Shown here piece by piece: positions 1-64,000 of a DNA stretch of 64,000 bases. The stretch comes from Acidobacteriota bacterium. Lineage in GTDB: Bacteria; Acidobacteriota; Terriglobia; Bryobacterales; Bryobacteraceae. Numbering within the stretch: the first letter of the stretch is position 1; every line of letters begins with the position of its first letter. The DNA lies in contig VFZY01000006.1 of the NCBI GenBank assembly GCA_016870915.1, positions 1 through 64,000 of the forward strand, written 5' to 3'. The translations under genes were made by a program, and so were the position numbers. The notes under the pieces are model-generated. The model was not told the DNA's origin and ran no database searches. It saw nothing but the letters and a program-made list of their open reading frames with translations.

Positions 1-169
1 TGAGCAGGTGTGGAACTACGTGAAGAACCACGGAATCGGGCGGATGTTGCTGCGCCAAGCGGACGACCTCAAGTGCGCCGTCCTGGCGCGCCTACGATCC
101 CTGCAACGCCTGCCCTGGACTATCAAAATGTTCTTCCTGACCAAGGACACCGTGTACGCCGCAGGTTGA
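1..169 (+). mobile_element. IS630-family transposase, C-terminal end (cut by window edge)
   Basis: An open frame runs in from the left edge (first complete codon at base 2) and stops at the TGA at 167-169. It encodes about 55 residues starting EQVWNYVKNHGIGR, which resembles the last part of the DDE catalytic domain of IS630/Tc1-type transposases, where the motif follows the final acidic residue (LNPxEQVWNxxK). The catalytic core lies outside the window, so intactness cannot be judged. No clear terminal inverted repeat is visible in the 140 bases that follow. Family assignment rests on this short tail only. Confidence 0.6.
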
Positions 170-310
170 ACTCAATGTCTACTAACCAACGGTCTGATTA
201 ATATCTTGGTATGGAAGTCCCTACCTATCAGACGGCGCTGGCCGGCGTGCCCGCCCTGATGTTCCTGGTCCGCCTTTTCGACCGCCGCTGGCGGCCCTGG
301 CAGTAGCCGC

Positions 311-751
311 CTACGGCTTTCCACTGTCGTAGACGGTGGAATAGGGCACGGGGAGAAACCCCAGTGCCCCGACTGCGGCGCCCACGGCCGTGAGAGGCCC
401 GGTGTACTTGGCAGGTACCCCCTCACCCTGGCAACTGGGGCAGACCGCGACGCCAATGGCGTACCCTGCGCCGGCGCCGGCGGCCAACGAGATCAGGCCG
501 TTTCTCGTTCTGCGCCCCGGATTGGCCACCCGAACGCGGCGGACATCGGCGCGCTCGAACGATTGCTCCCCGCTTTTCGTGGTCAGCACGACCGCCGTAT
601 CAGTGGCCCGCCGCAAGTCCCCCTGCGCGCTCTTGCCGGTTCGGGTTTCAACCCTGGCCGGCGTGCCGGGGGACAGCCGAAGCACGGAGTCCCACCCGGC
701 GCCGCTGGCTGACGCAGCGGCTGCGAGGATGAGTGCGAACCTCAAGACCAT
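311..751 (-). CDS. Small secreted or membrane protein of unknown function
   Basis: 146 residues when started at the ATG at 751. A longer frame reaches 805, but the ATG at 751 gives a clean signal peptide (MVLRFALILAAAASASGAG), so I prefer it. The mature part has a small beta-rich segment (around residues 25-75, with a TKSGEQSFERADVRRVRV stretch) and then a glycine/alanine-rich hydrophobic segment (around 85-105) like a glycine zipper that could sit in a membrane. Two cysteines form CPSC. It lies directly downstream of the HAD phosphatase on the same strand. I do not recognise the family; small proteins of this build are common in acidobacterial genomes. Confidence 0.55.
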   Translation of the reverse strand: MVLRFALILAAAASASGAGWDSVLRLSPGTPARVETRTGKSAQGDLRRATDTAVVLTTKSGEQSFERADVRRVRVANPGRRTRNGLISLAAGAGAGYAIGVAVCPSCQGEGVPAKYTGPLTAVGAAVGALGFLPVPYSTVYDSGKP

Positions 752-801
752 GGCAGCGCTATCGTAACACGGCCTTTTCCTCTTCCCTCTTGCCGATTTC
801 T

Positions 802-1413
802 TCATGCCGGTCCCAGATGGGCACGAACCGTGGCTGCCAGCGCGGCGGGCGTTGGAATGTGGAGGGTTTCGAACCCAGCGGCCCGGCCGCTTGCCAGCCC
901 GGCTTCGGAATCCTCAACCACCAGGGGCCGCGTGACCCCCAGCCGGCGGGCTGCCAGCAGGTAGGGGTCGGGCGCGGGCTTCAGCCGCTCCACATCGCCG
1001 CCGAAGACACAGGTCTCGAAGCGATGCAGCAAACCGGCCTGTTCGAGGATAGGGGCCACCTCGGACTCACCGCTTGAAGTGACCACGGCCAGTTTGTGCC
1101 CCTTCAGTTCGCCGATGAGATCCAGCGTTGAGGGAAAGATGGGCGGCGCGGCCAGCATGCGCTGCCGGAAGATCGCTTTCTTGGCGGGGTACTGCGCGTA
1201 GAGCTCCTCGGCGTCGGCCGGCGGGTTGGCCAACGAGGCCAGCACTTCGATCATCCGCCGGTCTGAAACGCCGATGCAACGCTGGCAGTACCACTCGTAA
1301 GTCATCGTCAGGCCGAACGGGCGCAGAATTTCGATCCAGCATTCATAGTGAATGGGTTCGCTGTCCGCCAGCACGCCGTCAAAGTCGAAGAGGATCGCGT
1401 CGTAACGGCTCAT
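802..1413 (-). CDS. HAD-superfamily phosphatase, beta-phosphoglucomutase-like
   Basis: 203 residues with the complete HAD signature set. Motif I is FDFDGVLADSE (nucleophile Asp10, general acid Asp12), motif II is the VVTSSGE stretch, motif III is the Lys of RLKPAPDPY, and motif IV is VVEDSEAG. The helical cap between motifs I and II is of the size seen in the beta-phosphoglucomutase and phosphoglycolate phosphatase subfamily. Expected role is a cytosolic phosphomonoesterase or phosphomutase; the substrate cannot be read from sequence. The start codon overlaps the stop of the upstream patatin-like gene by 4 bases, so the two are probably cotranslated. Confidence 0.85.
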   Translation of the reverse strand: MSRYDAILFDFDGVLADSEPIHYECWIEILRPFGLTMTYEWYCQRCIGVSDRRMIEVLASLANPPADAEELYAQYPAKKAIFRQRMLAAPPIFPSTLDLIGELKGHKLAVVTSSGESEVAPILEQAGLLHRFETCVFGGDVERLKPAPDPYLLAARRLGVTRPLVVEDSEAGLASGRAAGFETLHIPTPAALAATVRAHLGPA

Positions 1414-4180
1414 GCGGTGGCGGCGCTCCGGGCGCGCAGGTCGCGTGCCTGGGCTTCATGGTGCAGGTGGTGTCCCACACTGGTGGTGAACTCCTGAATG
1501 CCGCCGGTGTTCCAATGCGTCAGAATCTCTTGAATCGTGATCTCGCCCAGACGGCGGTAAGACTCAAACTGGGGCTCGTCAAACCACTGGTCGGAGGTGG
1601 GCTCATGGGGGAACGAAGGGTGGTCCGCGGCATAGCTCGCCACATCCGGGGTTTCGGTTCCCCGCAAGACAGGCTTGATGTAGACCACGGTGCCGTCAAC
1701 ACCCTCGGGATCGACGGCCGAGTAGAGTACCCGGCCAATAGCGCAACGGGCGCGTCCACAGCGCAGATCTTCAATGGCACCTTCGGGAAACTCGATGGGG
1801 ATGCCGTGGTCGATGCGAGTCTTGCGGAGGGCGTTGCCCAGGTCTTCGAACGTCGAATCGGGGTCGGCGCCGCTGTCGATGACAACAATGTGCCGGACGC
1901 GGCGCAGCACCATCTCATACAGCCCCAGATTGTCGAAGTGGCCGCCGTCGGAAAGGTAGACGTACTCGTTCTTCTCATTGGTGAGGCCCAGGGCTTCCGA
2001 GATCAGCGAAGTGACCGCCGACTTCGGGCCGCTATGAATCCACGAGTGGCCGCCCGGCAGGCCCGGGTTGCCCATCCAGCTTCCAAGCCGGACGTTGAAC
2101 AGCGTCATCATCAGCGTGACGAGGGGCGAGGAGTGGTAACCCATGTTCGGGCTGGCCGCGGCGCCGGAAATGGCCATCGCCGTCCCCAGCGAGATGCCCT
2201 TGGGCCCGCGTGTGCCGCCGTAGAACGCGGAAGGCCGGTAACCCAGCTGGGCATTCCCGCAGTGGAAGCGCGAGATGGTGAATGAGGCGCACTTGCGCTG
2301 TTGCCAGGAGAGCTTTTCGCCTCGCACGAGATTGAGCGCGGTGTTGATGACGTGAAGCGGCTTCTGGGACTGGCGAATTTCGTGCATGTGGATGTTGTCG
2401 TCATGGTCGAAGCCGCTGAACGGATTCGGCTTGCGGCGGGTTCGCGAGGCGCCCAGGAAGGCGCGGATCAGCCGCACCCGGTAGAGTGCCTGCAACGAAA
2501 AGCGGTTCACATTGATGTAGCGGCCGAAAAACCAGGTGAGCAGAATCAACCCCAGGGCCACGGCGCACAGAAGTTCCGGGGGGACCGTTGCAGGATGGCC
2601 CGGTGATTGTGGAAGTCGTCCGTCAAACCGAACGGCAATGACGTGAGAAGAAGGTTGACCAGCGCGGAAGTGCTCACCAGCAGCGTGATGAGGAAGAAAG
2701 CCACCGCGATGCGTGTGGCCCAGGAGGCGAGGACGGTCAGGATCTGGCGCGCCGTCCCTGGCGAGGGTTCCCCCCGGCGGCGGTTCTGCTCGCGGCCCGT
2801 GCGTGAGCTGAGCCCGATCAGAGCCACAGCCAGGCCCGCGGTCCAGCCCAGGGCGGGCAGCAATCGCGCCGCACCGTCATCCTGAATGGCCTTGAACAGG
2901 AGAGCCGGGCCGTAGAACACCAGGCCGCCCACCACCACCCAACCGAGCGCGAAGACGATGGACCAGGAGCCGGCGCGCGCCAGCCACTCGCGGTCGTCAT
3001 CTTCCAGGTCCGTGGATGCCAGCCCGGTGAAAATCCCGCCGCCCACGGCCATGGCTAGAATCAGGCCCGGAACCGCGAAGACCGTGTAGGCCACCACGTC
3101 ATCGGTTGGAGAGGGAAAGGGCACGATCACCATCAGGTAAAGCAGCAGGCCCGCCGCCGCGCCCGAGGCGCCCACCTTAAGAATGGGAATGGCGCGCACC
3201 AGGCGGAGGAACTCCCGCTTGTCCTTCGGTAGCAGACCGACGAGCAGGTAGAACAGCCAGCCGGCGGTGAAGAACGCCATGCCCAGCACCACAAAGAGAA
3301 GCCAACTCAGACCGAGGTCGATAATCCAGGCCCGGTAGAGCGTGAAAAGGAAGCAACTGGCGGTCCAGGGAACGAAGCAGCGCCATAGAAAGGCCCGGGC
3401 GCCTCCCCCCTGGTTGGTTCCACTGGGCAGGTTGAGCCCGATGTGGCGGACGGCGATCATGCTCAGCAGGACTGCCGCGCCCAGCATCCCGAACGCCACC
3501 CAGTGCGGCGGCTGGTAAGAGCGCTGGAAGGAAAAGTTGAAAAGGCTGAGCACCAGACGCGGCGGAATCTGGATCAGCATGAGAATGGGAGCCAGCAGCA
3601 GCCAGTTGAGGAACAGGTTCCGGAGAACCGTCGCCGCCAGAGTCCAGGTATCGCCGGAAAGCACGCCCATGCGGGGCGAAAGGTAGTTGCTGAAGTCGCG
3701 CAGATGGCGGATGGGGTCGGCTTCCGTGCCGCTTTGGCCCAGTTCGCCCAGCGTGAGCGCGGCGCCGCGAACGCAGGGGTCCGTGGTGAAGGTGGAACGT
3801 GTGGCCTTGCCGCCCAGGTTATTCAATGCATCGATGGAGGCGTGGTGAATCCAGGCGGTGAGCCAGCCGCCGGCGAACCCGCCGCCGGATACGGTGGAGA
3901 GATAGTCGAAGTGGCCCAGGATGTTGAATCGCGCCATCGCCTGAAGAGCGCCCAGAGAGAACGTGGCGCTGCGAATCCCGCCGCCTGAAAGGCACAGGGC
4001 GCTGGTCCCCTTGGGGTCGGCGTGCGCGTGCGTGCGGATCTGGCGGAGCTTGGCGGCCTCGTCCAGCCCGTCGGTGAACGCCGTTGGGGGCTGGTCGCTC
4101 CGCACGGCGTTCGACTCTTCCCGCAGCACATCCGCCAGACTGGCCGGTGGGCGCCGCGCGGCGGTCTTGCTTGCGTGCAA
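1410..4180 (-). pseudogene. Patatin-like phospholipase with membrane domain, split by a one-base frameshift
   Basis: Two overlapping frames (4180-2546 and 2561-1410) together make one protein of about 922 residues. The first has the patatin oxyanion loop (CLSGGGIRS, near residue 63) and the nucleophile elbow TVSGGG (Ser98), then about ten hydrophobic segments. The second has the last membrane helix and the catalytic Asp motif SDGGHFDNLG. Neither half is a complete enzyme. On the coding strand the break lies in a run of six C (G run at 2578-2583 on +). Seven C would read QRSPPELLCAVALG and join the frames without a gap, so a sequencing or assembly error, a recent mutation or slippage are all possible. 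The start is a TTG at 4180 with GGAAGGAG nine bases upstream. Probable role: acyl hydrolase anchored in the inner membrane. Confidence 0.8.
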
Positions 4181-4339
4181 AAGGGCAGGCTCCTTCCAGG
4201 GGTGCGGTAAGCCCGTACCTCTGAAACATTATGTATCTTTTGTGTTGCCGTGCGCAGGCGGCGGGGCGCGGGGTCAGGCCGCCCGCTGGTGAATGCCTTC
4301 CAGATCCGGGATGAGGCCGGCCCTGGCATTCCGCCACGA

Positions 4340-5206
4340 TCACCAGGCATTCGGCCGGATTTCGCTCTTCGGCTTCACCTCCCGCAGCAGCATCACCCCG
4401 GTCGGGTTCTGAATGGAGACGAGAACCTCGGTCGCGGGGCGGAGCATCTCCCGGACCAAAGTGCTGCCCTGGACACGTCGATGCCCACGCCCCTGCCGGA
4501 GACGTCGGTGGCCTTTTCGGCCGTCGAGAAGCCGGGTTCGAAGATGAGTTGGAAGATCTCCTGTTCGGTGAGATGGCCGTTTCTCTGCACCAGACTGCGT
4601 TCGATGGCCCTGCGGAGAATCTTCTCGGGATCGAGGCCGTGGCCGCCGTCCGCACGGCGGCCGCCTCAATGCCGTGGCCGATCGAGTTGCGGACCATGTG
4701 CATGATGGGATCGCTGATCCCTTCCACCAGGTTCTTTTCGAGTTCGGTATCCTCGCCTTCAAGCAACTGCGACGGGTACTTCCTGCCGGGCGGGGTCGCG
4801 CTCCTTCAGCGCGGCCACAATGCGGCTGGTGGCCTGTTGGATGAGGTCGGCTCCGCCCAGAATCACGTGGATCACGTCGGGCGTGATCTGAAGTGCTGCG
4901 TTCCGGCCCAGGAGTTCCAAGAATCCGGCCAGGCACGGCGAAGAGATGCTCCCAGGACTCGTTGAGGAAGTCCTGCATCCGTCGCTTCGGTTCCCGTGCC
5001 CCCGCCCCATGAGCCAGTTTGGCCAACTGCTGCTGAAGTTCCGCGCTCACTTCCTTCTTGCCCTTGACGGATTGCAGCAGCGCGGCGGTCTGCTCGAACA
5101 CGCCGGTCTGGTTCTCCTCTTTGGCCCGCAGATTCAACAGGCGGAGCGTCTTGCTGATCTGCTTGGCGGCCGCGGCAGCCTCCGGCGGAAGTTCGGGTCT
5201 TCCCGG
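4340..5206 (-). pseudogene. Decayed cheA chemotaxis histidine kinase
   Basis: Recognisable CheA pieces appear in order on the minus strand but in different frames. They are MQDFLNESWEHL (start of the Hpt domain, near 4970); ITPDVIHVILGGADLI (late Hpt, near 4860-4890); GEDTELEKNLVEGISDP followed by HMVRNSIGHGIE (ATPase N box, 4680-4760); and TDVSGRGVGID (G1 box, 4490-4510). The Hpt histidine region, the P2 and P3 domains and the end of the ATPase domain are missing, so several deletions and frameshifts have occurred. The frame opens after a stop at 5207-5209, and the N-terminal 60 residues (NLRAKEENQTGVF and onward) are of uncertain origin. No functional kinase can be made from this locus. Confidence 0.75.
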
Positions 5207-5360
5207 CTAAGAGAACGTCTTGTGGGGTTGTCCGCTCCTCAAGCGTCGCGAGGCGAAGCTTGATAGGCTATCGAGACAGTTACCCAAACGCTCCTGGTTG
5301 TCAGGCGTTCTTGTGCGGATTGGATTTCGGCCATTTTACCGGGCCGTGTGGAGAACGATC

Positions 5361-5393
5361 CTTTCACAAGAATTTCACAACAGTTTCACAGGG
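5361..5393 (+). promoter_or_regulatory. Three TTTCACA direct repeats at 11-bp spacing (PhoB/OmpR-type site)
   Basis: TTTCACA occurs at 5362-5368, 5373-5379 and 5384-5390, each copy exactly 11 bases after the last with 4-base spacers. Tandem 7-base boxes repeating every helical turn are the binding layout of PhoB/PhoP and other OmpR-family response regulators. The array ends 37 bases before the start codon of the first TIGR03437 gene. The regulator is not identified and none of this family is seen in the window. Confidence 0.5.
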
Positions 5394-5427
5394 TTCGGGT
5401 CAATTGATGGGTGAAAGGGAGTAGACT

Positions 5428-6801
5428 ATGAACACAGAGCTGTCTCGATTTGCTATGAATAAATCCATTTGGATGTTCGGCGCTACGTGTGCGCTGACGC
5501 TGGTGGCCTTACCTGCCCTGGGGTACAGAGAAGGCCCACCGGCAGGTGTGACGGGCGCGCCCGGGAACAGGACTTGCGCCCAGGCCGGATGCCACCCTGG
5601 CACGGCTGCGGCTGGCACGAACGTCATCAACCTTTCTGCTGCCGGGGGCGCCACCACCTACGCGCCGGGCAGCGGCAAGATTCGGATGATGCTCCGGATT
5701 GTGGACTCCCAGGGGGTTCGTTTCGGATTTCAGGCGACAGCGCGGCAGGGAACCGGAGACACGACGCAGTCTGGACGTCTCGATGCTGCCGATACGCGGA
5801 CTTCCGTGTTGTGCGGAAACGATTCGGACCGGCCGAGTGCCGGTTGTCCCGCTAGCGCTGCGCACGAATACATCGGGCACACGAACGCTAATTCCACGAA
5901 TTCGTTCAGTTTTGATTGGACTCCGCCGGCAACCGACGTCGGACCGGTTTCGTTTTACATCGCGGCCAATGCGTCGCGTGGGAGCCAGAACAACTCCCAG
6001 ATCTACGCGCTCAAGATAACGTTTACCCCTGCGGCGGGCGGTGGTGGTGGCCCCCGGCCCACGATTCCGACTGGTGGCGTGATCACCGCGAATCAGTTCG
6101 GTGGCTTCCAGTCGCTCTCCCCGGGAGCATTGATTGAGATCTACGGGTCGAATCTGGCGCCGCGCACCGCCAACTGGGACTCTGCTTTCCAGGGCGGGCG
6201 TGCGCCTACCTCGCTGGAAGGCGTCAGCGTGACCATCAACAACCAGCCTGCCTTCATCGCGCTGGTAGCGCCGGGCCAGATCAACGCCTTGGTACCAGCC
6301 GGGGTGGGCGTCGGGCCCACGACCCTGCGGGTGACCACGGCCGCCGGTTCGAGTGACAACTTCAGCGTGACGGCGGCCGCCCGCACGCCGGGGCTGCATA
6401 CCCACCCGGCCTTCCGTTCCGGCAACACGCAGTATGTTGTGGCCTACCATACGGACCGGGCGTTCGTCGGCCGGACTGGACTGGTTGCGGGTGCCGCCAC
6501 GCGTCCCGCAAAGCCAGGCGACAGCATCGAGATCTACGGATTGGGCTGGGGCGCCACGGACCCGGATGTGGTGCCGGGGAACCTTACGCCAGGCAGTCCG
6601 CTTCATAGAGCGCCAAACGTAACGGCGCGTTTCGGTGAAACCCCGGCTACGGTGCAGTTTGCCGGCCGGAGCCCGGGATTGGCCGGTGTCTATCAACTCA
6701 ACCTGGCGGTTCCCAGCGTCGCCGATGGCGATCATCAACTGGTGGTCGAGATTGATGGCGTCCGGGTGCAGCAGCAACTCTCAATTACAGTACAAAGGTG
6801 A
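5428..6801 (+). CDS. Secreted Reeler-like (choice-of-anchor V) protein with TIGR03437 domain
   Basis: 457 residues. The start at 5428 has an AGGGAG ribosome site six bases upstream; a signal peptide ends near ALPALG (about residue 32). The N-terminal half (about 35-205) matches the choice-of-anchor V/Reeler-like fold and opens with CAQAGCHPG, a CX4CH motif that could hold a c-type haem. After a glycine linker (AAGGGGGP) comes a TIGR03437 domain (about 215-457) with typical motifs such as IEIYGSNLAP, APGQINALVP and PATVQFAGRSPGLAGVYQLN. This C-terminal domain is known mainly from Solibacter relatives and its role is unknown. The stop overlaps the GTG start of the next gene, a paralogue. Likely exported and surface-exposed. 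Confidence 0.8.
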   Translation: MNTELSRFAMNKSIWMFGATCALTLVALPALGYREGPPAGVTGAPGNRTCAQAGCHPGTAAAGTNVINLSAAGGATTYAPGSGKIRMMLRIVDSQGVRFGFQATARQGTGDTTQSGRLDAADTRTSVLCGNDSDRPSAGCPASAAHEYIGHTNANSTNSFSFDWTPPATDVGPVSFYIAANASRGSQNNSQIYALKITFTPAAGGGGGPRPTIPTGGVITANQFGGFQSLSPGALIEIYGSNLAPRTANWDSAFQGGRAPTSLEGVSVTINNQPAFIALVAPGQINALVPAGVGVGPTTLRVTTAAGSSDNFSVTAAARTPGLHTHPAFRSGNTQYVVAYHTDRAFVGRTGLVAGAATRPAKPGDSIEIYGLGWGATDPDVVPGNLTPGSPLHRAPNVTARFGETPATVQFAGRSPGLAGVYQLNLAVPSVADGDHQLVVEIDGVRVQQQLSITVQR

Positions 6802-8165
6802 CATCAGTGAAGAGACTATCAAGGTACCTCCTTGCCCTGAGCCTGGCCGCATTACCGGCCGGGCTGTTCGGATTCAGCACGGGTTCTCCCGCGCGCCGTA
6901 CGGGTGCGCAGGTGGACGGTGGCGGCGATTGTGCCGGCTGCCATCGCACCTTTGCCCCGGCGAACTCAAACAGCGCCGGACGCTTGCAGGTGATCGCGGC
7001 GGACTACCTGCCGGGCGTACGGCAGCGGATCCGCGTGACCGTTTCTCACCCTGACTCCCGCCGCTGGGGCTTCCAACTGGCAGCGCGCCAGGCGGCCAAC
7101 CCCATCATGCAATCGGGTGTCTTCGTCCCGTCCATGGAAGTGCAGGTGTTCTGCGACGATCCGGGGAACGTCCGGAATCCTGCGCCCTGTTTCGGCGAGC
7201 GCGAGTACGCAACTCACCGTCAGCCAGCCACTACCCAGGGCGGCGCCAGCGGCAGCCGGACGTTTGACGTCGATTGGGTGCCGCCGATCGACGCCAGCGG
7301 CGATGTCGTGCTTTACGCCGCCGGAAACGCGGCCGATGGCACCGGAACCAACGCCAATGACCATATCTACACCACTTCGGTGACCATTCGCCGCGCGGCC
7401 GGCGGCGCCGCGCCGGCCATCAGCGACGCCGGCGTCCGGTCGATCTTCAGCGGTGCCCAGGGCGTTACGCCGGGCGGCTGGGTGGAGATTTACGGAACGA
7501 ACCTGGCCCGCTCCACGCGGACCTGGGACGCGGGCGATTTCAGCAACGGGCGCACCCAGCTTGACCTGGATGGCGTGCGGGTGTTCATCGGCGGCAAGCA
7601 GGCCGCCGTCGGCTATGTGAGCCCGACGCAGGTGAACGCCCAGGTGGCAATCGATGCCATGGAAGGCCCTGTGCCCATGGAATTGATTGGGCCGGGTGGC
7701 CGTTCGAACCCCATCGCGGTCAACATGGCCCGGCTGCGCCCCGCGGTCTTTGCCGGGGAGCAGTTCCGGCGCGGCGGCGTCCAGTACCTGTCGGCCCTCA
7801 TCGCCGGCGGGGGTCCCCCGGTCTGGGTGGGCCCGGAAGGACTGGTCCCCGGACTCACGACGCGTCCGGTACTGGCGGGCGAGGTGATCACCTTCTTCGG
7901 AACCGGCTTTGGTCCCACGACGCCTCCGGTGGCAGCCGGCACCATGGCCCCCGGCCAGAATCCGGCGATGGTGGCCGGCCGGGTTCAGGTTCGTTTCGGC
8001 GAGACTCCCGCGACGGTCCAGTTTGCCGGTTTGTCGCCTGGTTTCGCGGGTTTGTTCCAGTTTAATGTGACCGTTCCCACGGTGGGTCCGGGCGATGTCC
8101 GGATCAGTATTGAGGTGGACGGCGTTGCGGTGGCCCAGAATGTGTCCCTGATGGTGGGCCGCTAG
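6798..8165 (+). CDS. Second secreted Reeler-like/TIGR03437 protein, tandem paralogue
   Basis: 455 residues, same architecture as the gene before it: signal peptide (about residues 1-25), a Reeler-like domain starting with DCAGCHRTF (a standard CXXCH haem motif), then a TIGR03437 domain with WVEIYGTNLARS, VGYVSPTQVNAQV and ETPATVQFAGLSPGFAGLFQFN. The GTG at 6798 overlaps the upstream TGA; a second GTG at 6807 is an alternative. Translational coupling suggests both products are made together. The two haem-like motifs differ (CX4CH versus CXXCH), which may mean only this copy is a true cytochrome. A strong terminator follows. Confidence 0.8.
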   Translation: MTSVKRLSRYLLALSLAALPAGLFGFSTGSPARRTGAQVDGGGDCAGCHRTFAPANSNSAGRLQVIAADYLPGVRQRIRVTVSHPDSRRWGFQLAARQAANPIMQSGVFVPSMEVQVFCDDPGNVRNPAPCFGEREYATHRQPATTQGGASGSRTFDVDWVPPIDASGDVVLYAAGNAADGTGTNANDHIYTTSVTIRRAAGGAAPAISDAGVRSIFSGAQGVTPGGWVEIYGTNLARSTRTWDAGDFSNGRTQLDLDGVRVFIGGKQAAVGYVSPTQVNAQVAIDAMEGPVPMELIGPGGRSNPIAVNMARLRPAVFAGEQFRRGGVQYLSALIAGGGPPVWVGPEGLVPGLTTRPVLAGEVITFFGTGFGPTTPPVAAGTMAPGQNPAMVAGRVQVRFGETPATVQFAGLSPGFAGLFQFNVTVPTVGPGDVRISIEVDGVAVAQNVSLMVGR

Positions 8166-8185
8166 ACCGTTTTTGCTCACGATTT

Positions 8186-8232
8186 GGCCGCGAATCCCGG
8201 ATTTTCTCCGGGTTTCGCGGCTCTTTTTTTTT
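8186..8232 (+). terminator. Strong rho-independent terminator
   Basis: A 14-bp stem with one T-T mismatch pairs 8188-8201 (CCGCGAATCCCGGA) with 8207-8220 (TCCGGGTTTCGCGG) around a five-base loop and is followed by CTC and a run of T. It closes the tandem TIGR03437 pair and separates it from the third one. Confidence 0.9.
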
Positions 8233-8266
8233 GAGAAAAGAGGCTGTTTGAAGCCACTTTCTTGAT

Positions 8267-9028
8267 GTGATTCCACGCGCCTTCTGGCTGGTTCTGCCCT
8301 TCACGGCCTGGGCTCAAACCGCGCCGCGGTACTCGGCTGAGGGGCTGGTGCACGCAGCGTCGAGCCTGGGGGGGCCGCTGGCGCCGAATACTTTGGCCAC
8401 GCTCTATGGAACAGGCCTGGCGCAGGCGGCCCGGGGTCTCCTGCCCGGGGATCTTGCCGGTCCGGTGATGCCTTCGGTGCTGCCGGGCACCGGCGTCCGG
8501 GTGTCCGTCGGGGGCCGGCAGGCGCACCTGCTGTTCGTCTCGCCAGGCCAGATCAACTTCCTGATTCCAAGCGACTTGACCCCTGGCGTTCGGAACCTGC
8601 AGGTGGGCTGGAACGGTTTGACGGGCCCGCCGATCCCATTGACCGTTGAGGAGGCTGCGCCGGAGGTCTTCCATTGGGACGGCTACGTGGTGGGGCAGCG
8701 GTTCGACGGTTCCGTGGCCAGCCGGACCGAACCCGCGCGGCCGGGGGAGGCGTTGACGGTCTGGGCCACCGGCCTGGGAAGGACCGTGCCGCCGGCCATC
8801 TACGGACAGGTCGCGCAAGGGGCTGCCGCGCTGGAGCGTTCCGGGTTCGTGGTGCTGCTGGACGGCGTGGCCGCCCCGGTTTCCTACGCCGGGCTCGCAC
8901 CGGGGTTTGCGGGGCTTTATCAGATCAATCTGCGGGTTCCGGAGTCGGCGGGGGATTGGCCGGTGATGCGGTTGGGCTTTCCGGATGGGATGAGCCGGGC
9001 CGCGGTACGGCTACCGGTAAGACGCTGA
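8267..9028 (+). CDS. Short secreted TIGR03437-domain protein
   Basis: 253 residues from a GTG start, made almost only of a signal peptide (cleaved near TAWAQT) and one TIGR03437 domain. Diagnostic stretches are LATLYGTGLAQA, LLFVSPGQINFLIP and YAGLAPGFAGLYQINLRVP. Unlike its two upstream relatives it has no Reeler-like domain and no haem motif, so it is either a single-domain family member or a truncated copy that has kept its own signal peptide. It lies downstream of a terminator and must use its own promoter. Function unknown. Confidence 0.75.
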   Translation: MIPRAFWLVLPFTAWAQTAPRYSAEGLVHAASSLGGPLAPNTLATLYGTGLAQAARGLLPGDLAGPVMPSVLPGTGVRVSVGGRQAHLLFVSPGQINFLIPSDLTPGVRNLQVGWNGLTGPPIPLTVEEAAPEVFHWDGYVVGQRFDGSVASRTEPARPGEALTVWATGLGRTVPPAIYGQVAQGAAALERSGFVVLLDGVAAPVSYAGLAPGFAGLYQINLRVPESAGDWPVMRLGFPDGMSRAAVRLPVRR

Positions 9029-9056
9029 GCGTGGTGCTATCCTCGGCTTAAGGCCG

Positions 9057-10964
9057 ATGTCTGACACTACCTCAGGGATCGAACGGAAGCTTCAGGAGTT
9101 GCCGCACACTGCATTGGTGGCCGAACGTGTTGACCTAATGGTCCAACTGGCGTGGCGGTCCCGTGAGAACGAAGAGTGGGACCGGGTGAAGGAACTGGCC
9201 ACCACGGCGCTCGAACTATCGCGAGCCGCGGGCTACCAGGCCGGGATCTCAGGCGCTCTGCGAAATCTGGCCTTCAGGGAATACATCCAGGGCGACTTGG
9301 CCGCGGCCACGGCTGGGGCTCAGGAGGCCGTGGATGCCGCCCAGAGGGCCGGCCGGGCGCGTGATGAAGCGGAGTCGCGCGGTGTTCTGGCGATGGTCCA
9401 TTGGACGCTGGGCAACATGGACATTGCGTTCGACGAAGGAACCCAGGCCCTGCGTTACTTCGAAGAGGTGGACCGGGACCCTGAGCCGCTGGGCTGGATG
9501 TATTCGATTGGCGGCATGATGCGGTTCAGCGTGGGGGATGTCGAAGGGGCGTTGGGCCAGCAGCATAAGGCTCTGGAACAGTTCAAGTCCGCGGGTCAGC
9601 GGTTGGGTGAGGCCCGGTGCTACACCGGCATGGGCACCTGCTACCAGGCGATGGGCCGAATGGAGGAGGCGGAAGGCTATTTCCAGCGGAGCCTGGAGCT
9701 GTATCGCGAACTGGGCAACGCCATGGGGATCTCGCGCGCCCTCTGCGATCTGGGGGCTCTGTGTCACGAATCGGGCCGGGACCAGGAGGCGTTGGCGCTT
9801 GAACTGGAGAGCCTCGATATCCGGGAGCGGCGTGGCAGCCGGCAGGCGATGACGACGAACCTGATTCACCTGGGCCGGCTTTACCTGAAGCAGCGTGCGT
9901 TCGGCGAGGCGCGGCGGGTGCTCGAACGCTCCCTGGCGATTGCCAACGAACTTGGCACCAAGCCGAAGGTATTCCAGGCGCATCAGGTACTGGCCGAGGT
10001 CTGCGAGGGGGAGGGCCTCTTCGAGCAGGCACTGACACACCTGAAGGCCCATCAGCAGGTGCGCGAGCAGGTATTCAGCGACGAGACGGCGCTGAAGGTT
10101 CGCAACGTTGAACTGCGTATGGCGATAGCGGCATCGCGGCGGCAGGCTGAGCTGGAACACAGTAAGAACGAGGAACTGGAAGAGAAGAACCGCGAACTGG
10201 CACGGCTGCTGGACGAACTGCAATCGACGCAGGCGCAACTGGTGCAGTCCGGCAAGATGGCGGCGCTGGGCAATCTGGTGGCGGCCCTGGCGCACGAGAT
10301 GAACTCGCCGCTGGGCGCGATTCAGAGTTCCAACGATGTGGCCCGGCGGGTGATTGCGCGGATGGGAAGCGGGGCACCCGACGGGTTGGCCAAGTCCCTC
10401 GATCTGCTTGCGCGGAACGAGGAGGTGATCGGGGTGGCCAGCGAGCGCATCGCCCAACTGATGAGGAGTCTGAAGGGCTTTGCGCGCATCGACCAGGCGC
10501 CGTTCGAACAGGTGGATCTGCGGCAGGCCATTGACCACACCCTGGTTCTGATGGAACCCCGATTCAGGAACCGGATCACCGTGCGGCGCAGCCTGGAAGA
10601 GATTCCTCCGGTGTTCTGCTACGCGGCGGAGATCAATCAGGTGCTGATGCACGTGATTGAGAATGCATGCGATGCGATTGACGGGACCGGGTGCATCGAC
10701 GTGTCAACGGCCGTGGCGGACGGTGAAATCCGGATCGTGGTGTCGGACACGGGGCGGGGCATTGCCGAAGACCGGCTGCCGGCGCTGTTTCTGCCCTCCA
10801 TCCGGCGCGATGGGGCTCGGGTGCGGGCCGCCGTGAGCCTGTTCACCTGCCAACAGATTGTCCAGAAGCACCGCGGTGAGATTCGCGTGGAGAGCCGGGC
10901 TGGACGGGGATCGAGATTCACCATCGCACTGCCCGCCGAACTGGCCACGCGCGCCGTGGCTTGA
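9057..10964 (+). CDS. TPR-repeat sensor histidine kinase (cytosolic)
   Basis: 635 residues with no membrane segment. Residues about 1-350 are helical repeats of TPR type (for example LGEARCYTGMGTCYQAMGRM), 360-400 is a charged coiled coil, then HisKA with phospho-acceptor His413 in ALAHEMNSPLG. The HATPase domain has an N box (INQVLMHVIENACDAIDG), a G1 box (VVSDTGRGIAEDRL) and a G2-like GRGSRFTIALP. Expected role is to sense a protein or ligand partner through the TPR domain and phosphorylate an unlinked response regulator; none is encoded nearby. A -10-like TATCCT lies at 9038-9043, close to the start codon. Confidence 0.88.
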   Translation: MSDTTSGIERKLQELPHTALVAERVDLMVQLAWRSRENEEWDRVKELATTALELSRAAGYQAGISGALRNLAFREYIQGDLAAATAGAQEAVDAAQRAGRARDEAESRGVLAMVHWTLGNMDIAFDEGTQALRYFEEVDRDPEPLGWMYSIGGMMRFSVGDVEGALGQQHKALEQFKSAGQRLGEARCYTGMGTCYQAMGRMEEAEGYFQRSLELYRELGNAMGISRALCDLGALCHESGRDQEALALELESLDIRERRGSRQAMTTNLIHLGRLYLKQRAFGEARRVLERSLAIANELGTKPKVFQAHQVLAEVCEGEGLFEQALTHLKAHQQVREQVFSDETALKVRNVELRMAIAASRRQAELEHSKNEELEEKNRELARLLDELQSTQAQLVQSGKMAALGNLVAALAHEMNSPLGAIQSSNDVARRVIARMGSGAPDGLAKSLDLLARNEEVIGVASERIAQLMRSLKGFARIDQAPFEQVDLRQAIDHTLVLMEPRFRNRITVRRSLEEIPPVFCYAAEINQVLMHVIENACDAIDGTGCIDVSTAVADGEIRIVVSDTGRGIAEDRLPALFLPSIRRDGARVRAAVSLFTCQQIVQKHRGEIRVESRAGRGSRFTIALPAELATRAVA

Positions 10965-11018
10965 CCTTGGCTTGTTCAACCCCGGCGGGGGACCAGCCCG
11001 TCACGGGATAATCGTGGG

Positions 11019-13004
11019 GTGGGTTATCAGCTTGCCGTCAGTTACCGCCCCAAGGGCGACCAGGAGACGGCCATCGAACAGCTTCTTGAGGGGTTGGCCG
11101 CGGGCGAGGCGCATCAGGTGTTGTTGGGCGTCACCGGATCCGGCAAGACGTTCACGATGGCGAAGGTCATCGAACGCACCGGCCGGCCGGCCCTGATTCT
11201 GGCGCACAACAAGACGCTGGCGGCGCAGCTTTATCACGAGTTCAAGGGATTTTTCCCCTCGAACGCCGTGGAGTACTTCGTCAGCTACTACGACTACTAT
11301 CAGCCGGAGGCCTACATCCCTTCGAGCGATGTCTACATCGAGAAGGAAGCGACGATCAACGACGAACTGGACAAGCTGAGGCTTTCGGCCACGCGTTCGT
11401 TGTTCGAGCGGCGGGATTGCGTCATCATCGCCAGCGTGAGCTGCATCTACGGCCTGGGTTCTCCGGAAGCCTACTACGGGATGTTGCTCATGCTGGAGAA
11501 GGGTAAGCGCTTTTCGAGAGACCAGATTCTGGCCAAGCTGGTTGAAATCCTCTACGTGAGAAGCGAAAACGATCTGCGCCGCGGCACATTCCGTGTGCGC
11601 GGCGACGTGATTGAGATCTATCCCACCTATGATGACCAGGCCTTCCGCGTGGAGCTTTGGGGCGATGAGATCGAGCAGCTTGCGCAAATCGACCCATTGA
11701 CCGGCCAGGTGAAACAGACCTACGTGCGTCTGCCCATTTATCCGAAGACGCACTACGTGATGTCGCCCGAGTCGCGCGACCGTGCGCTGTCCAGCATCGC
11801 GGCCGAACTCGACTGGTGGCACCCGGAGATGGTGAAGAACGGCAAGCTGGTTGAGGCGCAGAGGCTGATGCAGCGCACGAGGTTCGATCTGGAGATGATG
11901 CGGGAAGTGGGCTATTGCCACGGCATTGAAAACTACTCACGGCACCTTTCGGGCCGCCTGCCAGGCGAGGCGCCGCCCACGCTGCTGGATTATCTGCCAC
12001 ACGACTCGCTGATCTTCATTGATGAGAGCCATGTAACGGTGCCGCAGCTTCAGGGCATGTACCATGGCGACCGGTCCCGGAAGGAGACTCTGGTGAACTT
12101 CGGGTTCCGCCTGCCGAGCGCGCTCGACAACCGCCCGCTGACGTTCGAGGAGTTCAACAACCGCGTGAACCAGTTGGTGTTCGTTTCCGCCACGCCGGGC
12201 CCGTATGAGTTGACAAAGACGTCGGGCGCGGTGGTGGAGCAGGTGATCCGGCCGACGGGCCTGGTGGACCCTCCGGTTGAGATCCGGCCCATTCGCGGGC
12301 AGGTGGACGACCTGTTGAAGGAGATCCGTGCACGTGCCGAACGGGCTGAACGTGTGCTGGTGACGACGTTGACCAAGCGGATGGCGGAAGATCTTTCGGA
12401 GTACTACACGGAAGTGGGGGTGCGCTGCCGCTACATGCATTCGGAGGTGTCGACGCTGGACCGTGTGAAGACCCTGCGCGACCTTAGGCGCGGCGAGTTC
12501 GAGGCACTGATCGGCGTGAACCTCCTTCGCGAGGGGTTGGATCTGCCGGAAGTGTCGCTGGTGGCCATTCTGGATGCGGACAAGGAAGGTTTCCTTCGTT
12601 CCTCCGGCGCGCTGATCCAGACCATCGGACGGGCGGCCAGGAACGTAAACGGGCGGGCGATCCTCTATGCGGATGTCCTGACCGACAGCATGCGCCGGGC
12701 GATCGATGAGACCGATCGAAGGCGCCGGATTCAGACCGATTACAACGAGCGCAATGGGATCACGCCAGAATCGATCATCAAACCGATCGACATGAGCCTG
12801 GTGAAGATCGCCGAGGCCGACTATGTGACTGTCGAAGCGGATGACCCGGGAGATTGCCTGGAGGAACTGACGCCCGATGAGCGCGACCGCTACATTCTGG
12901 AGTTGGAGCAGAAGATGCGCGACGCGGCCAAGCAGTTCGATTTCGAACGCGCGGCCCAACTGCGCGACAAAGTGAAAGCCCTGCGTACCAGGAGCCTGGA
13001 GTGA
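11019..13004 (+). CDS. uvrB: Excinuclease ABC subunit B
   Basis: 661 residues, full family length. UvrB is the damage-verifying helicase-like subunit of UvrABC nucleotide excision repair in the cytosol. It shows Walker A GVTGSGKT (residues 37-44), the beta-hairpin region with [11 protein letters not shown] that clamps DNA, the helicase motif DESH, the motif VI segment QTIGRAARN, and a C-terminal UVR domain ([23 protein letters not shown] is split here as two halves) that binds UvrC. GTG start with a GATAAT -10-like box at 11007-11012, six bases before it. The stop overlaps the next gene's GTG. Confidence 0.97.
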
Positions 13005-13747
13005 AACGCCGGCTGACGTACGGAATGGTGGCCGCCGGCAACCTGAGCCTGAACTGGGTGGCACGCCTGCCTGGGCTGCCCGAATGTCTGGGCCCGGTGA
13101 AAGGAACCTCATCGTTCCGCGTGGCCAGCCGTCTGGTGAACTCGCTGGGGGCCGGCTTCGCTGTGAAGGACTACGATCCTCTGGGCGATGTGGACGTGGT
13201 GCTGATGGTGATGCCCGATGCGGCCGTGATGGAGGCCTGCCGCGCGATGGCGGCGACACGGGTGGACTGGACCGGCAGAACCATCCTGCTGTGCAGCGTG
13301 GCCCTGGATGCGTCCTTCATTGAGCCCCTTCGGCGCCGCGGCGCCTTGACCGCCTCGGTGTTTCCGGCCGAAGGCGTGGAGGAAAACGCGCTGCTGTTTC
13401 ACGGCTGCCGTGAAGCGGCCAAGGCGCTCAAGCCGTTGATCGCCGGGGCGCAGGTGCGTGTCGTGGAACTGGCTGACAAGGGGCAGTATGTCGACGGCCA
13501 CCGGATCGCCACCAGCGTGGTGACGGGGGTGATCGCCACGGCGCATGAGTGCCTTCTCGCTTCGGGTCTGGAGCCGGCGCTGGCGCTCGCTGGTGTGGAC
13601 CAGCTGGTTCGCCGCACTCTGCAGGGTTACATCAAGGCGGGCCGGCGTGGGCGGCTGCTCGATTCCGACGGCATCGCTCACTTGGGCAGGGTGCTGTTCA
13701 AGGAGATCAGCGAGGACGGAAAGGCCCGGGCGGCCGCTTCCGAGTGA
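13001..13747 (+). CDS. Rossmann-fold DUF2520-like (NADP-oxidoreductase-like) protein
   Basis: 248 residues. The N-terminal part resembles the Rossmann-like domain of DUF2520/F420-dependent NADP oxidoreductase proteins ([19 protein letters not shown], then [14 protein letters not shown]), although the nucleotide-binding glycine pattern is weak. The C-terminal helical part (from about residue 150) fits the ProC/DUF2520 dimerisation domain. The GTG start overlaps the uvrB stop, so it is coupled to uvrB. Its last 70 bases overlap the 3' end of qhpE on the opposite strand. Function unknown; a structural link to DNA repair is not evident. Confidence 0.6.
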
Positions 13748-14334
13748 CAGTATCGAGCCGCGATGCCGGTCATTCGCGCGACGGCGAAGCTGATGCCGCG
13801 CAGATTTCGTTCGGGCGGCACGCCTGGAATTTCCCGCGCGTAGCCCGAGGTGAGAAAGACCGGGGCGCCCCCGCGCATTTCATGCCGGAATGTTGTGGTG
13901 GGGCACGCCCAATCGACATCGACGGCGATGACGCCAGGAAGTCCAGCCGGCAAGGGCGGTCCGGCGGGTGTCATGGCCGGGGCAAAAACAGGGCCCGATG
14001 CCGCGGCCAGCAACGCTTCAAAACGCGGCCGGTGTTCCGGGTTGCTGGTGCCGAGGCTCAAGTTAATGAACCGGGCGCCTCGGGCAAAACACCAGTGGAG
14101 TGCCCGTTCCAGGGTGTCGATGCTGGTGACCAGTTGCCGGTCGAAGACCTTGGCGATGAGCAGGCGGGAACCGGGTGACCATTCCTCGATCAGCCCGGCG
14201 ACAGCGGTGCCATGGCCAATTCCATCCAGCCAGGTGCCGCCGGTGAACGTTTCCGCGGCTTCGATCTCGCCCACGTGGGGATGGCCCGGGTGGATGCCGC
14301 TATCGACGATGGCGATGAGAGGAGGCGTGCTCAT
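13678..14334 (-). CDS. qhpE: Subtilisin-like serine protease of the QHNDH operon (leader peptidase)
   Basis: 218 residues, a compact S8-family protease with no signal peptide or propeptide. The triad is visible: Asp11 (IVDSGIHPG), His41 (GIGHGTAVAG) and Ser182 (GISFAVARMTG, the GTSxA-like box). The usual oxyanion Asn motif is not obvious (APAMTPAGPP takes that place). In Paracoccus QhpE removes the leader of the cross-linked gamma subunit in the cytosol before export. Its position as last gene here, overlapping the exporter gene stop by an ATGA, supports that role. Gene name is assigned from motifs and operon context. Confidence 0.85.
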   Translation of the reverse strand: MSTPPLIAIVDSGIHPGHPHVGEIEAAETFTGGTWLDGIGHGTAVAGLIEEWSPGSRLLIAKVFDRQLVTSIDTLERALHWCFARGARFINLSLGTSNPEHRPRFEALLAAASGPVFAPAMTPAGPPLPAGLPGVIAVDVDWACPTTTFRHEMRGGAPVFLTSGYAREIPGVPPERNLRGISFAVARMTGIAARYCHSEAAARAFPSSLISLNSTLPK

Positions 14335-15977
14335 GGCGCGGCCCCCAGCACGGCGCGCTGGGTGGCCAGGCCGAGCAGCGCCGGGCGGTGCGTCACGAGG
14401 ATTGCCGTGCGCCCCTGAAGTGCCTGGGCCAGTTGATCGCGAAGGGCGAGTTCCGTTTGCTCATCGAGCGCGGACGTGGGTTCATCCAGGATTACGATGG
14501 GGGCGTCGCGCAGCAGGGCGCGGGCAATCGCGATGCGCTGGCGCTCTCCGGCGGAGAGGGCGAGGCCACGATCGCCCGCGATCGTATCGTAACCCTGCGG
14601 CAGGGCCGCGATGAAGTCGTGGATCGCCGCCGCGCGAGCGGCCGCCTCGATCCGGCTCTGCGAGGCCGCGGGGTCCGCGTAGGCGATGTTCTCTCGCAGC
14701 GAGGCGTGAAAGATGAGCGGCGTTTGTTCCACGGTGGCAATCGCGGTGCGAAGGTAGGTGAAGGGCAGGCCTCGCAGATCGTGCCCATCCAGCAGGATGC
14801 GGCCCGCTTGCGGATCCTCGAAACGAAGCAGGAGATCGGCGAGCGTGCTCTTGCCCGCCCCCGTGGGCCCGGTGACGGCGCAGATGGCGCCGGCCGGGAT
14901 GTGCAGGCTGAAGTGCGAGAGCACCTGATCGCGGCCCTGTTCGAAGCTTACATCCTCAAAGCGGATCTCGCCTTGCGGCGGCGGCAGGGCGGCACTCTGC
15001 GCGGGCTCGGCGACGGCGGGGTGGGTATCGAAAAGATCGGTCACACGCCGCAGGGAAACCGCGCCTGTCACCAGGCTGGTGTGCAGCCCCATCAGGCTCT
15101 GCACGGGCGCGAGCAGGCGCAGATGATAGGCCATGAACGCCACCAGCGCGCCAATGGTCAGCTTGCCCTCGATCACACGCGCCCCACCCACGGTGAAGAC
15201 CACCGCCGTGGCGATGGTCAGGATGGCGCCAGGGAAGAGGCCGGCTTTAAGATTGGCCCGCTGCATCAGCAGCAAAGCATCCAGAAACAGCTGGTTGTGC
15301 CGGGTGAAACGGGCGCCTTCGGCGCGCTCACGATTCGACGCGGCCACCAGGCGGTGAAGCGAAAGAGTCTCGATGAGGAATGTTCCGATGCCGGCGCTGC
15401 GTTCACGAACGGCGGCGGTGTGTTGCGCCAACTCGGCCTGGCAGCGGCGGAGTGCCCAGACGCTGGCGGGGATGAGCGCGACACTGGCCAGCGAAAGCAC
15501 CGGGTCAAGCAGCAGCATCACGATCAGGCTGCCGGCCAGGAACAGGACATTGGATATCGCCGCCAGAATGGTGTCGGCCGCGATTCGTTGCACCTCACCG
15601 ACATCGTTGTTGAGGCGTGAAACCAACTCACCCAGGCGCCAGCCCGCGAATTGGCGTGGGGACCATCGCAGTAGATGCGCGTAGAGCGCGGAACGCATGT
15701 CAAAGAGGATGGCCGCCGAAGTCTTTGTATAACGCAGGCTGGCCGCGGCCCCCAGGAGCGACGCGGCCAAGGCGGCGCACACCATCCAGGCCGCGATACG
15801 GCCCAACGCACCCAGATCGTGCACCGTCAGGGCATCGTCAATCAGCAGCTTTGAAAAGTAGGGCTGCAGCAGACCGACCGACGTACCCAGGAGAGAAAGA
15901 CACCCCACCAGGGCCAGTTGCGGAAGGTAGGGCCGCAGGAACGGCATCACCCGTCTGTATGGAGCCAGGGGGGTCAC
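14331..15977 (-). CDS. qhpF: ABC exporter of the QHNDH operon
   Basis: About 548 residues: an N-terminal six-helix exporter domain followed by an ATPase domain with Walker A GPTGAGKST (near residue 370), signature LSAGERQRIAIARAL (near 475) and Walker B IVILDEPTSALDE. I start it at the GTG at 15977, which overlaps the upstream stop (GTGA); a GTG at 15998 is also open. QhpF is thought to export the processed, thioether-cross-linked QhpC to the periplasm, because QhpC has no Sec or Tat signal. The half-transporter would act as a homodimer. Confidence 0.88.
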   Translation of the reverse strand: MTPLAPYRRVMPFLRPYLPQLALVGCLSLLGTSVGLLQPYFSKLLIDDALTVHDLGALGRIAAWMVCAALAASLLGAAASLRYTKTSAAILFDMRSALYAHLLRWSPRQFAGWRLGELVSRLNNDVGEVQRIAADTILAAISNVLFLAGSLIVMLLLDPVLSLASVALIPASVWALRRCQAELAQHTAAVRERSAGIGTFLIETLSLHRLVAASNRERAEGARFTRHNQLFLDALLLMQRANLKAGLFPGAILTIATAVVFTVGGARVIEGKLTIGALVAFMAYHLRLLAPVQSLMGLHTSLVTGAVSLRRVTDLFDTHPAVAEPAQSAALPPPQGEIRFEDVSFEQGRDQVLSHFSLHIPAGAICAVTGPTGAGKSTLADLLLRFEDPQAGRILLDGHDLRGLPFTYLRTAIATVEQTPLIFHASLRENIAYADPAASQSRIEAAARAAAIHDFIAALPQGYDTIAGDRGLALSAGERQRIAIARALLRDAPIVILDEPTSALDEQTELALRDQLAQALQGRTAILVTHRPALLGLATQRAVLGAAP

Positions 15978-16984
15978 GGAGCCGTCTGGTAGTAGCACAT
16001 GTAGCCGGCGTCGCAGTGTTCCGGCTCCTGCCTTAGGGCGCGGGCATTGCCAATGATCACCGGGCGTGCCGTGCGGGCGTGCACCTGGTCGGCAATGTGG
16101 CGCACCATGCGCACGCTGGCCAACTTACGGAAGGGGCTGGATTCCCGGCCCACCACCTTGAGCGAAGCCACGCCGAAGCGCGCCAGATCATGCAGGGCGC
16201 ACAGGGCACAGGGTCCGTACGGCAGGCCCTTGGCAGTGGCCGAACAGCCGTTCCCAGTCAGGTACCAGACCCAGGCGCGGTAGTCTTCCAGATTGGCACG
16301 GAGCCAGCGCTCCCGGCGGCTGGAAAAGTACTTGCCGCTCCAGGCGAAATCGGCCTTCATGCCGGAAAGGCTGGTGCAGAACGCTCCCACCGAATGGTGA
16401 TGCGTGGTGGAGCAGAAGCCCTCTTCAAAGGCGCAGCCGTCGTTCAACGCGAACACCTCGATTTCGACCAGATCCTTTGTCTGGCCCGTGATGTGTTCGA
16501 TTTCGGCCAGCGTCACACTGCGCGGCAGGATGACGCGCGAGGCGCCCAGGCCGGCCAGAAACCGGATGGCCTCCGTGTTCAATGTGGCGGCCACGGAACT
16601 GACGTGCAGCCTGGCGTTGAGGCGCAGCGATGCTGCCTGCGCCAGCAGGTTGACGTCCGCAATGATCAGCGCATCCACGCCGCACTCTTCGGAAAGGCGT
16701 TGGGCGAACCGCAACACCTGCGGCGCCTGGGTGGGTCCGTACGAGGGGGCATTGAGTGTGGCGAACAGGGGCAGGCCGCGGAGACGGGCGGCATCTGCCA
16801 GTTCCCGCATGTCAGCCCAGCTTTCAACGGAACTGCCCTTGGGGCTGCGGCGGTGCAGCCAGAGGGGGCCGGGGTTTTCATCCACCCACTCCCGCGGCGC
16901 CAGGCCGCAATACAGCTCCTGGGCGCCGGCTGTATGCAGCATCTCCAGTTCGTCGAGCGAGCGGATGGGCGCCAGGACCTTCAT
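15974..16984 (-). CDS. U32-family protein, UbiU-like (candidate O2-independent hydroxylase subunit)
   Basis: 336 residues. U32 hallmarks are present: the N-terminal ELYCGL strand motif, EIEVFALNDGC, and the closing GVASLKVVGRESSPFRKLASV block. Cysteines at 184, 191 and 203 (CX6C then C after 11 residues), plus Cys259/Cys262 in GPCALC, resemble the four [4Fe-4S] ligands of E. coli UbiU in order, though with different later spacing. UbiU, RlhA and TrhP are U32 proteins that hydroxylate substrates without O2; the old name 'peptidase U32' is misleading. It overlaps the next U32 gene by ATGA and sits inside the qhp operon. I infer a role in making the CTQ cofactor; a peptidase role cannot be excluded. 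Confidence 0.75.
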   Translation of the reverse strand: MKVLAPIRSLDELEMLHTAGAQELYCGLAPREWVDENPGPLWLHRRSPKGSSVESWADMRELADAARLRGLPLFATLNAPSYGPTQAPQVLRFAQRLSEECGVDALIIADVNLLAQAASLRLNARLHVSSVAATLNTEAIRFLAGLGASRVILPRSVTLAEIEHITGQTKDLVEIEVFALNDGCAFEEGFCSTTHHHSVGAFCTSLSGMKADFAWSGKYFSSRRERWLRANLEDYRAWVWYLTGNGCSATAKGLPYGPCALCALHDLARFGVASLKVVGRESSPFRKLASVRMVRHIADQVHARTARPVIIGNARALRQEPEHCDAGYMCYYQTAP

Positions 16985-17802
16985 GCGGCGGCTCCCAGAA
17001 CGTGCATGGGCAGTTCGGGCTGGATCACCAGCCGGTCCACCGCCCCCGCGCCGGCCAACGCGAGAATGGATGCGATGGCGGCCTCGGTCTGCCGGTAGAA
17101 GTACGTGTTGCCCTTCAGCAGGAACTGCTGATCCTGGTTCTGGAACGGGCTATTGGCGTAGGTGAAGACCACCTGGTGCGTCTGGCATTCATGACGGCAC
17201 GGAGCGCCCGGCTGGAATTTCCGCTCCTTGCGGTAGTGCAGACCCGCGGCCTGGCAAACACGGCTGGTGCTGACGAAGCCATAGGGCAGGTAGACACTCA
17301 CCGGTGCGGGCGGAAGCGCGGCATCAAAACCCTGCGGAAGAGCATCCAGTTCGACGCGCCGGACGCCCAGCCCTCGCAGCATTTCCCGGTAGGAATGATT
17401 CTCCACGGTTGATTGCCGCAGCGCCGGCAGGGGATCGCTGAAAAGCTCCATCACGCGGGGATCGCGCAGGGCCTTGTGGAGAAGGCGGCCCTGCACGGGA
17501 ACCAGGGCGGGGAAGTCGCGCCTCAGAACATTGAGAACGCCCCAGTCCGAAAACGCCACCTCGGCACCTGGCGGCAAGATCGCAAACAAGGAAGCCAGCC
17601 GCGCCACCCCTCGGTCCGAGACGTAGGGCGTGAGCAGGGTCAGGGGCAGGCGATCATCCAACGCGCGGCGCAGCGCATCGGGCGACGGAATGAGGTGTTC
17701 GCAGAACTCATTGCCCACATAGCGGCGCGAAAAGAGAATTTCGGGGGGAAGACCCGCGATTCCGCGCGCGGCGTTCGCGTTGCCGTGGATGGACCATTCC
17801 AT
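16981..17802 (-). CDS. U32-like protein, UbiV-like (candidate partner of the UbiU-like protein)
   Basis: 273 residues. Four cysteines (34, 183, 202 and 206; C...C-X18-C-X3-C) follow the ligand order of UbiV, whose cluster is held by one early Cys and a late C-X12-C-X3-C set. The early one is in YVGNEFCEHL, which aligns with the 'VGxxxC' strand of UbiV, and the late ones are in VSTSRVCQAAG and APCRHECQTH. Similarity is weaker than for its neighbour, but UbiU and UbiV also work as a diverged heterodimer encoded side by side. The ATG lies eight bases after the qhpB stop. Expected in the cytosol. The fold and iron-sulfur cluster are inferences from the cysteine pattern. Confidence 0.65.
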   Translation of the reverse strand: MEWSIHGNANAARGIAGLPPEILFSRRYVGNEFCEHLIPSPDALRRALDDRLPLTLLTPYVSDRGVARLASLFAILPPGAEVAFSDWGVLNVLRRDFPALVPVQGRLLHKALRDPRVMELFSDPLPALRQSTVENHSYREMLRGLGVRRVELDALPQGFDAALPPAPVSVYLPYGFVSTSRVCQAAGLHYRKERKFQPGAPCRHECQTHQVVFTYANSPFQNQDQQFLLKGNTYFYRQTEAAIASILALAGAGAVDRLVIQPELPMHVLGAAA

Positions 17803-17810
17803 GACGGCGG

Positions 17811-18908
17811 TCAGCGCGGCAGCGCCACCATGTTGGTGGTGATGTCGGCGCCCACATCAATGGTGCGGCGCGGCTGGAACGTAGCCGCGTCGAAAACCTC
17901 AATCTCAAAGCCGGCGCCGAAAACGTAGAGATCGCGGCCCGAAGGCGAGATGGTGAAGTTGAACCGGGTGCGCCCGGCGAACTCGGCTTTCCGCTTGAGT
18001 TCGCGGCTGGTGAGGTCGAACTCCCAGAATTCGCTGCGCCGGTTGGCGCCATCGCCATTGAAGGCCACCGTGTAGCCCTTCATCCGGTCCGGCGTCATAT
18101 GCAGGCCCATCATGCCCGTGGTGGCCGGCGCCACGGGCTTAAAGTCGAAGCTGCGCTTGTTCAGATCGAAACGGGCGATGCCGAACACACGGCGGTGCAC
18201 GTGGGGATCGGTTGTATTGAAGATACCGAGCAGCGTGTTCGGGTCCTCATGCGGATCGTCACCAAAGCCCACAAAAACGCGCTCCATCCCCGGAAAGACG
18301 GGCTTCGACAGATCGATTGTGTCGACAAGCTTGAACGTTGTGGCGTCCAGAACAAAGATGTTCTCGCGGAAGTAGTAGATGTGCTTGCCATCGGGCGCCA
18401 CACGGAGGGCGCCGAACCGGGCGCCGGCATTCGGTTCCAGTTCCTTGGGCAGGTCATGCTCGCGGACAATTTTCCTGGCGGCCAGATCGATCACGGCCAC
18501 GCGGTTCTTGTCTACTTCAAACCGGTCGATCTTCTTCGTGACGGAATACAGATTGGCATAAAGGAGCGTGGCATCGGCGTTCAACGCCATGCCTCCCAGG
18601 CGGTACTTGCGCGTCTCGGTATTCAGCACGAAGTGGCTTGTCACCTGGCGCGACGCCAGATCGATTACCTCGATGCCGCTGTCCTTGGTGGTGGTGGCCA
18701 CCATCAGCTTCCGGTCATTGGAAAGCATCAACGAACGCGGCACGCCTGTCTTCAGATCGATCTTGCCCACCGCCTTTTGCTGCGCTTCATCGAAGATGTG
18801 CACGGTGGCGGGCCAGGAGCCCAGATAGAGGGTGCCGCCGGGCTTCTGAGCCCAGGCCGCGTGGGCCCAAGCCGCGGCGCCCACTGCCAGCAGCAGGAGC
18901 GTTCTCAT
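17811..18908 (-). CDS. qhpB: Quinohemoprotein amine dehydrogenase, propeller (beta) subunit
   Basis: 365 residues with a signal peptide (MRTLLLLAVGAAAWAHAAWAQ) and repeats of a YVTN/WD-type seven-bladed propeller, for example GGTLYLGSWPATVHIFD and SPSGRDLYVFGAGFEIEVFD. In QHNDH this subunit covers the small CTQ subunit in the periplasm and lines the substrate channel. The ATG at 18908 overlaps the qhpC stop (ATGA), so it is coupled to its partner subunit. An upstream in-frame start at 18956 is less likely because it would bury the signal peptide. Confidence 0.88.
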   Translation of the reverse strand: MRTLLLLAVGAAAWAHAAWAQKPGGTLYLGSWPATVHIFDEAQQKAVGKIDLKTGVPRSLMLSNDRKLMVATTTKDSGIEVIDLASRQVTSHFVLNTETRKYRLGGMALNADATLLYANLYSVTKKIDRFEVDKNRVAVIDLAARKIVREHDLPKELEPNAGARFGALRVAPDGKHIYYFRENIFVLDATTFKLVDTIDLSKPVFPGMERVFVGFGDDPHEDPNTLLGIFNTTDPHVHRRVFGIARFDLNKRSFDFKPVAPATTGMMGLHMTPDRMKGYTVAFNGDGANRRSEFWEFDLTSRELKRKAEFAGRTRFNFTISPSGRDLYVFGAGFEIEVFDAATFQPRRTIDVGADITTNMVALPR

Positions 18909-19243
18909 GGAAACACCAGATCGATGTTGCGCCAGTCCTTGGTGGCCGTGGCGCACTTGGCCGTCCAGTCCGGGTAGTTGTTGAGATGGTCGGGCACCTG
19001 CGCGGGCCAGAAGCAGGTGACATAGCAGTCGTATAGGTCGCGCTCGACGGGCTGGCAGAGCCCGGCTGTGCCGCCGGCCGCATCCACTTCCCAGCCGGGC
19101 ATGAACACCAGGGAGCAGCCCATCGGAATGTGCGGGCGCGGCTGCGGGCCGCCCTGCTGCAAACCGACGATGTCTCCTTGCGTGGCAGCGATGTGATCGT
19201 CAATTTGACGGGCTTTCCGGTTCACAGGGCGTAGGCGCCTCAT
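18905..19243 (-). CDS. qhpC: Quinohemoprotein amine dehydrogenase, CTQ-bearing gamma subunit precursor
   Basis: 112 residues from the ATG at 19243, with AAAGGAGA eight bases upstream. The first 36 or so residues are a leader without a secretion signal. The mature part aligns residue for residue in spacing with the Paracoccus gamma subunit. Predicted thioether bonds are Cys43-Glu52, Cys63-Asp69 and Cys77-Asp85, and predicted cysteine tryptophylquinone is Cys73-Trp79, inside GLCQPVERDLYDC and YVTCFWPAQVPD. Asp69 would also be the catalytic base. The product is cross-linked by QhpD, trimmed by QhpE and exported by QhpF. Assignment is very firm because all eight reacting residues are kept. Confidence 0.95.
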   Translation of the reverse strand: MRRLRPVNRKARQIDDHIAATQGDIVGLQQGGPQPRPHIPMGCSLVFMPGWEVDAAGGTAGLCQPVERDLYDCYVTCFWPAQVPDHLNNYPDWTAKCATATKDWRNIDLVFP

Positions 19244-19257
19244 GCCGCTTTTCTCCT

Positions 19258-20667
19258 TTAGAAGTGGTTCAGGAATGCCGGGTTTCGAGCAGCGATCTCG
19301 CCGTAAATCCGCAGGCACAGCGCGGTCCAATCACGGATCCAGTCGCAGTAGTGCAGGTTGGGATGGCCGGTATCGCCGTACCGGACGAACGCCTCATGGT
19401 GGCATCCGCCGGCGCAGAGCGGGCGTGCGAAACAGGTGTGGCAGTCGTACTTGCGGTTGATGTGTCCGCGGTGCAGGAAGTCGGCCTGCCGCGCGGTGTC
19501 GATACCCGTGGAAACATGGCCCAGCGCGTGGGCGTCCGAATCGACAAAGCGGTGGCACGGGGCGATGTCACCCGAGGGGCCAATGCCCACCAGGCCAAGT
19601 CCGGCGCCGCAGGGATGGGACTTGTTCACGCCCTGGTGGATTTCAGTTAGCGTGTCGCTGACGTTTGAGAACCCGTGCGTTTCATTGCGCAGGGCATGAT
19701 CCCGGTACTCCTCCGCCAGAAACCTGAACTGTTCGAGCACACGATCGAGCCCCTGCGGCCCTATCGAATAGAGGCGATTCGACGACGTGGTTACCGGGGC
19801 GAAACCCACTTCCGTGAAGCCCAGATCGTGCTTCAGGTGTTTGAAAATGCCCAGCACGTCGGTGACCTCGGCCGTGAGGGTGACCCGGGCCGCGATGGGC
19901 CGCGTAGTGTGCCGCGCAAGCAGGGCCCGCACCTTGGGTGCGATCACTCCATAGGAGCCGCGTCCGTTGGCAAACACACGCAGCTTATCATTCAACTCCG
20001 GCGGTCCATCCAATGACACCGTGACGCCGATATTCTCATTCGCCAGGAACTCGATGATTTCCGGCGTCAGCAGGGTGCCGTTCGTGGTGAGGCTGAAATC
20101 GACATACTGACCGCCTTCGGCCGCGCGAACCTTGGCATACTCCACCACGCGCTCCAGCAGGCGGAAATTCATCAGCGTTTCACCGCCAAAGAACGTGATG
20201 GAGACCGCGCGCCGGCCAGCAGCCTGAACGAAAAGATAGTCCACCGACGCCTGGGCCGTCTCCCAATCCATGAACTTGGGCTTGCCTTCCGGCGTCGCCA
20301 CGCGGTCTTCCCCAAACTCGTAGCAATACTGGCAGGACAGATTGCATTGATTGGTAAGGTTCAGCACCAGGGTCTGCAACGGAAACGGCGTGACGGGCTG
20401 CTCTTCCATCGCCGGCGCCGCATCCTCACCGCCAATCAGACGCGCGCCGCGCATCTCCTCAACGGTCTCCTCGGCTTCCCCGGCGGAGATGCCCCGCGCA
20501 ATGAGTCCTTCGAGAAGCTCCTGCTGATCGAGCGCGCCCTCCCGCAGCAAATCGAGAGCCAGCTGTGCGCTTCGCGGCAACTGGAACACCGCGCCGCTCG
20601 GTAAGTACGCAAACGGCTCCCCCGCCGCTTCGAACGTGTGCGCTTCGAGCGGTGCCAGCGGTGTCAC
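19258..20667 (-). CDS. qhpD: Radical SAM/SPASM enzyme forming the QhpC thioether cross-links
   Basis: 469 residues from the GTG at 20667 that overlaps the qhpA stop; a TTG at 20691 is also open. Radical SAM motif CNLSCQYC gives Cys108, Cys112 and Cys115. A SPASM domain follows with CHTCFARPLCAGGC (Cys409, 412, 418, 422) and Cys441 for auxiliary [4Fe-4S] clusters. GGETLMNF is the SAM-binding GGE motif. The N-terminal 95 residues resemble a peptide-recognition (RRE-like) domain. QhpD is known to join Cys sulfur to Asp/Glu beta or gamma carbons in QhpC. It acts in the cytosol and is anaerobic chemistry. Confidence 0.93.
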   Translation of the reverse strand: MTPLAPLEAHTFEAAGEPFAYLPSGAVFQLPRSAQLALDLLREGALDQQELLEGLIARGISAGEAEETVEEMRGARLIGGEDAAPAMEEQPVTPFPLQTLVLNLTNQCNLSCQYCYEFGEDRVATPEGKPKFMDWETAQASVDYLFVQAAGRRAVSITFFGGETLMNFRLLERVVEYAKVRAAEGGQYVDFSLTTNGTLLTPEIIEFLANENIGVTVSLDGPPELNDKLRVFANGRGSYGVIAPKVRALLARHTTRPIAARVTLTAEVTDVLGIFKHLKHDLGFTEVGFAPVTTSSNRLYSIGPQGLDRVLEQFRFLAEEYRDHALRNETHGFSNVSDTLTEIHQGVNKSHPCGAGLGLVGIGPSGDIAPCHRFVDSDAHALGHVSTGIDTARQADFLHRGHINRKYDCHTCFARPLCAGGCHHEAFVRYGDTGHPNLHYCDWIRDWTALCLRIYGEIAARNPAFLNHF

Positions 20668-22358
20668 TGCGCCACCTCGGGCTGATCCCAACGCATGTAG
20701 AGCGGAATTGTCACCACAAGATAACTCTTCGCCTGAACCGGCCGTCCATCCTTGGCCACGGCGGCGTCCTGGCCCTTATACGTGCCCACCACCCAGACGT
20801 CGCCATAGTTGTTCCGGCTGAACTTGCGCTTGGGATTGGGGCCCTCACTGGCCGGCGTGAACAGCCCTGTGGGGCCAAGCGTGCCGACGAACTCCTTGTC
20901 GTCATCGCCATAAACGGCCAGGAACTCCTCCATGGACCACTCCACCGGCACCACACCCAGATCGATGTCGTCCGCTGTGCCAGGCTTGTCATCGGCGCCG
21001 CGATTGAAGCCAATGGCCTCGAACTGAACCAGCCCTTTGGGATGGGTGTTGCCGCCCAGCCGCGCCAGACCCGTGGCCGGAGTCACCTTCAACGCATCCA
21101 CGGTGTCATAGACCGCCACCGCGCCGGCAAGCGCCGCCCGGCGGATCATCAAGTCGCGCCGGCCATTCACTGCGTTGGCCGCCACATCCACACGCACCCG
21201 GATCGCCGACGCAGTCTGCTCCTCGATCGAAGCCACCGTGATCCCATTGCCGAAATCGATGTCGCGCGGTGTGAGGCCAGCGGGGAACGCATCGCCATGA
21301 ATCCGGATCTCCTGCCCCTGCGTGCCGCGGCGAAGACCCGTGCGGCTTGTGCCCAGGATCAGCGCTTCACCCGCGCGCGTCAGCTTCACGTCGTAACCGA
21401 ACTCGTCGTAGCCGCCCCAGAACCAGCGGCCCTCCATGGTCAACTGATCGCGCGAGACCATCATCACCTCGCGCAGCTGCCGCGGGTCCGCCGCGCCGTC
21501 GCTGCGCCCGCGCCAGGCGTATCCGGTGTAGACAAGGCCTCGGCCCTTCCGCGATTCCACGCGGCCATCGCCATGGTGCATCGTGATGGACGAGGTGAAT
21601 TCGCCTTCGCCCGCCGGCTCCAGCAGCAGTTCGCCAAACACGCGGCTGTGACCGGGCCGCCGTGCCGAAATCAACCATCGCCCGGCCAGACGGGGCGTAC
21701 GCATGCTCGCCTGCCAGTTGGCCCACTCCGGTGTGCGCAGGGGGTACGCCTTGGCCAGATGCTCAAGCGCCTTCTCCACGGGGTGGCGCGAATCCGCGCC
21801 GGGTGCGGGCGGCGGCGCTCCAAAGTTCGGCCGGTTGCGGAACGCGGTGAACTCAACCACGGGAAAGTATCCGGTGTGCATCGCGCCAAGAAGATCCCAC
21901 TCTTCCTTTGACCGGCGCCAGTTCATGGGCTGGCCCCAGGCATGGCATGAGATGCAGGCATCGCGAGCCACGTCCGGAACCTCCTCATCCACGTGCCGCT
22001 TCTCATGGAAATAGACGGCAGGCTTCGCCTCTTCCGGCGCCAGTCCATGGGATGCGGAAAGCGCGCGCACAACGTGCCGCGCCTCGTCCGGAGTGAGCGT
22101 CACGCCGTTCAGCCGTACCATGCGCTTGATCACCTGCTGCCAGCCTTCGGGTGTCGTGCGTTCCCAGGAGATCCGCGTCAGGTTGCCCTTCTCGTCCTTG
22201 GCGTGGCAGCCGGAACATTTCCGGATCACCAGTTCATTCGTCACCGGGATTCCGGGCTCGGACGGTTCGGGCTTGGCGGCCTCCGGCTTGGCGGGCGCCG
22301 CCGGGGGCGCTTGCGCAAACAGGCCCGCCGCGGCCACAAGAGGAGCGAGGATTCGCAT
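20664..22358 (-). CDS. qhpA: Quinohemoprotein amine dehydrogenase, dihaem alpha subunit
   Basis: 564 residues from the ATG at 22358, giving signal peptide MRILAPLVAAAGLFAQA; a GTG at 22370 is an alternative. After an Ala/Pro-rich linker come two c-type haem sites, CSGCH (Cys48, Cys51, His52) and CISCH (Cys135, Cys138, His139), then about 400 residues of beta-rich domains, as in the QHNDH alpha subunit. It takes electrons from CTQ in QhpC and passes them to a periplasmic acceptor. Substrates of the family are primary amines. It follows the oligopeptidase gene with a 15-base gap. Confidence 0.92.
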   Translation of the reverse strand: MRILAPLVAAAGLFAQAPPAAPAKPEAAKPEPSEPGIPVTNELVIRKCSGCHAKDEKGNLTRISWERTTPEGWQQVIKRMVRLNGVTLTPDEARHVVRALSASHGLAPEEAKPAVYFHEKRHVDEEVPDVARDACISCHAWGQPMNWRRSKEEWDLLGAMHTGYFPVVEFTAFRNRPNFGAPPPAPGADSRHPVEKALEHLAKAYPLRTPEWANWQASMRTPRLAGRWLISARRPGHSRVFGELLLEPAGEGEFTSSITMHHGDGRVESRKGRGLVYTGYAWRGRSDGAADPRQLREVMMVSRDQLTMEGRWFWGGYDEFGYDVKLTRAGEALILGTSRTGLRRGTQGQEIRIHGDAFPAGLTPRDIDFGNGITVASIEEQTASAIRVRVDVAANAVNGRRDLMIRRAALAGAVAVYDTVDALKVTPATGLARLGGNTHPKGLVQFEAIGFNRGADDKPGTADDIDLGVVPVEWSMEEFLAVYGDDDKEFVGTLGPTGLFTPASEGPNPKRKFSRNNYGDVWVVGTYKGQDAAVAKDGRPVQAKSYLVVTIPLYMRWDQPEVAQ

Positions 22359-22373
22359 GAATTTGGCCACCCC

Positions 22374-24434
22374 CTATTCTACTGCGAGCGCGTGGATCAT
22401 GAAGGCATAGTCGAACGCAATGTCGTGGAACCTCTCATACCGGCCCGATTTGCCAAAGTGGCCCGCCCCCATGGTGGTCTTGAGCAGGATGAGCCGGCCG
22501 GAAGCCGTGTTGTTGTCGCGCAATCTGGCGATCCACTTGGCGGGCTCCCAGTACGACACGCGTGGATCGTTCAGACCCGCCGTCGCCAGAATGTGCGGAT
22601 AAGGCCGCGGCGCCACATTGTCGTAGGGCGAATAGCTCTTGATGTACTGGTAAAACTCGGGCTGGTTTGAGTTGCCCCATTCGTCGTATTCGCCCACCGT
22701 CAACGGGAGCGTGGCGTCCAGGCAAGTGTTCAGCGTGTCGACAAACGGAACCCCGGCCACCACGGCGTGAAACAGATCGGGCCGCAGGTTGGTGACGGCG
22801 CCCATCAACAAACCGCCGGCGCTTCTGCCCTCAATCGCCAGCCGGCCGGGCGACGTGAAACCCTGGGCGATGAGATGCTCGGCGGCCGCGATGAAATCCG
22901 TGAAGGTATTCATCTTCTGAAGCAGTTTGCCGTGGTCGTGCCACTCCTTGCCCATTTCGGCGCCGCCACGGATGTGGGCGATGGCAAAGACGAAGCCCCG
23001 GTCCAGCAGGGAAAGACGCTCATGCAGGAAGCCGGGCTCGATGGTGAGGCCATACGACCCATAGCCATAGAGCAACGCCGGTGCGCTGCCATCACGCCTG
23101 AGCCCGGCGCGATGGACCACGGAAATGGGAATGGCGGTGCCGTCCGCGGCCTGCGCGTAGTGCCGTTCGGTGGTGTAGTTTCCTGGGTCATAGCCCCCCC
23201 GCACCACGGCCACTTTTCGAACCTCGCGCTGCCCGGTCGCCATGTCATAATCGATCACCGAACGCGGCGCCACCAGCGACGTATAGACGAACCGAAGCAC
23301 CGTTGTGCCGTACTCGTAGTTCTCGCCCAGCGATGTTGTGTAGACGGGCTCCGGCATGTCGAGCACGCGGTCACTGCTTCCATCGAAGGCTTGCACGCGA
23401 AGCTTCCGCAGGCCGTCGGCGCGCTCCACCAGCACGAGGTGGGCCTGGAACGCCACCGCCTGTTCCAGGGTGATGCCAGGGCGGTGTGCAATCAGTTCTT
23501 CCCACGCATTCTCCGCCAGCGACGCGGTGGCGGTGCGCACCAGCCGGAAGCCACGCCCGGTGTCATTGATGCGGATGTAGAAGTAACCCTCGCGATGTGT
23601 GAGCTCGTATTCGATCTCATGACGCCGAGGAAGGGCCACCCGGAACGTGCCGCCCGGGTCACCGGCGTCCAGATAGCGGATCTCCGAGGTGGCCAGACTG
23701 TGCGACTCCAGAAGCAGGAAACGGCCATCCAGCGTCTTTGAGACACTCACCGTGAACCGCTCGTCGGTCTCTTCGTGGATCAGCGAATCCGCCGATACCG
23801 GCGTGCCGGCCTCATGCCGCCACACCTGGAAGGGCCGCTTGGCGCCATCGAGCACCGTGTAAAAGAAGGTGCGGCTGTCGTTGGCCCACTCGAGCGAGTA
23901 GTAAGTGTTCGGAATCTCATCGGCCTGATCGATGCCTGTGGCCAGATCTCGGAGATGAATGGTGTAGACTTCGTCGCCGTCAAAGTCAGCCGAGTAGGCG
24001 AGCAGGCGCTGATCGGGACTCGGTTCGAAATTCCCCAGCCGGTAGTACTCTTTGCCCGCCGCCATTGCGTTGCCATCCAGCAGCAGTTGCTCCGGGGCCT
24101 CCATCGATCCCTGGCGGCGGAAGTAGCAGTGATACTGTTCTCCCTTTCCGATCCGCGAGTAGTAGAGAAAATCGCCACGCCGCGCCGGCACGCTCATGTC
24201 GGCCTCTTCAATCCGAGCCACCATCTCCTGGTAGAGTTCATCGCGCAGGGCGGCCACGGGCGCGAGCATCGCCTCGGTGTAGGCGTTCTCCGCTTCCAGA
24301 TGGCGAGTCACGGCGGGATCCTCGCGGTCGCGCAGCCAGAAGTACTCATCCTGGCGGGTATCCCCGTGGATTGTGATGGGACGCGGCAGTTTACGGGGCA
24401 CGGGCGGCTGAAGGAAACCGTTGGGGGCGTTCAT
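22374..24434 (-). CDS. ptrB: Prolyl-oligopeptidase family, oligopeptidase B-like
   Basis: 686 residues from the ATG at 24434 (a longer frame to 24479 lacks a better start). It has the N-terminal propeller of S9A enzymes (residues about 60-400) and a C-terminal alpha/beta hydrolase with nucleophile motif IEGRSAGGLLMG and a late catalytic His in MGAGHFGKSGR. PYDNV around residue 610 and DPRVSYWEPAKW are typical of oligopeptidase B, which cuts short peptides after Lys/Arg. No signal peptide, so cytosolic. It is the first gene before qhpA on the same strand, so it may be cotranscribed with the QHNDH genes; a part in clearing the cut QhpC leader is possible but unproven. Confidence 0.85.
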   Translation of the reverse strand: MNAPNGFLQPPVPRKLPRPITIHGDTRQDEYFWLRDREDPAVTRHLEAENAYTEAMLAPVAALRDELYQEMVARIEEADMSVPARRGDFLYYSRIGKGEQYHCYFRRQGSMEAPEQLLLDGNAMAAGKEYYRLGNFEPSPDQRLLAYSADFDGDEVYTIHLRDLATGIDQADEIPNTYYSLEWANDSRTFFYTVLDGAKRPFQVWRHEAGTPVSADSLIHEETDERFTVSVSKTLDGRFLLLESHSLATSEIRYLDAGDPGGTFRVALPRRHEIEYELTHREGYFYIRINDTGRGFRLVRTATASLAENAWEELIAHRPGITLEQAVAFQAHLVLVERADGLRKLRVQAFDGSSDRVLDMPEPVYTTSLGENYEYGTTVLRFVYTSLVAPRSVIDYDMATGQREVRKVAVVRGGYDPGNYTTERHYAQAADGTAIPISVVHRAGLRRDGSAPALLYGYGSYGLTIEPGFLHERLSLLDRGFVFAIAHIRGGAEMGKEWHDHGKLLQKMNTFTDFIAAAEHLIAQGFTSPGRLAIEGRSAGGLLMGAVTNLRPDLFHAVVAGVPFVDTLNTCLDATLPLTVGEYDEWGNSNQPEFYQYIKSYSPYDNVAPRPYPHILATAGLNDPRVSYWEPAKWIARLRDNNTASGRLILLKTTMGAGHFGKSGRYERFHDIAFDYAFMIHALAVE

Positions 24435-24511
24435 GAAATTCGGCGGCCGGATGGTAAAATGCCAATTCGGCCCACTCACATCGTAGCGAACCCCCGGGCC
24501 GCCACCTCACA

Positions 24512-25519
24512 ATGTCCTCTCCATCCATCAAGACAACCACTGTTGGCTCGTACCCTGTTCCCGATTGGCTGGCGGCGCTGCCCAGCGAGCAGGCGCGCCT
24601 GGATGCCACGCGTGTGGTGTTCGATACCCAGCGCCAGGCCGGCATCGACCTGCCCACCGACGGCGAGTTGTACCGTTTCGACATCAACCATCCCGACACC
24701 AACGGCATGATCGATTACTTCATCCGGCCCATGTCGGGCATCCGTTCGCGGCTGGGGCAGAGCGATCACGCGGTGTTCGCGCGCAAGGAAACAATGAGCT
24801 TCCGGCGCAAGGCGGCGGGTGTGGTGGAGGGTGCCATTGGCGAAGGGTCGCTCAATCTGCTGGCCGATTGCGAAGCGGCCGCATCGGTGGCCGGCGGGCC
24901 GTTCAAGTTCACGGTGACCAGCCCATACATGTTGTCACGCACGCTGCTGGACAATCACTACGGCAGCTTCGAAGCGCTGACTATGGCGATTGCTGAGACC
25001 CTGGCTGCGCAGTTGCCCGGCCTGCCGTGCGCGTGCGTTCAGGTGGATGAAGCGAACATTCCGGGCAACCCCGCCGATGCCCCTCTGGCCGCGCGCGCCA
25101 TTAACGTGCTGCTGGACGCGATCACGGTGGAGCGCGCCGTGCACTTCTGCTTCGGTAATTACGGCGGCCAGACCATTCAGAAGGGCAACTGGAAGCAGTT
25201 GACCGATTTCCTGAACGCGCTCCACACGGACCATCTTGTGCTCGAACTGGCCCACCGGCCGGCGGACGACCTGGAGGCATTGAAGGATATCGATGCCCGC
25301 ATCCGGATCGGCCTGGGGGTGGTGGACATCAAGGTGAATCACATCGAAACGGCGGACGAGATCGCCCGGCGCATCGAGCGCGCGGAAACCGTGCTGGGCC
25401 CGGGGCGGGTGGGCTGGGTCCATCCTGATTGCGGCTTCTGGATGCTGAAACGCTCCGTGGCGGACCGCAAGATCGCCGCGCTGGTGAAGGGCCGCGACCT
25501 ATACCTGGGACGGGCATGA
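24512..25519 (+). CDS. Cobalamin-independent methionine synthase-like (MetE C-terminal domain) protein
   Basis: 335 residues, the size of the stand-alone catalytic domain of MetE. The zinc ligands of MetE can be placed: His211 and Cys213 (VHFCFGNYGG), Glu245 (LVLELAH) and Cys307 (VHPDCGFWML). The N-terminus TTTVGSYP is the usual start of the barrel. Short homologues of this kind transfer methyl groups from corrinoid proteins or unknown donors, so the exact substrate is open. It is divergent from the oligopeptidase gene (77 bases between starts) and overlaps the next gene by ATGA. Confidence 0.8.
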   Translation: MSSPSIKTTTVGSYPVPDWLAALPSEQARLDATRVVFDTQRQAGIDLPTDGELYRFDINHPDTNGMIDYFIRPMSGIRSRLGQSDHAVFARKETMSFRRKAAGVVEGAIGEGSLNLLADCEAAASVAGGPFKFTVTSPYMLSRTLLDNHYGSFEALTMAIAETLAAQLPGLPCACVQVDEANIPGNPADAPLAARAINVLLDAITVERAVHFCFGNYGGQTIQKGNWKQLTDFLNALHTDHLVLELAHRPADDLEALKDIDARIRIGLGVVDIKVNHIETADEIARRIERAETVLGPGRVGWVHPDCGFWMLKRSVADRKIAALVKGRDLYLGRA

Positions 25520-26616
25520 ACGCGGAGTATTTCCGGTTTCGCGATGAGAGGAGCGGCGCCACCGTGCACCGCATCACGGGGGCGGAGGCCATCAGCCATC
25601 CCACGTATTTCCTTCAGAGCGCGTTCTATCCGGAGGACGCCGGGTTGTTCTTCATCTCCTATCGCTCCGGCGGGGCGCAGTTGTTTGAGGCGGAGTTTCC
25701 CGATGGCGGAATCCGCCAGATCACCAGCAGCGGGGCGATCCACCCGTTTTCAGCGGCTCTTCATCCCAATCGGCGCGACATCGTGGTCACCCGCGGCGGC
25801 GGGCTCTGGGCCGTCGAGCGCCTGACGCGGGCGGAGCGTTGCATTGCCCAGTTCGACGGCGCTCAGTTGGGCGAAAGCTCCATCTCACGCGATGGCGAAT
25901 GGCTCACCGCCGCGGTGCAGCGCGGCGCGGAGAGAGGTCTGGTTGCGGGCCGCTTTGACGGTTCGTCGTGGCACTTTATTCCATTCCCGCGCACGGTGAT
26001 TCACCCGCAGTTTCATCCGCTGGAACCGGAATGGATCGAGTTCTCGGGGGACCCGGCTCCGCGCATGCACCGCGTGCGCCGCGACGGCACCGGCCTTGAA
26101 TGTCTCCACGAACACGGCAACGATGAGTTCATTGTGCACGAGACGTTTCTGGGCCAGACCGGTGACATCGTGTTCACCGTGTGGCCGCGGGCGCTGTCCC
26201 GCATGGACTGGACCACGCGCCGCATCACCACCATCGTCAACTACAACGCCTGGCACATTGCGCCGAACCGGGCGGGCTCGCTGGTGCTGTGCGATACCAA
26301 CCACCCGGACGAAGGCATTCAGTTGATCGAGGTGGCCACCGGCTCGCGCCGTCTGGTCTGCCAATCGCTGGCATCGAACGGCGGCTCGCAATGGAAAACC
26401 TCGCGCTATGCGCTGGCTGAGGACTTCGCGCGGGCGCGCAGCGAAGCGAAGTCCGGCAACCTGAGTTGGATGGAGACCGCCACGGACACGGTGTATGGCC
26501 CGCAGTGGACCCACCCGCATCCTTCCTGGTCCTCCGATGAGTCGAAGATCGCTTTCGCGAGCGATCGCACGGGCGTCACGCAGGTTTACGCCGCGGAACT
26601 TCCCTCCGCGCCGTAA
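25516..26616 (+). CDS. Oligogalacturonide-lyase-like beta-propeller protein
   Basis: 366 residues from the ATG overlapping the previous stop. It is a seven-bladed propeller with TolB-like blades and motifs seen in the pectate lyase 22/oligogalacturonide lyase family: SHPTYFLQSAFYPEDAGLFF near the start, then HIAPNRAGSLVLCDTNHPD, and HPHPSWSSDESKIAFASD at the end, with histidines that bind manganese in that family. No signal peptide, so cytosolic breakdown of unsaturated uronides is the family role. Pairing with a MetE-like gene is unusual and weakens the functional guess. Confidence 0.6.
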   Translation: MNAEYFRFRDERSGATVHRITGAEAISHPTYFLQSAFYPEDAGLFFISYRSGGAQLFEAEFPDGGIRQITSSGAIHPFSAALHPNRRDIVVTRGGGLWAVERLTRAERCIAQFDGAQLGESSISRDGEWLTAAVQRGAERGLVAGRFDGSSWHFIPFPRTVIHPQFHPLEPEWIEFSGDPAPRMHRVRRDGTGLECLHEHGNDEFIVHETFLGQTGDIVFTVWPRALSRMDWTTRRITTIVNYNAWHIAPNRAGSLVLCDTNHPDEGIQLIEVATGSRRLVCQSLASNGGSQWKTSRYALAEDFARARSEAKSGNLSWMETATDTVYGPQWTHPHPSWSSDESKIAFASDRTGVTQVYAAELPSAP

Positions 26617-26685
26617 CGATCCACCAGGCTGCATCACCAAACGGTGAGCGGCCACGAGAATTGTGGGCCGCCATGGAGGCTCACA
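26617..26685. other. Intergenic stretch with long imperfect hairpin
   Basis: GTGAGCGGCC (26644-26653) can pair in nested blocks with GGGCCGCC and GCTCAC (26665-26684). This may end transcription of the propeller gene or fold over the ribosome site (GGAGG at 26675-26679) of the truncated gene that follows. No T run is present. Confidence 0.3.
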
Positions 26686-26835
26686 ATGACATATCGTTTC
26701 TCCGGCCGCCTGTGCGGCTACATCTGCGCGGAGTGCCCGGAACCCCTTGCGGGGATGGTGATCCGAATCTACCGCCTGCGGCGCGATCAGGACGCTTCGG
26801 CCCTGGCCGCCGCCAATCCCAAGGACACCGTGAGA
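26686..26835 (+). pseudogene. N-terminal fragment of a conserved protein, cut off by a deletion
   Basis: ATG at 26686 with GGAGG six bases upstream opens a convincing N-terminus of about 50 residues (MTYRFSGRLCGYICAECPEP, then IRIYRLRRDQDASALAAANP). It looks like the beginning of a larger acidobacterial surface or carboxypeptidase-regulatory-like protein. After about 26835 the frame continues to 27318 but only as the antisense of the blaR1 stub and blaI, so the native 3' part is lost. The 26835 end is my estimate of the junction. Confidence 0.45.
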
Positions 26836-26921
26836 AGGTCCGCCAACACGGCCAGCACCGCCAGCGCGGTCAACTGCCAGACGCTATTCAGCAGATACGT
26901 GATCACCCAGTTACCGCCCAT
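26787..26921 (-). pseudogene. BlaR1/MecR1-type antirepressor, N-terminal stub
   Basis: 44 codons starting ATG at 26921, overlapping the blaI stop as in intact blaI-blaR1 operons. The peptide MGGNWVITYLLNSVWQLTAL is the first membrane helix typical of M56-family BlaR1 proteins, which run to several hundred residues with a zinc protease domain. After about 30 residues the similarity ends and a stop follows at 26787. The rest has been deleted; the fragment left of it on the other strand belongs to a different gene. Confidence 0.6.
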
Positions 26922-27295
26922 CGCCGGCCTCCTCGATTTTTTCCTGGAGCTTCTTGAGCGACTCCGGCGAAAGCTGGCGGGTTTCCACCAATCCCATCAC
27001 CAGACTCTCCGCCGAGCCGCCGAACAGGCGGTCGATGATATCGCTCATCGAAGCCTTTGTTGCCTCCAGACGACTCACAGTCGGGGCGTACTCGTAGGCC
27101 CGGTCCTTCAACTTCCTTTTGACCTTCCCCTTCCTGTGCAGCACGTTAAGCATTGTCTGCACGGTGGTGTAGGCCAGCGGGCTGCCGGGAAGGGCCGCCG
27201 CCACGGCGTGAACGCCGGATGGGCCCTGTGCCCAGAGAATCTTCATGATCTCGAGCTCAAGGCGGGTGAGTTGGGGGGGGTGCCGTTCGTGCCAT
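26911..27295 (-). pseudogene. blaI: BlaI/MecI-family repressor with a homopolymer frameshift near its start
   Basis: A winged-helix BlaI-type repressor of about 127 residues. The open part (from 27246) encodes MKILWAQGPSGVHAVAAALP and a C-terminal dimerisation helix. The true start, ATG at 27295 (MARTAPP...), is out of frame by one base because of a run of eight C on the coding strand (G run 27273-27280). With seven C it reads PQLTRLELEIMKILW, the standard family N-terminus. Either the run is a sequencing error or the gene is inactive. BlaI repressors usually bind their own promoter, and two palindromes lie just upstream. Confidence 0.75.
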
Positions 27296-27296
27296 G

Positions 27297-27312
27297 TCCT
27301 AATCTATTAGGA
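27297..27312. promoter_or_regulatory. Palindromic operator 1 before blaI
   Basis: TCCTAAT-CT-ATTAGGA is a perfect 7-bp inverted repeat ending one base from the ATG of blaI, so a bound dimer would cover the ribosome site. It is the layout expected for autorepression by BlaI, though the sequence differs from the TACA/TGTA core of known BlaI sites. Confidence 0.55.
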
Positions 27313-27334
27313 GCATGACAGGCGCCGGCGTGCT

Positions 27335-27352
27335 TGTCAACTAAATCTTTAG
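27335..27352. promoter_or_regulatory. Palindromic operator 2 and -35-like box before blaI
   Basis: CTAAA-TC-TTTAG (27341-27352) is a second inverted repeat with the same 2-base centre and a related arm (CTAAT/CTAAA). It overlaps the cca stop codon. Directly beside it, minus-strand TTGACA (27335-27340) could be the -35 of the blaI promoter; the matching -10 is poor. Confidence 0.45.
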
Positions 27353-28533
27353 GACCAAAGCGCCCGCACCAGTTCCAACGCCTCCTCCCGCGTGCGGACC
27401 GTGCCCGCCAGTTGACCGTCCTCAACGGCTGTCAGTATGCGGGAGTACAGCCGTCCCTGGGGCACACCGAGTGCGGCCAGATCGCGCCCCCCAAGCAGTG
27501 GGTCGGGCCAGAGTGCAGCGGGCGGCCAGGCCTCCAGACGCCCGGCCGCAAACGAAGCGGCCTCTTCGCCGCCCGCCGCCCGGGCCAGAGCCAGCACTTC
27601 GGAGATAGCAGGCTGGCGCAGGAAGCGCTTCAACTCACTCACCGCCATCGCGGGGGCGCCGGGCAGCCGCGCGGCTCCGTCCAAAATGGCCCGGGTTCGT
27701 TCCTCCAAAATCCGGGGCAGCGCCAACCGGGCCAACGCTTGGTCTGGATGCGGACTTCCGAATAGCAGTCCGGCCAGCATCAGAGCCTTGGAACCGCCAG
27801 TGAGCCGGGCGGCTCTCCCGGCAGCCCCGGCGGTGGCCTCTGGCAGGATCTCCCGCATCAGGCCGCTCAGTTCCAGGCAGGCAACACCCGCATCCGGTTG
27901 GGCGGCTGTCAGCAGCTTCAGCAACTCCTCCCGAACGCGCTCCCTGGCGACGGTCTGCACACCGCTGGCCATGGCAGCCATGGCGGCGAACGTCGCCGGC
28001 TCAATGGTAAATCCAAGCTGCGCGACAAATCGGGCGGCGCGAAGCAGGCGCAGGCGGTCTTCCTGGAATCGCGCGGCCGGGTGGCCAATCGCCCGCACCA
28101 CTCGATTCTCCAGGTCCGTCCGGCCACCGGTGAAGTCAAGCACTTGCTCCGTCGCCGGGTCCAAAAAGAGAGCATTGATCGTGAAGTCGCGCCGCGCCGC
28201 GTCCTGTTCGGGCCCCGCCTCAAAACTCACCCGATCGGGCCGGCGTCCATCGGAGTAACCGTTTTCGCCGCGAAAGGTGGCCACCTGCACCGCCTGCGCG
28301 GCGCCCGGCACCAGAACCACCCCAAAATGCGCCCCGGCCAGCCCGGAGCCCGGAAACAGTGCCTCCACCGCCCCCGGCCTGGCACTCGTCGCGATGTCAT
28401 AGTCAAGCGGTTCGCGGCCCAGAAGCAAATCGCGCACGCACCCGCCAACCAGGTACGCCTGGTGCCCGGCATCGCGCAAAGCGAGCGCGATCCGCACGGC
28501 TTCGCCGCCGGCGCCGTCCAGAGGCAGTCGCAT
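27349..28533 (-). CDS. cca: CCA tRNA nucleotidyltransferase / poly(A) polymerase family
   Basis: 394 residues from the ATG at 28533. Class II nucleotidyltransferase head with VGGCVRDLLLGREPLDYDIATSA in two pieces (GG motif and DYD metal-binding aspartates), the ARRDFTINAL motif, the GHPAARFQEDRLRLLRAARF template motif and a helical tail. It adds or repairs the 3' CCA of tRNA in the cytosol. The tail is short, so it lacks an HD domain. It cannot be told from a poly(A) polymerase by sequence alone. The tRNA-Thr of this window already encodes its CCA, so here a repair role is likely. Confidence 0.88.
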   Translation of the reverse strand: MRLPLDGAGGEAVRIALALRDAGHQAYLVGGCVRDLLLGREPLDYDIATSARPGAVEALFPGSGLAGAHFGVVLVPGAAQAVQVATFRGENGYSDGRRPDRVSFEAGPEQDAARRDFTINALFLDPATEQVLDFTGGRTDLENRVVRAIGHPAARFQEDRLRLLRAARFVAQLGFTIEPATFAAMAAMASGVQTVARERVREELLKLLTAAQPDAGVACLELSGLMREILPEATAGAAGRAARLTGGSKALMLAGLLFGSPHPDQALARLALPRILEERTRAILDGAARLPGAPAMAVSELKRFLRQPAISEVLALARAAGGEEAASFAAGRLEAWPPAALWPDPLLGGRDLAALGVPQGRLYSRILTAVEDGQLAGTVRTREEALELVRALWS

Positions 28534-28574
28534 CACCTGTAGAATAACCGGATGGGGCTGTATGGCTCCATCTA

Positions 28575-30806
28575 ATGTCCGAACCAACCAGTAGACCTCT
28601 GACGACGGGCCGTATCGTTGTCGCCACCACTGTAGCGCTCAGCTTCATCTCCTTCTGGCGCGGCGCCTCCATTGTTCTCAGCGATCTCGCTTCCACCATG
28701 TTCTATGTGGGAGGCGTCACCGAGCAGGCCATCGGCAAATCTGCGCCCTGGTTCATCATCGCCGTGATGCTCTTCGGTTTCGCCATCCGCAGTGTGTACA
28801 TGGAAAGCTGCAGCATGTTCGTGCGCGGCGGCGTCTACGTCGTGGTCCGCGACGCCATCGGGCCCACCGCGGCGAAACTCTCGGTCTCGGCGCTTGTGGT
28901 GGACTATATCCTCACCGGACCGATCAGTTCGGTCAGCGCCGGCCAATACATCGGCCACCTTTTCAACGAGGTGATGGAGCTGATGCACCAGGACGTCCGG
29001 TGCAACCCCAAGACCGTGGCCGCGTTTTTCGGCGTGGCGGTGACGCTCTACTTCTGGCGCAGCAACATCAAGGGCGTGCATGAATCAAGCGGCAAGGCTC
29101 TGCGGATCATGCAGGTGACCACCGTGATGGTGGTGATGCTGCTCATCTGGTGCGGCATCACGCTGGCCTGGCGCGGGAACGTTCAACTGCCGCCGGCGCC
29201 GGTTCTGGAGAACCTCCGCCTGGACGCTCATTCCCTGGGATGGTTTGAAGGAACCATCTGGCCCAGCTTCATGGCCGTGGCGATGCTGATCGCCTTCGGG
29301 CACAGCCTGCTGGCCATGAGCGGCTTTGAGACGCTGGCCCAGGTCTACCGTGAAATCGCTTACCCGAAGCTGAAGAACCTGAAGATCACAGCGAACATCG
29401 TCTGCTTCTATGCCTTGTTGAGCACAGGCCTCATTTCGATGCTCGCCGTGATGATCATCCCCGATGACCAGCGGCCCAAGTACTACGAGAACCTCATCGG
29501 CGGGCTCTCCATGAACCTGGTGGGGCACCCGCTGCTGCTGCTGGCCTTCCATGTGTTCGTGGTGGTAGTCGGGGTGATGATCCTTTCCGGCGCCGTGAAT
29601 ACTTCGCTCATCGGCGCCAACGGCGTGCTCAATCGTGTGGCCGAGGATGGCGTCCTTCTGCCTTGGTTCCGCAAGCCGCATCATCAGTTTGGAACCAGCC
29701 ACCGGCTCATCAACATGGTGACCCTGCTCCAGTTGGCCACCATCATCGGGAGCCAGGGCGACGTCTACCTGTTGAGCGAAGCGTACGCGTTCGGCGTGGT
29801 GTGGAGTTTTGCGTTGAAGGCGCTGGGCGTTGTGGCGCTCCGGTTCCAGCGCAAGGACCAGGAATATCGCATGCCCTTCAACCTGAAACTGGGCAACTTT
29901 GAATTGCCCATCGGTCTCGGCGTCACCACACTGATGCTGTTCATGGTGGCTATCGCGAACCTGTTCTCGAAGAAGATCGCCACTGTCTACGGCGTCTCCT
30001 TCACCATCGTCCTGTTTGTGATCTTCATGATCTCCGAGCGTTGGAATGCCAAACGCCAGGCGGCCGCCGCCATGCCGGCCCCCGGCAAAGCCCTGGAGCA
30101 GTTCAACCTGGAGCACCAGCAGGTGGCGACCCCAGAGACGCTACAGGCGCGCCCTGGCTGCGTGGTGGTTGCCGTCCGGGGCTACGGCCAGATGGGCCAT
30201 CTGCACCGCGTGCTGCACAAGACCAACATGCGCCGCCACGACATCATCGTGATGACCGTGCGCCCGGTGACCAAGGGCACCGGCGAGCATGACCTGACCG
30301 AGGAACAGATCTTCAGCGCCTACGAACATGAGCTGTTCACCCGCGTGGTCACCCTGGCGGAGAAGGAAGGCAAACACGTCGACCTGCTGGTTGTGCCGGC
30401 CGTCAACCCGTTCGACGCCATGGTGCAGACCGCGAACACCCTGCAGGCTTCGCGTCTGGTGACCGGCGTTTCGCGCACCATGGAGACGGATGAACTGGCC
30501 CGGCGCATCGGTCTGGCCTGGGAGCGGCTGCCGGGGAAGAAGCACGCGTTTTCGCTTGAGATCATTGCCGAGGGCCGTGAGACCAAGTTCGTCAACCTGG
30601 GGCCCCACCCGCCGCGGCTATGGCCTGAGGATATCGAAAAAGTGCACGAAATCTGGCTTGAGATGAGCGAAAAAGAGGGGATTGGATCCCATCTTCATCA
30701 CCGCGACGTGGTTTCGGTGGCCCTCAAGCGGCTGGAACGGGACCTCGGCGGCGCGCTGCGCGACGAAGTGCTGGACGACGTCAAGCGCGAGTCACAGAAA
30801 AACTGA
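28575..30806 (+). CDS. APC-family amino acid permease with C-terminal cytosolic domain
   Basis: 743 residues. Residues about 1-490 form a twelve-helix APC-type transporter (GASIVLSDLASTMFYVGG near the start matches the unwound helix 1 region, and helix 6 is around MSGFETLAQVYREIAYPK). Residues 500-743 are soluble, with RPGCVVVAVRGYGQMGHLHRV and KEGKHVDLLVVPAVNP suggesting a universal-stress-like fold. Substrate unknown. -10-like TAGAAT at 28540-28545. Its 3' end overlaps the convergent HipA-like gene by 26 bases. Confidence 0.82.
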   Translation: MSEPTSRPLTTGRIVVATTVALSFISFWRGASIVLSDLASTMFYVGGVTEQAIGKSAPWFIIAVMLFGFAIRSVYMESCSMFVRGGVYVVVRDAIGPTAAKLSVSALVVDYILTGPISSVSAGQYIGHLFNEVMELMHQDVRCNPKTVAAFFGVAVTLYFWRSNIKGVHESSGKALRIMQVTTVMVVMLLIWCGITLAWRGNVQLPPAPVLENLRLDAHSLGWFEGTIWPSFMAVAMLIAFGHSLLAMSGFETLAQVYREIAYPKLKNLKITANIVCFYALLSTGLISMLAVMIIPDDQRPKYYENLIGGLSMNLVGHPLLLLAFHVFVVVVGVMILSGAVNTSLIGANGVLNRVAEDGVLLPWFRKPHHQFGTSHRLINMVTLLQLATIIGSQGDVYLLSEAYAFGVVWSFALKALGVVALRFQRKDQEYRMPFNLKLGNFELPIGLGVTTLMLFMVAIANLFSKKIATVYGVSFTIVLFVIFMISERWNAKRQAAAAMPAPGKALEQFNLEHQQVATPETLQARPGCVVVAVRGYGQMGHLHRVLHKTNMRRHDIIVMTVRPVTKGTGEHDLTEEQIFSAYEHELFTRVVTLAEKEGKHVDLLVVPAVNPFDAMVQTANTLQASRLVTGVSRTMETDELARRIGLAWERLPGKKHAFSLEIIAEGRETKFVNLGPHPPRLWPEDIEKVHEIWLEMSEKEGIGSHLHHRDVVSVALKRLERDLGGALRDEVLDDVKRESQKN

Positions 30807-31644
30807 CCGGATCCCGCCAGTTGGGAAACGGCCGCGCTGAACTGTCGCGCGTCGCCCGCAGTAGATCGTCGACGCGGGAACGCCGTGCGGCCAGTTGATC
30901 CAGCAGGCCCTCGAACAGGTCCTGATCGCGGTCAAACCACTGGGGGGGGATGCGCTTGTACGCATCATCCAAGACCTGAAGCGGCAGGTGGCGCACCTGA
31001 TCCAGCCAGGGTTGAAAGCTGGCCAGCCCCGTGACGTCCTCGTAGAGAAAGGGGCGGTGGTACCGGCCGGAAACGGCGGCATCGCCAAACGTCCAGTTCG
31101 GCCCGTCGAGGACGTAACCATGGTCAATCAGCAGCGCAATGTAGTCCTTTTTCGAGGGATGATGCCCCGGTTGAAACGTCCATTGCCGCGGGCTCCCGCG
31201 GAAGTAGACTGCCTGCCGGCCGTCGGAGTTCGAAAGCCACTTGTCCGCCACCATCGCGCCCAGAAAATCCGTGCGGTTGCATACCTTGGCGATCAGGACA
31301 TCGGGCAGAATGTCGTACAGCCCCATGGTGCCCGGATGGCCCGGGCAACGGGAGCCGAAGTGCCAGCCCGGTTCCACCTCGCGCCTGCGGCTGCCCAACT
31401 GCATGTAGACGTCGGGGTTGTGGTCCAGAAACTCCCGCGTGATTTCAACAATCTGGTAAGGCGGCGCGGCCAGATGCAGATAGCGAAAGATTTCGGTGCC
31501 CAGCAGTTCGTTGATCAGAATCCGCCGGCCCTGCGGATTGTTGAGGAATTTGACGATGTAATAGTGACCATCGTCGGCCTCAATCAGGTGCGATTGTGCC
31601 CCCCCGCGCATTTTCCGGATAAACTGTCGTGCTTGGACGGGCAT
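30781..31644 (-). CDS. HipA-like kinase-fold protein
   Basis: 287 residues of the HipA_2 group: RKMRGGAQSHLIEADDGHYY (glycine-rich loop), the lysine of YIVKFLNNPQGRRILINE, then ADKWLSNSDGRQAVYF with the N/D-rich catalytic and metal-binding segment. It is about half the size of a classic HipA toxin and has no HipB antitoxin beside it, so a toxin role should not be assumed. A 68-residue gene diverges from it only 38 bases away. Cytosolic. Confidence 0.7.
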   Translation of the reverse strand: MPVQARQFIRKMRGGAQSHLIEADDGHYYIVKFLNNPQGRRILINELLGTEIFRYLHLAAPPYQIVEITREFLDHNPDVYMQLGSRRREVEPGWHFGSRCPGHPGTMGLYDILPDVLIAKVCNRTDFLGAMVADKWLSNSDGRQAVYFRGSPRQWTFQPGHHPSKKDYIALLIDHGYVLDGPNWTFGDAAVSGRYHRPFLYEDVTGLASFQPWLDQVRHLPLQVLDDAYKRIPPQWFDRDQDLFEGLLDQLAARRSRVDDLLRATRDSSARPFPNWRDPVSFSVTRA

Positions 31645-31682
31645 GGGGGGATTAAGATGATGGAGAGGATTATCTCAAACCA

Positions 31683-31889
31683 ATGCCCGAAGAAAAATCG
31701 AACGATTCACAGCGCAATACAGACGAAGTGGCTCTTGACATGATGAAATTCATCGCGGTGACCACAGGATACGGAAAAGGCGCCGCATCCGCCGGGTTTT
31801 CGTCCGGCAAAGCCAGAACACCGGAAGAACACGCCGACGCCCTGATCGAGTTGTTCGAGCGCTGCCGCAAGGTGGTCGGCGCCAGTTAA
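31683..31889 (+). CDS. Small conserved-looking hypothetical protein
   Basis: 68 residues, charged and helical, with the core VALDMMKFIAVTTGYGKG and a C-terminal helix EEHADALIELFERCRKVV. No known domain recognised. The short gap to the divergent HipA-like gene, a TTATCT -10-like box at 31671-31676 and a composition matching neighbours support a real gene. Its size and orientation do not fit the usual HipB DNA-binding partner (no helix-turn-helix is visible). Confidence 0.55.
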   Translation: MPEEKSNDSQRNTDEVALDMMKFIAVTTGYGKGAASAGFSSGKARTPEEHADALIELFERCRKVVGAS

Positions 31890-31892
31890 CGG

Positions 31893-32501
31893 CTAGCGCT
31901 TCTTCTTCGCCGCGGGCTTTCCCTTGGCTGGCTGAGACTTGACCGTCTGGGCCTTTTTCGCCACCGTTTTGACCGTTTTGGCGGCCTTCTGAGGCTTCGG
32001 CGCGGGTTTCACGGCTTTCTTGGCTGCCTTCTTCGCCGGAGCCGGGGCAGGCTTGGCCTGAGCCGGTTTGGTCTGAGCAGGTTTGGCCGGAGCGGATTTG
32101 GCCTGAGCGGGTTTGGAAGCCGCGGGTTTGGAAGCCGCGGGTTTGGCCGGCGCGGGTTTCGAGAGCACAGCGGCGGGTTTCGCCGCCGCCACCGCCTTCT
32201 TGGCAGGAGAGGCGGGCGCCCTTTCCGCCGGGGGGGGCATCACAAGCAGCGGGGCCTTGGCGCGCTGAGGCTGCGGCGGGGGTGCGGCCGGACGCGTGAT
32301 CACCATGGGAGCGGGCGGCGCAGGCTCAGGCCGTGGCGCGGCAGGAAGGGGCGGAAGGGGCCGGTATTCGTCGATGATGATCTCCTCATCATCCTCGTCC
32401 GCGCCGTACTCCTTCATTTCAGACTTGTATTCGACGTTGCCTTCTTCGTGATCGAAGTCGTCAAAATCCTCGCCAGCGTACCAGCGGAGTTTCTCTTTCA
32501 C
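31893..32501 (-). CDS. Lys/Ala/Pro-rich low-complexity protein (histone H1-like tail)
   Basis: 202 residues. An acidic N-terminal part (residues 1-45, with FDDFDHEEG and DEDDEEIIIDE) is followed by a proline-rich linker and, from about residue 95, a basic tail built from repeated KPA units (ASKPAASKPAQAKSAPAKPA and similar) ending KGKPAAKKKR. Such tails bind nucleic acids in bacterial H1-like and RNA-associated proteins. The acid head plus basic tail would give a strongly bipolar protein. No catalytic domain. Tail repeats make this region prone to length change. Confidence 0.6.
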   Translation of the reverse strand: MKEKLRWYAGEDFDDFDHEEGNVEYKSEMKEYGADEDDEEIIIDEYRPLPPLPAAPRPEPAPPAPMVITRPAAPPPQPQRAKAPLLVMPPPAERAPASPAKKAVAAAKPAAVLSKPAPAKPAASKPAASKPAQAKSAPAKPAQTKPAQAKPAPAPAKKAAKKAVKPAPKPQKAAKTVKTVAKKAQTVKSQPAKGKPAAKKKR

Positions 32502-32573
32502 GTCTCAACGAATACCACGGGGGAACGTGTACTTGCAAGTTCTGTCGTGGATTTTCCGTTTGCCGCCAACGCT

Positions 32574-33338
32574 TTACGCCCGCTTCATACGCCGCCCGTT
32601 GGCGATGGCCAAGCGTCTTCTGAGGCCGGAGGGCAAGAGACGCAGCACGCGGGCGGTCCAACGGTAGATGGCGCCGGGGATGACAAAAAGCGTCCCCCGT
32701 TCCAGGGCGTCCAGGGACTCCCGGACCACGAATTCCGCGTCCAGCCAGAACCGGGCAGGTACGGTGGAGCGGTCCGCGCCCATGACGTCATGGAATTCAG
32801 TGTAGGTGTATCCGGGGCAGAGTGCCTGCACCCGCACCGGCGACCCGATACTGGCCAATTCCGCCGCCAACCCTTCGGAAAACACCGCCATCCAGGCCTT
32901 GGTGGAGCAATAACTGACGTTTCCGACACCCATGGTGAAGGCCGCGACGGATGCGACATTGATCACCGCGCCGCGCCGGCGCGGCACCATGGCTGCCAGC
33001 GCTGCCCGGGTGAGCGATACGGTGGCCAGCACGTGCAAACGGTGCATGGTTTCCTGGCCTTCCGCCTCCCAGAAACGGCCTTTGGTGCCGAATCCGGCGT
33101 TGTTGACCAGCAGTTCCAGGTCCTGCGTTGCACGGATGCGGTCCGCCACGGCTGCGACGCCCGAGTCATCGGCAAGATCGGCCGCCAGGATTTCCGCTGA
33201 GGGCAGGGAAGCAGCCAGTTCGGCCAGACGGTCCGCCCGGCGCGCCACCAGGACAAGGTGAAAGCCTCGCGCCGCAAGTTGGCGTGCGAAGACCGCGCCC
33301 AGGCCCGCCGAAGCCCCGGTGATGAGCGCGGTGGGCAG
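32574..33338 (-). CDS. Short-chain dehydrogenase/reductase
   Basis: 254 residues if started at a CTG at 33338. The cofactor motif TGASAGLG, NNAGFG and the catalytic Tyr-Lys in SYCSTKAW with the upstream Ser of NVASVAAF are all present, so the enzyme looks active with NADP(H). The first ATG/GTG/TTG in frame would remove the cofactor motif, and a stop (the TAA of the upstream gene) lies just 3 bases before the CTG, so a rare CTG start is the only choice unless an indel is present. AAGG lies at a usable distance. Substrate unknown. It is the last gene of the run behind the PLP protein. Confidence 0.8.
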   Translation of the reverse strand: MPTALITGASAGLGAVFARQLAARGFHLVLVARRADRLAELAASLPSAEILAADLADDSGVAAVADRIRATQDLELLVNNAGFGTKGRFWEAEGQETMHRLHVLATVSLTRAALAAMVPRRRGAVINVASVAAFTMGVGNVSYCSTKAWMAVFSEGLAAELASIGSPVRVQALCPGYTYTEFHDVMGADRSTVPARFWLDAEFVVRESLDALERGTLFVIPGAIYRWTARVLRLLPSGLRRRLAIANGRRMKRA

Positions 33339-33341
33339 GGC

Positions 33342-34526
33342 TTAACCCTTCAGAATCTCGCGGATGCGGGCGGCCACAATCTGCGCTTCGCCCGGCTGCA
33401 TCATCCAGACGCCAATCACCAGGTCTTCTTTTGACGCCGGGTTGGGTTCAATCGATGGGTCGCCTTCACGCAAGGCCTTCACCACGTCCGCCACGGAGCG
33501 GTTGATCTTGGCTGAATCCCAGCGGATATGCAGATGCGGAACGGCGTTGGCGATCTCGGGCACGCGCACTTCGGTGGACAGCCCGGGCCGGGCAATGCTG
33601 TCCGAAATGAGCTTGCAGCGCTTCTCCCACTCACGCATTTCGGCCTTATGGTCCTTTTTCGAGTAGGTTTCGACGGCGATCAGCATGCCGAGGAGCTCTT
33701 CCTTATTGACCTTCATGCCGCGGCCGAGGGCATCGCCGTTGGGCGAGGCGTTCATGCGCGCGGCCTGAATGAGGTCCTTGCGGCCCACCAGAAGTCCGGC
33801 ACTTTGGGGCCCGCGGATACCTTTTCCGCCGGAAAAAGTGACCAGATCGAAGCCCATTTTGGTCCACTTCTGGAGGTTTTCGACCGGCGGAACATCGGCC
33901 GCGCAGTCGTTGAAGGTGGGCACTCCGTGCTTCTTGCCCAAGGCGACGAACTCGGTGTCCTTGATCTGGCCAATGTTGTTATTGGCATTGAAGAACAGCG
34001 CCAGTGCGGTCTGAGAGTTGACGGCGCGCGCGAAATCGCTTGCGGTCTCCACTTCCACGAACTTGGCGCCGCAGTTCCGGATGGCCCGGTCGTAGCCGTA
34101 GCGATGCGATTTCTGGATGATCACCTCGGTCTTCATGCCCGTGGTGTCCGGCAACTGGTTGATGAACTTGCGGTCGGAGCCGGTCATGCATGCGGCCGTG
34201 CCCAGCGTCAGGGCGGACGCGGCGCCGCAACTGACCATGGCGGCCTCGGCGGCGGTGAGCTCAGCGATGCGGGTGCCCACGGCATCATGCAACTCCGTGA
34301 GCCGGACAAAGGAATGGGAGGCAAATTCAATGGCCTTGACCACTTCCGGGTCCATCAGCGACGCGGTGAGCGTTGTATACGTGCCGGCGGCGTTGATGAA
34401 CGGCCGCACGCCCAGTTCCTTGAAATAGTCGCGCTTGGTGGCGGCTTTCGCCAGACCGGCGGGCATCAGTGCGCCGATGACGGGCATACTGGAAAGCGAT
34501 CTCAGGAAACTACGGCGTTCGAACAT
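33342..34526 (-). CDS. SelA-fold PLP-dependent protein with Tat-like leader
   Basis: 394 residues. RRSFLRSL followed by a hydrophobic segment (SMPVIGALMPAGLAKAA) is a Tat-type signal, though the Arg pair is partial. The body matches the SelA/DgaE family of fold-type I PLP enzymes, with SCGAASALTLGTAACMTG (cofactor phosphate loop), FNDCAADVPP (Asp contacting the ring) and the Schiff-base Lys in TFSGGKGIRGPQSAG. Members include D-glucosaminate-6-phosphate ammonia-lyase and related lyases; it is not expected to be selenocysteine synthase. Export of a PLP enzyme by Tat is plausible. Follows the VWA gene. Confidence 0.75.
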   Translation of the reverse strand: MFERRSFLRSLSSMPVIGALMPAGLAKAATKRDYFKELGVRPFINAAGTYTTLTASLMDPEVVKAIEFASHSFVRLTELHDAVGTRIAELTAAEAAMVSCGAASALTLGTAACMTGSDRKFINQLPDTTGMKTEVIIQKSHRYGYDRAIRNCGAKFVEVETASDFARAVNSQTALALFFNANNNIGQIKDTEFVALGKKHGVPTFNDCAADVPPVENLQKWTKMGFDLVTFSGGKGIRGPQSAGLLVGRKDLIQAARMNASPNGDALGRGMKVNKEELLGMLIAVETYSKKDHKAEMREWEKRCKLISDSIARPGLSTEVRVPEIANAVPHLHIRWDSAKINRSVADVVKALREGDPSIEPNPASKEDLVIGVWMMQPGEAQIVAARIREILKG

Positions 34527-34544
34527 GGTTGATCTCCTTGGGTT

Positions 34545-37031
34545 TCACCCAGCATAACGCAGTTTCAAGCCGAGTTTGCGTACCGCCAACTCAGCCAGAT
34601 TGAGCACCACAGCCAAGCCCAGAAGCGCGGGCCAGAGCCGCATGCTGCCGGCGATGGCGCGTCCCTGGGCGTCGAAAACGGAGTCCGGCGAGGGGTTGTA
34701 CCGGCCGCCGGTGTACTGGGCCACCTGTTTCAAGAGCTGCTCATTGGCCCCATAGGCCAGTAGTTCATCCTGCTGGCGGTACAGACCGACTTCGGGAAAC
34801 ACCCGGGAGTCCTCAAGCGGACGCACGCGGAAGAATCCCTTGCGGTCACCCGCCGGCACGCGGCCCCGGTAAAGCCCGGCCGCGGCCTTGGCCACGGGTA
34901 CGATCTGCCGGAAGTTGTCCGGGCCCAGGATGAAGATATCGGGCACCTTTTTCGGCTCTTCGACCCCGCGCCCCAGCCGGTACTCAACAACAATGGAGCC
35001 GCTGGCCGGGTCAAACTCGATGCGGGCTTCGCCGGGTTGGGAGTGCGGCAGCAGGTCACGGGCTACATTGGCCCAGAACCGGTCAAACCCCGGCCAGTTC
35101 ACCCAGCGCTCCGCCCACCGGCGTTTGGCATCGGACGCAAAGACGGCGGCGCGCCCCAGCCCGTACTGCCACCGGGCGAGTAGAGGGTCCTTGTCATCCA
35201 CCGTAAGAATGGTCTCGGCGGACTCCTTGGATATGAATTTGACATAGCCCTTGAGGGGGGGCGCCTCGGCCATCTCCACCCCTTCCAGGATCTCAGCCTG
35301 CCGGGTGACCTGGGGTGTGACGGGCTTTTCGATCGCCGTGCTCCCGGTATGCTCCATGACGTCCTTAAGCAGGATCTGTTCGAGGCCCGAAGGATCGATG
35401 AGAAAATAGGACTTTCCTTTGGAAAAAGACGCCACCTTTTCCAGGTAGGCGCGGTTGACGTCCTGGCCCAACCCCACGGTGGAGATGGTGACCCGCTGCG
35501 TGGCCGCCTCGCGGGCCACGTTGATGCTGTCACCCTCCTCCGAGATGCCGTCGGTGAGCAGCACGATGTGACGGAACGTGGCGCGGGTGGGCAGAATCTT
35601 GCGGTACGACTCGGCGAGTGCGGGAGCGATTTGGGTGCCCCCGTCCGGTGTGATGCCAGCCACCAGCCGCGTGATCAGCGTGCGATCCTCGGCCTTCCGG
35701 ATGGGCACTGCCCACTGGAACGAGTTGTCGAAGATGAGAACGCCCACCATGTCGATGGGGCGCAGATTGTTGATGACGCCAATGGCCGCCAGCCGCGCCA
35801 ACTCCATCTTGCGGCCTTCCATCGACGACGACTTATCGACGATGAGCACGATGCAGGTGCCTTCCGGCGACCGCGGAGGGGCCAGCCTCGCCGGCAGCGC
35901 CTTATCGAGGGCGCTTTCGACCGGTGGCTTCTTCTCCACATAAACGTTCTTCTCGCCGCCGATGGCGAGCAGCCCGCCGCCTTCGCGCGCGAAGCGTTCC
36001 AAAGATGTCTTGTGGCTTTCCGGAAGCCCATCCATGTCGATGTTGTTGAGCACGATCAACTGGTATTCATCCAGCTTCTGATCCGGCACATCATGGGCTC
36101 GCACCACCTCAAATTGGCCCGACTGGAAGGCATCCACCAGATCGGTGTCGGCGCCCTCGGGATCCTGGTTGACGAAGAGCATCCGCGGGCGCCGGAGTGC
36201 AATGGCCTGATTGAACCGGATATCGCCCGAATCGGACGTGCGGAGCGTTACGCCGAGTTCCACGGCGCCGGCCGCCGCCAGCGAGGCTTGGGCGTTGAGA
36301 CGATTCTCACCCGCTTCGATCTGCACCTCGGTGGTGCCCAGCGAGCGGCCTTCGGCGGTGACCTCAAGCGTGCCGCGTGTCTTGCGCGGGGAACTCACCA
36401 GGAGTTCCAGGCTGAAGCGCTCGCCGGCAAAGGCCTGGGGCGGCAGGGCGACGGACTCCAGCCGCAACTGCGGCCGGGTGCGCCCGGCGAGCGGGAAGGT
36501 ATCAATGGGGATGCCCAGGCGTTGCGCCTGCCAGGCGGCCCGCGCCACGCTGCCCCGGTTTTCGTTTCCGTCCGAGACCAGGGCGATGCGCGGAACGAGG
36601 CCTTCGGGCAGGGCAGCGCTCGCTTCACGAACGGCGGTCTCAAGGTCCGTGCTCTGCCCGCCTTCTCCCGCTGTGTGACGGAGCGCCAGCGAACCGGAGT
36701 TTTCGGCGGAATCCACGGGCCGTGTCGACCGGGCAAAAGGCATCACGCGCACCCAGTGGCGTCCCCGTCCGCCCTCGATCTTCGACGCGATGCCGGACGC
36801 CCTGGCCAAGTCCTCCGGCGTGAGTCCGGCGGAGGTATCGGCCAGCACCGCCACCGCAACCTTGCTTTCCGAGACGTTGAGCGTGGGTTCAGCCAGCGCC
36901 AGCGCCACCAGGATCACCGACACGCCCTTGAGCAACAGGGAGAGGTGCCTCGACGTGCGCGGCCACTCGCGCAGCATCCAGACCACCGGCGCCACCACCA
37001 GGATGAGAGCCCAGCCGTTGTCAAAGCTCAT
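34545..37031 (-). CDS. Large VWA-domain membrane protein with glutamine-amidotransferase-like part
   Basis: 828 residues. Two N-terminal helices (about 8-22 and 32-48), a first VWA-like region (residues 55-160, VAVAVLADTSAG), a Rossmann-like GATase segment (residues 280-360), a true VWA domain with MIDAS DKSSS (CIVLIVDKSSSMEGRKM, near 400) and TDGISEEGD, and a last membrane helix near 800. Encoded with MoxR, DUF58 and another VWA protein, it is probably part of a MoxR-chaperoned envelope complex of unknown target. Overlaps the next upstream gene by 4 bases. Confidence 0.8.
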   Translation of the reverse strand: MSFDNGWALILVVAPVVWMLREWPRTSRHLSLLLKGVSVILVALALAEPTLNVSESKVAVAVLADTSAGLTPEDLARASGIASKIEGGRGRHWVRVMPFARSTRPVDSAENSGSLALRHTAGEGGQSTDLETAVREASAALPEGLVPRIALVSDGNENRGSVARAAWQAQRLGIPIDTFPLAGRTRPQLRLESVALPPQAFAGERFSLELLVSSPRKTRGTLEVTAEGRSLGTTEVQIEAGENRLNAQASLAAAGAVELGVTLRTSDSGDIRFNQAIALRRPRMLFVNQDPEGADTDLVDAFQSGQFEVVRAHDVPDQKLDEYQLIVLNNIDMDGLPESHKTSLERFAREGGGLLAIGGEKNVYVEKKPPVESALDKALPARLAPPRSPEGTCIVLIVDKSSSMEGRKMELARLAAIGVINNLRPIDMVGVLIFDNSFQWAVPIRKAEDRTLITRLVAGITPDGGTQIAPALAESYRKILPTRATFRHIVLLTDGISEEGDSINVAREAATQRVTISTVGLGQDVNRAYLEKVASFSKGKSYFLIDPSGLEQILLKDVMEHTGSTAIEKPVTPQVTRQAEILEGVEMAEAPPLKGYVKFISKESAETILTVDDKDPLLARWQYGLGRAAVFASDAKRRWAERWVNWPGFDRFWANVARDLLPHSQPGEARIEFDPASGSIVVEYRLGRGVEEPKKVPDIFILGPDNFRQIVPVAKAAAGLYRGRVPAGDRKGFFRVRPLEDSRVFPEVGLYRQQDELLAYGANEQLLKQVAQYTGGRYNPSPDSVFDAQGRAIAGSMRLWPALLGLAVVLNLAELAVRKLGLKLRYAG

Positions 37032-38959
37032 GATGCTCTCCTGAGCAGGCTGGGTTTACGAAGCAGGGAGCGCAGGCGTACGGAAAGCTCCATGCTGGCC
37101 ACGGCGAAGGGCAGGCGACGGCGCCCGAACAGGAGCCATTCGGTGACCAGGCCGGCGGCGCCCAGAATCGCCAGTGCACGCCACAGGTCAGTGGCGGAGG
37201 GTCCGCCGGAACCAGGCCGGGGAATGCCGCGACGCACCGTGGCGGGTGGGGTCCAGACGGCGGTTTCCACTTCCGGCAGAGTCAGGGAGTAGACGGACTC
37301 GCGACGGCCGTCCCGCAGGCGCACGGTGCCCCGGGTTCCGTGGAAGAAACGCAGCGTCCGGTCCTGGACGGTGAACGGAACCGGCTGGTTGTTCTCATCG
37401 GTCACTTGGATCTCTTCTGCTTCGCCGTCCACCTCGGCGGTGATGGATCCGGCGCTGGACGCGTTGAGCTCCCAGCGGCGGAAGCTGTCAGGGGCCATCC
37501 ACTGCACGATGTTCGCGAAGAGCAGCGGCGTGGCAAGTTCGAAACGCAGTTCGGAGCGCATGGGGTGGAAGCCAAAGTAGATGGCTCGCGATGCGGGGCG
37601 GGCGACGATGACGGGACCGGCGGAACTCTCCGCCACGGCCACATCTCCGGATGCCGGGGCGAAGATCGCGGTCTTGGCCAGCCGGAGGTCGCGCGTGCGA
37701 AGGCCGCGTCCGGCGGGATGCTCGTCGCGCCATCGTGTCAGAGCCACGCCTTCCGCCTGCTGCTTGAGCGCCATGGCGGAAACTCCGGCCGCCGGCTCGA
37801 TCCAGATAGCCGGACCTTTCGGGTCCACCCGGCGCGGAGGGCGATCCAGGATCACAAGGGCGGCATCGGTGGCGGCATCCGGCATCTCGGCATGGCCCCG
37901 GAACACGGCTTCCACGCGCGGATTGGCGGTCAGCAGGGGCCGGATCAGGTTGGGCTCATTCGAATAGACGGCCACCTTGACGCGCGGTTGCGCGGGCAGT
38001 TCCACGGAAGCCCGGTCGTCACCCGGAAACGCATCAGGGTTGAACAGGCGCACGTCGAGCACCCCGGCGCTCAGCGTCTTATACCGGAAGCTCACTTCGC
38101 GTTCGGCGCCGCCCGTCAGACGTAGAGTCTCCGTACCCGCGGGCGCCCCGCCAAACGTGGCGGCCAGCGGGACTACCCGGGGTTCCGGCCCGTAGTTCTT
38201 CACCGTCACGTAGATCTCCCAGACATCCGGGCTTGCGCCGGCGCGCCGCACCGCCAGATGGCGCACGCCGGTGTTGTTCGCGGGACCGGCCGACGGCAGC
38301 ACGCGCAGATTCTTCGGCGCATCGGCAAACTTTTCCTCGTCCGTGCTCACGCGCCCCGTTCCGGCAAAGACCACTTCACCGATCCGCCTGGCGTGCATTC
38401 GCTGTGTTTTCTGGGCGAAAGCCAGGGCTTGTCCCAGCCGCAACGCACTTTGCCCGGGACTTGCCGCGGCGATGGCCTGTTCCACCACCTGACGATTGGT
38501 TTCAAACGCCGTGACCGCGGTGGCCTGGCCGTCGGCCTGCACCACCATCACACGATCGCCGGAGGGCAGCGTGCGCAGCCAGGCCCGCGCCGACCGCCGG
38601 GCCGCGTCAAGCAGGGTGCCTTCACGCGCCGTGGCGCCGGCTCTCGCACCCATCCAGGCCGACGTGTCGAGAATCAGCACATGATCCCGCGCGCCGCTTT
38701 CAGCCGATCCCCACCGCAACTGGGCAATCGCCAGCAGCAGACACAAAATGCTGAGCAACTGCAGCAGCAGAGACAACGGCTGCTGAATCTTGCGCCGGTT
38801 CTTGAGGTCCGATGGCTTGGGCGCCGGAGTCCAGAATCGCAGCGTGGCGACACGAATCTTCTGCTTCGACCGGTCGAGCAGGTAGAGTGCAAGCACCACG
38901 CCCGACGCCGCGCCCAGCAGGCCGAGAAACTCCCCGAGGCCGAGATTGAACAGATGCAT
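37028..38959 (-). CDS. BatA-type protein with N-terminal helix pair and VWA domain
   Basis: 643 residues. It begins with the BatA N-terminal membrane pair (GEFLGLLGAASGVVLALYLL and a second helix LLLQLLSILCLLLAIAQL), which brackets the positively charged RNRRKIQQPL region. Then comes a VWA domain with DTSAWM in the metal-site position, where the usual DxSxS Ser pattern is reduced, and a C-terminal helix near 610. A periplasmic beta-rich part lies between. It belongs to the MoxR-BatA group of membrane proteins linked to envelope stress and periplasmic protein assembly. Confidence 0.8.
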   Translation of the reverse strand: MHLFNLGLGEFLGLLGAASGVVLALYLLDRSKQKIRVATLRFWTPAPKPSDLKNRRKIQQPLSLLLQLLSILCLLLAIAQLRWGSAESGARDHVLILDTSAWMGARAGATAREGTLLDAARRSARAWLRTLPSGDRVMVVQADGQATAVTAFETNRQVVEQAIAAASPGQSALRLGQALAFAQKTQRMHARRIGEVVFAGTGRVSTDEEKFADAPKNLRVLPSAGPANNTGVRHLAVRRAGASPDVWEIYVTVKNYGPEPRVVPLAATFGGAPAGTETLRLTGGAEREVSFRYKTLSAGVLDVRLFNPDAFPGDDRASVELPAQPRVKVAVYSNEPNLIRPLLTANPRVEAVFRGHAEMPDAATDAALVILDRPPRRVDPKGPAIWIEPAAGVSAMALKQQAEGVALTRWRDEHPAGRGLRTRDLRLAKTAIFAPASGDVAVAESSAGPVIVARPASRAIYFGFHPMRSELRFELATPLLFANIVQWMAPDSFRRWELNASSAGSITAEVDGEAEEIQVTDENNQPVPFTVQDRTLRFFHGTRGTVRLRDGRRESVYSLTLPEVETAVWTPPATVRRGIPRPGSGGPSATDLWRALAILGAAGLVTEWLLFGRRRLPFAVASMELSVRLRSLLRKPSLLRRAS

Positions 38960-39846
38960 CAGGCCACGCCCCTGGCCCGGACAATGGGCCCGAAGATCGC
39001 ATCTTCCACTTGAACGGACGTGGGCAGACCCACGTAACGGCCGCCGGTGCGCAACGCCATGCGGCGCAGGCCGGCGGCGAACTCATCGAACGCCCGCGTG
39101 TAAGCGGCACGTGCGTCCGCGTCAAAAGAGATCTGAAGATTGGCGCCGCTTTCGGCGTCCGTGAGATCGAGTTCGCCATCCCAGGGCGGCGTGCGGTCAT
39201 CGTCCGCCCACAGATGAAGCAGCAGCAGTTCGTGGCCGAAGTCTGAAAGATATTGAAGAGGGCGCGTGCAATCGCCATCGTCCAGAAAATCGGAGATGAC
39301 AACTACAAGCCCGCGCTGGGGATACTCGCCAACGAACTGCCGCACGCTGCTGAGGAAATCGGTCTTGCCGCCGGCCTGAAGCCCGCCCAGGAAGTCGACG
39401 ATGGGAGAGAACCGGTGCCGGCCGCCGCCCACGGAATATGGATCCAGCAGGCGGCCGCAGAAGGGCTGGATGCACATAGTGTCCAGGCGGACCAGGCCCA
39501 CGTAGCAGAGGGCCGCGGCCAGACGGCGCGCATAATCGAATTTCGACACTTCGCCCGTGGTCATGGATTCGCTGATATCCAGAAGAATTCTCACAGGCAC
39601 CCGGGGCTCCACCTGAAACATCTTCAGAAAAAGCTTCTCGATGCGCATATAGGCGCGCCAGTTAACCGCGCGCAGGTCATCGCCCTGCTGGAAGTTGCGA
39701 TGATCCAGAAACTCCTGGCCGGCGCCCGCGAACCGGGACCGGTTGTGTCCGCCCACCAGGCCGGGAAACGATTTCTGCCAGTGGATTGTCAGCCGTTCCA
39801 GCTTTTCAAGGAACGCCCGTTCAATGGTAAAACCGCTTTGTGGCAT
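38959..39846 (-). CDS. DUF58-domain protein of the MoxR cluster
   Basis: 295 residues with the DUF58 signature GAGQEFLDHRNFQQGDDLRAVNW followed by RILLDISESM, a VWA-like MIDAS in the same protein. No membrane helix is seen. DUF58 proteins are encoded almost always beside MoxR ATPases and are thought to be their adaptors. Its start shares one base with the stop of its downstream neighbour's frame order (38959), showing tight packing. Confidence 0.88.
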   Translation of the reverse strand: MPQSGFTIERAFLEKLERLTIHWQKSFPGLVGGHNRSRFAGAGQEFLDHRNFQQGDDLRAVNWRAYMRIEKLFLKMFQVEPRVPVRILLDISESMTTGEVSKFDYARRLAAALCYVGLVRLDTMCIQPFCGRLLDPYSVGGGRHRFSPIVDFLGGLQAGGKTDFLSSVRQFVGEYPQRGLVVVISDFLDDGDCTRPLQYLSDFGHELLLLHLWADDDRTPPWDGELDLTDAESGANLQISFDADARAAYTRAFDEFAAGLRRMALRTGGRYVGLPTSVQVEDAIFGPIVRARGVA

Positions 39847-39861
39847 GACAGAACGAAGAGG

Positions 39862-40881
39862 CTACGCCGCCACCGCGACTGAGTTAATGATTTCCTTGAG
39901 GACGGTCTCCGGGGTCTGGCCGTCGGCGTGGGCATCGAAATTGAGGATGATGCGATGCCGCAGCACCGAAGGCGCCAGGGCCTGCACATCGGCCACGCTC
40001 GCCTGAAGCCGCCCGCGCATCAGGGCCAGCACGCGGCTGCACTCCACAAGTGCCTGGGCGCCGCGCGGCGAACTGCCGAAGCGGATGTACTTGGTGGTGA
40101 GCGGATGGGCGGATGGCGTTCCAGGCTGAGTCGACATCACCAGGTCCACGGCGTGCTGTTGCACGTGCGGAGCCACCAGAATTCCGCGGCAGGCCCCGCG
40201 CAGTTCCAGCACGCCGTCGCGGTCAAGCACGGTCGACAGTTCAGCCTCCTCGCGTTGGATCGTGTAGTCGACGATCCGGTTCAGGTCGTCGCGTGAGGGG
40301 AATTGCACCAGGATCTTCATCAGGAACCGGTCAAGCTGCGCTTCCGGCAGCGGATACGTGCCTTCCATCTCGATGGGGTTCTGGGTGGCCATCACCAGGA
40401 ATGGACGTTCCAACTCGTGAGTGGTTGTGCCGGATGTCACGGTGCGCTCCTGCATGGCCTCAAGCAGGGCGGACTGAGTCTTCGGAGTGGCCCGGTTGAT
40501 CTCATCGGCCAGAACCAGGTTGGCGAAGATGGGCCCGTACTGGAAACGCAGGGACTTCGATCCGCGCTCGTCGGTTTCCATGATCATGCTGCCCACGATG
40601 TCGGCCGGCATCAGGTCCGGCGTGAACTGAATGCGGGAGTACTTCAGGTGCAGGACCCGCGAGAGCGTCCGCAGCAACGTGGTTTTGCCCAGCCCCGGGA
40701 CGCCTTCGAGCAGTACATGGCCGCCTGACAACAGGCAGATCAGCACGCCATCCACGACATCCTGCTGGCCCACGATGACGCGGGCGATTTCCGCGCGGAC
40801 CTTGTTCAGTTGGGACACGGCCCGCTGCATGGTTGAATCGTTGAGCGCCGCCTCGCGGGGCGCGGAATCGTTGGGCACCAT
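39862..40881 (-). CDS. MoxR-type AAA+ ATPase
   Basis: 339 residues. Walker A EGVPGLGKTTLLRT, Walker B LVLADEINRATPK, sensor 1 ATQNPIE and a C-terminal AAA lid with the MoxR insert. It is the first gene of a six-gene run ending at the SDR and probably acts as chaperone for the VWA proteins. A TAGAAT -10-like box (minus strand, 40885-40890) lies only three bases before the ATG at 40881, so transcription could start inside that codon and the Met18 codon at 40830 is the likelier start. Confidence 0.92.
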   Translation of the reverse strand: MVPNDSAPREAALNDSTMQRAVSQLNKVRAEIARVIVGQQDVVDGVLICLLSGGHVLLEGVPGLGKTTLLRTLSRVLHLKYSRIQFTPDLMPADIVGSMIMETDERGSKSLRFQYGPIFANLVLADEINRATPKTQSALLEAMQERTVTSGTTTHELERPFLVMATQNPIEMEGTYPLPEAQLDRFLMKILVQFPSRDDLNRIVDYTIQREEAELSTVLDRDGVLELRGACRGILVAPHVQQHAVDLVMSTQPGTPSAHPLTTKYIRFGSSPRGAQALVECSRVLALMRGRLQASVADVQALAPSVLRHRIILNFDAHADGQTPETVLKEIINSVAVAA

Positions 40882-40946
40882 CCCATTCTAGAGCAGTTCC
40901 GGAAAACCGTTTCGAGGGGGTAATTGCCAGGGGGATGACGGCCGGG

Positions 40947-42131
40947 TTAGGGTCGTTCGAACAGACCGGCCGCGCCTTGTCCGCCTCCCACGCACATGGT
41001 GACCACCCCGAAACGGGCCTCGCGGCGGGCCATTTCGTTGGCGAGTGTCCCCACCATGCGCGATCCGGTCATGCCGAAAGGATGCCCGATGGAAACGGAG
41101 CCGCCGTTGGGGTTCAGTCGATCAACTGGGATCCCAAGCCGGTCCCGGCAGTAGATCACCTGCACGGCAAAGGCTTCGTTCAGTTCCCACACTCCGATAT
41201 CTTCCATGGCCCGCCCGGTGCGCGCCAGCAGGCGGGGTACGGCATACACGGGGCCGATGCCCATCTCGTCGGGCTCACAGCCGGCCGCGGTGAATCCCCG
41301 GAAGATCAGCTTGTAGGGAATGCCCAGGGAGTCCGCCAACGGTCGCGACATCACCAGCGTCGCGCTGGCTCCGTCCGAAAGCTGGCTTGAGTTTCCCGCA
41401 GTGACCGTCCCCTGGCCGCTCGCGGCGTCAAAGTGCGGCGGCAGTTTGGCCAGACCCTCCAGTGTGGTGGACGGCCGGTTGCACTCATCCGTTGAAAAGA
41501 GAACGTCTTCCTGACCCACAATCTCGCCCGTCTTGCCGTCGATGCGGTTGCGGGTGACGTGTATGGGTGCAATCTCGCCCGTGAAGAAGCCATCCTGTTG
41601 GGCGCGCGCGGTTCGCTGCTGGCTGAGCAACGAGTATTCGTCCTGGGCTTGGCGCGAGATGCCGTACCGCTTGGCCACCACTTCGGCGGTGTCGCCCATC
41701 ACCATGTAGACCCCGGGGTAGGTCTGCGAAAGGACAGGGTGCGGGTCCTGATTGCGCTTGATGAACGTGATGGATTCGACGCCGCCGCCGATGACCGCCT
41801 CGGCGCCTTCGTTGATCACTAGGTGGGCGGCGGTGGCGACCGCCTGCAACCCCGACGAACAGAAGCGATTCAGAGTGAGGCCGGCCGTGGACGGGGGAAG
41901 GCCCGCCAGCAGTGCCGCCGTGCGGGCGATGTTGTGCCCCTGCGGGCCGTGAGGCTGGCCGCAGCCCAGGATGACGTCTTCCACTCGGGCGGGGTCCAGT
42001 TGGGGCGCCGCCGCCAACACGGAGCGGATGGCATGGGCCGCCAGGTCCTCGGGCCGCGTGCGGTTGAACGAGCCGCGAAACGATTTGGCCAGGGGCGTTC
42101 TGAGGCTGTTGACGATGACGGCTTCGGGCAT
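40947..42131 (-). CDS. Acetyl-CoA acetyltransferase / 3-ketoacyl-CoA thiolase
   Basis: 394 residues from the ATG at 42131 (a longer frame to 42161 is open). The thiolase triad is visible: acyl-accepting Cys in [11 protein letters not shown], His in [10 protein letters not shown] and the base Cys in [12 protein letters not shown]. It condenses or cleaves acyl-CoA in beta-oxidation or in acetoacetyl-CoA formation in the cytosol. No other fatty-acid gene adjoins it; it diverges from the PQQ dehydrogenase. Confidence 0.93.
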
Positions 42132-42169
42132 GTCCTTCCATGGTACCGGGACGGGATACACTATCGCTT

Positions 42170-43831
42170 ATGTCAAGATCGCTTGCTTCGGGAGTTGCCC
42201 GCGCCGTGCTGTTGTGCGCGCCGGCATTGAGCGCCCAGCCGGAGGCGTCCGGCGAGAACTGGCTGCACTACGGCGGCACGGAAAAGAGCTGGCGGTACAG
42301 TTCGCTCAGCCAGATCAACACAGCGAACGTGAAGCGGCTCGCCCCGGCATGGATGCTTCAGACCGGCGACCCCGATGGTGGACTGCAGGTGACCCCCATT
42401 GTCGAAAACGGCGTGATGTACCTTTCCACCAGCCGCAATCGCGTCTATGCCATCGACGCGAAGAATGGAGCGGAGTTGTGGCAGTACCGCTATGAGGTGC
42501 CCAAGGATTTCACGTTGATCTACGGCCCGTGGAATCGCGGCGTGGCGATTGCCGGCGGGCGCGTGTTCATGGGCACCATCGACAACCACGTGGTGGCGCT
42601 GGATCAGAAGACCGGCCGCGAACTGTGGCGCGTTCAGATTGAAGACTCGCGGCAATGCGGCTGCAACATCACCGCCGCGCCGCTGGTGGTGAAGGGTTTG
42701 GTGGTGACCGGCGTCACCGGCGGCGATTCCGCGCATCGCGGCTACGTGACTGCGCTCGACCAGAAGACGGGCCGTGTGGCGTGGAAGTTCTGGACCATTC
42801 CAGGGCCCGGCGAACCAGGGCATGAGACTTGGGCCGGGGATAGCTGGAAGTTCGGCGGCGGGTCGTCCTGGATGACCGGGTCCTATGATGCCGAACTCGG
42901 TTTGATCTATTGGAGCATCGGGAATCCGGCGGCGGATTTTCACGGAGCCAGCCGGGCGGGAAAGAATCTCTACACGGACAGTGTGGTGGCGCTGGAGGCG
43001 GACACCGGCAAGTTGCGCTGGTACCACCAGCAGATTCCTCACGACGTGTGGGACTTCGATACCGCGTATGAGAACGTGCTGCTGGATGCCGACGTGAAGG
43101 GCACGCGCCGCAAGCTGCTGGTGAACGTGAACAAGGGCGGCATCGCCTTCGTGGTTGACCGAACCAACGGGAAGTTCATCAACGCCTGGCACGTGGTGAA
43201 GAACCTGAACTGGGTGAAGGGCGTTTCCGAAACCGGGGAACTGGTGGGCCGCAACGAGCCGGAGGTGGGCAAGACCAAGGTGCTGTGCCCCAGCATCGGC
43301 GGCGGCCGCAGTTGGAATCAGGCCGCGTACTCGCCGCGCACGTCGCTGTTCTACACCACCGGAATCGAATGGTGCCAGGAAGTGACGGCGCAGGAGGAGA
43401 AGCCATCGGAAGGACAGACCTACTTTGGCGGCACCTTCAAGCTGGTGGCTCCGCCGGACAAGGATCCGCATGGGCACCTGGGCGCCTATGACCCGGTGAC
43501 GGGCAAGCGGCAGTGGACATACCGGTCGAAGTACCCGCTGCTGGCGTCGCAACTGGCCACGGCCGGGGACGTGGTGTTTACGGGCGATGTGGAGGGCAAC
43601 TTTTTCGCGCTGGATGCGCGTACGGGCGCCAGGCTGTGGAACTTTCAGACAGGTTCGGGACACCGCGGATCGCCGATAGCGTATTCGGTGGCAGGCCGGA
43701 TGTACGTGGCGGCGCCCACTGGGTTGGGATCGGCACTGGCGGGGTTGATGTCGCAGTTGTGGCCGGAGACGGAAAAGTTCCGCGGGGGATCCACGCTGGT
43801 GGTGTTCGCGCTGCCGGAGGAGGGGAAATAG
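42170..43831 (+). CDS. PQQ-dependent alcohol dehydrogenase, lanthanide-type motif
   Basis: 553 residues from the ATG at 42170, with a signal peptide ending near ALSAQ and an eight-bladed PQQ propeller with tryptophan docking motifs. Catalytic Asp295 is followed two residues later by Asp297 in HDVWDFDTAY; the extra Asp is the mark of lanthanide-using enzymes such as XoxF and ExaF, where calcium enzymes have a small residue. The PQQ-facing disulfide is Cys163-Gly-Cys165 (RQCGCNIT) rather than adjacent cysteines. It oxidises alcohols or aldehydes in the periplasm and passes electrons to the next gene's cytochrome. A TACACT -10-like box lies seven bases before the ATG. Confidence 0.88.
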   Translation: MSRSLASGVARAVLLCAPALSAQPEASGENWLHYGGTEKSWRYSSLSQINTANVKRLAPAWMLQTGDPDGGLQVTPIVENGVMYLSTSRNRVYAIDAKNGAELWQYRYEVPKDFTLIYGPWNRGVAIAGGRVFMGTIDNHVVALDQKTGRELWRVQIEDSRQCGCNITAAPLVVKGLVVTGVTGGDSAHRGYVTALDQKTGRVAWKFWTIPGPGEPGHETWAGDSWKFGGGSSWMTGSYDAELGLIYWSIGNPAADFHGASRAGKNLYTDSVVALEADTGKLRWYHQQIPHDVWDFDTAYENVLLDADVKGTRRKLLVNVNKGGIAFVVDRTNGKFINAWHVVKNLNWVKGVSETGELVGRNEPEVGKTKVLCPSIGGGRSWNQAAYSPRTSLFYTTGIEWCQEVTAQEEKPSEGQTYFGGTFKLVAPPDKDPHGHLGAYDPVTGKRQWTYRSKYPLLASQLATAGDVVFTGDVEGNFFALDARTGARLWNFQTGSGHRGSPIAYSVAGRMYVAAPTGLGSALAGLMSQLWPETEKFRGGSTLVVFALPEEGK

Positions 43832-44578
43832 ATGCGGAGATGGAACTGGTTAGTGGCCGCGTTGCCTTTGGCCGCGCAAACACCTCTGGCTGGTCAAGTG
43901 GCAGCTGGTCAATTGGAAGAAGGCGCCAGGATTTTCCAACAGGGCTGCGCCGTGGGGTACTGTCATGGGGCGGGCGGGGCGGCGTCGCGTGGACCCAGGC
44001 TGCGCGGGCGGACATTTGCGCGCGACTATCTGATTCGTACGGTGGCGAACGGCCTGCCGGGAACCGCCATGCCTCCGTTCAAGGGGCGGCTGAAGGAGGC
44101 TGAGATCGCCGCCGTGGCCGACTATGTGATGAGTCTTCGGGATATCTCCGAGTCCGCTGCCGCTCAGGCGGTGGTGGCCTCCGCGTCCGGCACGATTCAC
44201 ACCGCGCCCGCAGACCCGGGCCGCGAACTGTTCTTTGATGCCGTGCGCGGCACGCGCTGCGGAACCTGCCATGCGTTGGACGGCCTGGGCGCGGCCATCG
44301 GTCCCGATGTCTTGAAGCCGGACAAGAGCCGGACTCCGAAGACGGTGCGATTGAAGACAGGCGAGTCATTCCCCGGCGTGGTTCTGGGCACCGAGGGCGG
44401 CTCCACCGTCGTCTATGACCTGACAGGCGATCCGCCTGTGCGCCGGAGCCTGCTTGCCACGGAGATCGCGGCGATCAGCGCCGGCAGCGTCTGGAAGCAT
44501 GACACGGGGCGCGGCCGCTACTCCGCCGCGGAGATGCGGCAGATCGAAGCGTTCCTGACGAAGGCCCGCGGACGGTGA
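43832..44578 (+). CDS. Dihaem c-type cytochrome, partner of the PQQ dehydrogenase
   Basis: 248 residues with a signal peptide. Two haem sites: GCAVGYCHG, a CX4CH motif, and CGTCHALDG, a standard CXXCH. Each lies in a small cytochrome c-like domain with a Met ligand candidate in GTAMPPFKG for the first. The gene follows the dehydrogenase stop directly and overlaps the next gene by GTGA. Expected to accept electrons from PQQ in the periplasm. Confidence 0.83.
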   Translation: MRRWNWLVAALPLAAQTPLAGQVAAGQLEEGARIFQQGCAVGYCHGAGGAASRGPRLRGRTFARDYLIRTVANGLPGTAMPPFKGRLKEAEIAAVADYVMSLRDISESAAAQAVVASASGTIHTAPADPGRELFFDAVRGTRCGTCHALDGLGAAIGPDVLKPDKSRTPKTVRLKTGESFPGVVLGTEGGSTVVYDLTGDPPVRRSLLATEIAAISAGSVWKHDTGRGRYSAAEMRQIEAFLTKARGR

Positions 44579-45744
44579 CACGCCGGCGACTGCTGCAGGC
44601 GGCGGTGGCGGCGCCGGCCAGTGGTGGGCCTTTGGACAAGGACGGTATGGCCCTGGTGGATGGGCGGCGCACGTTCATCCTCGGTCTGTATCAGTTGCCC
44701 GTAACGGGCCAGCCGTTGCGGGAGGCGGCGGAAGCGGGTGTCGACGTAGTGCACCTGCCGCCTGAGCGCGCGCGGTTCGACGAGGCGCGGGCCGCGGGCT
44801 TGCGTGGGTGGACGACAACGGGCGCGAAGGATCTGGCGCGGGTCGCGCGCGTGGTGGAATCACTCCGCGGGCATCCGGGCCTGATGTTCTGGGAAGTGGA
44901 GGACGAGCCATCGTTCGTCTGGAAGAAGCCCCGGGAAGTCCGCGTCACGCCTGAGGCGATGCAGGCCGCCTACCAGAGGATTCGCGGGTTGGATACAAAG
45001 CACCCGGTCTATCTGAACCACTCGCCGACAAACCTGGTTGAGACCCTGCGGCGGTACAACCAAAGCGCCGACATCATTGCCACGGACATCTATCCGGTGA
45101 TCGCGCCTGCGGCGCGGCCTCAGTATGCGTTGTGGCCGGATGGGCTGCAAGGCGACCTGCTGGATACCTCGGTGAGCCAGGTGGGGCGATATGCGGAAAA
45201 AATGCGCCAGGTGGCCGGCCCCGCGCGGGGCCTGTTCATGGTGTTGCAGGGGTTTGCCTGGGAGATGCTGCTGGAGCGCGACCGGAACCCGGCGGCGGTT
45301 CGTTACCCCACGGCGGCGGAAACGCGTTTCATGGCGCTGCAGGCGATTGCCCATGGCGTGACCGGCCTGCTGTGGTGGGGCCTGCACAAGACGCCGGCCG
45401 AGGCTCCCGTGTGGGCGGGGCTGAGGGGCGTGCTCAGGGAGTTGAAGGAGATCAAGCGCGAACTGGCCGCACCGGTGGCCACGGTAAGACTGGAAACGGA
45501 GTACCACGACACGGGGCATTCGCTGGACAAGGGTGTGGAGTGGACTGCGCGCCCCACCACGGGAGGCGTACTGCTGATCGCGGTGAATGCGGACAAGAAC
45601 CCGGTGGAATTGACATGGCGGCTTCCGGGCGCGCGGTCCGTTGAGGTGCTGTTCGAGAAGCGCCCGGTGCGCGTTTCCAGTGGGGCCTGGCGCGATGATT
45701 TCGCGCCCTTCGGATCCCGAATCTACAAGGTGGTTCTTCCGTGA
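44575..45744 (+). CDS. Glycosidase-like TIM-barrel protein, putative export by twin-arginine leader
   Basis: 389 residues from GTG. MTRRRLLQAAVAAPAS is a short Tat-like leader. The body looks like a family 2/5/42-type barrel: EVEDEPSFVWKK (possible acid Glu), ATDIYPVIAP and GLLWWGLHKTPAE (aromatic clamp), followed by a small beta domain (from about 300) typical of galactosidase or agarase tails. The expected second catalytic Glu is not sure. It is coupled to the cytochrome gene and precedes a membrane protein. Substrate unknown. Confidence 0.55.
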   Translation: MTRRRLLQAAVAAPASGGPLDKDGMALVDGRRTFILGLYQLPVTGQPLREAAEAGVDVVHLPPERARFDEARAAGLRGWTTTGAKDLARVARVVESLRGHPGLMFWEVEDEPSFVWKKPREVRVTPEAMQAAYQRIRGLDTKHPVYLNHSPTNLVETLRRYNQSADIIATDIYPVIAPAARPQYALWPDGLQGDLLDTSVSQVGRYAEKMRQVAGPARGLFMVLQGFAWEMLLERDRNPAAVRYPTAAETRFMALQAIAHGVTGLLWWGLHKTPAEAPVWAGLRGVLRELKEIKRELAAPVATVRLETEYHDTGHSLDKGVEWTARPTTGGVLLIAVNADKNPVELTWRLPGARSVEVLFEKRPVRVSSGAWRDDFAPFGSRIYKVVLP

Positions 45745-46949
45745 CGAGATGGGAGTTGTTGGGCGGAGTGGCGATGTCGCTGGGCTGGGGGCTGAGCGGC
45801 TTCATTGGCGGGGGTCCCTTGGGCGCCATGATTCCTGGGGCGATGATCGGCCTGGTGATCTGGCTGCTGCTGGGGCGTGACCGGCGCGAGGCCGGCCTGG
45901 TCGTCGCGTTCGCGGCTGTCGGCATCGGCTACGGCGGGCAGGAGACCTACGGCCAGACCGTAGGGTTCTCTGTGGCGCCCGCCACGCGCTGGTTCGGTCT
46001 GGTTGGGCTGGCATTGAAGGGCGCGGTATGGGGCCTGCTGGGCGGCGCCGTGATTGGGGCGGCGCTGGAGCGGCCCGGAATACGCAGGCGTGATCTGCTC
46101 ATCGCCATCGCAGCCGGTATTGCGGGCACGCACGCGGGCTGGAAGATCGTCAACGAACCGAAGCTGCTCTACTTTTCAGACCCGGTGAACAAGCCGCGCG
46201 AGGAACTGTGGGCGGGGCTGTTGCTGGCCGGGCTCGCGTTCCTTGGGTGGCTATGGCGGCACCCTGTTCCGCGTGTCATGGCGCTGTGGGGCTGCCTGGG
46301 CGGAGGCCTGGGCTTCGGGCTGGGCGGTTGGTTTCAATCCATGGGACGCGAGCACGCGAACACGCCTTGGGTGGAGTACTGGAAGCTGATGGAGTTCACC
46401 TTTGGCTTCCTTCTGGGGGCGGGTCTGGCCCATGCGGCGCGGCGGGTGCATGAGGCGCTGCCGGACGCCGATGAGGGCATGAAAACGGCGGGGTGGCTGC
46501 GTGAAGCCGTGGCGGGGGCGCTGGTGATGACGGCCGCCCTGGTGGCGTATCGCCACGTGCCCGGGCGGTACGAATACACCGTGGTGGGTGGCGCGCTTCT
46601 GGCGCTGGTGCTGGCGTGGCCGAGGCTGGGCGTGCAGATTGGGATCGCGATGACTTATTGCGCCTTCGCCATCGACTTTCAGCGCAACAACCCGCAATTG
46701 CATGCCGCGGTGCTGTGGGTGCTGATTGTTCTCACCACGGCTGCGGTAGCCATTGCCGCGGCCCGCATGGAATCGGCCCGTGCCTTGCTGCTGCTGGTGA
46801 TGTGGACGGCCGTCGCGATGTCGGTGGCGAAGTCCTATGCACGCGGCATTGCCTGGAACGGCCATGCGATCGTGGAAGTGGTGTTCGTTCTGATGGCCGT
46901 TGCGGTCACCCGGATGTCGCGGCGTCTCACTGCGCCCGCAGCGCGATAG
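45741..46949 (+). CDS. Polytopic membrane protein of unknown function
   Basis: 402 residues from a GTG overlapping the previous stop. About ten to eleven hydrophobic helices with many small residues (GWGLSGFIGGGPLGAMIPGA near the N-terminus; GCLGGGLGFGLGGWF in the middle). No transporter signature recognised. Probably in one operon with the PQQ dehydrogenase, cytochrome and glycosidase-like genes. Its last 23 bases overlap the end of the convergent ADOP permease. Confidence 0.6.
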   Translation: MTRWELLGGVAMSLGWGLSGFIGGGPLGAMIPGAMIGLVIWLLLGRDRREAGLVVAFAAVGIGYGGQETYGQTVGFSVAPATRWFGLVGLALKGAVWGLLGGAVIGAALERPGIRRRDLLIAIAAGIAGTHAGWKIVNEPKLLYFSDPVNKPREELWAGLLLAGLAFLGWLWRHPVPRVMALWGCLGGGLGFGLGGWFQSMGREHANTPWVEYWKLMEFTFGFLLGAGLAHAARRVHEALPDADEGMKTAGWLREAVAGALVMTAALVAYRHVPGRYEYTVVGGALLALVLAWPRLGVQIGIAMTYCAFAIDFQRNNPQLHAAVLWVLIVLTTAAVAIAAARMESARALLLLVMWTAVAMSVAKSYARGIAWNGHAIVEVVFVLMAVAVTRMSRRLTAPAAR

Positions 46950-49389
46950 CGGGGTCTATGCGTGTGGCGCGATGCGCGGGCCACCAGACGGCGCCGAGGG
47001 CGGCCAGCGCCAGCATCAGAGGAATGAGGATGAACACAGCGGGGTCCCACGGGGTGACGCCGTATAGAAAGCTGGTCAACTGGCGGGCCAGCGCCAGGGA
47101 GGCCGCGAATCCCGCGACAATGCCGATGCCGGTGAACAGCATGGCCTGCCGGATCACCATGCCGCGCACGTCGCCCCCGGAGGCCCCCAGGGCCATCCGG
47201 ATGCCGATCTCCTGGGCGCGCTGCTCCACCGAGTAAGCCATCAGGCCATAGATGCCGATGCCGGCCAGCAGCAGCGCCGAGCCCCCAAAGATGCTCATCA
47301 GCAGCATGTGGAAACGTTGCCTCGACGTGGTGCCCCGGACAATGTCCGTCATCACGCGCGGGCGCGCCGTGGGCAGGCCGCTGACCTGACGCAGTTGTTC
47401 CTCGATCGCCGCGCGCTCCGCCATGGGCTCCCCTCGGGTGCGGAACACCCAGACCACCGGCACGATGCGGGCATTGAGTGCCAGGACGCCATCGGGCACC
47501 TGGGCGAAGGGCACGTACATCGTTGGATACGGTTCCCGGTTCAGGCCGTCGTCGCGTGTATCTCCCACGATGCCGATGATCTGGCGGGGCTGCTCGGGGT
47601 CGAAGATCGGCATGATGCCTTTGCCGATGAGGATGCGGTCGGCTAACGGGTCCCCTTTGGGCCAGTAGCGGCGGGCCATGGCTTCGTTGATGACGGCCAC
47701 GGGCTGAGCGCTGGCGTTATCGCGGGTGTCGAAAACGCGTCTGCGCACAGTCTTGATGCGGAAGACTTCGAAGAAGCCGGGAGCAACATCCCGCCAGCCG
47801 CCTCCGCCGTGATACGGGCCCTCCTGGAGCGGGCGCCCGATGACGCGGAACGGCAGGCCGAAACCGTTCCTCACCGGCAGACAGCAGGAGGCCGAGGCCC
47901 GTTCGACGCCAGGCAGCCCCTCAATGCGTTCGGTGGCGGTGCGGATCAGCCGCTCAAGGCTGGCGGCGGTCTGGTGGTCGCGCCCGGTGAGAGACATTTC
48001 AAGCGTCAGCACGTTGTTCGGGTCGATGCCGGGGTTCACCGTGTAGAGTGCGGCCGCGGTGCGAATCAGCAGGCCCGCGCCGGTGAGCAACACCAGCGCC
48101 AGGGCCACTTCCACAGACACCAGTACGGTGCGGGCGCGATTCTGCCGGAAACCGCTGCCGGCGCGGCTGGCGGTCTCTTTCAGCGCCGAGTTCAGGTCGA
48201 GTTTCGCCGCGCGCAAGGCGGGGACGACTCCGAACAGCACACTGGTGAGCACCGCCGCACCGGCGGTGAACGCCAGCACGTACAGATCGATGGAGACCGT
48301 CTCGCCATTTTCGCCCAGACGGGGCAGGCCCGCCGTGTTTACAGCCAACAGGGCACGGATGCCGAAGACGCCGAGCGCAAGACCGAGGATGGAGGCCGCT
48401 GAGCCAAGCAGGAGGCTTTCCGTCATCAGCAGCCGCATGATCCGGTTCGGACCCGCCCCGAGCGCCGCGCGCACCGCCAGTTCCCGGCGGCGAACCTCGC
48501 TTCTGGCCAGCAGGAGATTCGCGACATTCGAGCACGCGATGAGCAGCACAAAACCCACCGCGCCGGCCAGAATCCAGATGGATTGGCGATGCCCGCGGAC
48601 CATGCCGTCTTTCAGCAGTTCCGCGCTGAACGTTTCGTTCGGGCCAAGCGTGGTCTTGAACCGTTCGCGATACACGGCCGCCGACGCATCGAGCGCCGCC
48701 CGAGCCTGGGCCAGGGTCACACCGGGCTTGAGCAGCGCGGTGGACTGAAAGTAGTGGCCCTGGTCAATGGTCTCCGGATCAAGCTGAAAGGGAACCCAGA
48801 CTTCGGGCCGGCCCCCGAGGTCTTCGAAATTGTAGCTTGAGGCAACCACGCCGGTGATGGTGTGCGGCAGGCCCGCCAGGTTCATGGATTGGCCCAGCAC
48901 GTTGGGGTTCGCCTGGAAGCGGTCTCGCCAGAGGCGTTCACCAATCACGACGGCCAGAGGCCCGCGCGGCGCGTCTTCCTGGGCGTTGAATCCGCAGCCC
49001 AGCACCATGGGCACGGTGAAGACCCGGAAGTAGGAGGCGCTCACGCGCGAGGAGCGCAGTTGAATGGGAAACTCCCCGCCGGTCCAGTTGAGGACCCCTT
49101 CGTCGAACGCGGCCACATCCTCAAACACGGCCTTCTGGCGCGACCAGTGCGCAAACTTCGCCGGTGAAACGCCTTGAAACTGGCCGTCGCGGGTCCTGGT
49201 TTCCGGCGTCACCATGCGGTGGGCGTTCGGAAATGGCGGGTCGCGCAGCAGGACCGTGTTGACCAGGGAGAAGATGGCCGTGTTGGCGCCGATGGCCAGT
49301 GAGAGCGCGGCCAGGGCGGTGATGGTGAATGGCCGGTCTTTGGCCAGGAGGCGGAGGGCGATCCTCAGGTCGTGCAGGAAGCTGGACAT
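46927..49389 (-). CDS. ADOP-type ABC permease (MacB/FtsX family)
   Basis: 820 residues with the duplicated FtsX/MacB-PCD layout: an N-terminal helix (ALAALSLAIGANTAIFSLVN), a periplasmic domain, three helices, a second periplasmic domain and three more helices. No ATPase gene adjoins it, as is usual for Acidobacterial Duplicated Orphan Permeases, which often occur in many copies. Likely role is in lipoprotein or small-molecule efflux by mechanotransmission, but the partner ATPase is unknown. Confidence 0.88.
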   Translation of the reverse strand: MSSFLHDLRIALRLLAKDRPFTITALAALSLAIGANTAIFSLVNTVLLRDPPFPNAHRMVTPETRTRDGQFQGVSPAKFAHWSRQKAVFEDVAAFDEGVLNWTGGEFPIQLRSSRVSASYFRVFTVPMVLGCGFNAQEDAPRGPLAVVIGERLWRDRFQANPNVLGQSMNLAGLPHTITGVVASSYNFEDLGGRPEVWVPFQLDPETIDQGHYFQSTALLKPGVTLAQARAALDASAAVYRERFKTTLGPNETFSAELLKDGMVRGHRQSIWILAGAVGFVLLIACSNVANLLLARSEVRRRELAVRAALGAGPNRIMRLLMTESLLLGSAASILGLALGVFGIRALLAVNTAGLPRLGENGETVSIDLYVLAFTAGAAVLTSVLFGVVPALRAAKLDLNSALKETASRAGSGFRQNRARTVLVSVEVALALVLLTGAGLLIRTAAALYTVNPGIDPNNVLTLEMSLTGRDHQTAASLERLIRTATERIEGLPGVERASASCCLPVRNGFGLPFRVIGRPLQEGPYHGGGGWRDVAPGFFEVFRIKTVRRRVFDTRDNASAQPVAVINEAMARRYWPKGDPLADRILIGKGIMPIFDPEQPRQIIGIVGDTRDDGLNREPYPTMYVPFAQVPDGVLALNARIVPVVWVFRTRGEPMAERAAIEEQLRQVSGLPTARPRVMTDIVRGTTSRQRFHMLLMSIFGGSALLLAGIGIYGLMAYSVEQRAQEIGIRMALGASGGDVRGMVIRQAMLFTGIGIVAGFAASLALARQLTSFLYGVTPWDPAVFILIPLMLALAALGAVWWPAHRATRIDPAIALRAQ

Positions 49390-49451
49390 AGATATGCCGT
49401 GTTTAGACGCCTCATCGCCCGGAAAGTTTCGTCGCGCGGCGTGCGCCGGGG

Positions 49452-49457
49452 TAGAAT
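49452..49457 (+). promoter_or_regulatory. -10 box of the tRNA-Thr gene
   Basis: TAGAAT sits nine bases before the tRNA 5' end, right for a start of transcription at or just before the tRNA. The -35 region is GC-rich and not clear. The same box recurs before several genes in this window. Confidence 0.6.
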
Positions 49458-49466
49458 GGGATTGAG

Positions 49467-49542
49467 GCCGGTGTAGCTCAGTTGGTAGAGCATCTCACTT
49501 GTAATGAGAGGGTCGGGGGTTCGATTCCCTCCACCGGCTCCA
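49467..49542 (+). tRNA. tRNA-Thr (anticodon TGT)
   Basis: 76 bases with a complete cloverleaf. Acceptor GCCGGTG pairs with CACCGGC, D arm GCTC/GAGC, anticodon stem TCTCA/TGAGA around loop CTTGTAA (anticodon TGT, reading ACA and related Thr codons), and T loop TTCGATT. Discriminator T and an encoded CCA at 49540-49542. It lies 16 bases before the tmRNA and may share its transcript. Confidence 0.97.
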
Positions 49543-49558
49543 GTTCGCAGCGAAAGGA

Positions 49559-49915
49559 GGGGGCGTAACGGATTCGACGGGATTGCATTCGTCGTGGTGA
49601 GGCGTGCCGGGTTCCGAGCTCCCGTAAAACGATCGGACAACCAAAACTGCCAATCAGCAGTTTGCATACGCTGCCTAATTAATTAGGTAGCCACTCCAAC
49701 GGGTGAGTCAGGGCCCCGCCAGTGAGTGTCATTTTCCTGGCTCTGGCGCAAGGCTTCGGTCCGGAGCCCCAGGCCGAGACTCAATCGGACTAGATGGTTG
49801 AGGGCCTTGCCGGCTCTTTACCCAGCCGTCGAAACTTAAAGAACCGGAAACGCACGTAGTTCTCGCCAGGGCGGACAGTTTCGGACGCGGGTTCAACTCC
49901 CGCCGCCTCCACCAC
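49559..49915 (+). ncRNA. ssrA: tmRNA (transfer-messenger RNA)
   Basis: 357 bases. The 5' end GGGGGCGTAACGGATTCGAC and 3' end (GGTTCAACTCCCGCCGCCTC then CACCA) pair as a tRNA-Ala-like acceptor GGGGGCG/CGCCTCC with one G-T pair, and CCA is encoded. The resume frame at 49649-49678 encodes the degradation tag ANQQFAYAA followed by TAA. It rescues stalled ribosomes together with SmpB. Pseudoknot strands fill the rest and were not drawn in full. Confidence 0.96.
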
Positions 49916-49923
49916 CATTTCGC

Positions 49924-49956
49924 GGCCCCAGCCGTTACCCGGGGCCTTGTCTGATT
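49924..49956 (+). terminator. Putative terminator after tmRNA
   Basis: GGCCCC (49924-49929) pairs with GGGGCC (49941-49946) and is followed by TTGTCTGATT, a weak T-rich tail. It could end the tRNA-tmRNA transcript. It also faces the stop of the convergent secreted-protein gene. Confidence 0.5.
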
Positions 49957-49966
49957 CGAACTTTGG

Positions 49967-51340
49967 TTAATTCGAAGGATAGTTCGGAGCCACGAACGGA
50001 TAGACATCCGGCAGCACCTTCACGTCCGTTGTAAAGATGAACGGCAGCTTTCCACCGCTTGGAAACGTCAGTTCGATGAAGTATGCTGTCCAGCCCTTCT
50101 CCGGCGCTGCCAGCTTCGCCGTGTAGACACCCTTGCCGGCGGATTGCAGCGTTTCCGAAGTGTAGGCCTTGCCGATGGTCATCAGCCGGAAGTCGCGCTT
50201 CTCGGGGTTCGTTGCGCGCCAGAGCTTCACTTCGGTGGGCTCTGTGGCGCATTCAACCCGTAGCGTGCCGTCTTTCTCGAACTTCCAGGAGAACTTAGGC
50301 CGTGGCCGGTTGTTGAGCAGCGCGTCATAGTAGGCCATGGCGCCTTCCATCGCGTTCGATCCGCGCAGTGAGTGATCGGTATTCGGCACGTAGCGCAGGT
50401 ACTTTTCGCCCTTCAGTTGGTCAAAGTAGAACTGCGAGGAGTCCGGCACGAAGAACTGGTCGCCGGCTGAATTGACAATGTACTTCGGCATCGTGAGCCG
50501 GTCCCGATATTCGAACGGCTCCTCAATCGACATCAATGCCCGGTACTGACGCGTGTTCGACCTTGGCATGATGTCCTTGTTCTCATAATCTTTCACCGCC
50601 GGCGCGTAGCCGCCGTAGACGCGGTAGTGATGGACGAACGAGGGCACGATATTGAGCAGGTCGATGACAAAGGGCACAATGCCTGTGACGCGCGGGTCGA
50701 CGGCGGCGGTGGTCCAGGTGGTCCAGCCGCGCTTGGAGCCTCCGCCCACAAAGAACTTGTCCACCTTCACCTCGCCGCCTTCCCTCGACGCCAGGAATGC
50801 GGTCACCGCATCCATGGCACGCACCGCCGATTTGGTCATCGGCAGACGCAGGGGCCAGATCTCATTGCCCGTCTTCAGAAACTTATCCCAGGTGTAGGCG
50901 ATGATCTCGTCTTCCACTTTGTTCCTGCCGGGTTCGTCTTCAAACGCCAGGGGCTGGTTGGGCACCATGCGGAGTTCCACCGCAACGGTTCCCGTATTGT
51001 TGGCGATCATCCAGGTGGAGGCGTCCGCCCGCTCCGGAGGCTTGGAGTTGTTGTTGCCCCCGCCGATAAACAGAAACGCGGTGGAATGCTGCACCTTCGC
51101 GGGTTTGGCGATGGTCACCCAGTGCTTCCACAGGGTGCGGTCCACACCCACCGGTGGCTTCCACTCCTGGGAGGTCAGTTCCAGAACGTAGGACGTGACC
51201 TGTTCGCCGGGGATGGTCTTGATCAGTTCGTACTTGTAGCTCGCGTCGGGGGCCGCGACGTAACGGTCGAGCGCCGTCTTCCGGGAATCGGCGGCAATCA
51301 GGAGAGCGGCGGAGGCCGCGAAAAATAGAAGCCTGAGCAT
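49967..51340 (-). CDS. PhoPQ-activated pathogenicity-related protein family (secreted alpha/beta-hydrolase-like)
   Basis: 457 residues from the ATG at 51340, giving signal peptide MLRLLFFAASAALLIAADS; a TATCAT -10-like box (minus strand 51351-51356) lies ten bases upstream. It matches the PhoPQ_related family: PWRLPMTKSAVRAMD-like (IWPLRLPMTKSAVRAMDA), GGGSKRGWTTW in the nucleophile position and LRYVPNTDHSLRG with a late His. The fold is alpha/beta-hydrolase-like. Its role is unknown; despite the name it says nothing about virulence here. Confidence 0.82.
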   Translation of the reverse strand: MLRLLFFAASAALLIAADSRKTALDRYVAAPDASYKYELIKTIPGEQVTSYVLELTSQEWKPPVGVDRTLWKHWVTIAKPAKVQHSTAFLFIGGGNNNSKPPERADASTWMIANNTGTVAVELRMVPNQPLAFEDEPGRNKVEDEIIAYTWDKFLKTGNEIWPLRLPMTKSAVRAMDAVTAFLASREGGEVKVDKFFVGGGSKRGWTTWTTAAVDPRVTGIVPFVIDLLNIVPSFVHHYRVYGGYAPAVKDYENKDIMPRSNTRQYRALMSIEEPFEYRDRLTMPKYIVNSAGDQFFVPDSSQFYFDQLKGEKYLRYVPNTDHSLRGSNAMEGAMAYYDALLNNRPRPKFSWKFEKDGTLRVECATEPTEVKLWRATNPEKRDFRLMTIGKAYTSETLQSAGKGVYTAKLAAPEKGWTAYFIELTFPSGGKLPFIFTTDVKVLPDVYPFVAPNYPSN

Positions 51341-51377
51341 CACATTGCCGATGATAGCAGGCGATCCCGAACTGGCT

Positions 51378-52382
51378 TCAAGGCGTGGTCCAGGCACCCG
51401 TTTCCGTTGATCGGAAGATGGCCTCAATCACTCGCATATTGGCAATGGAGTCTTCCAGCGGCACCGGCACTTCCGTGTTGTCCAGGATCGCGCGTGAGAA
51501 CAGGTCGCCCTGGATGGTGTATTGATCGCAGGTGGGTATCTCCTCAATGCGCGAGCCGTAGCCGAAGAGGCTGCTGCCGTCATCGATAAGCAGGCGGGCC
51601 GGCCGGTCGATGGGTGCGTTGAACGGAATGTCCAGTTCGATGCGGCCACGCGTGCCCAGAAGTTGCACGCGCTGAAACGCCACCTGTTGTGTGCTGCAGG
51701 TGAAGACGCACTGGCCGGGCGCGTAGTCCATGAGGACGCTGGCCAGGCGGTCCACTTGCATCTCCGGATCGCGCTCCACCAGCCCCAGGACGCGCGCTGG
51801 CTCGCGGCCGTAGATGAGCCGCGAGAGCGTGATGGGGTAGCAGCCGATATCCATCAGACCGCCGCCGCCCCACTCCACGCGGTTGCGGATGTTCGCCGGG
51901 TCATTGTTGAAGTAGCTGAAGAAGCCCGCCATCACATTCAGCCGGCCGATAGCGCCTTCGCGAACCAGGGATCGCGCGCGGAGCCACTGCGGATGAGTGC
52001 GGGCCATGAATGCCTCGCCGACCTTGACGCCGGTTTCATCGCGGGCGCGGATGAGTTCCAGGGTTTCCTCGCTCGAAAGCGCAATGGGCTTCTCGCACAG
52101 CACGTGCTTGCCGGCGCGGGCGGCGGCCACCGACAACGGCACGTGCAGGTGGTTGGGCAGCGGGTTGTAGACGGCGTCGATTTCAGGGTCCGCGAGCAGG
52201 TCCTCATAGGATCCGTAGGCTTTCGCGATGCCGAGTTGCGCGGCGGCTTGGCGAGCCCTGTCCAGGTTGCGCGAGGCGATAGCCACAACGGGCGTGAGCG
52301 GTGACTTCTTCATGGCGGGGATCACCTTCACGGTGGCGATCTTCGCCACACCGATGACGCCCCAGCGGATTTGTTCGGGCAT
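51378..52382 (-). CDS. Gfo/Idh/MocA-family oxidoreductase
   Basis: 334 residues. N-terminal Rossmann fold RWGVIGVAKIATVKVIPAM and the family motif CEKPIAL (Lys of the catalytic EKP motif), then a C-terminal beta-sheet domain with GGGLMDIGCYPI where His is often replaced by Cys-Tyr. These use NAD(P) to oxidise sugars or sugar derivatives. Cytosolic, no operon partner evident. Confidence 0.87.
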   Translation of the reverse strand: MPEQIRWGVIGVAKIATVKVIPAMKKSPLTPVVAIASRNLDRARQAAAQLGIAKAYGSYEDLLADPEIDAVYNPLPNHLHVPLSVAAARAGKHVLCEKPIALSSEETLELIRARDETGVKVGEAFMARTHPQWLRARSLVREGAIGRLNVMAGFFSYFNNDPANIRNRVEWGGGGLMDIGCYPITLSRLIYGREPARVLGLVERDPEMQVDRLASVLMDYAPGQCVFTCSTQQVAFQRVQLLGTRGRIELDIPFNAPIDRPARLLIDDGSSLFGYGSRIEEIPTCDQYTIQGDLFSRAILDNTEVPVPLEDSIANMRVIEAIFRSTETGAWTTP

Positions 52383-52441
52383 GGTAGTCCGATCTTAACG
52401 GGTTCCCGCGCCACGCCGTCGCCCATGGTATCTTCTGAAAC

Positions 52442-53149
52442 TTGGCCGGGGAATCACAAACCTACGAGATTCGCGTGCAGCGCGGCGGCGGCGCCGTTTC
52501 CTACTCTGTGGTGCTCGCGCCTCGGATGACGGTGTTGGACGCACTATTCATCGTTCAGCGCACCATCGATTCGACCCTCGCGTTCCGCTGTGCGTGCCGC
52601 GTGGGCATGTGCGGCACCTGCGCCGTGCGGATCAATGGACGCCCGGGCCTTGCCTGCAGGACTCGTCCCAGCGAGTTGGGGCGTCCGGCAATGGACGTGG
52701 CGCCGTTGGCACACCTGCCCGTGATTCGCGATCTGGTGGTATCCATGGAACCCTTCTTCGCCCAGTGGAAACGGGCGCGCCCGCGCTTTCGCCCGAAGCA
52801 GCCGGAAGCCGCGGCCACCGCCGCCATTCCACCAGACTCGGAGTTTGGCCTGCTGGCGGCGGGCAAGCGCGATTGCATCACCTGCGGCGTGTGTTTTGCC
52901 GCGTGCGGTGTTCGGACCACGAGTGGCGAGTACTTGGGTCCGGCAGCGGTCAACCGGGCCTTGTTGCGCATCGCCGACCCTCGCGAAAGCGGTGGCCCCG
53001 AGCGTCTGGCCGTGCTCAATGAGGAGCGCGGCGGAGTTTGGCGCTGCCACACCACCTTCGACTGCACGGAAATGTGCCCCAAAGGCATTGACCTCACTGA
53101 TTCCATCGCCCGTCTGAAGCGCGGCCTGGCGGCCAGGGGCCGGCTATGA
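52442..53149 (+). CDS. sdhB: Succinate dehydrogenase/fumarate reductase iron-sulfur subunit
   Basis: 235 residues from a TTG start. Iron-sulfur ligands in order: [2Fe-2S] CACRVGMCGTC plus a later Cys (RPGLAC), a [4Fe-4S] set CITCGVCFAAC (CX2CX2CX3C), and the third set CHTTFDCTEMCPKG. The C-terminal part is shorter than in E. coli SdhB. It carries electrons from the flavin to the quinone site at the inner membrane. A TATCTT -10-like box at 52429-52434 starts the operon. Overlaps the next gene by ATGA. Confidence 0.92.
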   Translation: MAGESQTYEIRVQRGGGAVSYSVVLAPRMTVLDALFIVQRTIDSTLAFRCACRVGMCGTCAVRINGRPGLACRTRPSELGRPAMDVAPLAHLPVIRDLVVSMEPFFAQWKRARPRFRPKQPEAAATAAIPPDSEFGLLAAGKRDCITCGVCFAACGVRTTSGEYLGPAAVNRALLRIADPRESGGPERLAVLNEERGGVWRCHTTFDCTEMCPKGIDLTDSIARLKRGLAARGRL

Positions 53150-53472
53150 TCCCTCTCCAGCGCTGGACCGGCATCGCCCTGCTCATTTACCTGCTGCTGC
53201 ACATACGCACGATCCATACGCTGAGCGAGGGGCCGCAGGCGTTTGACCGCGCGTTGGCCGTCTTCCGGCATCCGCTGTTCAAGCTGGGTGAGGTGGCGCT
53301 CCTGGCCACCGTCATCGCGCATGCGGCCAATGGACTCACCTTGACGCTATTCGACCTTGGCTACGGACATCGCGCCCGGCGGCGTATTCGCATGGTGGCG
53401 GCCGTGGCTGGCGGAGCATTGTTTCTGGCGGGTGGTGTTCCGCTGTTCCTTGGCGGAGTGATGGGCCGGTGA
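53146..53472 (+). CDS. sdhC: SdhC-like membrane anchor
   Basis: 108 residues with three hydrophobic helices. His19 in YLLLHIRTIH and His59 in VIAHAANGL are candidate haem b ligands. Overlaps both neighbours by 4 bases, fixing the B-C-D-A gene order. Anchors the flavin/iron-sulfur pair and binds quinone. Confidence 0.8.
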   Translation: MIPLQRWTGIALLIYLLLHIRTIHTLSEGPQAFDRALAVFRHPLFKLGEVALLATVIAHAANGLTLTLFDLGYGHRARRRIRMVAAVAGGALFLAGGVPLFLGGVMGR

Positions 53473-53810
53473 GTACGGCGATCCATTGGTGGCTGCAGCG
53501 GTTGACTGGCGCGCTGCTTCTTCTGCTGCTGGCCGGCCACTTTTGGGTGGAGCATTTCCTTACGCAGGAACTCCGGCGCGGGGAGCTTTCCTATCAGGCA
53601 ATCGCCGGCCGCATCACTCATCCGGCGTGGCAGGCCATTGATATTGCGTTCCTCATCGTCGCGCTGTATCACGGTCTTGCCGGCGTGCGGAACATCGTGC
53701 TGGACTACAGCCGGGTGGGACCGCGGGCTCTCCGCCTGTTGACGTGGGCGCTTGCCGCCGTGGGTGCTATGTGGGCGTGGTGGGGAATCGAGGCTTTTCG
53801 AGGACTGTGA
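53469..53810 (+). CDS. sdhD: SdhD-like membrane anchor
   Basis: 113 residues, three helices. HWWLQRLTGALLLLLLAGHF places an SDH-type QR-TG motif and His before helix 1, and ALYHGLAGVRNIVLDYSR is the classic H-x-x-x-G-x-R-x-x-x-x-D signature of SdhD/SdhC-type anchors, with the histidine as haem ligand. GTG start overlaps sdhC. Confidence 0.85.
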   Translation: MSTAIHWWLQRLTGALLLLLLAGHFWVEHFLTQELRRGELSYQAIAGRITHPAWQAIDIAFLIVALYHGLAGVRNIVLDYSRVGPRALRLLTWALAAVGAMWAWWGIEAFRGL

Positions 53811-55498
53811 CGGCGCAAGTTCCCATCGAAGAGATCGAGACCGGCGTACTGATTGTGGGCGCTGGCGGGGCGGGGCTGATGGCTGCTCTTCATCTGGATT
53901 TGCAGGCGCCTGGATTGCCCGTCACCATTGCCGTCAAAGGGCTGCTGGGCCAATGCGGGTGCACGCGCATGGTGCAGGGCGGCTACAACGCGGTGATGCG
54001 CGCTGGGGATTCGTTTGACAAGCACTTTCTGGATACGGTGCGCGGCGGCGGCTGGATCAACAATCAGGAACTCGCCTGGACGCTGGTTCGGGAGGCGCCG
54101 GAGCGCATTGTCGAACTGGAGAATCGTGTGGGGTGCCTGTTTGACCGCAACCCGGACGGCACCATTCATCAGAAGGCGTTCGCCGGCCAGTCCTTTGACC
54201 GTACGGTGCATAAGGGCGACCTCACCGGCATTGAGATCATGTCCAACCTGCGGGACTACGTGATCGAGAGCGGCGCAAGGGTGCTGGAGGAGACGCGGGC
54301 GCTGGATCTGCTGGTGGATGACGGGCGTGTGCGCGGTGCGCTTCTGCTGTCGATGCGCGAGGGACGGTTCATCCTGGTACGTGCCCGCGCGGTGCTGGTG
54401 GCCACGGGCGGTGGCGCGACGATGTATCGGATTGCCTCGCCCTCGCTTGAGAAATCGGGCGACGGAATGGCGATGGCGGCGCGCGCCGGGGCCGTGTTCG
54501 TGGATATGGAGATGCTCCAGTTCCATCCTACAGGCCTGTTGGTGGGGCGCTCGATTGCCACCGGCGGTTTGCTTGAGGAAGGGCTGCGCGGGGCGGGTGC
54601 CCGGTTGTTCAACGGACGCGGTGATCGCTACATGGCTCGATATGATGCGGAACGGCTGGAGCGCGCGACACGCGACGTGGTGTCGCGCGCCAGTTTCCAC
54701 GAAATCCGGGCCGGCCGTGGCACACCTGCGGGTGGCGTCTACCTCGACGTAAGCCATCTGGCGCCGGGTGTGGTTGAGCGGGATTTTCCGGGTATGGTGG
54801 CGCGCTGCCGCGACTATGGTTTCGATCTGGTGCACCAGCCGGTGGAGGTGTCCCCTTCGGCCCACTACCAGATGGGCGGCGTGCGCATCGATCGGGACGG
54901 CCGCACCGGAATCGCGGGGCTTTTCGCCGCCGGTGAAGATGCCGGTGGTGTCCATGGTGCGAATCGCCTTGGAGGCAATGGCGTTGCGGATTCCATCGTC
55001 TTCGGCGCTCGTGCCGGCGGCGCACTGGCCGGGTGCGGCGATGTTCGCGCTGGGGCGGCGATACCCACCCTGGCCGCGGAGCACGCCGAATACTGGTCGC
55101 GAAGTTTGCTGCAAGGCCGGGCGGGCGATGTCTTTGCGATGCGCGAGGAGTTGAACAATCTGATGTGGAACGAGGTGGGAATCCTGCGCACCGGCGCGGG
55201 CCTAAAACGGGCGGGCGATCGTCTGGCGGAAATGGCGGATGAACTGGCGGGCCTCCACACACCGGGTCCGCTGGCGTGGAACGCGGCGTGGCAGGAACGC
55301 ATGAACCTCCAGAACCTCATCGCCACCGCCCGTTTGATGACAGCCTCCGCCGAAGCGCGCACGGAAAGCCGAGGGGCGCACTTCCGTGAGGACTTTCCCC
55401 AGCCGGAGGATGCCTGGCTCCGGAACGTGTTGATCGACTCGGCGAGTGGGAAGATATGGACGGAGCCGGTGGCGTTCTCCCGCCTCCGGCCGGAATGA
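53807..55498 (+). CDS. sdhA: Succinate dehydrogenase/fumarate reductase flavoprotein subunit
   Basis: 563 residues from the GTG at 53807 overlapping sdhD. It has the FAD motif VLIVGAGGAGLMAAL, substrate-site motifs FHPTGLL, GDRYMARY and VHGANRLGGNG. The residue that normally is His and binds FAD covalently (RSHTxxxxGG in E. coli) is Cys52 here (QCGCTRMVQGGYN), so FAD is either non-covalent or linked through cysteine. Operates between succinate and fumarate at the membrane. The next gene, fumarase alpha, overlaps by ATGA. Confidence 0.93.
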   Translation: MTAQVPIEEIETGVLIVGAGGAGLMAALHLDLQAPGLPVTIAVKGLLGQCGCTRMVQGGYNAVMRAGDSFDKHFLDTVRGGGWINNQELAWTLVREAPERIVELENRVGCLFDRNPDGTIHQKAFAGQSFDRTVHKGDLTGIEIMSNLRDYVIESGARVLEETRALDLLVDDGRVRGALLLSMREGRFILVRARAVLVATGGGATMYRIASPSLEKSGDGMAMAARAGAVFVDMEMLQFHPTGLLVGRSIATGGLLEEGLRGAGARLFNGRGDRYMARYDAERLERATRDVVSRASFHEIRAGRGTPAGGVYLDVSHLAPGVVERDFPGMVARCRDYGFDLVHQPVEVSPSAHYQMGGVRIDRDGRTGIAGLFAAGEDAGGVHGANRLGGNGVADSIVFGARAGGALAGCGDVRAGAAIPTLAAEHAEYWSRSLLQGRAGDVFAMREELNNLMWNEVGILRTGAGLKRAGDRLAEMADELAGLHTPGPLAWNAAWQERMNLQNLIATARLMTASAEARTESRGAHFREDFPQPEDAWLRNVLIDSASGKIWTEPVAFSRLRPE

Positions 55499-56400
55499 GG
55501 CGAGGCGTGGACCTGCATCCGATCATCGAGCAGACCGCGCGCGATCTCTACATTCGCGCGCTCAAGACGATTCCGGATGACGTCCGCCGGGCTCTGGCGC
55601 GCGGTCTCGACGCCGAGGTGCGGGCCGGGGAAGAGACCGCCCGTCAGGTGATGTTCACCATAGTCGAAAACATCCAGGTGGCGGAAACCGAAGACACACT
55701 GGTGTGTCAGGATACCGGCTTGCCGGTCTACAAGCTGCGCATCGGCTCAAGGATCGCTCAGAGCCTGGACCTATCCCAGGTAGTGGCAAGCGTCCGGCGC
55801 GGAGCCGAGCGGGCAACGGCGGAGTATCCGCTCCGGTCCAATACCGTCCATCCGCTCACAAGGCGGAACACCGGCACGAACTCGGGTGAAGGAATGCCCG
55901 TGGTCAAACTGGAGTTTGTTCCTGGCGGCGAAACCATCGAGATCAACATGGCGCCCAAGGGTTCAGGCTCCGAGAACATGAGCTTTCTCCGAATGCTCAA
56001 CCCTTCCGAGGGCTTGGCCGGAATTAAGCGCTTCGTCCTGGAGTGCGTTCTTGAGAGCGGCGCGCGGCCGTGCCCGCCGGTGATTGTGGGCGTGGGCCTG
56101 GGCGGCACCTCCGATGTGGCCATGACGCTGGCCAAGGAGGCGGGTTCGTTTCGCCGCATTGGATCGGTGAACGCCGATCCCGCGGTGGCGGAGCTGGAAC
56201 GGTGGCTGCTCCAACGCATCAACGAACTGGGCATCGGCCCGCAGGGCCTGGGTGGCGTCACCACGGCACTGGCCGTGCACATCGAGTGGGCCCACACCCA
56301 CATCAGCCACAATCCGGTGGCCGTGAATATGCAGTGCTGGCGTGGGGAGCGGGCCACCGCCGTGATCGACGCCGCTGGGAGCGTTCGCTATGCATCATGA
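55495..56400 (+). CDS. Class I fumarate hydratase, alpha subunit
   Basis: 301 residues from the ATG at 55495 (GTG at 55507 also possible). Matches the N-terminal domain of FumA/TtdA: CQDTGLPVY with the first [4Fe-4S] Cys, RRNTGTNSGEG, MAPKGSGSENMS, LECVLESGARPC and VGLGGTSDVA. It hydrates fumarate to malate, following directly on the SDH product. Two-subunit form shared by many anaerobes and archaea. Confidence 0.93.
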   Translation: MRRGVDLHPIIEQTARDLYIRALKTIPDDVRRALARGLDAEVRAGEETARQVMFTIVENIQVAETEDTLVCQDTGLPVYKLRIGSRIAQSLDLSQVVASVRRGAERATAEYPLRSNTVHPLTRRNTGTNSGEGMPVVKLEFVPGGETIEINMAPKGSGSENMSFLRMLNPSEGLAGIKRFVLECVLESGARPCPPVIVGVGLGGTSDVAMTLAKEAGSFRRIGSVNADPAVAELERWLLQRINELGIGPQGLGGVTTALAVHIEWAHTHISHNPVAVNMQCWRGERATAVIDAAGSVRYAS

Positions 56401-56965
56401 CTTGGCGGCGCCCCTCGCCCAGGATGCCGTGGCCCGGCTGCGGGTACGGGATACAGTTTCGCTCACCGGCCGCATCTTCGGCATCCGCGACGCCACGCAG
56501 ATCCGCATTTTCGATGAAGGCGTTCCGCCGCCCGTGGACCTTACGGGCGCCGTCTGTCTCCACACGGCCCCAGGCGTGCGGCGCCGGCCGGACGGCAGCT
56601 ACGAAAAACTCTCCATCGGCACCACCACCTCGACGCGAATGGATCGTTTTGTGCCCGGCCTGCTGGACCGCTACGGTGTCCGCGCCGTGGTGGGCAAAGG
56701 CGGACTGCTTGCGCCCGGCGTGGCGGCGATGCGAGAGCACGGCGGTGTCTACCTGGCGATCACGGGAGGAGCGGCGGCGCTCGAAACCCTGCAGATCGAA
56801 GAGATCGAGCAGGTGTGGTGGGAGGACCTGATGCCGGAGTGCCTCTGGCAGTTCCGCGTGCGCGCCTTCGGGCCGCTCATTGTAGCCGTCGACGCCCATG
56901 GCGGAAACCTCTATGCGGACGTCACCGTTCGGGCCCGCGAACGGCTATCCGGCATGGGATTCTAG
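56390..56965 (+). CDS. Class I fumarate hydratase, beta subunit
   Basis: 191 residues matching the C-terminal domain of FumA/TtdB: TGRIFGIRDATQIRIF, HTAPGVRRRP, GTTTSTRMDRF (catalytic Thr region) and KGGLLAPGVAAMREHGGVYLAITGGAAAL. It overlaps the alpha gene by 11 bases. Together the operon converts succinate to malate. Confidence 0.93.
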   Translation: MHHDLAAPLAQDAVARLRVRDTVSLTGRIFGIRDATQIRIFDEGVPPPVDLTGAVCLHTAPGVRRRPDGSYEKLSIGTTTSTRMDRFVPGLLDRYGVRAVVGKGGLLAPGVAAMREHGGVYLAITGGAAALETLQIEEIEQVWWEDLMPECLWQFRVRAFGPLIVAVDAHGGNLYADVTVRARERLSGMGF

Positions 56966-57017
56966 AAAAAAGTGGAACTTTCGGCGCGCCCGCGGACAAT
57001 ACAAGATAGGTGAATGG

Positions 57018-57587
57018 GTGACGGAAGAGGCGCGCGACGCAAGCGACGAGGCACTGCTTGAGCGTTCAACACGCGGCGATGAGGCTGCTTTCGTGGCGCT
57101 TTACCGCCGTTTAGGGCCCCGAATTCACCGGTTTGCGCGCCGTCTGGCCAGCGGTAAGGCGTGGGCCGAGGAGGTAGTCCAGGAAACCTTCCTGCTCCTG
57201 ATTCGAACCCCGGGTGCCTACCGGCCGGAACGCGGCCCGCTGCTGCCGTTTCTGTACGGTGTGGCACGCAATCAGGTGCGGCGTCGTGCACGGGAAGCGG
57301 CGTGGGAATTGCCGGACGAGGGGCCGGAACTGCTGGACGAGGCCGATCTGGTGGCGGATCTGGAACTGGCGGGCGGACTCGAACTTCTTCGAGCCGCCGT
57401 CGATGCTCTACCTTGGCGGTATCGCGAAGTGCTGGTCTTGTGCGAATTGGAAGAGTTGAGCTACGAGGAAGCTGCTCAGGCGCTCGAATGCCCCCTTGGC
57501 ACCATCCGGAGCCGGCTCAGCAGGGCCCGGGCCTTGCTGGCCCAAAAAGTGAATCAGACGATGCAGAAAAGAGCTGTAAAGATATGA
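57018..57587 (+). CDS. ECF RNA polymerase sigma factor
   Basis: 189 residues from GTG 57018. Sigma region 2 (EAAFVALYRRLGPRIHRFAR to ETFLLLIRTPGAYRPERG) and region 4 with helix-turn-helix (ELEELSYEEAAQALECPLGT then RSRLSRARALLA). No region 1 or 3, as in ECF factors. Overlaps the next gene, the likely anti-sigma, by ATGA. Target promoters unknown, probably includes its own operon. Confidence 0.9.
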   Translation: MTEEARDASDEALLERSTRGDEAAFVALYRRLGPRIHRFARRLASGKAWAEEVVQETFLLLIRTPGAYRPERGPLLPFLYGVARNQVRRRAREAAWELPDEGPELLDEADLVADLELAGGLELLRAAVDALPWRYREVLVLCELEELSYEEAAQALECPLGTIRSRLSRARALLAQKVNQTMQKRAVKI

Positions 57588-58063
57588 AGAAACAGGGCAA
57601 TCGCCTGGATCGGGCTCTCCGAGCCCTGGCCCAGGCCGACGACCCGGCGGATGCCAGTCCGGCGGTCGAGCGGGCGCTCCTGGCCGCGTACCGGCGGCGC
57701 CCGGCCGCCCCGCGTACCTGGATTCTTGTGGCGGCCGCGGCTGCGGTCTTGATCGCAGCGGGTCTGCTGGCCCGCTCCGGAGCCTCATACCGGCCGAAGG
57801 CCGCGGCGGCTCGGGAAGTGGTGACCGAGTTTCTGCCTTTGGCGGGCAGCGAACAGATGCCACCCGTCGAAGGAGCGCAGATCTATCGCGTCCGGCTGCC
57901 GAGGTCCGCCTTGTGGACCGTCGGTCTTCCGATGACCGAAGAGCGCGCCCATGAGCGCGTGGATGCGGATGTCTTGTTGGGGCCGGACGGAGTGGCGCGC
58001 GCCATTCGCTTCGTTTCGCAATCACCCATGGCGCGCAGAACCGTTGAAAGGACACAACAATGA
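57584..58063 (+). CDS. Putative anti-sigma/membrane protein
   Basis: 159 residues with one membrane helix (about 43-60, TWILVAAAAAVLIAAGLLA) between a charged cytosolic part and a periplasmic part of about 95 residues. The size and coupling to the ECF gene point to an anti-sigma factor, but no zinc-finger (HxxxCxxC) is visible in its N-terminus, so the mode of binding is unclear. Confidence 0.65.
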   Translation: MKKQGNRLDRALRALAQADDPADASPAVERALLAAYRRRPAAPRTWILVAAAAAVLIAAGLLARSGASYRPKAAAAREVVTEFLPLAGSEQMPPVEGAQIYRVRLPRSALWTVGLPMTEERAHERVDADVLLGPDGVARAIRFVSQSPMARRTVERTQQ

Positions 58064-58995
58064 AGGGTTTCTTGATGGCAGGATTGGCGGTTTACGCGCT
58101 TCAGGCGCAGGATCCGCACGTGATTGAGTTGCACGCCCCCCCGCCGGGTGTGGGCGGCATCAGGACCGAAGGACGGGCCATGATGTTCGCGGGCGGCGAC
58201 CATACCGTCGAGTTCATCGGGTTGGAAAGCGCGGTGGCTGGCAGGCAGGTGAAGGGTGCGCCGTATTCGGCGGATTCGGTGACGGAATCGATTCAGGCCA
58301 TGGCCGACGGCAACCGGATTGTCCGCAAGAACACCGCCGCGGTGTACCGGGATGGCGAAGGGCGCACGCGCCGCGAGCAGTCCCTGAGCGGGTTGGGGCC
58401 TTGGGCCACCAAGGGCGAACCCGAACAGTTGGTCATGATCGAGGATCCGGTGGCAAAGGTGCACTGGTCGCTCGATCCGAAGAACAAGATTGCACGCAAG
58501 TTCACGTTCCCGGAAGGCGCCGGACGCTTTGAGTTCAAGACCGATACCACGGCTGGCGGCGTGAAAAAGGTAGAGAACATCGTGATCCAGCGTGGCCCCG
58601 GCGGGCCGGGCGGTGGGCCGGCGGGTGGGCCAGCCAGCGCGACCTTCACTCCGTTCATGGCCGCTGCCATGCCCGGAGGGCAGATGAGGACCGAGCAACT
58701 CGGCACTCGCACGATTGAGGGCTTGGTCGCAAAGGGTACACGCACCATCCACACCATCCCGGCTGGGGCGGTGGGCAATGAGCGGCCCATTGAGGTGACT
58801 TCCGAGTCCTGGTATTCGGAGGAACTGCAGACCACCGTTTTGACCCGCCACAACGACCCTCGGAACGGCGAACGCACCTTCAAACTGCAGAACGTGCGAC
58901 GTGGCGAACCGTCGAAGCTGCTGTTCGAGCCGCCCGCGGATTACAAGGTGGAAGACGTCAAACCGCGCGTTGTGAACTTGACGGAAAAGAAGTAA
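58060..58995 (+). CDS. Secreted protein of unknown function behind the ECF pair
   Basis: 311 residues with a short signal peptide (MKGFLMAGLAVYALQAQDPH). A low-complexity GPGGPGGGPAGGPAS linker near residue 185 divides two beta-rich halves; the second contains IPAGAVGNERPIEVTSESWY. Coupled by ATGA to the anti-sigma-like gene. Possibly the controlled envelope component. Family not recognised. Confidence 0.65.
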   Translation: MKGFLMAGLAVYALQAQDPHVIELHAPPPGVGGIRTEGRAMMFAGGDHTVEFIGLESAVAGRQVKGAPYSADSVTESIQAMADGNRIVRKNTAAVYRDGEGRTRREQSLSGLGPWATKGEPEQLVMIEDPVAKVHWSLDPKNKIARKFTFPEGAGRFEFKTDTTAGGVKKVENIVIQRGPGGPGGGPAGGPASATFTPFMAAAMPGGQMRTEQLGTRTIEGLVAKGTRTIHTIPAGAVGNERPIEVTSESWYSEELQTTVLTRHNDPRNGERTFKLQNVRRGEPSKLLFEPPADYKVEDVKPRVVNLTEKK

Positions 58996-59014
58996 CCGCC
59001 TCTCTGAGACCTCT

Positions 59015-59824
59015 CTAACCTCGGGATGGGCCGCTCAGCAGTTCGACAAGCTGGGCGGCCCGTTTTCGTATCCCCAGATAGAAACTTCCGAACTGCGCAT
59101 ACACCGCGCTCACTTCGTCGAACCGCATTTCGTAGATCAGACGCTTGAACACCAGTGGATCGCCGGCAAACAGATCGACACCCCACTCCCAGTCATCAAA
59201 TCCGATCGACCCGGTGATGATCTGCTTCACGTCACCCGCGTAACGGCGCCCCACCAGACCGTGCTCATGCATCATCCGCTGCCTCTCCGGCATCGGCACG
59301 GTGTACCAGTTCTTCGACTCCCCGCGCCGCCGGTCCATCGGATAAAAGCACACGTATGGGGCATCCGGAATCCGTGGATGCAGTCTCGGCGCCATGGCCT
59401 GTGCCTGCCGCGCCATCACATCCTTCACGGCCTCCTGCCATTCCGGGGTGTTCGGCTCCACACCCTGGCTGGCGAAGGCCGCATACTCTTTCACAGTGGA
59501 TTCGTACAGGCCCAGTTCCACCACCGAAACGTACGACGACACCACGTCCACGGACTCCCACAACGCGAGCCGGGAGAGTTCCCATTCCACGGAGTTCAAC
59601 GCATCCGGAGTGGGCCGGAAGTGGACGAGCATCAGGTCGCCCTTGTGGCCGAGCAGCGAGTAGAAGGCGGAGTTTTCGCCCTCCAGTCGCGCCAGAAGTT
59701 CCAGCGCCCCGCCGGCCACGCCGGGATCAAGCGGTCTTCTAAGCCGCAGCATCTGGTGCAGCACCCACGACCCTTCGATCGTTAGTGGTACACCAGGAAG
59801 CTGCGAGAAGTCGACGCCGGCCAT
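59015..59824 (-). CDS. hemQ: HemQ-type coproheme decarboxylase (chlorite dismutase family)
   Basis: 269 residues. It has the family block YPMDRRRGESKNWYTVPMPE with the catalytic Tyr of YPMD, then MMHEHGLVGRRYAGD with the proximal haem His, and IGFDDWEWGVDLFAGDP. It makes haem b from coproporphyrin iron in the 'coproporphyrin-dependent' path, which also supplies the c-type haems of this window. No chlorite-dismutase Arg is seen near the distal site. Confidence 0.9.
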   Translation of the reverse strand: MAGVDFSQLPGVPLTIEGSWVLHQMLRLRRPLDPGVAGGALELLARLEGENSAFYSLLGHKGDLMLVHFRPTPDALNSVEWELSRLALWESVDVVSSYVSVVELGLYESTVKEYAAFASQGVEPNTPEWQEAVKDVMARQAQAMAPRLHPRIPDAPYVCFYPMDRRRGESKNWYTVPMPERQRMMHEHGLVGRRYAGDVKQIITGSIGFDDWEWGVDLFAGDPLVFKRLIYEMRFDEVSAVYAQFGSFYLGIRKRAAQLVELLSGPSRG

Positions 59825-59830
59825 GCCAGA

Positions 59831-60676
59831 CTACTCGGTGACGACAGGGTTGGCCAGATCGCCAAGCCCTTCGGTGGAAACAACCACGTTGTCACCCCCG
59901 CGCAGATAGCGCGGCGGCTTGCGTGCGAATCCCACTCCAGGCGGTGTGCCCGTGGAGACCACATCACCGGATTGCAGCGTGAAGACACTCGAAAGGTACT
60001 CCACCAGAGTCGGAATATCGAAGATCAGTTCCCGCGTGTTCGAATCCTGAAGCGTCTCGCCGTTGATCGTCAGACTAATCCGCAGGTTGTGCGGGTCGGC
60101 GATCTCATCGGCGGTCACCAGCCATGGGCCCATGGGGCAGAAGGTGTCAAAGGTCTTTCCCATCAGCCACTGTGTTGTGGCCAATTGGTAGTCCCGCGCG
60201 CTCACGTCGTTCACGTTCATGTAGCCGAAGACGTGATCTTTCCAATTGGCCGCGGAGATGTACCGTCCGCCCCGGCCGATCACAAACGCGAATTCGGCTT
60301 CATAGTCCGGCTTCTCGCTGCGCGCTGGCAGCACGATACTGTCACCAGGCCCGATCACCGAGGTCTGGAACTTGTTGAAGATCGTCGGGACCTTCGGAAT
60401 CTCCATGCCCGACTCAATGGCGTGATCGCGATAGTTCAGCCCCACGCAGATGATCTTGGGCGCCTTCGGAATGGGTGCGCACAGCTTGGCCGAACTGGCC
60501 GGAATGCCAGTGGGCCCGGAAGCCAGAAGCGCCTCCACTTTGGCGCGGGCGGCGGCGCCGCCGGCAACCACGTCAATCAGATCGGTGAACCCGGCCGCGG
60601 CCAGGGAGATGATGGAATTGCCGGAGAGCACGCCCGCTTGGGGCGCGCCATCGGCCAGATAGGTAACGTATTTCAT
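59831..60676 (-). CDS. Fumarylacetoacetate hydrolase-family enzyme
   Basis: 281 residues. Motifs VGLNYRDHAIESGM, EKPDYEAEFAFVIGRGG (metal ligands) and NVNDVSARDYQ are typical of the FAH/HpaG group, which hydrolyses or decarboxylates acylpyruvate-type substrates using Mg2+. Substrate unknown. Six bases separate it from hemQ, on the same strand. Confidence 0.88.
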   Translation of the reverse strand: MKYVTYLADGAPQAGVLSGNSIISLAAAGFTDLIDVVAGGAAARAKVEALLASGPTGIPASSAKLCAPIPKAPKIICVGLNYRDHAIESGMEIPKVPTIFNKFQTSVIGPGDSIVLPARSEKPDYEAEFAFVIGRGGRYISAANWKDHVFGYMNVNDVSARDYQLATTQWLMGKTFDTFCPMGPWLVTADEIADPHNLRISLTINGETLQDSNTRELIFDIPTLVEYLSSVFTLQSGDVVSTGTPPGVGFARKPPRYLRGGDNVVVSTEGLGDLANPVVTE

Positions 60677-60755
60677 GGCAGTGTCAGGGGGGAAAGTTCG
60701 ATTCTACCATTCCCTCCGCGGATTCGACTACGATGAAAGCAGAGGTGACGCGCCG

Positions 60756-61184
60756 ATGAACTCGTGGATGTGGCTGCTGGGAGGCTTGGTATTGCTGGCG
60801 GCCGAACTGCTCACGCCGGGTGGCTTCTACCTGATTTTCTTCGGTGCCGGGGCTCTGGCGGTGGGGCTCATCACGCTTCTGGCGCCCGTTCCCCTGGCCT
60901 TGCAGTTCGCCATCTTTGGCGCTCTCTCCCTGGCCGCGCTGGCACTGTTCCGGAAAAAGATCATCAGCCTCATGAACCGCCCTGCGGGCTCCGTGGCAGT
61001 CGACACCCTGGTGGGCTCTGAAGCGGTGGCGCTGGATGAGATCGCTGGACATGGCATGGGGAAGGCGGAGCTGCGCGGCGCGGCATGGACCGCCCGCAAT
61101 GTCGGCCCCAGCCCCATCGGCCGCTCTGAGCGCTGCATCGTGGAGCAGGTGGATGGCTTGATGCTGCTGGTGCGCGGCCGCTGA
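60756..61184 (+). CDS. NfeD-family membrane protein
   Basis: 142 residues from the ATG at 60756. Two to three helices (WLLGGLVLLAAELLTPGGFY, then LALQFAIFGALSLAALALF), ending in a small OB-fold domain (from about 75) with GRSERCIVEQVDG. Sits before an SPFH gene, the usual pairing of NfeD with stomatin-like proteins in membrane microdomains. Confidence 0.88.
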   Translation: MNSWMWLLGGLVLLAAELLTPGGFYLIFFGAGALAVGLITLLAPVPLALQFAIFGALSLAALALFRKKIISLMNRPAGSVAVDTLVGSEAVALDEIAGHGMGKAELRGAAWTARNVGPSPIGRSERCIVEQVDGLMLLVRGR

Positions 61185-61189
61185 GCTCT

Positions 61190-61234
61190 TGATGTCACTA
61201 CTGGTGATATCACGACTGGTGTTGTCACGACTGG
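61190..61234 (+). repeat. Three 15-bp tandem repeats in the nfeD-SPFH gap
   Basis: TGATGTCACTACTGG, TGATATCACGACTGG and TGTTGTCACGACTGG follow directly on each other. Each contains a TCAC core; the third is shifted by point changes. They could be a protein binding array or slipped repeats; the next gene has AAAGGAG before its ATG. Confidence 0.7.
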
Positions 61235-61267
61235 ACCTTACCCAATCCGACCCCTAAAGGAGCATGA

Positions 61268-62188
61268 ATGGATTCCCTGATCGTCGTCCTGGCCTTCCTG
61301 GCCCTTCTGCTGATCGTCCTGGCCAAAACTGCCGTCGTTGTCCCTCAACAAAACGCCTATGTCGTCGAGCGTCTGGGTAAGTTTGCCGGAGTCCTCGATG
61401 CCGGATTCCACATCCTGACGCCCTTCGTCGACCGCATTGCCTACCGCCTGTTACTCAAGGAACAGGCCATCGACATTCCCGAACAGATCTGCATCACCCG
61501 GGACAATGTGCAGGTGGGCGTGGATGGAGTGCTCTACCTGAAAGTGCTGAACCCGGAGCGTGCCTCCTATGGAATTTCAAACTACACCTTCGCCATCATC
61601 CAGCTGGCACAGACCACGCTGCGCAGCGAGATGGGGCGTATCGAACTCGACCGCACCTTCGAAGAGCGAACGAATATCAACATTTCGGTTGTCAGCGAAC
61701 TCGACAAGGCCACCGAGCCCTGGGGCATCAAGGTGCTTCGCTATGAGATCAAGAACATCACGCCGCCGAAGGATGTTCTGGCGGCCATGGAAAAACAGAT
61801 GCGGGCCGAACGCGAAAAGCGCGCCACCATCCTGCACTCCGAAGGTGTTCGCGATGCCGCCATCAACACGGCCGAGGGCGACAAGCAGCAGGTGATCAAG
61901 GCGTCGGAAGCCAACAAGCAACAGCAGATCAACGAAGCCGAGGGTCAGGCGGCGGCTATCCTTACCGTAGCCACGGCCACGGCCGAAGGCATCCGCCGCG
62001 TGGCTGAATCCATTGGAGCCTCCGGAGGCTTTGAAGCCGTCCAACTTCGGGTGGCGGAGAAGTACATTGAGCAGTTCGGCGCGCTGGCCAAGACCGGCAA
62101 TACGTTCGTTGTGCCGGCGAATCTGGCCGACGTCAGTTCCATCATCGGAACCGCCATGGCATTCATCAAGAAAGCCGAGAAAGCCTGA
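61268..62188 (+). CDS. SPFH/Band 7 (stomatin/QmcA-like) membrane protein
   Basis: 306 residues. One N-terminal helix (LIVVLAFLALLLIVLA), the SPFH domain (about 25-180) and a long coiled-coil-forming helical part with AAGQAAAILTVATATAEG-like repeats (EAEGQAAAILTVATATA). Forms ring or cage oligomers at the inner membrane that scaffold proteases and transporters. Partnered with NfeD. Confidence 0.92.
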   Translation: MDSLIVVLAFLALLLIVLAKTAVVVPQQNAYVVERLGKFAGVLDAGFHILTPFVDRIAYRLLLKEQAIDIPEQICITRDNVQVGVDGVLYLKVLNPERASYGISNYTFAIIQLAQTTLRSEMGRIELDRTFEERTNINISVVSELDKATEPWGIKVLRYEIKNITPPKDVLAAMEKQMRAEREKRATILHSEGVRDAAINTAEGDKQQVIKASEANKQQQINEAEGQAAAILTVATATAEGIRRVAESIGASGGFEAVQLRVAEKYIEQFGALAKTGNTFVVPANLADVSSIIGTAMAFIKKAEKA

Positions 62189-62492
62189 ACTTTCTCGAGG
62201 GGGAGCGTGCCAGATGAGCGCGCTCCGCATCCTCGCCCTCCACTGTGCTCGAAAACTCGTGCGATTAAGCCGTATCGTCAGCCAGCAGTTTTCCTATGTT
62301 AACAACGAGAGGAGTACTATTGCAACCAGTAGTACTGAATCGAGTGCGCGGCGTCAGAGTAGTGAAACTGCGAAGCGATAGGCAACGGGATTTTTCTGGA
62401 GGTAGAAATACCGCCAGCAGGAGGCTGTGATGGCCGAGTACCGTTTTTTCTTGTCGCGTACCTGGCCAACCGGGCCGCGCTATGATGAAGCA
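62189..62492. repeat. Intergenic region with a 7-bp inverted repeat
   Basis: This stretch after the SPFH gene has no convincing gene. AGTACTA (62313-62319) and TAGTACT (62330-62336) form a perfect inverted repeat around a 10-base loop, possibly an operator. AGGAGG at 62419-62424 would fit an ATG at 62430 (an alternative start of the next gene). A TATGAT -10-like box lies at 62481-62486. Confidence 0.4.
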
Positions 62493-63059
62493 GTGCCGGA
62501 CCGGCTTTATCTTTCCTATTCGCTCCCCGCGTTCGAACCCTCGTCCATGCTGAAGCCTTTTGAGACGATGCTGCGAAAGTTCCCGTTTTCGAAGCTGGTG
62601 CCGGGCGTGGTGCTGCGTGGGTACGCCCTGGAACCGGTGGAGCCGCCCTTGTTTGAGACCCGTTTCGAGGATGGCACGGCCATCGCCGGCATGGTGGAGG
62701 CCGCACGCGACTGGATTCGGGCGGATCATGCGTTCGAAGCCTACGGGGCCTGGGACCTGTGGCAGTGGGATGGCGATTGGAACGTGGCCCCGGCGCGCGT
62801 TTCGCTGTGGTGTCTCGGCCCGGATTTCGACGACTGGCATGGCGATCATTTGCGTATCGAATTCGGGGTGGATTCGCTCTTCCTGCCGGCGCCGGGCATC
62901 AAGGGCAGCGCGCGATTTGCCGAATCAAACCTCCGGTCATTGTTGAGGTTGACGCAGGATTTGGATTTGGTTCTGAGCCCCAGATCGCGGCGCCTCTGGT
63001 CGGAATCGGGCGAGAACTTCGCGGAAAGGCTTCAAGCCGCGGTTCTCGATGTTCAGTAA
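62493..63059 (+). CDS. Conserved hypothetical protein
   Basis: 188 residues from GTG 62493. I prefer this start to the ATG at 62430 because TATGAT at 62481-62486 looks like its -10 box and the protein family seems to begin at PDRLYLSYSL; the AGGAGG before 62430 argues the other way. Tryptophan-rich middle (AWDLWQWDGDWNV, CLGPDFDDWHGDHLRIEFGV) and LWSESGENFAERLQ at the end. No known function. Confidence 0.65.
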   Translation: MPDRLYLSYSLPAFEPSSMLKPFETMLRKFPFSKLVPGVVLRGYALEPVEPPLFETRFEDGTAIAGMVEAARDWIRADHAFEAYGAWDLWQWDGDWNVAPARVSLWCLGPDFDDWHGDHLRIEFGVDSLFLPAPGIKGSARFAESNLRSLLRLTQDLDLVLSPRSRRLWSESGENFAERLQAAVLDVQ

Positions 63060-63089
63060 GAACAGACCGCGCTACGATAGGTGGATCGA

Positions 63090-64000
63090 ATGAACCGGAC
63101 ACGCGTTGCCCTGTTTGCCGCGGCCGGCGTTGCGCTACTGGCTCTGCTCGCCTTGGTGGCCACCCTGAACTCGCTGGCGTATTCTCCGCCGCTCGTGCCG
63201 CTTCGCATCGGCCAGGCCGTTTCCCCGGCATATGAATCCGGGCCGTCCGGCCACGGCGGCCCGGCGAACGAAGTGATCGCCGAGGCAGCCCGGCGGCTCA
63301 AGATTCCCCTCACGTGGCTGCCCGAGGGTCTATCCATGGACGAGGAACTTCTTAGTGGCCGGGCCGATCTCTGGGTGGCGGCGGCCGATGTGCCGGAGCG
63401 CCACGGGCGATTTCACCTCACCCGGCCCTGGCGTTTCCAGCAATATGCCCTGTTCGGACGGTTCGCTGAGCGTGTTACCAATTTTGCGGGCTTACGAGTG
63501 GCCCATCCCGATCGCATCACCTATCGATGGTTGGTGAGCGACAGGCTACCTGCCTCGACCGGTGTGCCTGTGGCCCGTAGCAGCGACACGGCGCGCGCCA
63601 TTTGCCGGGGCGAGGCCGATGTTGGGCTGCTCTCCTATCAGGCATTGGTTGCCGTTGCCCTCGACCGTCCACACATTTGCAGGCAGGAGGGTTTTCGAAT
63701 CTATCCGTTGCCGCGAGGTGAAGTGCCGCTGGCGACCGTCTCCACCGCCGCGGCCGCCCGGCACGCCAAAGCGCTGCGGAGCGAGATCGACAACATGGCG
63801 AGCGACGGCTCCCTGGATCGGATTTACGCCAAACATCCTGGCGAACAGGCGGCAAATGCCCACTTCATGGCCGAAGTGCGGCGGCTGGCCGCAACACAAC
63901 GGTGGCTTTCTCTGGGGTTGACCGTTCTGGGAATCTCGTTGGGAATCGGCGTCTGGATCCTCCGGCGCATGGTTGAGGCGCGCCGGGCCGCGGAATCCGC
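63090..64000 (+). CDS. Membrane sensor with periplasmic solute-binding domain (cut by window edge)
   Basis: 303 residues visible and open at the right edge. N-terminal helix (about 5-27), a periplasmic type-3 solute-binding-like domain (about 40-260; EVIAEAARRLKIPLTWLP, SGRADLWVAAADVPER, CRGEADVGLLSYQALVAVAL), then a second helix (SLGLTVLGISLGIGVWIL) leading into a cytosolic part starting RRMVEARRAAE. The layout is that of a sensor histidine kinase or diguanylate cyclase; the output domain lies outside. A TACGAT -10-like box is at 63073-63078. Confidence 0.75.
   Translation, partial: MNRTRVALFAAAGVALLALLALVATLNSLAYSPPLVPLRIGQAVSPAYESGPSGHGGPANEVIAEAARRLKIPLTWLPEGLSMDEELLSGRADLWVAAADVPERHGRFHLTRPWRFQQYALFGRFAERVTNFAGLRVAHPDRITYRWLVSDRLPASTGVPVARSSDTARAICRGEADVGLLSYQALVAVALDRPHICRQEGFRIYPLPRGEVPLATVSTAAAARHAKALRSEIDNMASDGSLDRIYAKHPGEQAANAHFMAEVRRLAATQRWLSLGLTVLGISLGIGVWILRRMVEARRAAES

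Follow-up and report, generated by a model that had tools for sequence, protein, structure and literature searches.

The window, by which we mean the whole stretch of 64,000 nucleotides analysed here, carries a run of + strand genes headed by one for an exported protein with choice_anch_V and TIGR03437 domains (5428-6801), the first gene of the operon proposed below. A preliminary description of this DNA had assigned the gene to TIGR03437, a large family of paralogous domains, and its product does pass that model (Soli_cterm) at 183.9 bits against a cut-off of 29.05; its N-terminal domain passes choice_anch_V (NF041895) as well, at 70.1 bits against a cut-off of 42. A second choice_anch_V and TIGR03437 gene, whose product has a CAGCH motif (6798-8165, + strand), overlaps the first by 4 bp, and is followed on the same strand by a third TIGR03437 gene (8267-9028) and, 28 bp further on, by a gene for a TPR-repeat histidine kinase (9057-10964), which is possibly co-transcribed with the TIGR03437 genes. 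In its 5428-5657 part the first gene encodes CAQAGCH, i.e., CX4CH, an unusual spacing where the paralogue at 6798 and the relatives have CxxCH, and haem attachment at this motif is therefore doubtful.

Ahead of this gene run, in the gap between divergent genes, lie three + strand copies of TTTCACA, at 5362-5368, 5373-5379 and 5384-5390, each 11 bp from the one before. The three perfect copies in exact 11-bp steps reported in the preliminary description are thus present (its 5361-5393 is the same stretch plus a small margin). Taken singly, the 7-mer is ordinary, with 4 occurrences in the window against 3.7 expected; when TTTCACAN4TTTCACA was sought with up to two mismatches, the window yielded 2 overlapping matches where 0.14 would be expected. 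In the whole 6.6-Mb genome, searched by pattern and in stretches, matches with fewer than two mismatches were confined to these two overlapping window copies. In their arrangement the copies resemble OmpR/PhoB-type operators, which are direct repeats at a fixed step of 10-11 bp, upstream of or overlapping the -35 element.

On the other side of the gap, the minus strand between 3819 and 5334 holds overlapping short ORFs in shifting frames, with pieces resembling a CheA-type chemotaxis kinase (e.g., DPIMHMVRNSIGHGIE). A Pfam search of these minus-strand ORFs recognised none of them, and the pieces look like a decayed gene or assembly frameshifts. In several relatives (L010, L012, L017, L021 and L022) the homologue of the window gene is preceded by a gene whose product ends in an LSTTARK-like motif and may be a MutY- or NUDIX-type protein; the upstream neighbour of the window copy is a different one. 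We do not favour the minus-strand gene (from about 5334 downwards) as the target of the boxes, because at other sites the boxes are directed towards the gene that follows them.

We searched 200 genomes of the family for the motif. The exact form TTTCACAN4TTTCACA was not enriched by itself (7 matches versus 5 in controls), and in the family as a whole TTCACA pairs stepped by 11 bp were no commoner than those stepped by 10 or 13 bp, among the matches listed. As for position, 36 of the 58 TTCACAN5TTCACA sites were intergenic, compared with 16 of 40 control sites (spacings 4 and 7), and 27 of the 58 lay upstream of a gene in the same direction, compared with 8/40 (Fisher P 0.0097), gene calls in the relatives being made by a simple frame-and-GC heuristic. 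These positions served as a test of the scatter inside genes that the preliminary description had named as evidence against an operator. About 15 of the 27 genes downstream of a box encoded exported products, as judged by eye from their N-termini, versus none of the 8 control genes, and several had CxxCH motifs, one set having ten.

A candidate regulator was traced through one relative, G028, where an OmpR-family response regulator shares its cluster with two TTYACA pairs. The first occupies the gap on the upstream side of the regulator gene and faces a divergent receptor-type gene; the second precedes the gene for a Haem_bd protein (PF14376) that closes the cluster. The window’s own genome has an orthologue of this regulator (76% identity) on the minus strand of contig C88, at 14213-14881. 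The cluster is conserved there: besides the regulator it encodes a membrane HAMP histidine kinase, a lone receiver protein and two exported proteins, one of which is coiled-coil and porin-like; no box was found when this C88 cluster was searched. One gene beyond the histidine kinase (L343:1-1999), two exported single-CxxCH proteins are encoded, one of them with a weak cytochrome match.

Close orthologues of the C88 regulator (E below 1e-90) occur in about 124 of the 200 family genomes, and TTHACA-N5-TTHACA stands beside the regulator gene at 17 of the 30 best orthologue loci, 11 times upstream of the regulator and directed away from it, and 6 times just downstream, before the porin-like gene. 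In the 104,772 bases of these 30 loci, no TTHACA pair was present at spacings 0-4 or 6-12, and the reversed control likewise gave 0. A hold-out of 40 further loci contained 11 TTHACA pairs at spacing 5, distributed over 10 loci, with none at other spacings and 0 in 14 control loci. Combined, 27 of 70 loci carry the box, associating the operator with this regulator; boxed loci within one genus do not count as independent cases, and binomial figures for them take no account of relatedness, though the first 17 cover about 11 genera. Within 14 genomes bearing the regulator, TTYACAN5TTYACA occurred 53 times versus 8 for the reversed control. The preliminary description had proposed head-to-tail dimers of the PhoB/OmpR family; the OmpR-family part of this proposal gains support from a repeat that accompanies an OmpR-family gene at a single spacing and also stands beside genes resembling the window gene, and the PhoB part is not supported, as set out below.

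The genome encodes 6 proteins with a PF00486 domain, 5 of them response-regulator-like, and the boxes could conceivably be read by one of the four other OmpR-family regulators, with a similar recognition sequence. Related regulators have similar repeats, and boxes stand before exported genes in two genomes with no close C88 orthologue (G018 and G103), and the motif may thus have a second reader. Against this stands the difference between the loci of the other four regulators (C10, C81, C94 and C101), in which we found no TTHACA pair, and those of the C88 orthologues, and we regard a different reader of the window’s boxes as rather unlikely.

One of these four, the C101 protein, is PhoB-like: it scores best with the PhoB model, reaching 233.6 of 296.2 bits and thus staying below the cut-off, resembles the regulator beside phoU in G018, and is distinct from the box-associated C88 regulator. 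The preliminary description had suggested phosphate among the possible signals, and were the triple a Pho box read by C101, the operon would answer phosphate starvation. The form agrees, as PHO boxes consist of 11-nt direct repeats with a 7-nt core, e.g., GTTCACC in Streptomyces (PMC4415409), and in E. coli, Bacillus and Streptomyces PhoB or PhoP binds at least two such repeats, each with 7 conserved positions and 4 loose ones, head to tail (PMC4415409). Unlike PHO boxes, however, the boxes of this lineage show no link to phosphate genes. A search of the window’s genome gave no match to PstS (TIGR02136) or PhoU (TIGR02135), and no TTHACA pair was found near phoU or C101. Moreover, what appears to be the family’s own Pho box, GTAAC-N6-GTAACA upstream of pstS (L060, L062, L065, L066, L069 and L070), likewise has 11-bp repeats but another sequence. 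With PstS and PhoU not detected, a different pstS box in the family and a separate PhoB-like protein on C101, we rejected the phosphate reading, which we judge very improbable.

The nearest solved relative of the C88 regulator, which we take up again here as the preferred reader of the boxes, is MtrA. The best NCBIfam model for the C88 copy is that of MtrA (NF040689), at 228 bits and below the 300-bit cut-off, and because of this combination it is, by sequence, best described as MtrA-like rather than as an MtrA. The operator of MtrA in the MtrAB system of Actinobacteria likewise spans 17 bp as a direct repeat with 5 bp between the half-sites, the half-site being GTnAC in Streptomyces, and the Mycobacterium site is a repeat of GTCACAgcg (PMC13189361, PMC2945938). 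In contrast, the half-site here, TTHACA, starts with T and not G, and the targets differ. The loci differ as well: the mtrA-mtrB-lpqB order was not found at C88-type loci, where no lpqB-type neighbour was recognised, and the neighbours are instead the receiver, the porin-like protein, the exported protein and the HAMP histidine kinase.

The sites also share a promoter grammar, in which the box is followed, after 8 bp, by a CGACT-like -35 and, after a further 17 bp, by a TANNNT -10. With positions numbered from where the second half-site ends, CGACT stands at +9 in 9 intergenic sites, and 16 of the 65 sites other than that of the window have TANNNT at +31/+32; at other positions the rate is about one per cent each. 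Since A and C recur in these sites where a third half-site, in degenerate form, would be in phase, the triple looks like the full form of the box, which the window would then hold in perfect form. In the window, the + strand hexamer TAGACT (5422-5427) lies at +31, counted as in the relatives from where the last half-site ends, and is our putative -10. The place of the relatives’ CGACT-type -35 is taken by GTCAAT (5399-5404, + strand, +8 from the last half-site), a poor match; such a -35 may be expectable for an activated promoter, yet it weakens the case.

If TAGACT is the -10, transcription would start near 5434 and translation of the first gene would probably begin not at the first ATG, at 5428, but at the + strand ATG at 5457-5459, a proposed start that draws on the position of the -10 and on the signal-peptide lengths of homologues. 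The ATG at 5428 is preceded by a good ribosome site (AAAGGGAG), and the gene may alternatively start there, from a promoter with its -10 near 5400. At several sites (L196, L206, L254, L378 and L379), only about 6-11 nt lie between the proposed -10 and the start codon, a closeness that suggests leaderless or nearly leaderless transcripts in the regulon. A second site in the window’s genome, near the end of contig C170 (C170:14606; L381:3607, G000), reads TTTACAACAAATTTACA, and has ACGACT and TACCCT in the exact -35 and -10 places; within the sequence examined, only a short ORF follows it.

Exact triples turned up in 76 stretches of other genomes, in unrelated contexts, and 36 of the 81 exact triples counted had identical spacers, as simple tandem repeats do. 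These counts would fit a functionless short tandem repeat in the window, arisen by chance or slippage. The spacers between the window copies differ, however (AGAA, then ACAG), the motif is tied to the regulator locus at one spacing only, and the orthologue of the window gene in G028 has kept the pair, its orientation and the +31 hexamer. When the pair and hexamer were sought together, as TTCACAN5TTCACAN31TANNNT, the 200 genomes gave 3 matches and the control 0, and two of the three matches stand before this gene. We give a repeat devoid of function scant credence.

Some of the genes behind the box in relatives resemble the window gene. In four genomes of one genus (G071, G150, G188 and G212), the box lies between the regulator and a divergent choice_anch_V-type gene with CxxCH; the G071 protein passes the choice_anch_V model, and in it a TIGR03118 domain replaces TIGR03437. 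In G028, aside from the homologue of the window gene, a second choice_anch_V-type gene carries a close variant of the pair, and in G176 the box precedes a further choice_anch_V and TIGR03437 gene. In G006 the gene for a DmsE-family decahaem cytochrome lies on the far side of the box from the regulator. Other boxed genes encode a haem-binding protein, an ECF sigma factor and other exported proteins. Boxes stand before ECF-sigma-like genes at L346, L347, L379 and L380, in four genomes of three genera, one of these genes being confirmed by a model, and this placement suggests a sigma-factor cascade below the regulator.

Taken together, these results make it likely, in our judgement, that the three TTTCACA copies serve as the operator for a lineage-specific, MtrA-like response regulator of the OmpR family, whose copy in this genome lies on C88. 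In the mechanism that we propose, the regulator, once phosphorylated, would bind in head-to-tail fashion, with each 11-bp repeat taking up one subunit and all subunits on one face of the helix, occupying about -72 to -44 from the transcription start, and would recruit RNA polymerase to the poor promoter downstream, with its weak -35 and its TAGACT -10 at 5422. The operon switched on in this way would encode the two choice_anch_V/TIGR03437 proteins, the third TIGR03437 protein and the TPR kinase. Binding, activation and the action of the C88 copy on the window promoter are steps that we infer. As for the signal, our guess is a respiratory or envelope cue, because of the cytochromes among the targets; iron reduction has been proposed as a role of decahaem cytochromes in Acidobacteria (PMC3669403), the group to which the genome would belong judging by its TIGR03437 family. 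A respiratory cue is for this reason a fair guess, and no more.

More tentatively, a two-component system of this lineage might control haem-type proteins exported to the surface (choice_anch_V/TIGR03437 proteins, decahaem cytochromes and haem-binding proteins) together with ECF sigma factors. Such a circuit would be dedicated to surface electron transfer or respiration and would include TIGR03437 proteins in its machinery, a possibility to which we give less than even weight. Our literature search turned up neither a described regulon of this sort in the lineage nor a paper naming the TIGR03437 model. TIGR03437 proteins and decahaem cytochromes are now tied to a promoter grammar, to a 17-bp operator of defined form and to one specific regulator gene, and the control of TIGR03437 surface proteins becomes a testable question with a named candidate regulator.

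Follow-up and report, generated by a model that had tools for sequence, protein, structure and literature searches.

A qhp operon variant of an Acidobacteriota bacterium with a UbiU/UbiV-like gene pair as candidate for O2-independent CTQ formation

We analyzed a 64,000-nt stretch of DNA (the window) from contig VFZY01000006.1 of an Acidobacteriota bacterium (GCA_016870915.1), and all coordinates are positions in this window. The open reading frames and their matches to Pfam and NCBIfam models revealed eight genes in the order A-D-C-B-V-U-F-E, all on the minus strand. QhpU and QhpV are names newly proposed here for the two U32-type genes.

20664..22370, minus strand: qhpA, alpha subunit with c-type haem domains (TIGR03908, 508 bits, cut-off 274; PF09098, PF14930, PF09099, PF09100)
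19258..20691, minus strand: qhpD, radical SAM thioether-forming maturase (TIGR03906, 581 bits, cut-off 453)
18905..19243, minus strand: qhpC, gamma subunit with leader, three thioether cross-link pairs and the CTQ precursor Cys73/Trp79 (NF037958, PF08992, PDB 1jmx; exact spacing)
17811..18908, minus strand: qhpB, beta subunit (TIGR03907, 58.5 bits, under the cut-off of 223; same position in related operons)
16981..17802, minus strand: QhpV, UbiV-like, 273 aa (hhalign to UbiV; four conserved Cys; predicted TIM barrel)
15974..16984, minus strand: QhpU, UbiU-like U32 protein, 336 aa (PF01136; hhalign to UbiU; Cys map)
14331..15998, minus strand: qhpF, ABC exporter (PF00664, PF00005; conserved beside QhpU)
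13678..14334, minus strand: qhpE, subtilisin-like leader protease (NF049966, E 1e-36, 126 bits, under the cut-off of 165)

Because of ATGA overlaps at qhpC/qhpB, QhpV/QhpU and qhpF/qhpE and an overlap of 25 bases between QhpU and qhpF, the operon looks like one translationally coupled unit. The canonical set of qhpA, qhpB, qhpD, qhpE and qhpF was found beside qhpC, and QhpB and QhpE were recognizable though they scored under their cut-offs. The first-pass annotation had called the assignment to a qhp operon firm. This was borne out by qhpA and qhpD, which flank qhpC and both scored above cut-off (508 and 581 bits). Judged from its gene content, this is a complete variant of the qhp operon for a CTQ-containing quinohemoprotein amine dehydrogenase (QHNDH). 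It shares the subunits A, B and C as well as QhpD, QhpE and QhpF with the qhp operons of Paracoccus denitrificans and Pseudomonas putida (QhpABCDEFGR). In contrast to these, it lacks QhpG, and a pair of U32-type genes separates qhpB from qhpF.

The qhpC gene starts with ATG downstream of an AAAGGAG-type site and encodes 112 amino acids. The protein matched PF08992 with an E-value of 8.6e-37 (125.5 bits, cut-off 25) and NF037958 with 133.7 bits (cut-off 50). The known gamma subunits 1jmx_G and 1jju_C in the PDB were matched with E-values of 2.5e-25 and 9.3e-24, respectively, and residues 41-112 aligned to them without gaps. With a constant offset of 36, Cys43, Glu52, Cys63, Asp69, Cys73, Cys77, Trp79 and Asp85 correspond to residues 7, 16, 27, 33, 37, 41, 43 and 49 of the Paracoccus protein. 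All cross-link and CTQ residues of the Paracoccus denitrificans and Pseudomonas putida proteins are thus shared, and the spacings that had been proposed to equal those of the Paracoccus gamma subunit were all exact. A six-frame scan of the window found the complete spacing pattern once. By its sequence, the gene at 18905-19243 is a genuine and normal QHNDH gamma subunit.

The whole fixed spacing pattern was kept in 65 of 77 QhpC frames from the fetched loci, and a pattern with a variable gap between Glu16 and Cys27 was kept in 75 of 77. Five duplicate loci (L082, L088, L089, L091 and L092) were left out of the motif and cysteine counts. The two misses were L053, in which the frame is cut by the contig end, and L102. 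Since the spacing is a property of the family, its finding in the window is correct but ordinary, and with 75 of 77 relatives sharing it, we dropped it as the chief point of interest. In L102, which is from a MAG of the Deltaproteobacteria, QhpC has Thr at the position of the CTQ Cys, one additional residue ahead of the following Cys, and a retained Trp. Its cofactor may do without the link to Cys, or the sequence may contain an error.

An N-terminal leader block of QhpC is conserved in the alignment. The window QhpC differs from the proteins of Paracoccus denitrificans and Pseudomonas putida by an insertion of extra residues between this block, which ends with DIVGLQQ, and Gly-Cys43. The accessible part of PMC7876137 gives a length of 28 residues for the QhpC leader. 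The longer leader of 36 residues proposed earlier for the window was not supported in this form: because the extra residues lie behind the conserved leader block, a leader of about 28 residues, followed by an extended N-terminus of the mature protein, and a leader of about 36 residues both fit, depending on where QhpE cleaves.

Two further positions differ from the proteins of these two species. Cys97 (18953-18955) is a fifth cysteine, which was nearly invariant in an alignment of 20 rows but is Ala in those of Pseudomonas and Paracoccus. At Trp42 (Paracoccus numbering), the window protein has Phe78. Acidobacterial QhpC proteins from operons with QhpG (L026, L031, L033 and L037) show the extra Cys and the Phe as well, so these features do not track the U32-type pair. 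The exchange of Trp42 to Phe was therefore dropped as a marker of the pair.

According to the sections of PMC7876137 available to us, QhpG is an FAD monooxygenase (PDB 7ctq) that introduces two hydroxyls from O2 onto the CTQ Trp. It is described there as essential for the quinone in characterized systems, and the gamma subunit lacks the quinone when QhpG is missing. Neither qhpG nor any other oxygenase-like gene was found in the window operon by inspection of the open reading frames and their Pfam and NCBIfam matches. We also searched the genome of the window with a QhpG profile (A4; 12 rows, 476 positions) and found no full-length QhpG. The best match scored 158.5 bits, covered positions 9-314 of the 476, and was located on a different contig (C277). 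The first-pass annotation was right about the QHNDH gamma subunit and the qhp operon and, apart from the leader length, went astray in missing the absence of qhpG and the presence of a UbiU/UbiV-like pair.

UbiU and UbiV hydroxylate ubiquinone precursors without O2, and their substrate is a small lipid. QhpU matched PF01136 with 112.7 bits, above the gathering cut-off of 22.4. The nearest NCBIfam model was UbiU (NF047963; E 5.8e-23, 81.5 bits, under the equivalog cut-off of 440), and the TrhP model was matched with 49.3 bits (E 3.3e-13, cut-off 534). For profile comparison, UbiU and UbiV profiles were built from four plasmid-borne ubi clusters. The hhalign comparison of QhpU with UbiU gave a probability of 99.9 and an E-value of 3.2e-33, and probabilities for four unrelated control profiles were below 1. 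The cluster cysteines of UbiU aligned with Cys184, Cys191, Cys203 and Cys247 (or the neighboring Cys245) of QhpU; the accessible part of PMC6747719 contains the published motifs of UbiU and UbiV. All four were present in 42 of 45 QhpU proteins including that of the window, the exceptions being L105, L109 and L123 (L101 and L108 were too short and were left out of the QhpU counts). QhpU differs from UbiU by a second set of cysteines, C259-X2-C262 and C324-X5-C330, which was invariant in 45 of 45 proteins and missing in the UbiU rows. An additional Fe-S cluster formed by Cys259, Cys262, Cys324 and Cys330 is a reasonable guess.

The AlphaFold model of QhpU (pLDDT 83.3) had the U32 protein 5d88 as its best solved fold match (Foldseek E 1.6e-8; Z 17.5), with other TIM barrels within 1 Z unit. 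Searches of PDB sequences gave no match for a QhpU profile of seven rows and only chance matches for the single sequence. In plasmid records, the window QhpU matched UbiU-type genes at 24-29% identity among the matches listed, and two divergent QhpU queries gave no match at E 1e-20.

QhpV gave no match to Pfam (including PF01136) or NCBIfam models, even at an E-value of 10. By hhalign, it matched UbiV with a probability of 68.7 and an E-value of 4.5e-5, and QhpU with a probability of 90%. The four cluster cysteines of UbiV aligned with Cys34, Cys183, Cys202 and Cys206 of QhpV, and these were invariant in 43 of 43 proteins. The AlphaFold model (pLDDT 88.2) matched the U32 protein 5d88 with a Z of 10.5, tied with many unrelated TIM barrels (VIA-align), and the top rows of Foldseek were chitinase-like TIM barrels with low TM-scores. 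Because the top matches were tied TIM barrels, the fold comparison points to a TIM barrel but to nothing more specific. We conclude that QhpV appears to be a distant relative of UbiV, with a weaker homology than that between QhpU and UbiU, and a probable partner in an O2-independent Trp hydroxylation.

The window operon thus resembles the UbiU-UbiV ubiquinone hydroxylase system (with UbiT) in having adjacent UbiU-like and UbiV-like genes with both Cys sets. It differs in the gene order, V-U instead of U-V, and in the expected substrate, which would be a peptidyl Trp. A ubiT (SCP2) gene was not found in the operon, which holds A, D, C, B, V, U, F and E only. QhpU also resembles the RNA hydroxylases TrhP and RlhA in its U32 family membership and cysteine motif, but these are single proteins that act on RNA, unlike the QhpU/QhpV pair. 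Hydroxylation by TrhP and RlhA is reported to be O2-independent in the accessible part of PMC11574389.

The first QhpU alignment was scanned against 84,980 species genomes, which resulted in 45 loci from 43 genomes (L101 and L108 share a genome, as do L111 and L121). In 35 of the 45 loci, QhpU had one or more qhp genes as neighbors. QhpC was present in 37 of the 43 genomes, in 29 of them within the locus and in 8 elsewhere in the genome, compared to a background of 29 of 396 genomes in a sample of the phylum; the QhpC of locus L126 scored 33 bits. Record titles assigned the QhpU loci to Acidobacteria, Bacillota, Deltaproteobacteria, Nitrospinota and Alpha-/Betaproteobacteria, with Schinkia azotoformans, Calidifontibacillus, Brevibacillus, Magnetospirillum, Telmatospirillum and Burkholderiales among the named carriers.

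QhpC was not detected in six of the 43 pair-bearing genomes (L095, L105, L106, L109, L112 and L123). Some members of the pair must therefore act otherwise, or the target was missed. Three of these loci, L105, L109 and L123, are also those whose QhpU is without the fourth UbiU-type Cys. They carry stand-alone QhpV/QhpU-like pairs (at about 8800-11000) in Bacillota, including Acididesulfobacillus acetoxydans. No recognizable peptide target was found among the neighbors of the pair in L105, L106, L109 and L123.

Three proteobacterial loci (L110, L111 and L114) harbor QhpG together with the pair in one operon of the order G-A-D-C-B-F-E-V-U. O2-dependent and O2-independent hydroxylases also coexist in the ubiquinone pathway, and these loci likewise combine the genes for an O2-dependent hydroxylase and a candidate O2-independent one. 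Genome G416 has two QhpC loci on the contigs of L060 and L059, one with D-C-V-U-F-E (no qhpA or qhpB) and one with A-D-C-B (no F or E and no hydroxylase), as if one maturation set were shared.

We compared the distribution of the pair and of QhpG in 52 genomes, a set that was anchored on QhpC and not on the pair. It was drawn from 6 of 41 relatives, the other carriers in the phylum sample (29 of 396 genomes), genomes above cut-off in the orders of G467 (5 of 399) and G466 (12 of 248), and the family of G789 (2 additional genomes of 64). G820 and G1054, which scored under the family cut-off, and G465 and G470, which had been found through the pair, were left out. QhpU was called in 22 of the 52 genomes by a score of at least 288 bits (next best 100), and QhpG in 30 of the 52 by a score of at least 239 bits with a match reaching at least profile position 422 (next best 212 bits, ending at 366). 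Eighteen genomes had QhpU only, 26 had QhpG only, 4 had both, and 4 had neither. The pair was hence present in 18 of the 22 QhpC genomes without QhpG. In the four genomes with both (G081, G156, G230 and G292), the pair was on a different contig from qhp; the loci L110, L111 and L114 are not part of this set.

Fisher's test gave p-values of 7.9e-7 for the 52 genomes and 8.7e-6 for 49 genomes after removal of the biased centers G000, G466 and G467, values that are descriptive only, ignore kinship and overstate the association because the distribution is clumped in the phylogeny. A QhpD tree of 51 rows (G027 was left out, as its contig holds no QhpD) showed at least 4 changes of QhpG, at least 9 of QhpU and 3 independent contrasts, of which most pointed the expected way; with just 3 contrasts, a sign test cannot reach significance.

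The four genomes with neither (G024, G264, G280 and G391) encode a short flavoprotein of about 340 aa beside qhpE, which scored 20-44 bits with the QhpG profile; in one of these genomes, it also matched Pfam FAD_binding_3. In the QhpC loci L051, L055, L056 and L057, where full QhpG and the U32 pair are both missing, a short QhpG-like flavoprotein lies next to qhpE. On a Novosphingobium plasmid (L046), a match to the short-flavoprotein profile lies inside the operon, and this locus probably also carries the gene. The short flavoprotein is a possible third type of hydroxylase.

Gene content and order, the lack of a full-length QhpG, the homology to UbiU and UbiV, the kept cluster cysteines and the complementary distribution of QhpG led us to propose that QhpU and QhpV replace QhpG, which is the simplest reading of the operon. 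The expected reaction and substrate would be the same as for QhpG, the peptidyl tryptophan dihydroxylase (PDB 7ctq), although QhpU and QhpV belong to an unrelated protein family, and the O2-dependent FAD monooxygenase itself is absent here. We consider it likely that a U32 Fe-S heterodimer of QhpU and QhpV performs the Trp-hydroxylating step in place of the O2-dependent QhpG. With slightly more reserve, we also favor the wider view of an O2-independent pathway to CTQ that is widespread and relies on a UbiU/UbiV-type U32 heterodimer to hydroxylate Trp in a cross-linked protein.

An unlinked flavoprotein monooxygenase could instead perform the QhpG step, the U32 pair then doing other work such as assembly or assistance with haem or export. 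The match on contig C277 (158.5 bits) would be a candidate for such an enzyme, and three QhpG genomes (G001, G227 and G415) indeed hold QhpG on a contig other than that of qhpC. However, the C277 match does not extend into the C-terminal third of QhpG, and incomplete matches of a similar kind were found as second copies in QhpG-bearing genomes (G147, G348 and G156) and in G443, a genome without QhpC. Together with the frequent presence of the pair in QhpC genomes without QhpG (18 of 22), this makes an unlinked monooxygenase improbable. Slightly less probable still is that a different residue of QhpC is the one hydroxylated by the pair, or that the pair adds an extra modification, with CTQ oxygenation being autocatalytic or achieved by the haems of QhpA. 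The extra conserved Cys97 and the exchange of Trp42 to Phe78 would be in line with this, but both also occur in QhpC from QhpG operons, and the quinone-less phenotype in the absence of QhpG, as described in the accessible text of PMC7876137, argues against a spontaneous route. A role as a real peptidase in leader removal or QhpC turnover, as suggested by the name of PF01136 (Peptidase_U32) and by the need to remove the QhpC leader, is very improbable and was rejected, since subtilisin-like qhpE (NF049966, E 1e-36) is present and accompanies the pair in the majority of complete operons, cluster cysteines aligning with those of UbiU and UbiV make up the conserved residues, and characterized relatives are treated as hydroxylases in the accessible part of a review (PMC11574389).

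If QhpU and QhpV replace QhpG, QhpD would first make the three Cys-Asp/Glu thioethers in QhpC, as expected from the known system. The QhpU-QhpV complex, bound to the cross-linked QhpC, would hydroxylate Trp79 (Paracoccus 43) without O2. A small organic molecule would donate the oxygen; by analogy with UbiU/UbiV in ubiquinone synthesis and with the RNA hydroxylases (PMC11574389, in part), it may be prephenate. Formation of the Cys73-Trp79 bond and oxidation would lead to CTQ, QhpE would remove the leader, and QhpF would export the chain.

Although an O2-dependent flavoprotein is described as a requirement for CTQ formation, such amine dehydrogenases have been reported from anaerobic growth. Schmitt et al. 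reportedly stated in 2019 that CTQ maturation needs no O2. By its title, as cited in PMC10413684 and PMC11231019, their paper deals with two such enzymes that initiate anaerobic amine degradation in Aromatoleum aromaticum. Anaerobic amine degradation by such enzymes implies that an O2-free route to CTQ should exist. In the accessible parts of the literature, we found no U32 oxidase that acts on a protein. We also found no paper linking QHNDH with U32 proteins in a search whose coverage mostly excluded subscription papers, among them the Aromatoleum paper as the likeliest place.

The operon supplies specific candidate genes for the missing step in CTQ formation, and QhpU/QhpV is a well-supported candidate for O2-independent CTQ formation in a new variant of the qhp operon. 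If this is true, U32 oxidases would be extended from lipid and RNA to a protein substrate, and amine dehydrogenases could mature under anoxia. QhpC would then offer a soluble substrate, amenable to genetics, for studying how U32 oxidases insert oxygen.
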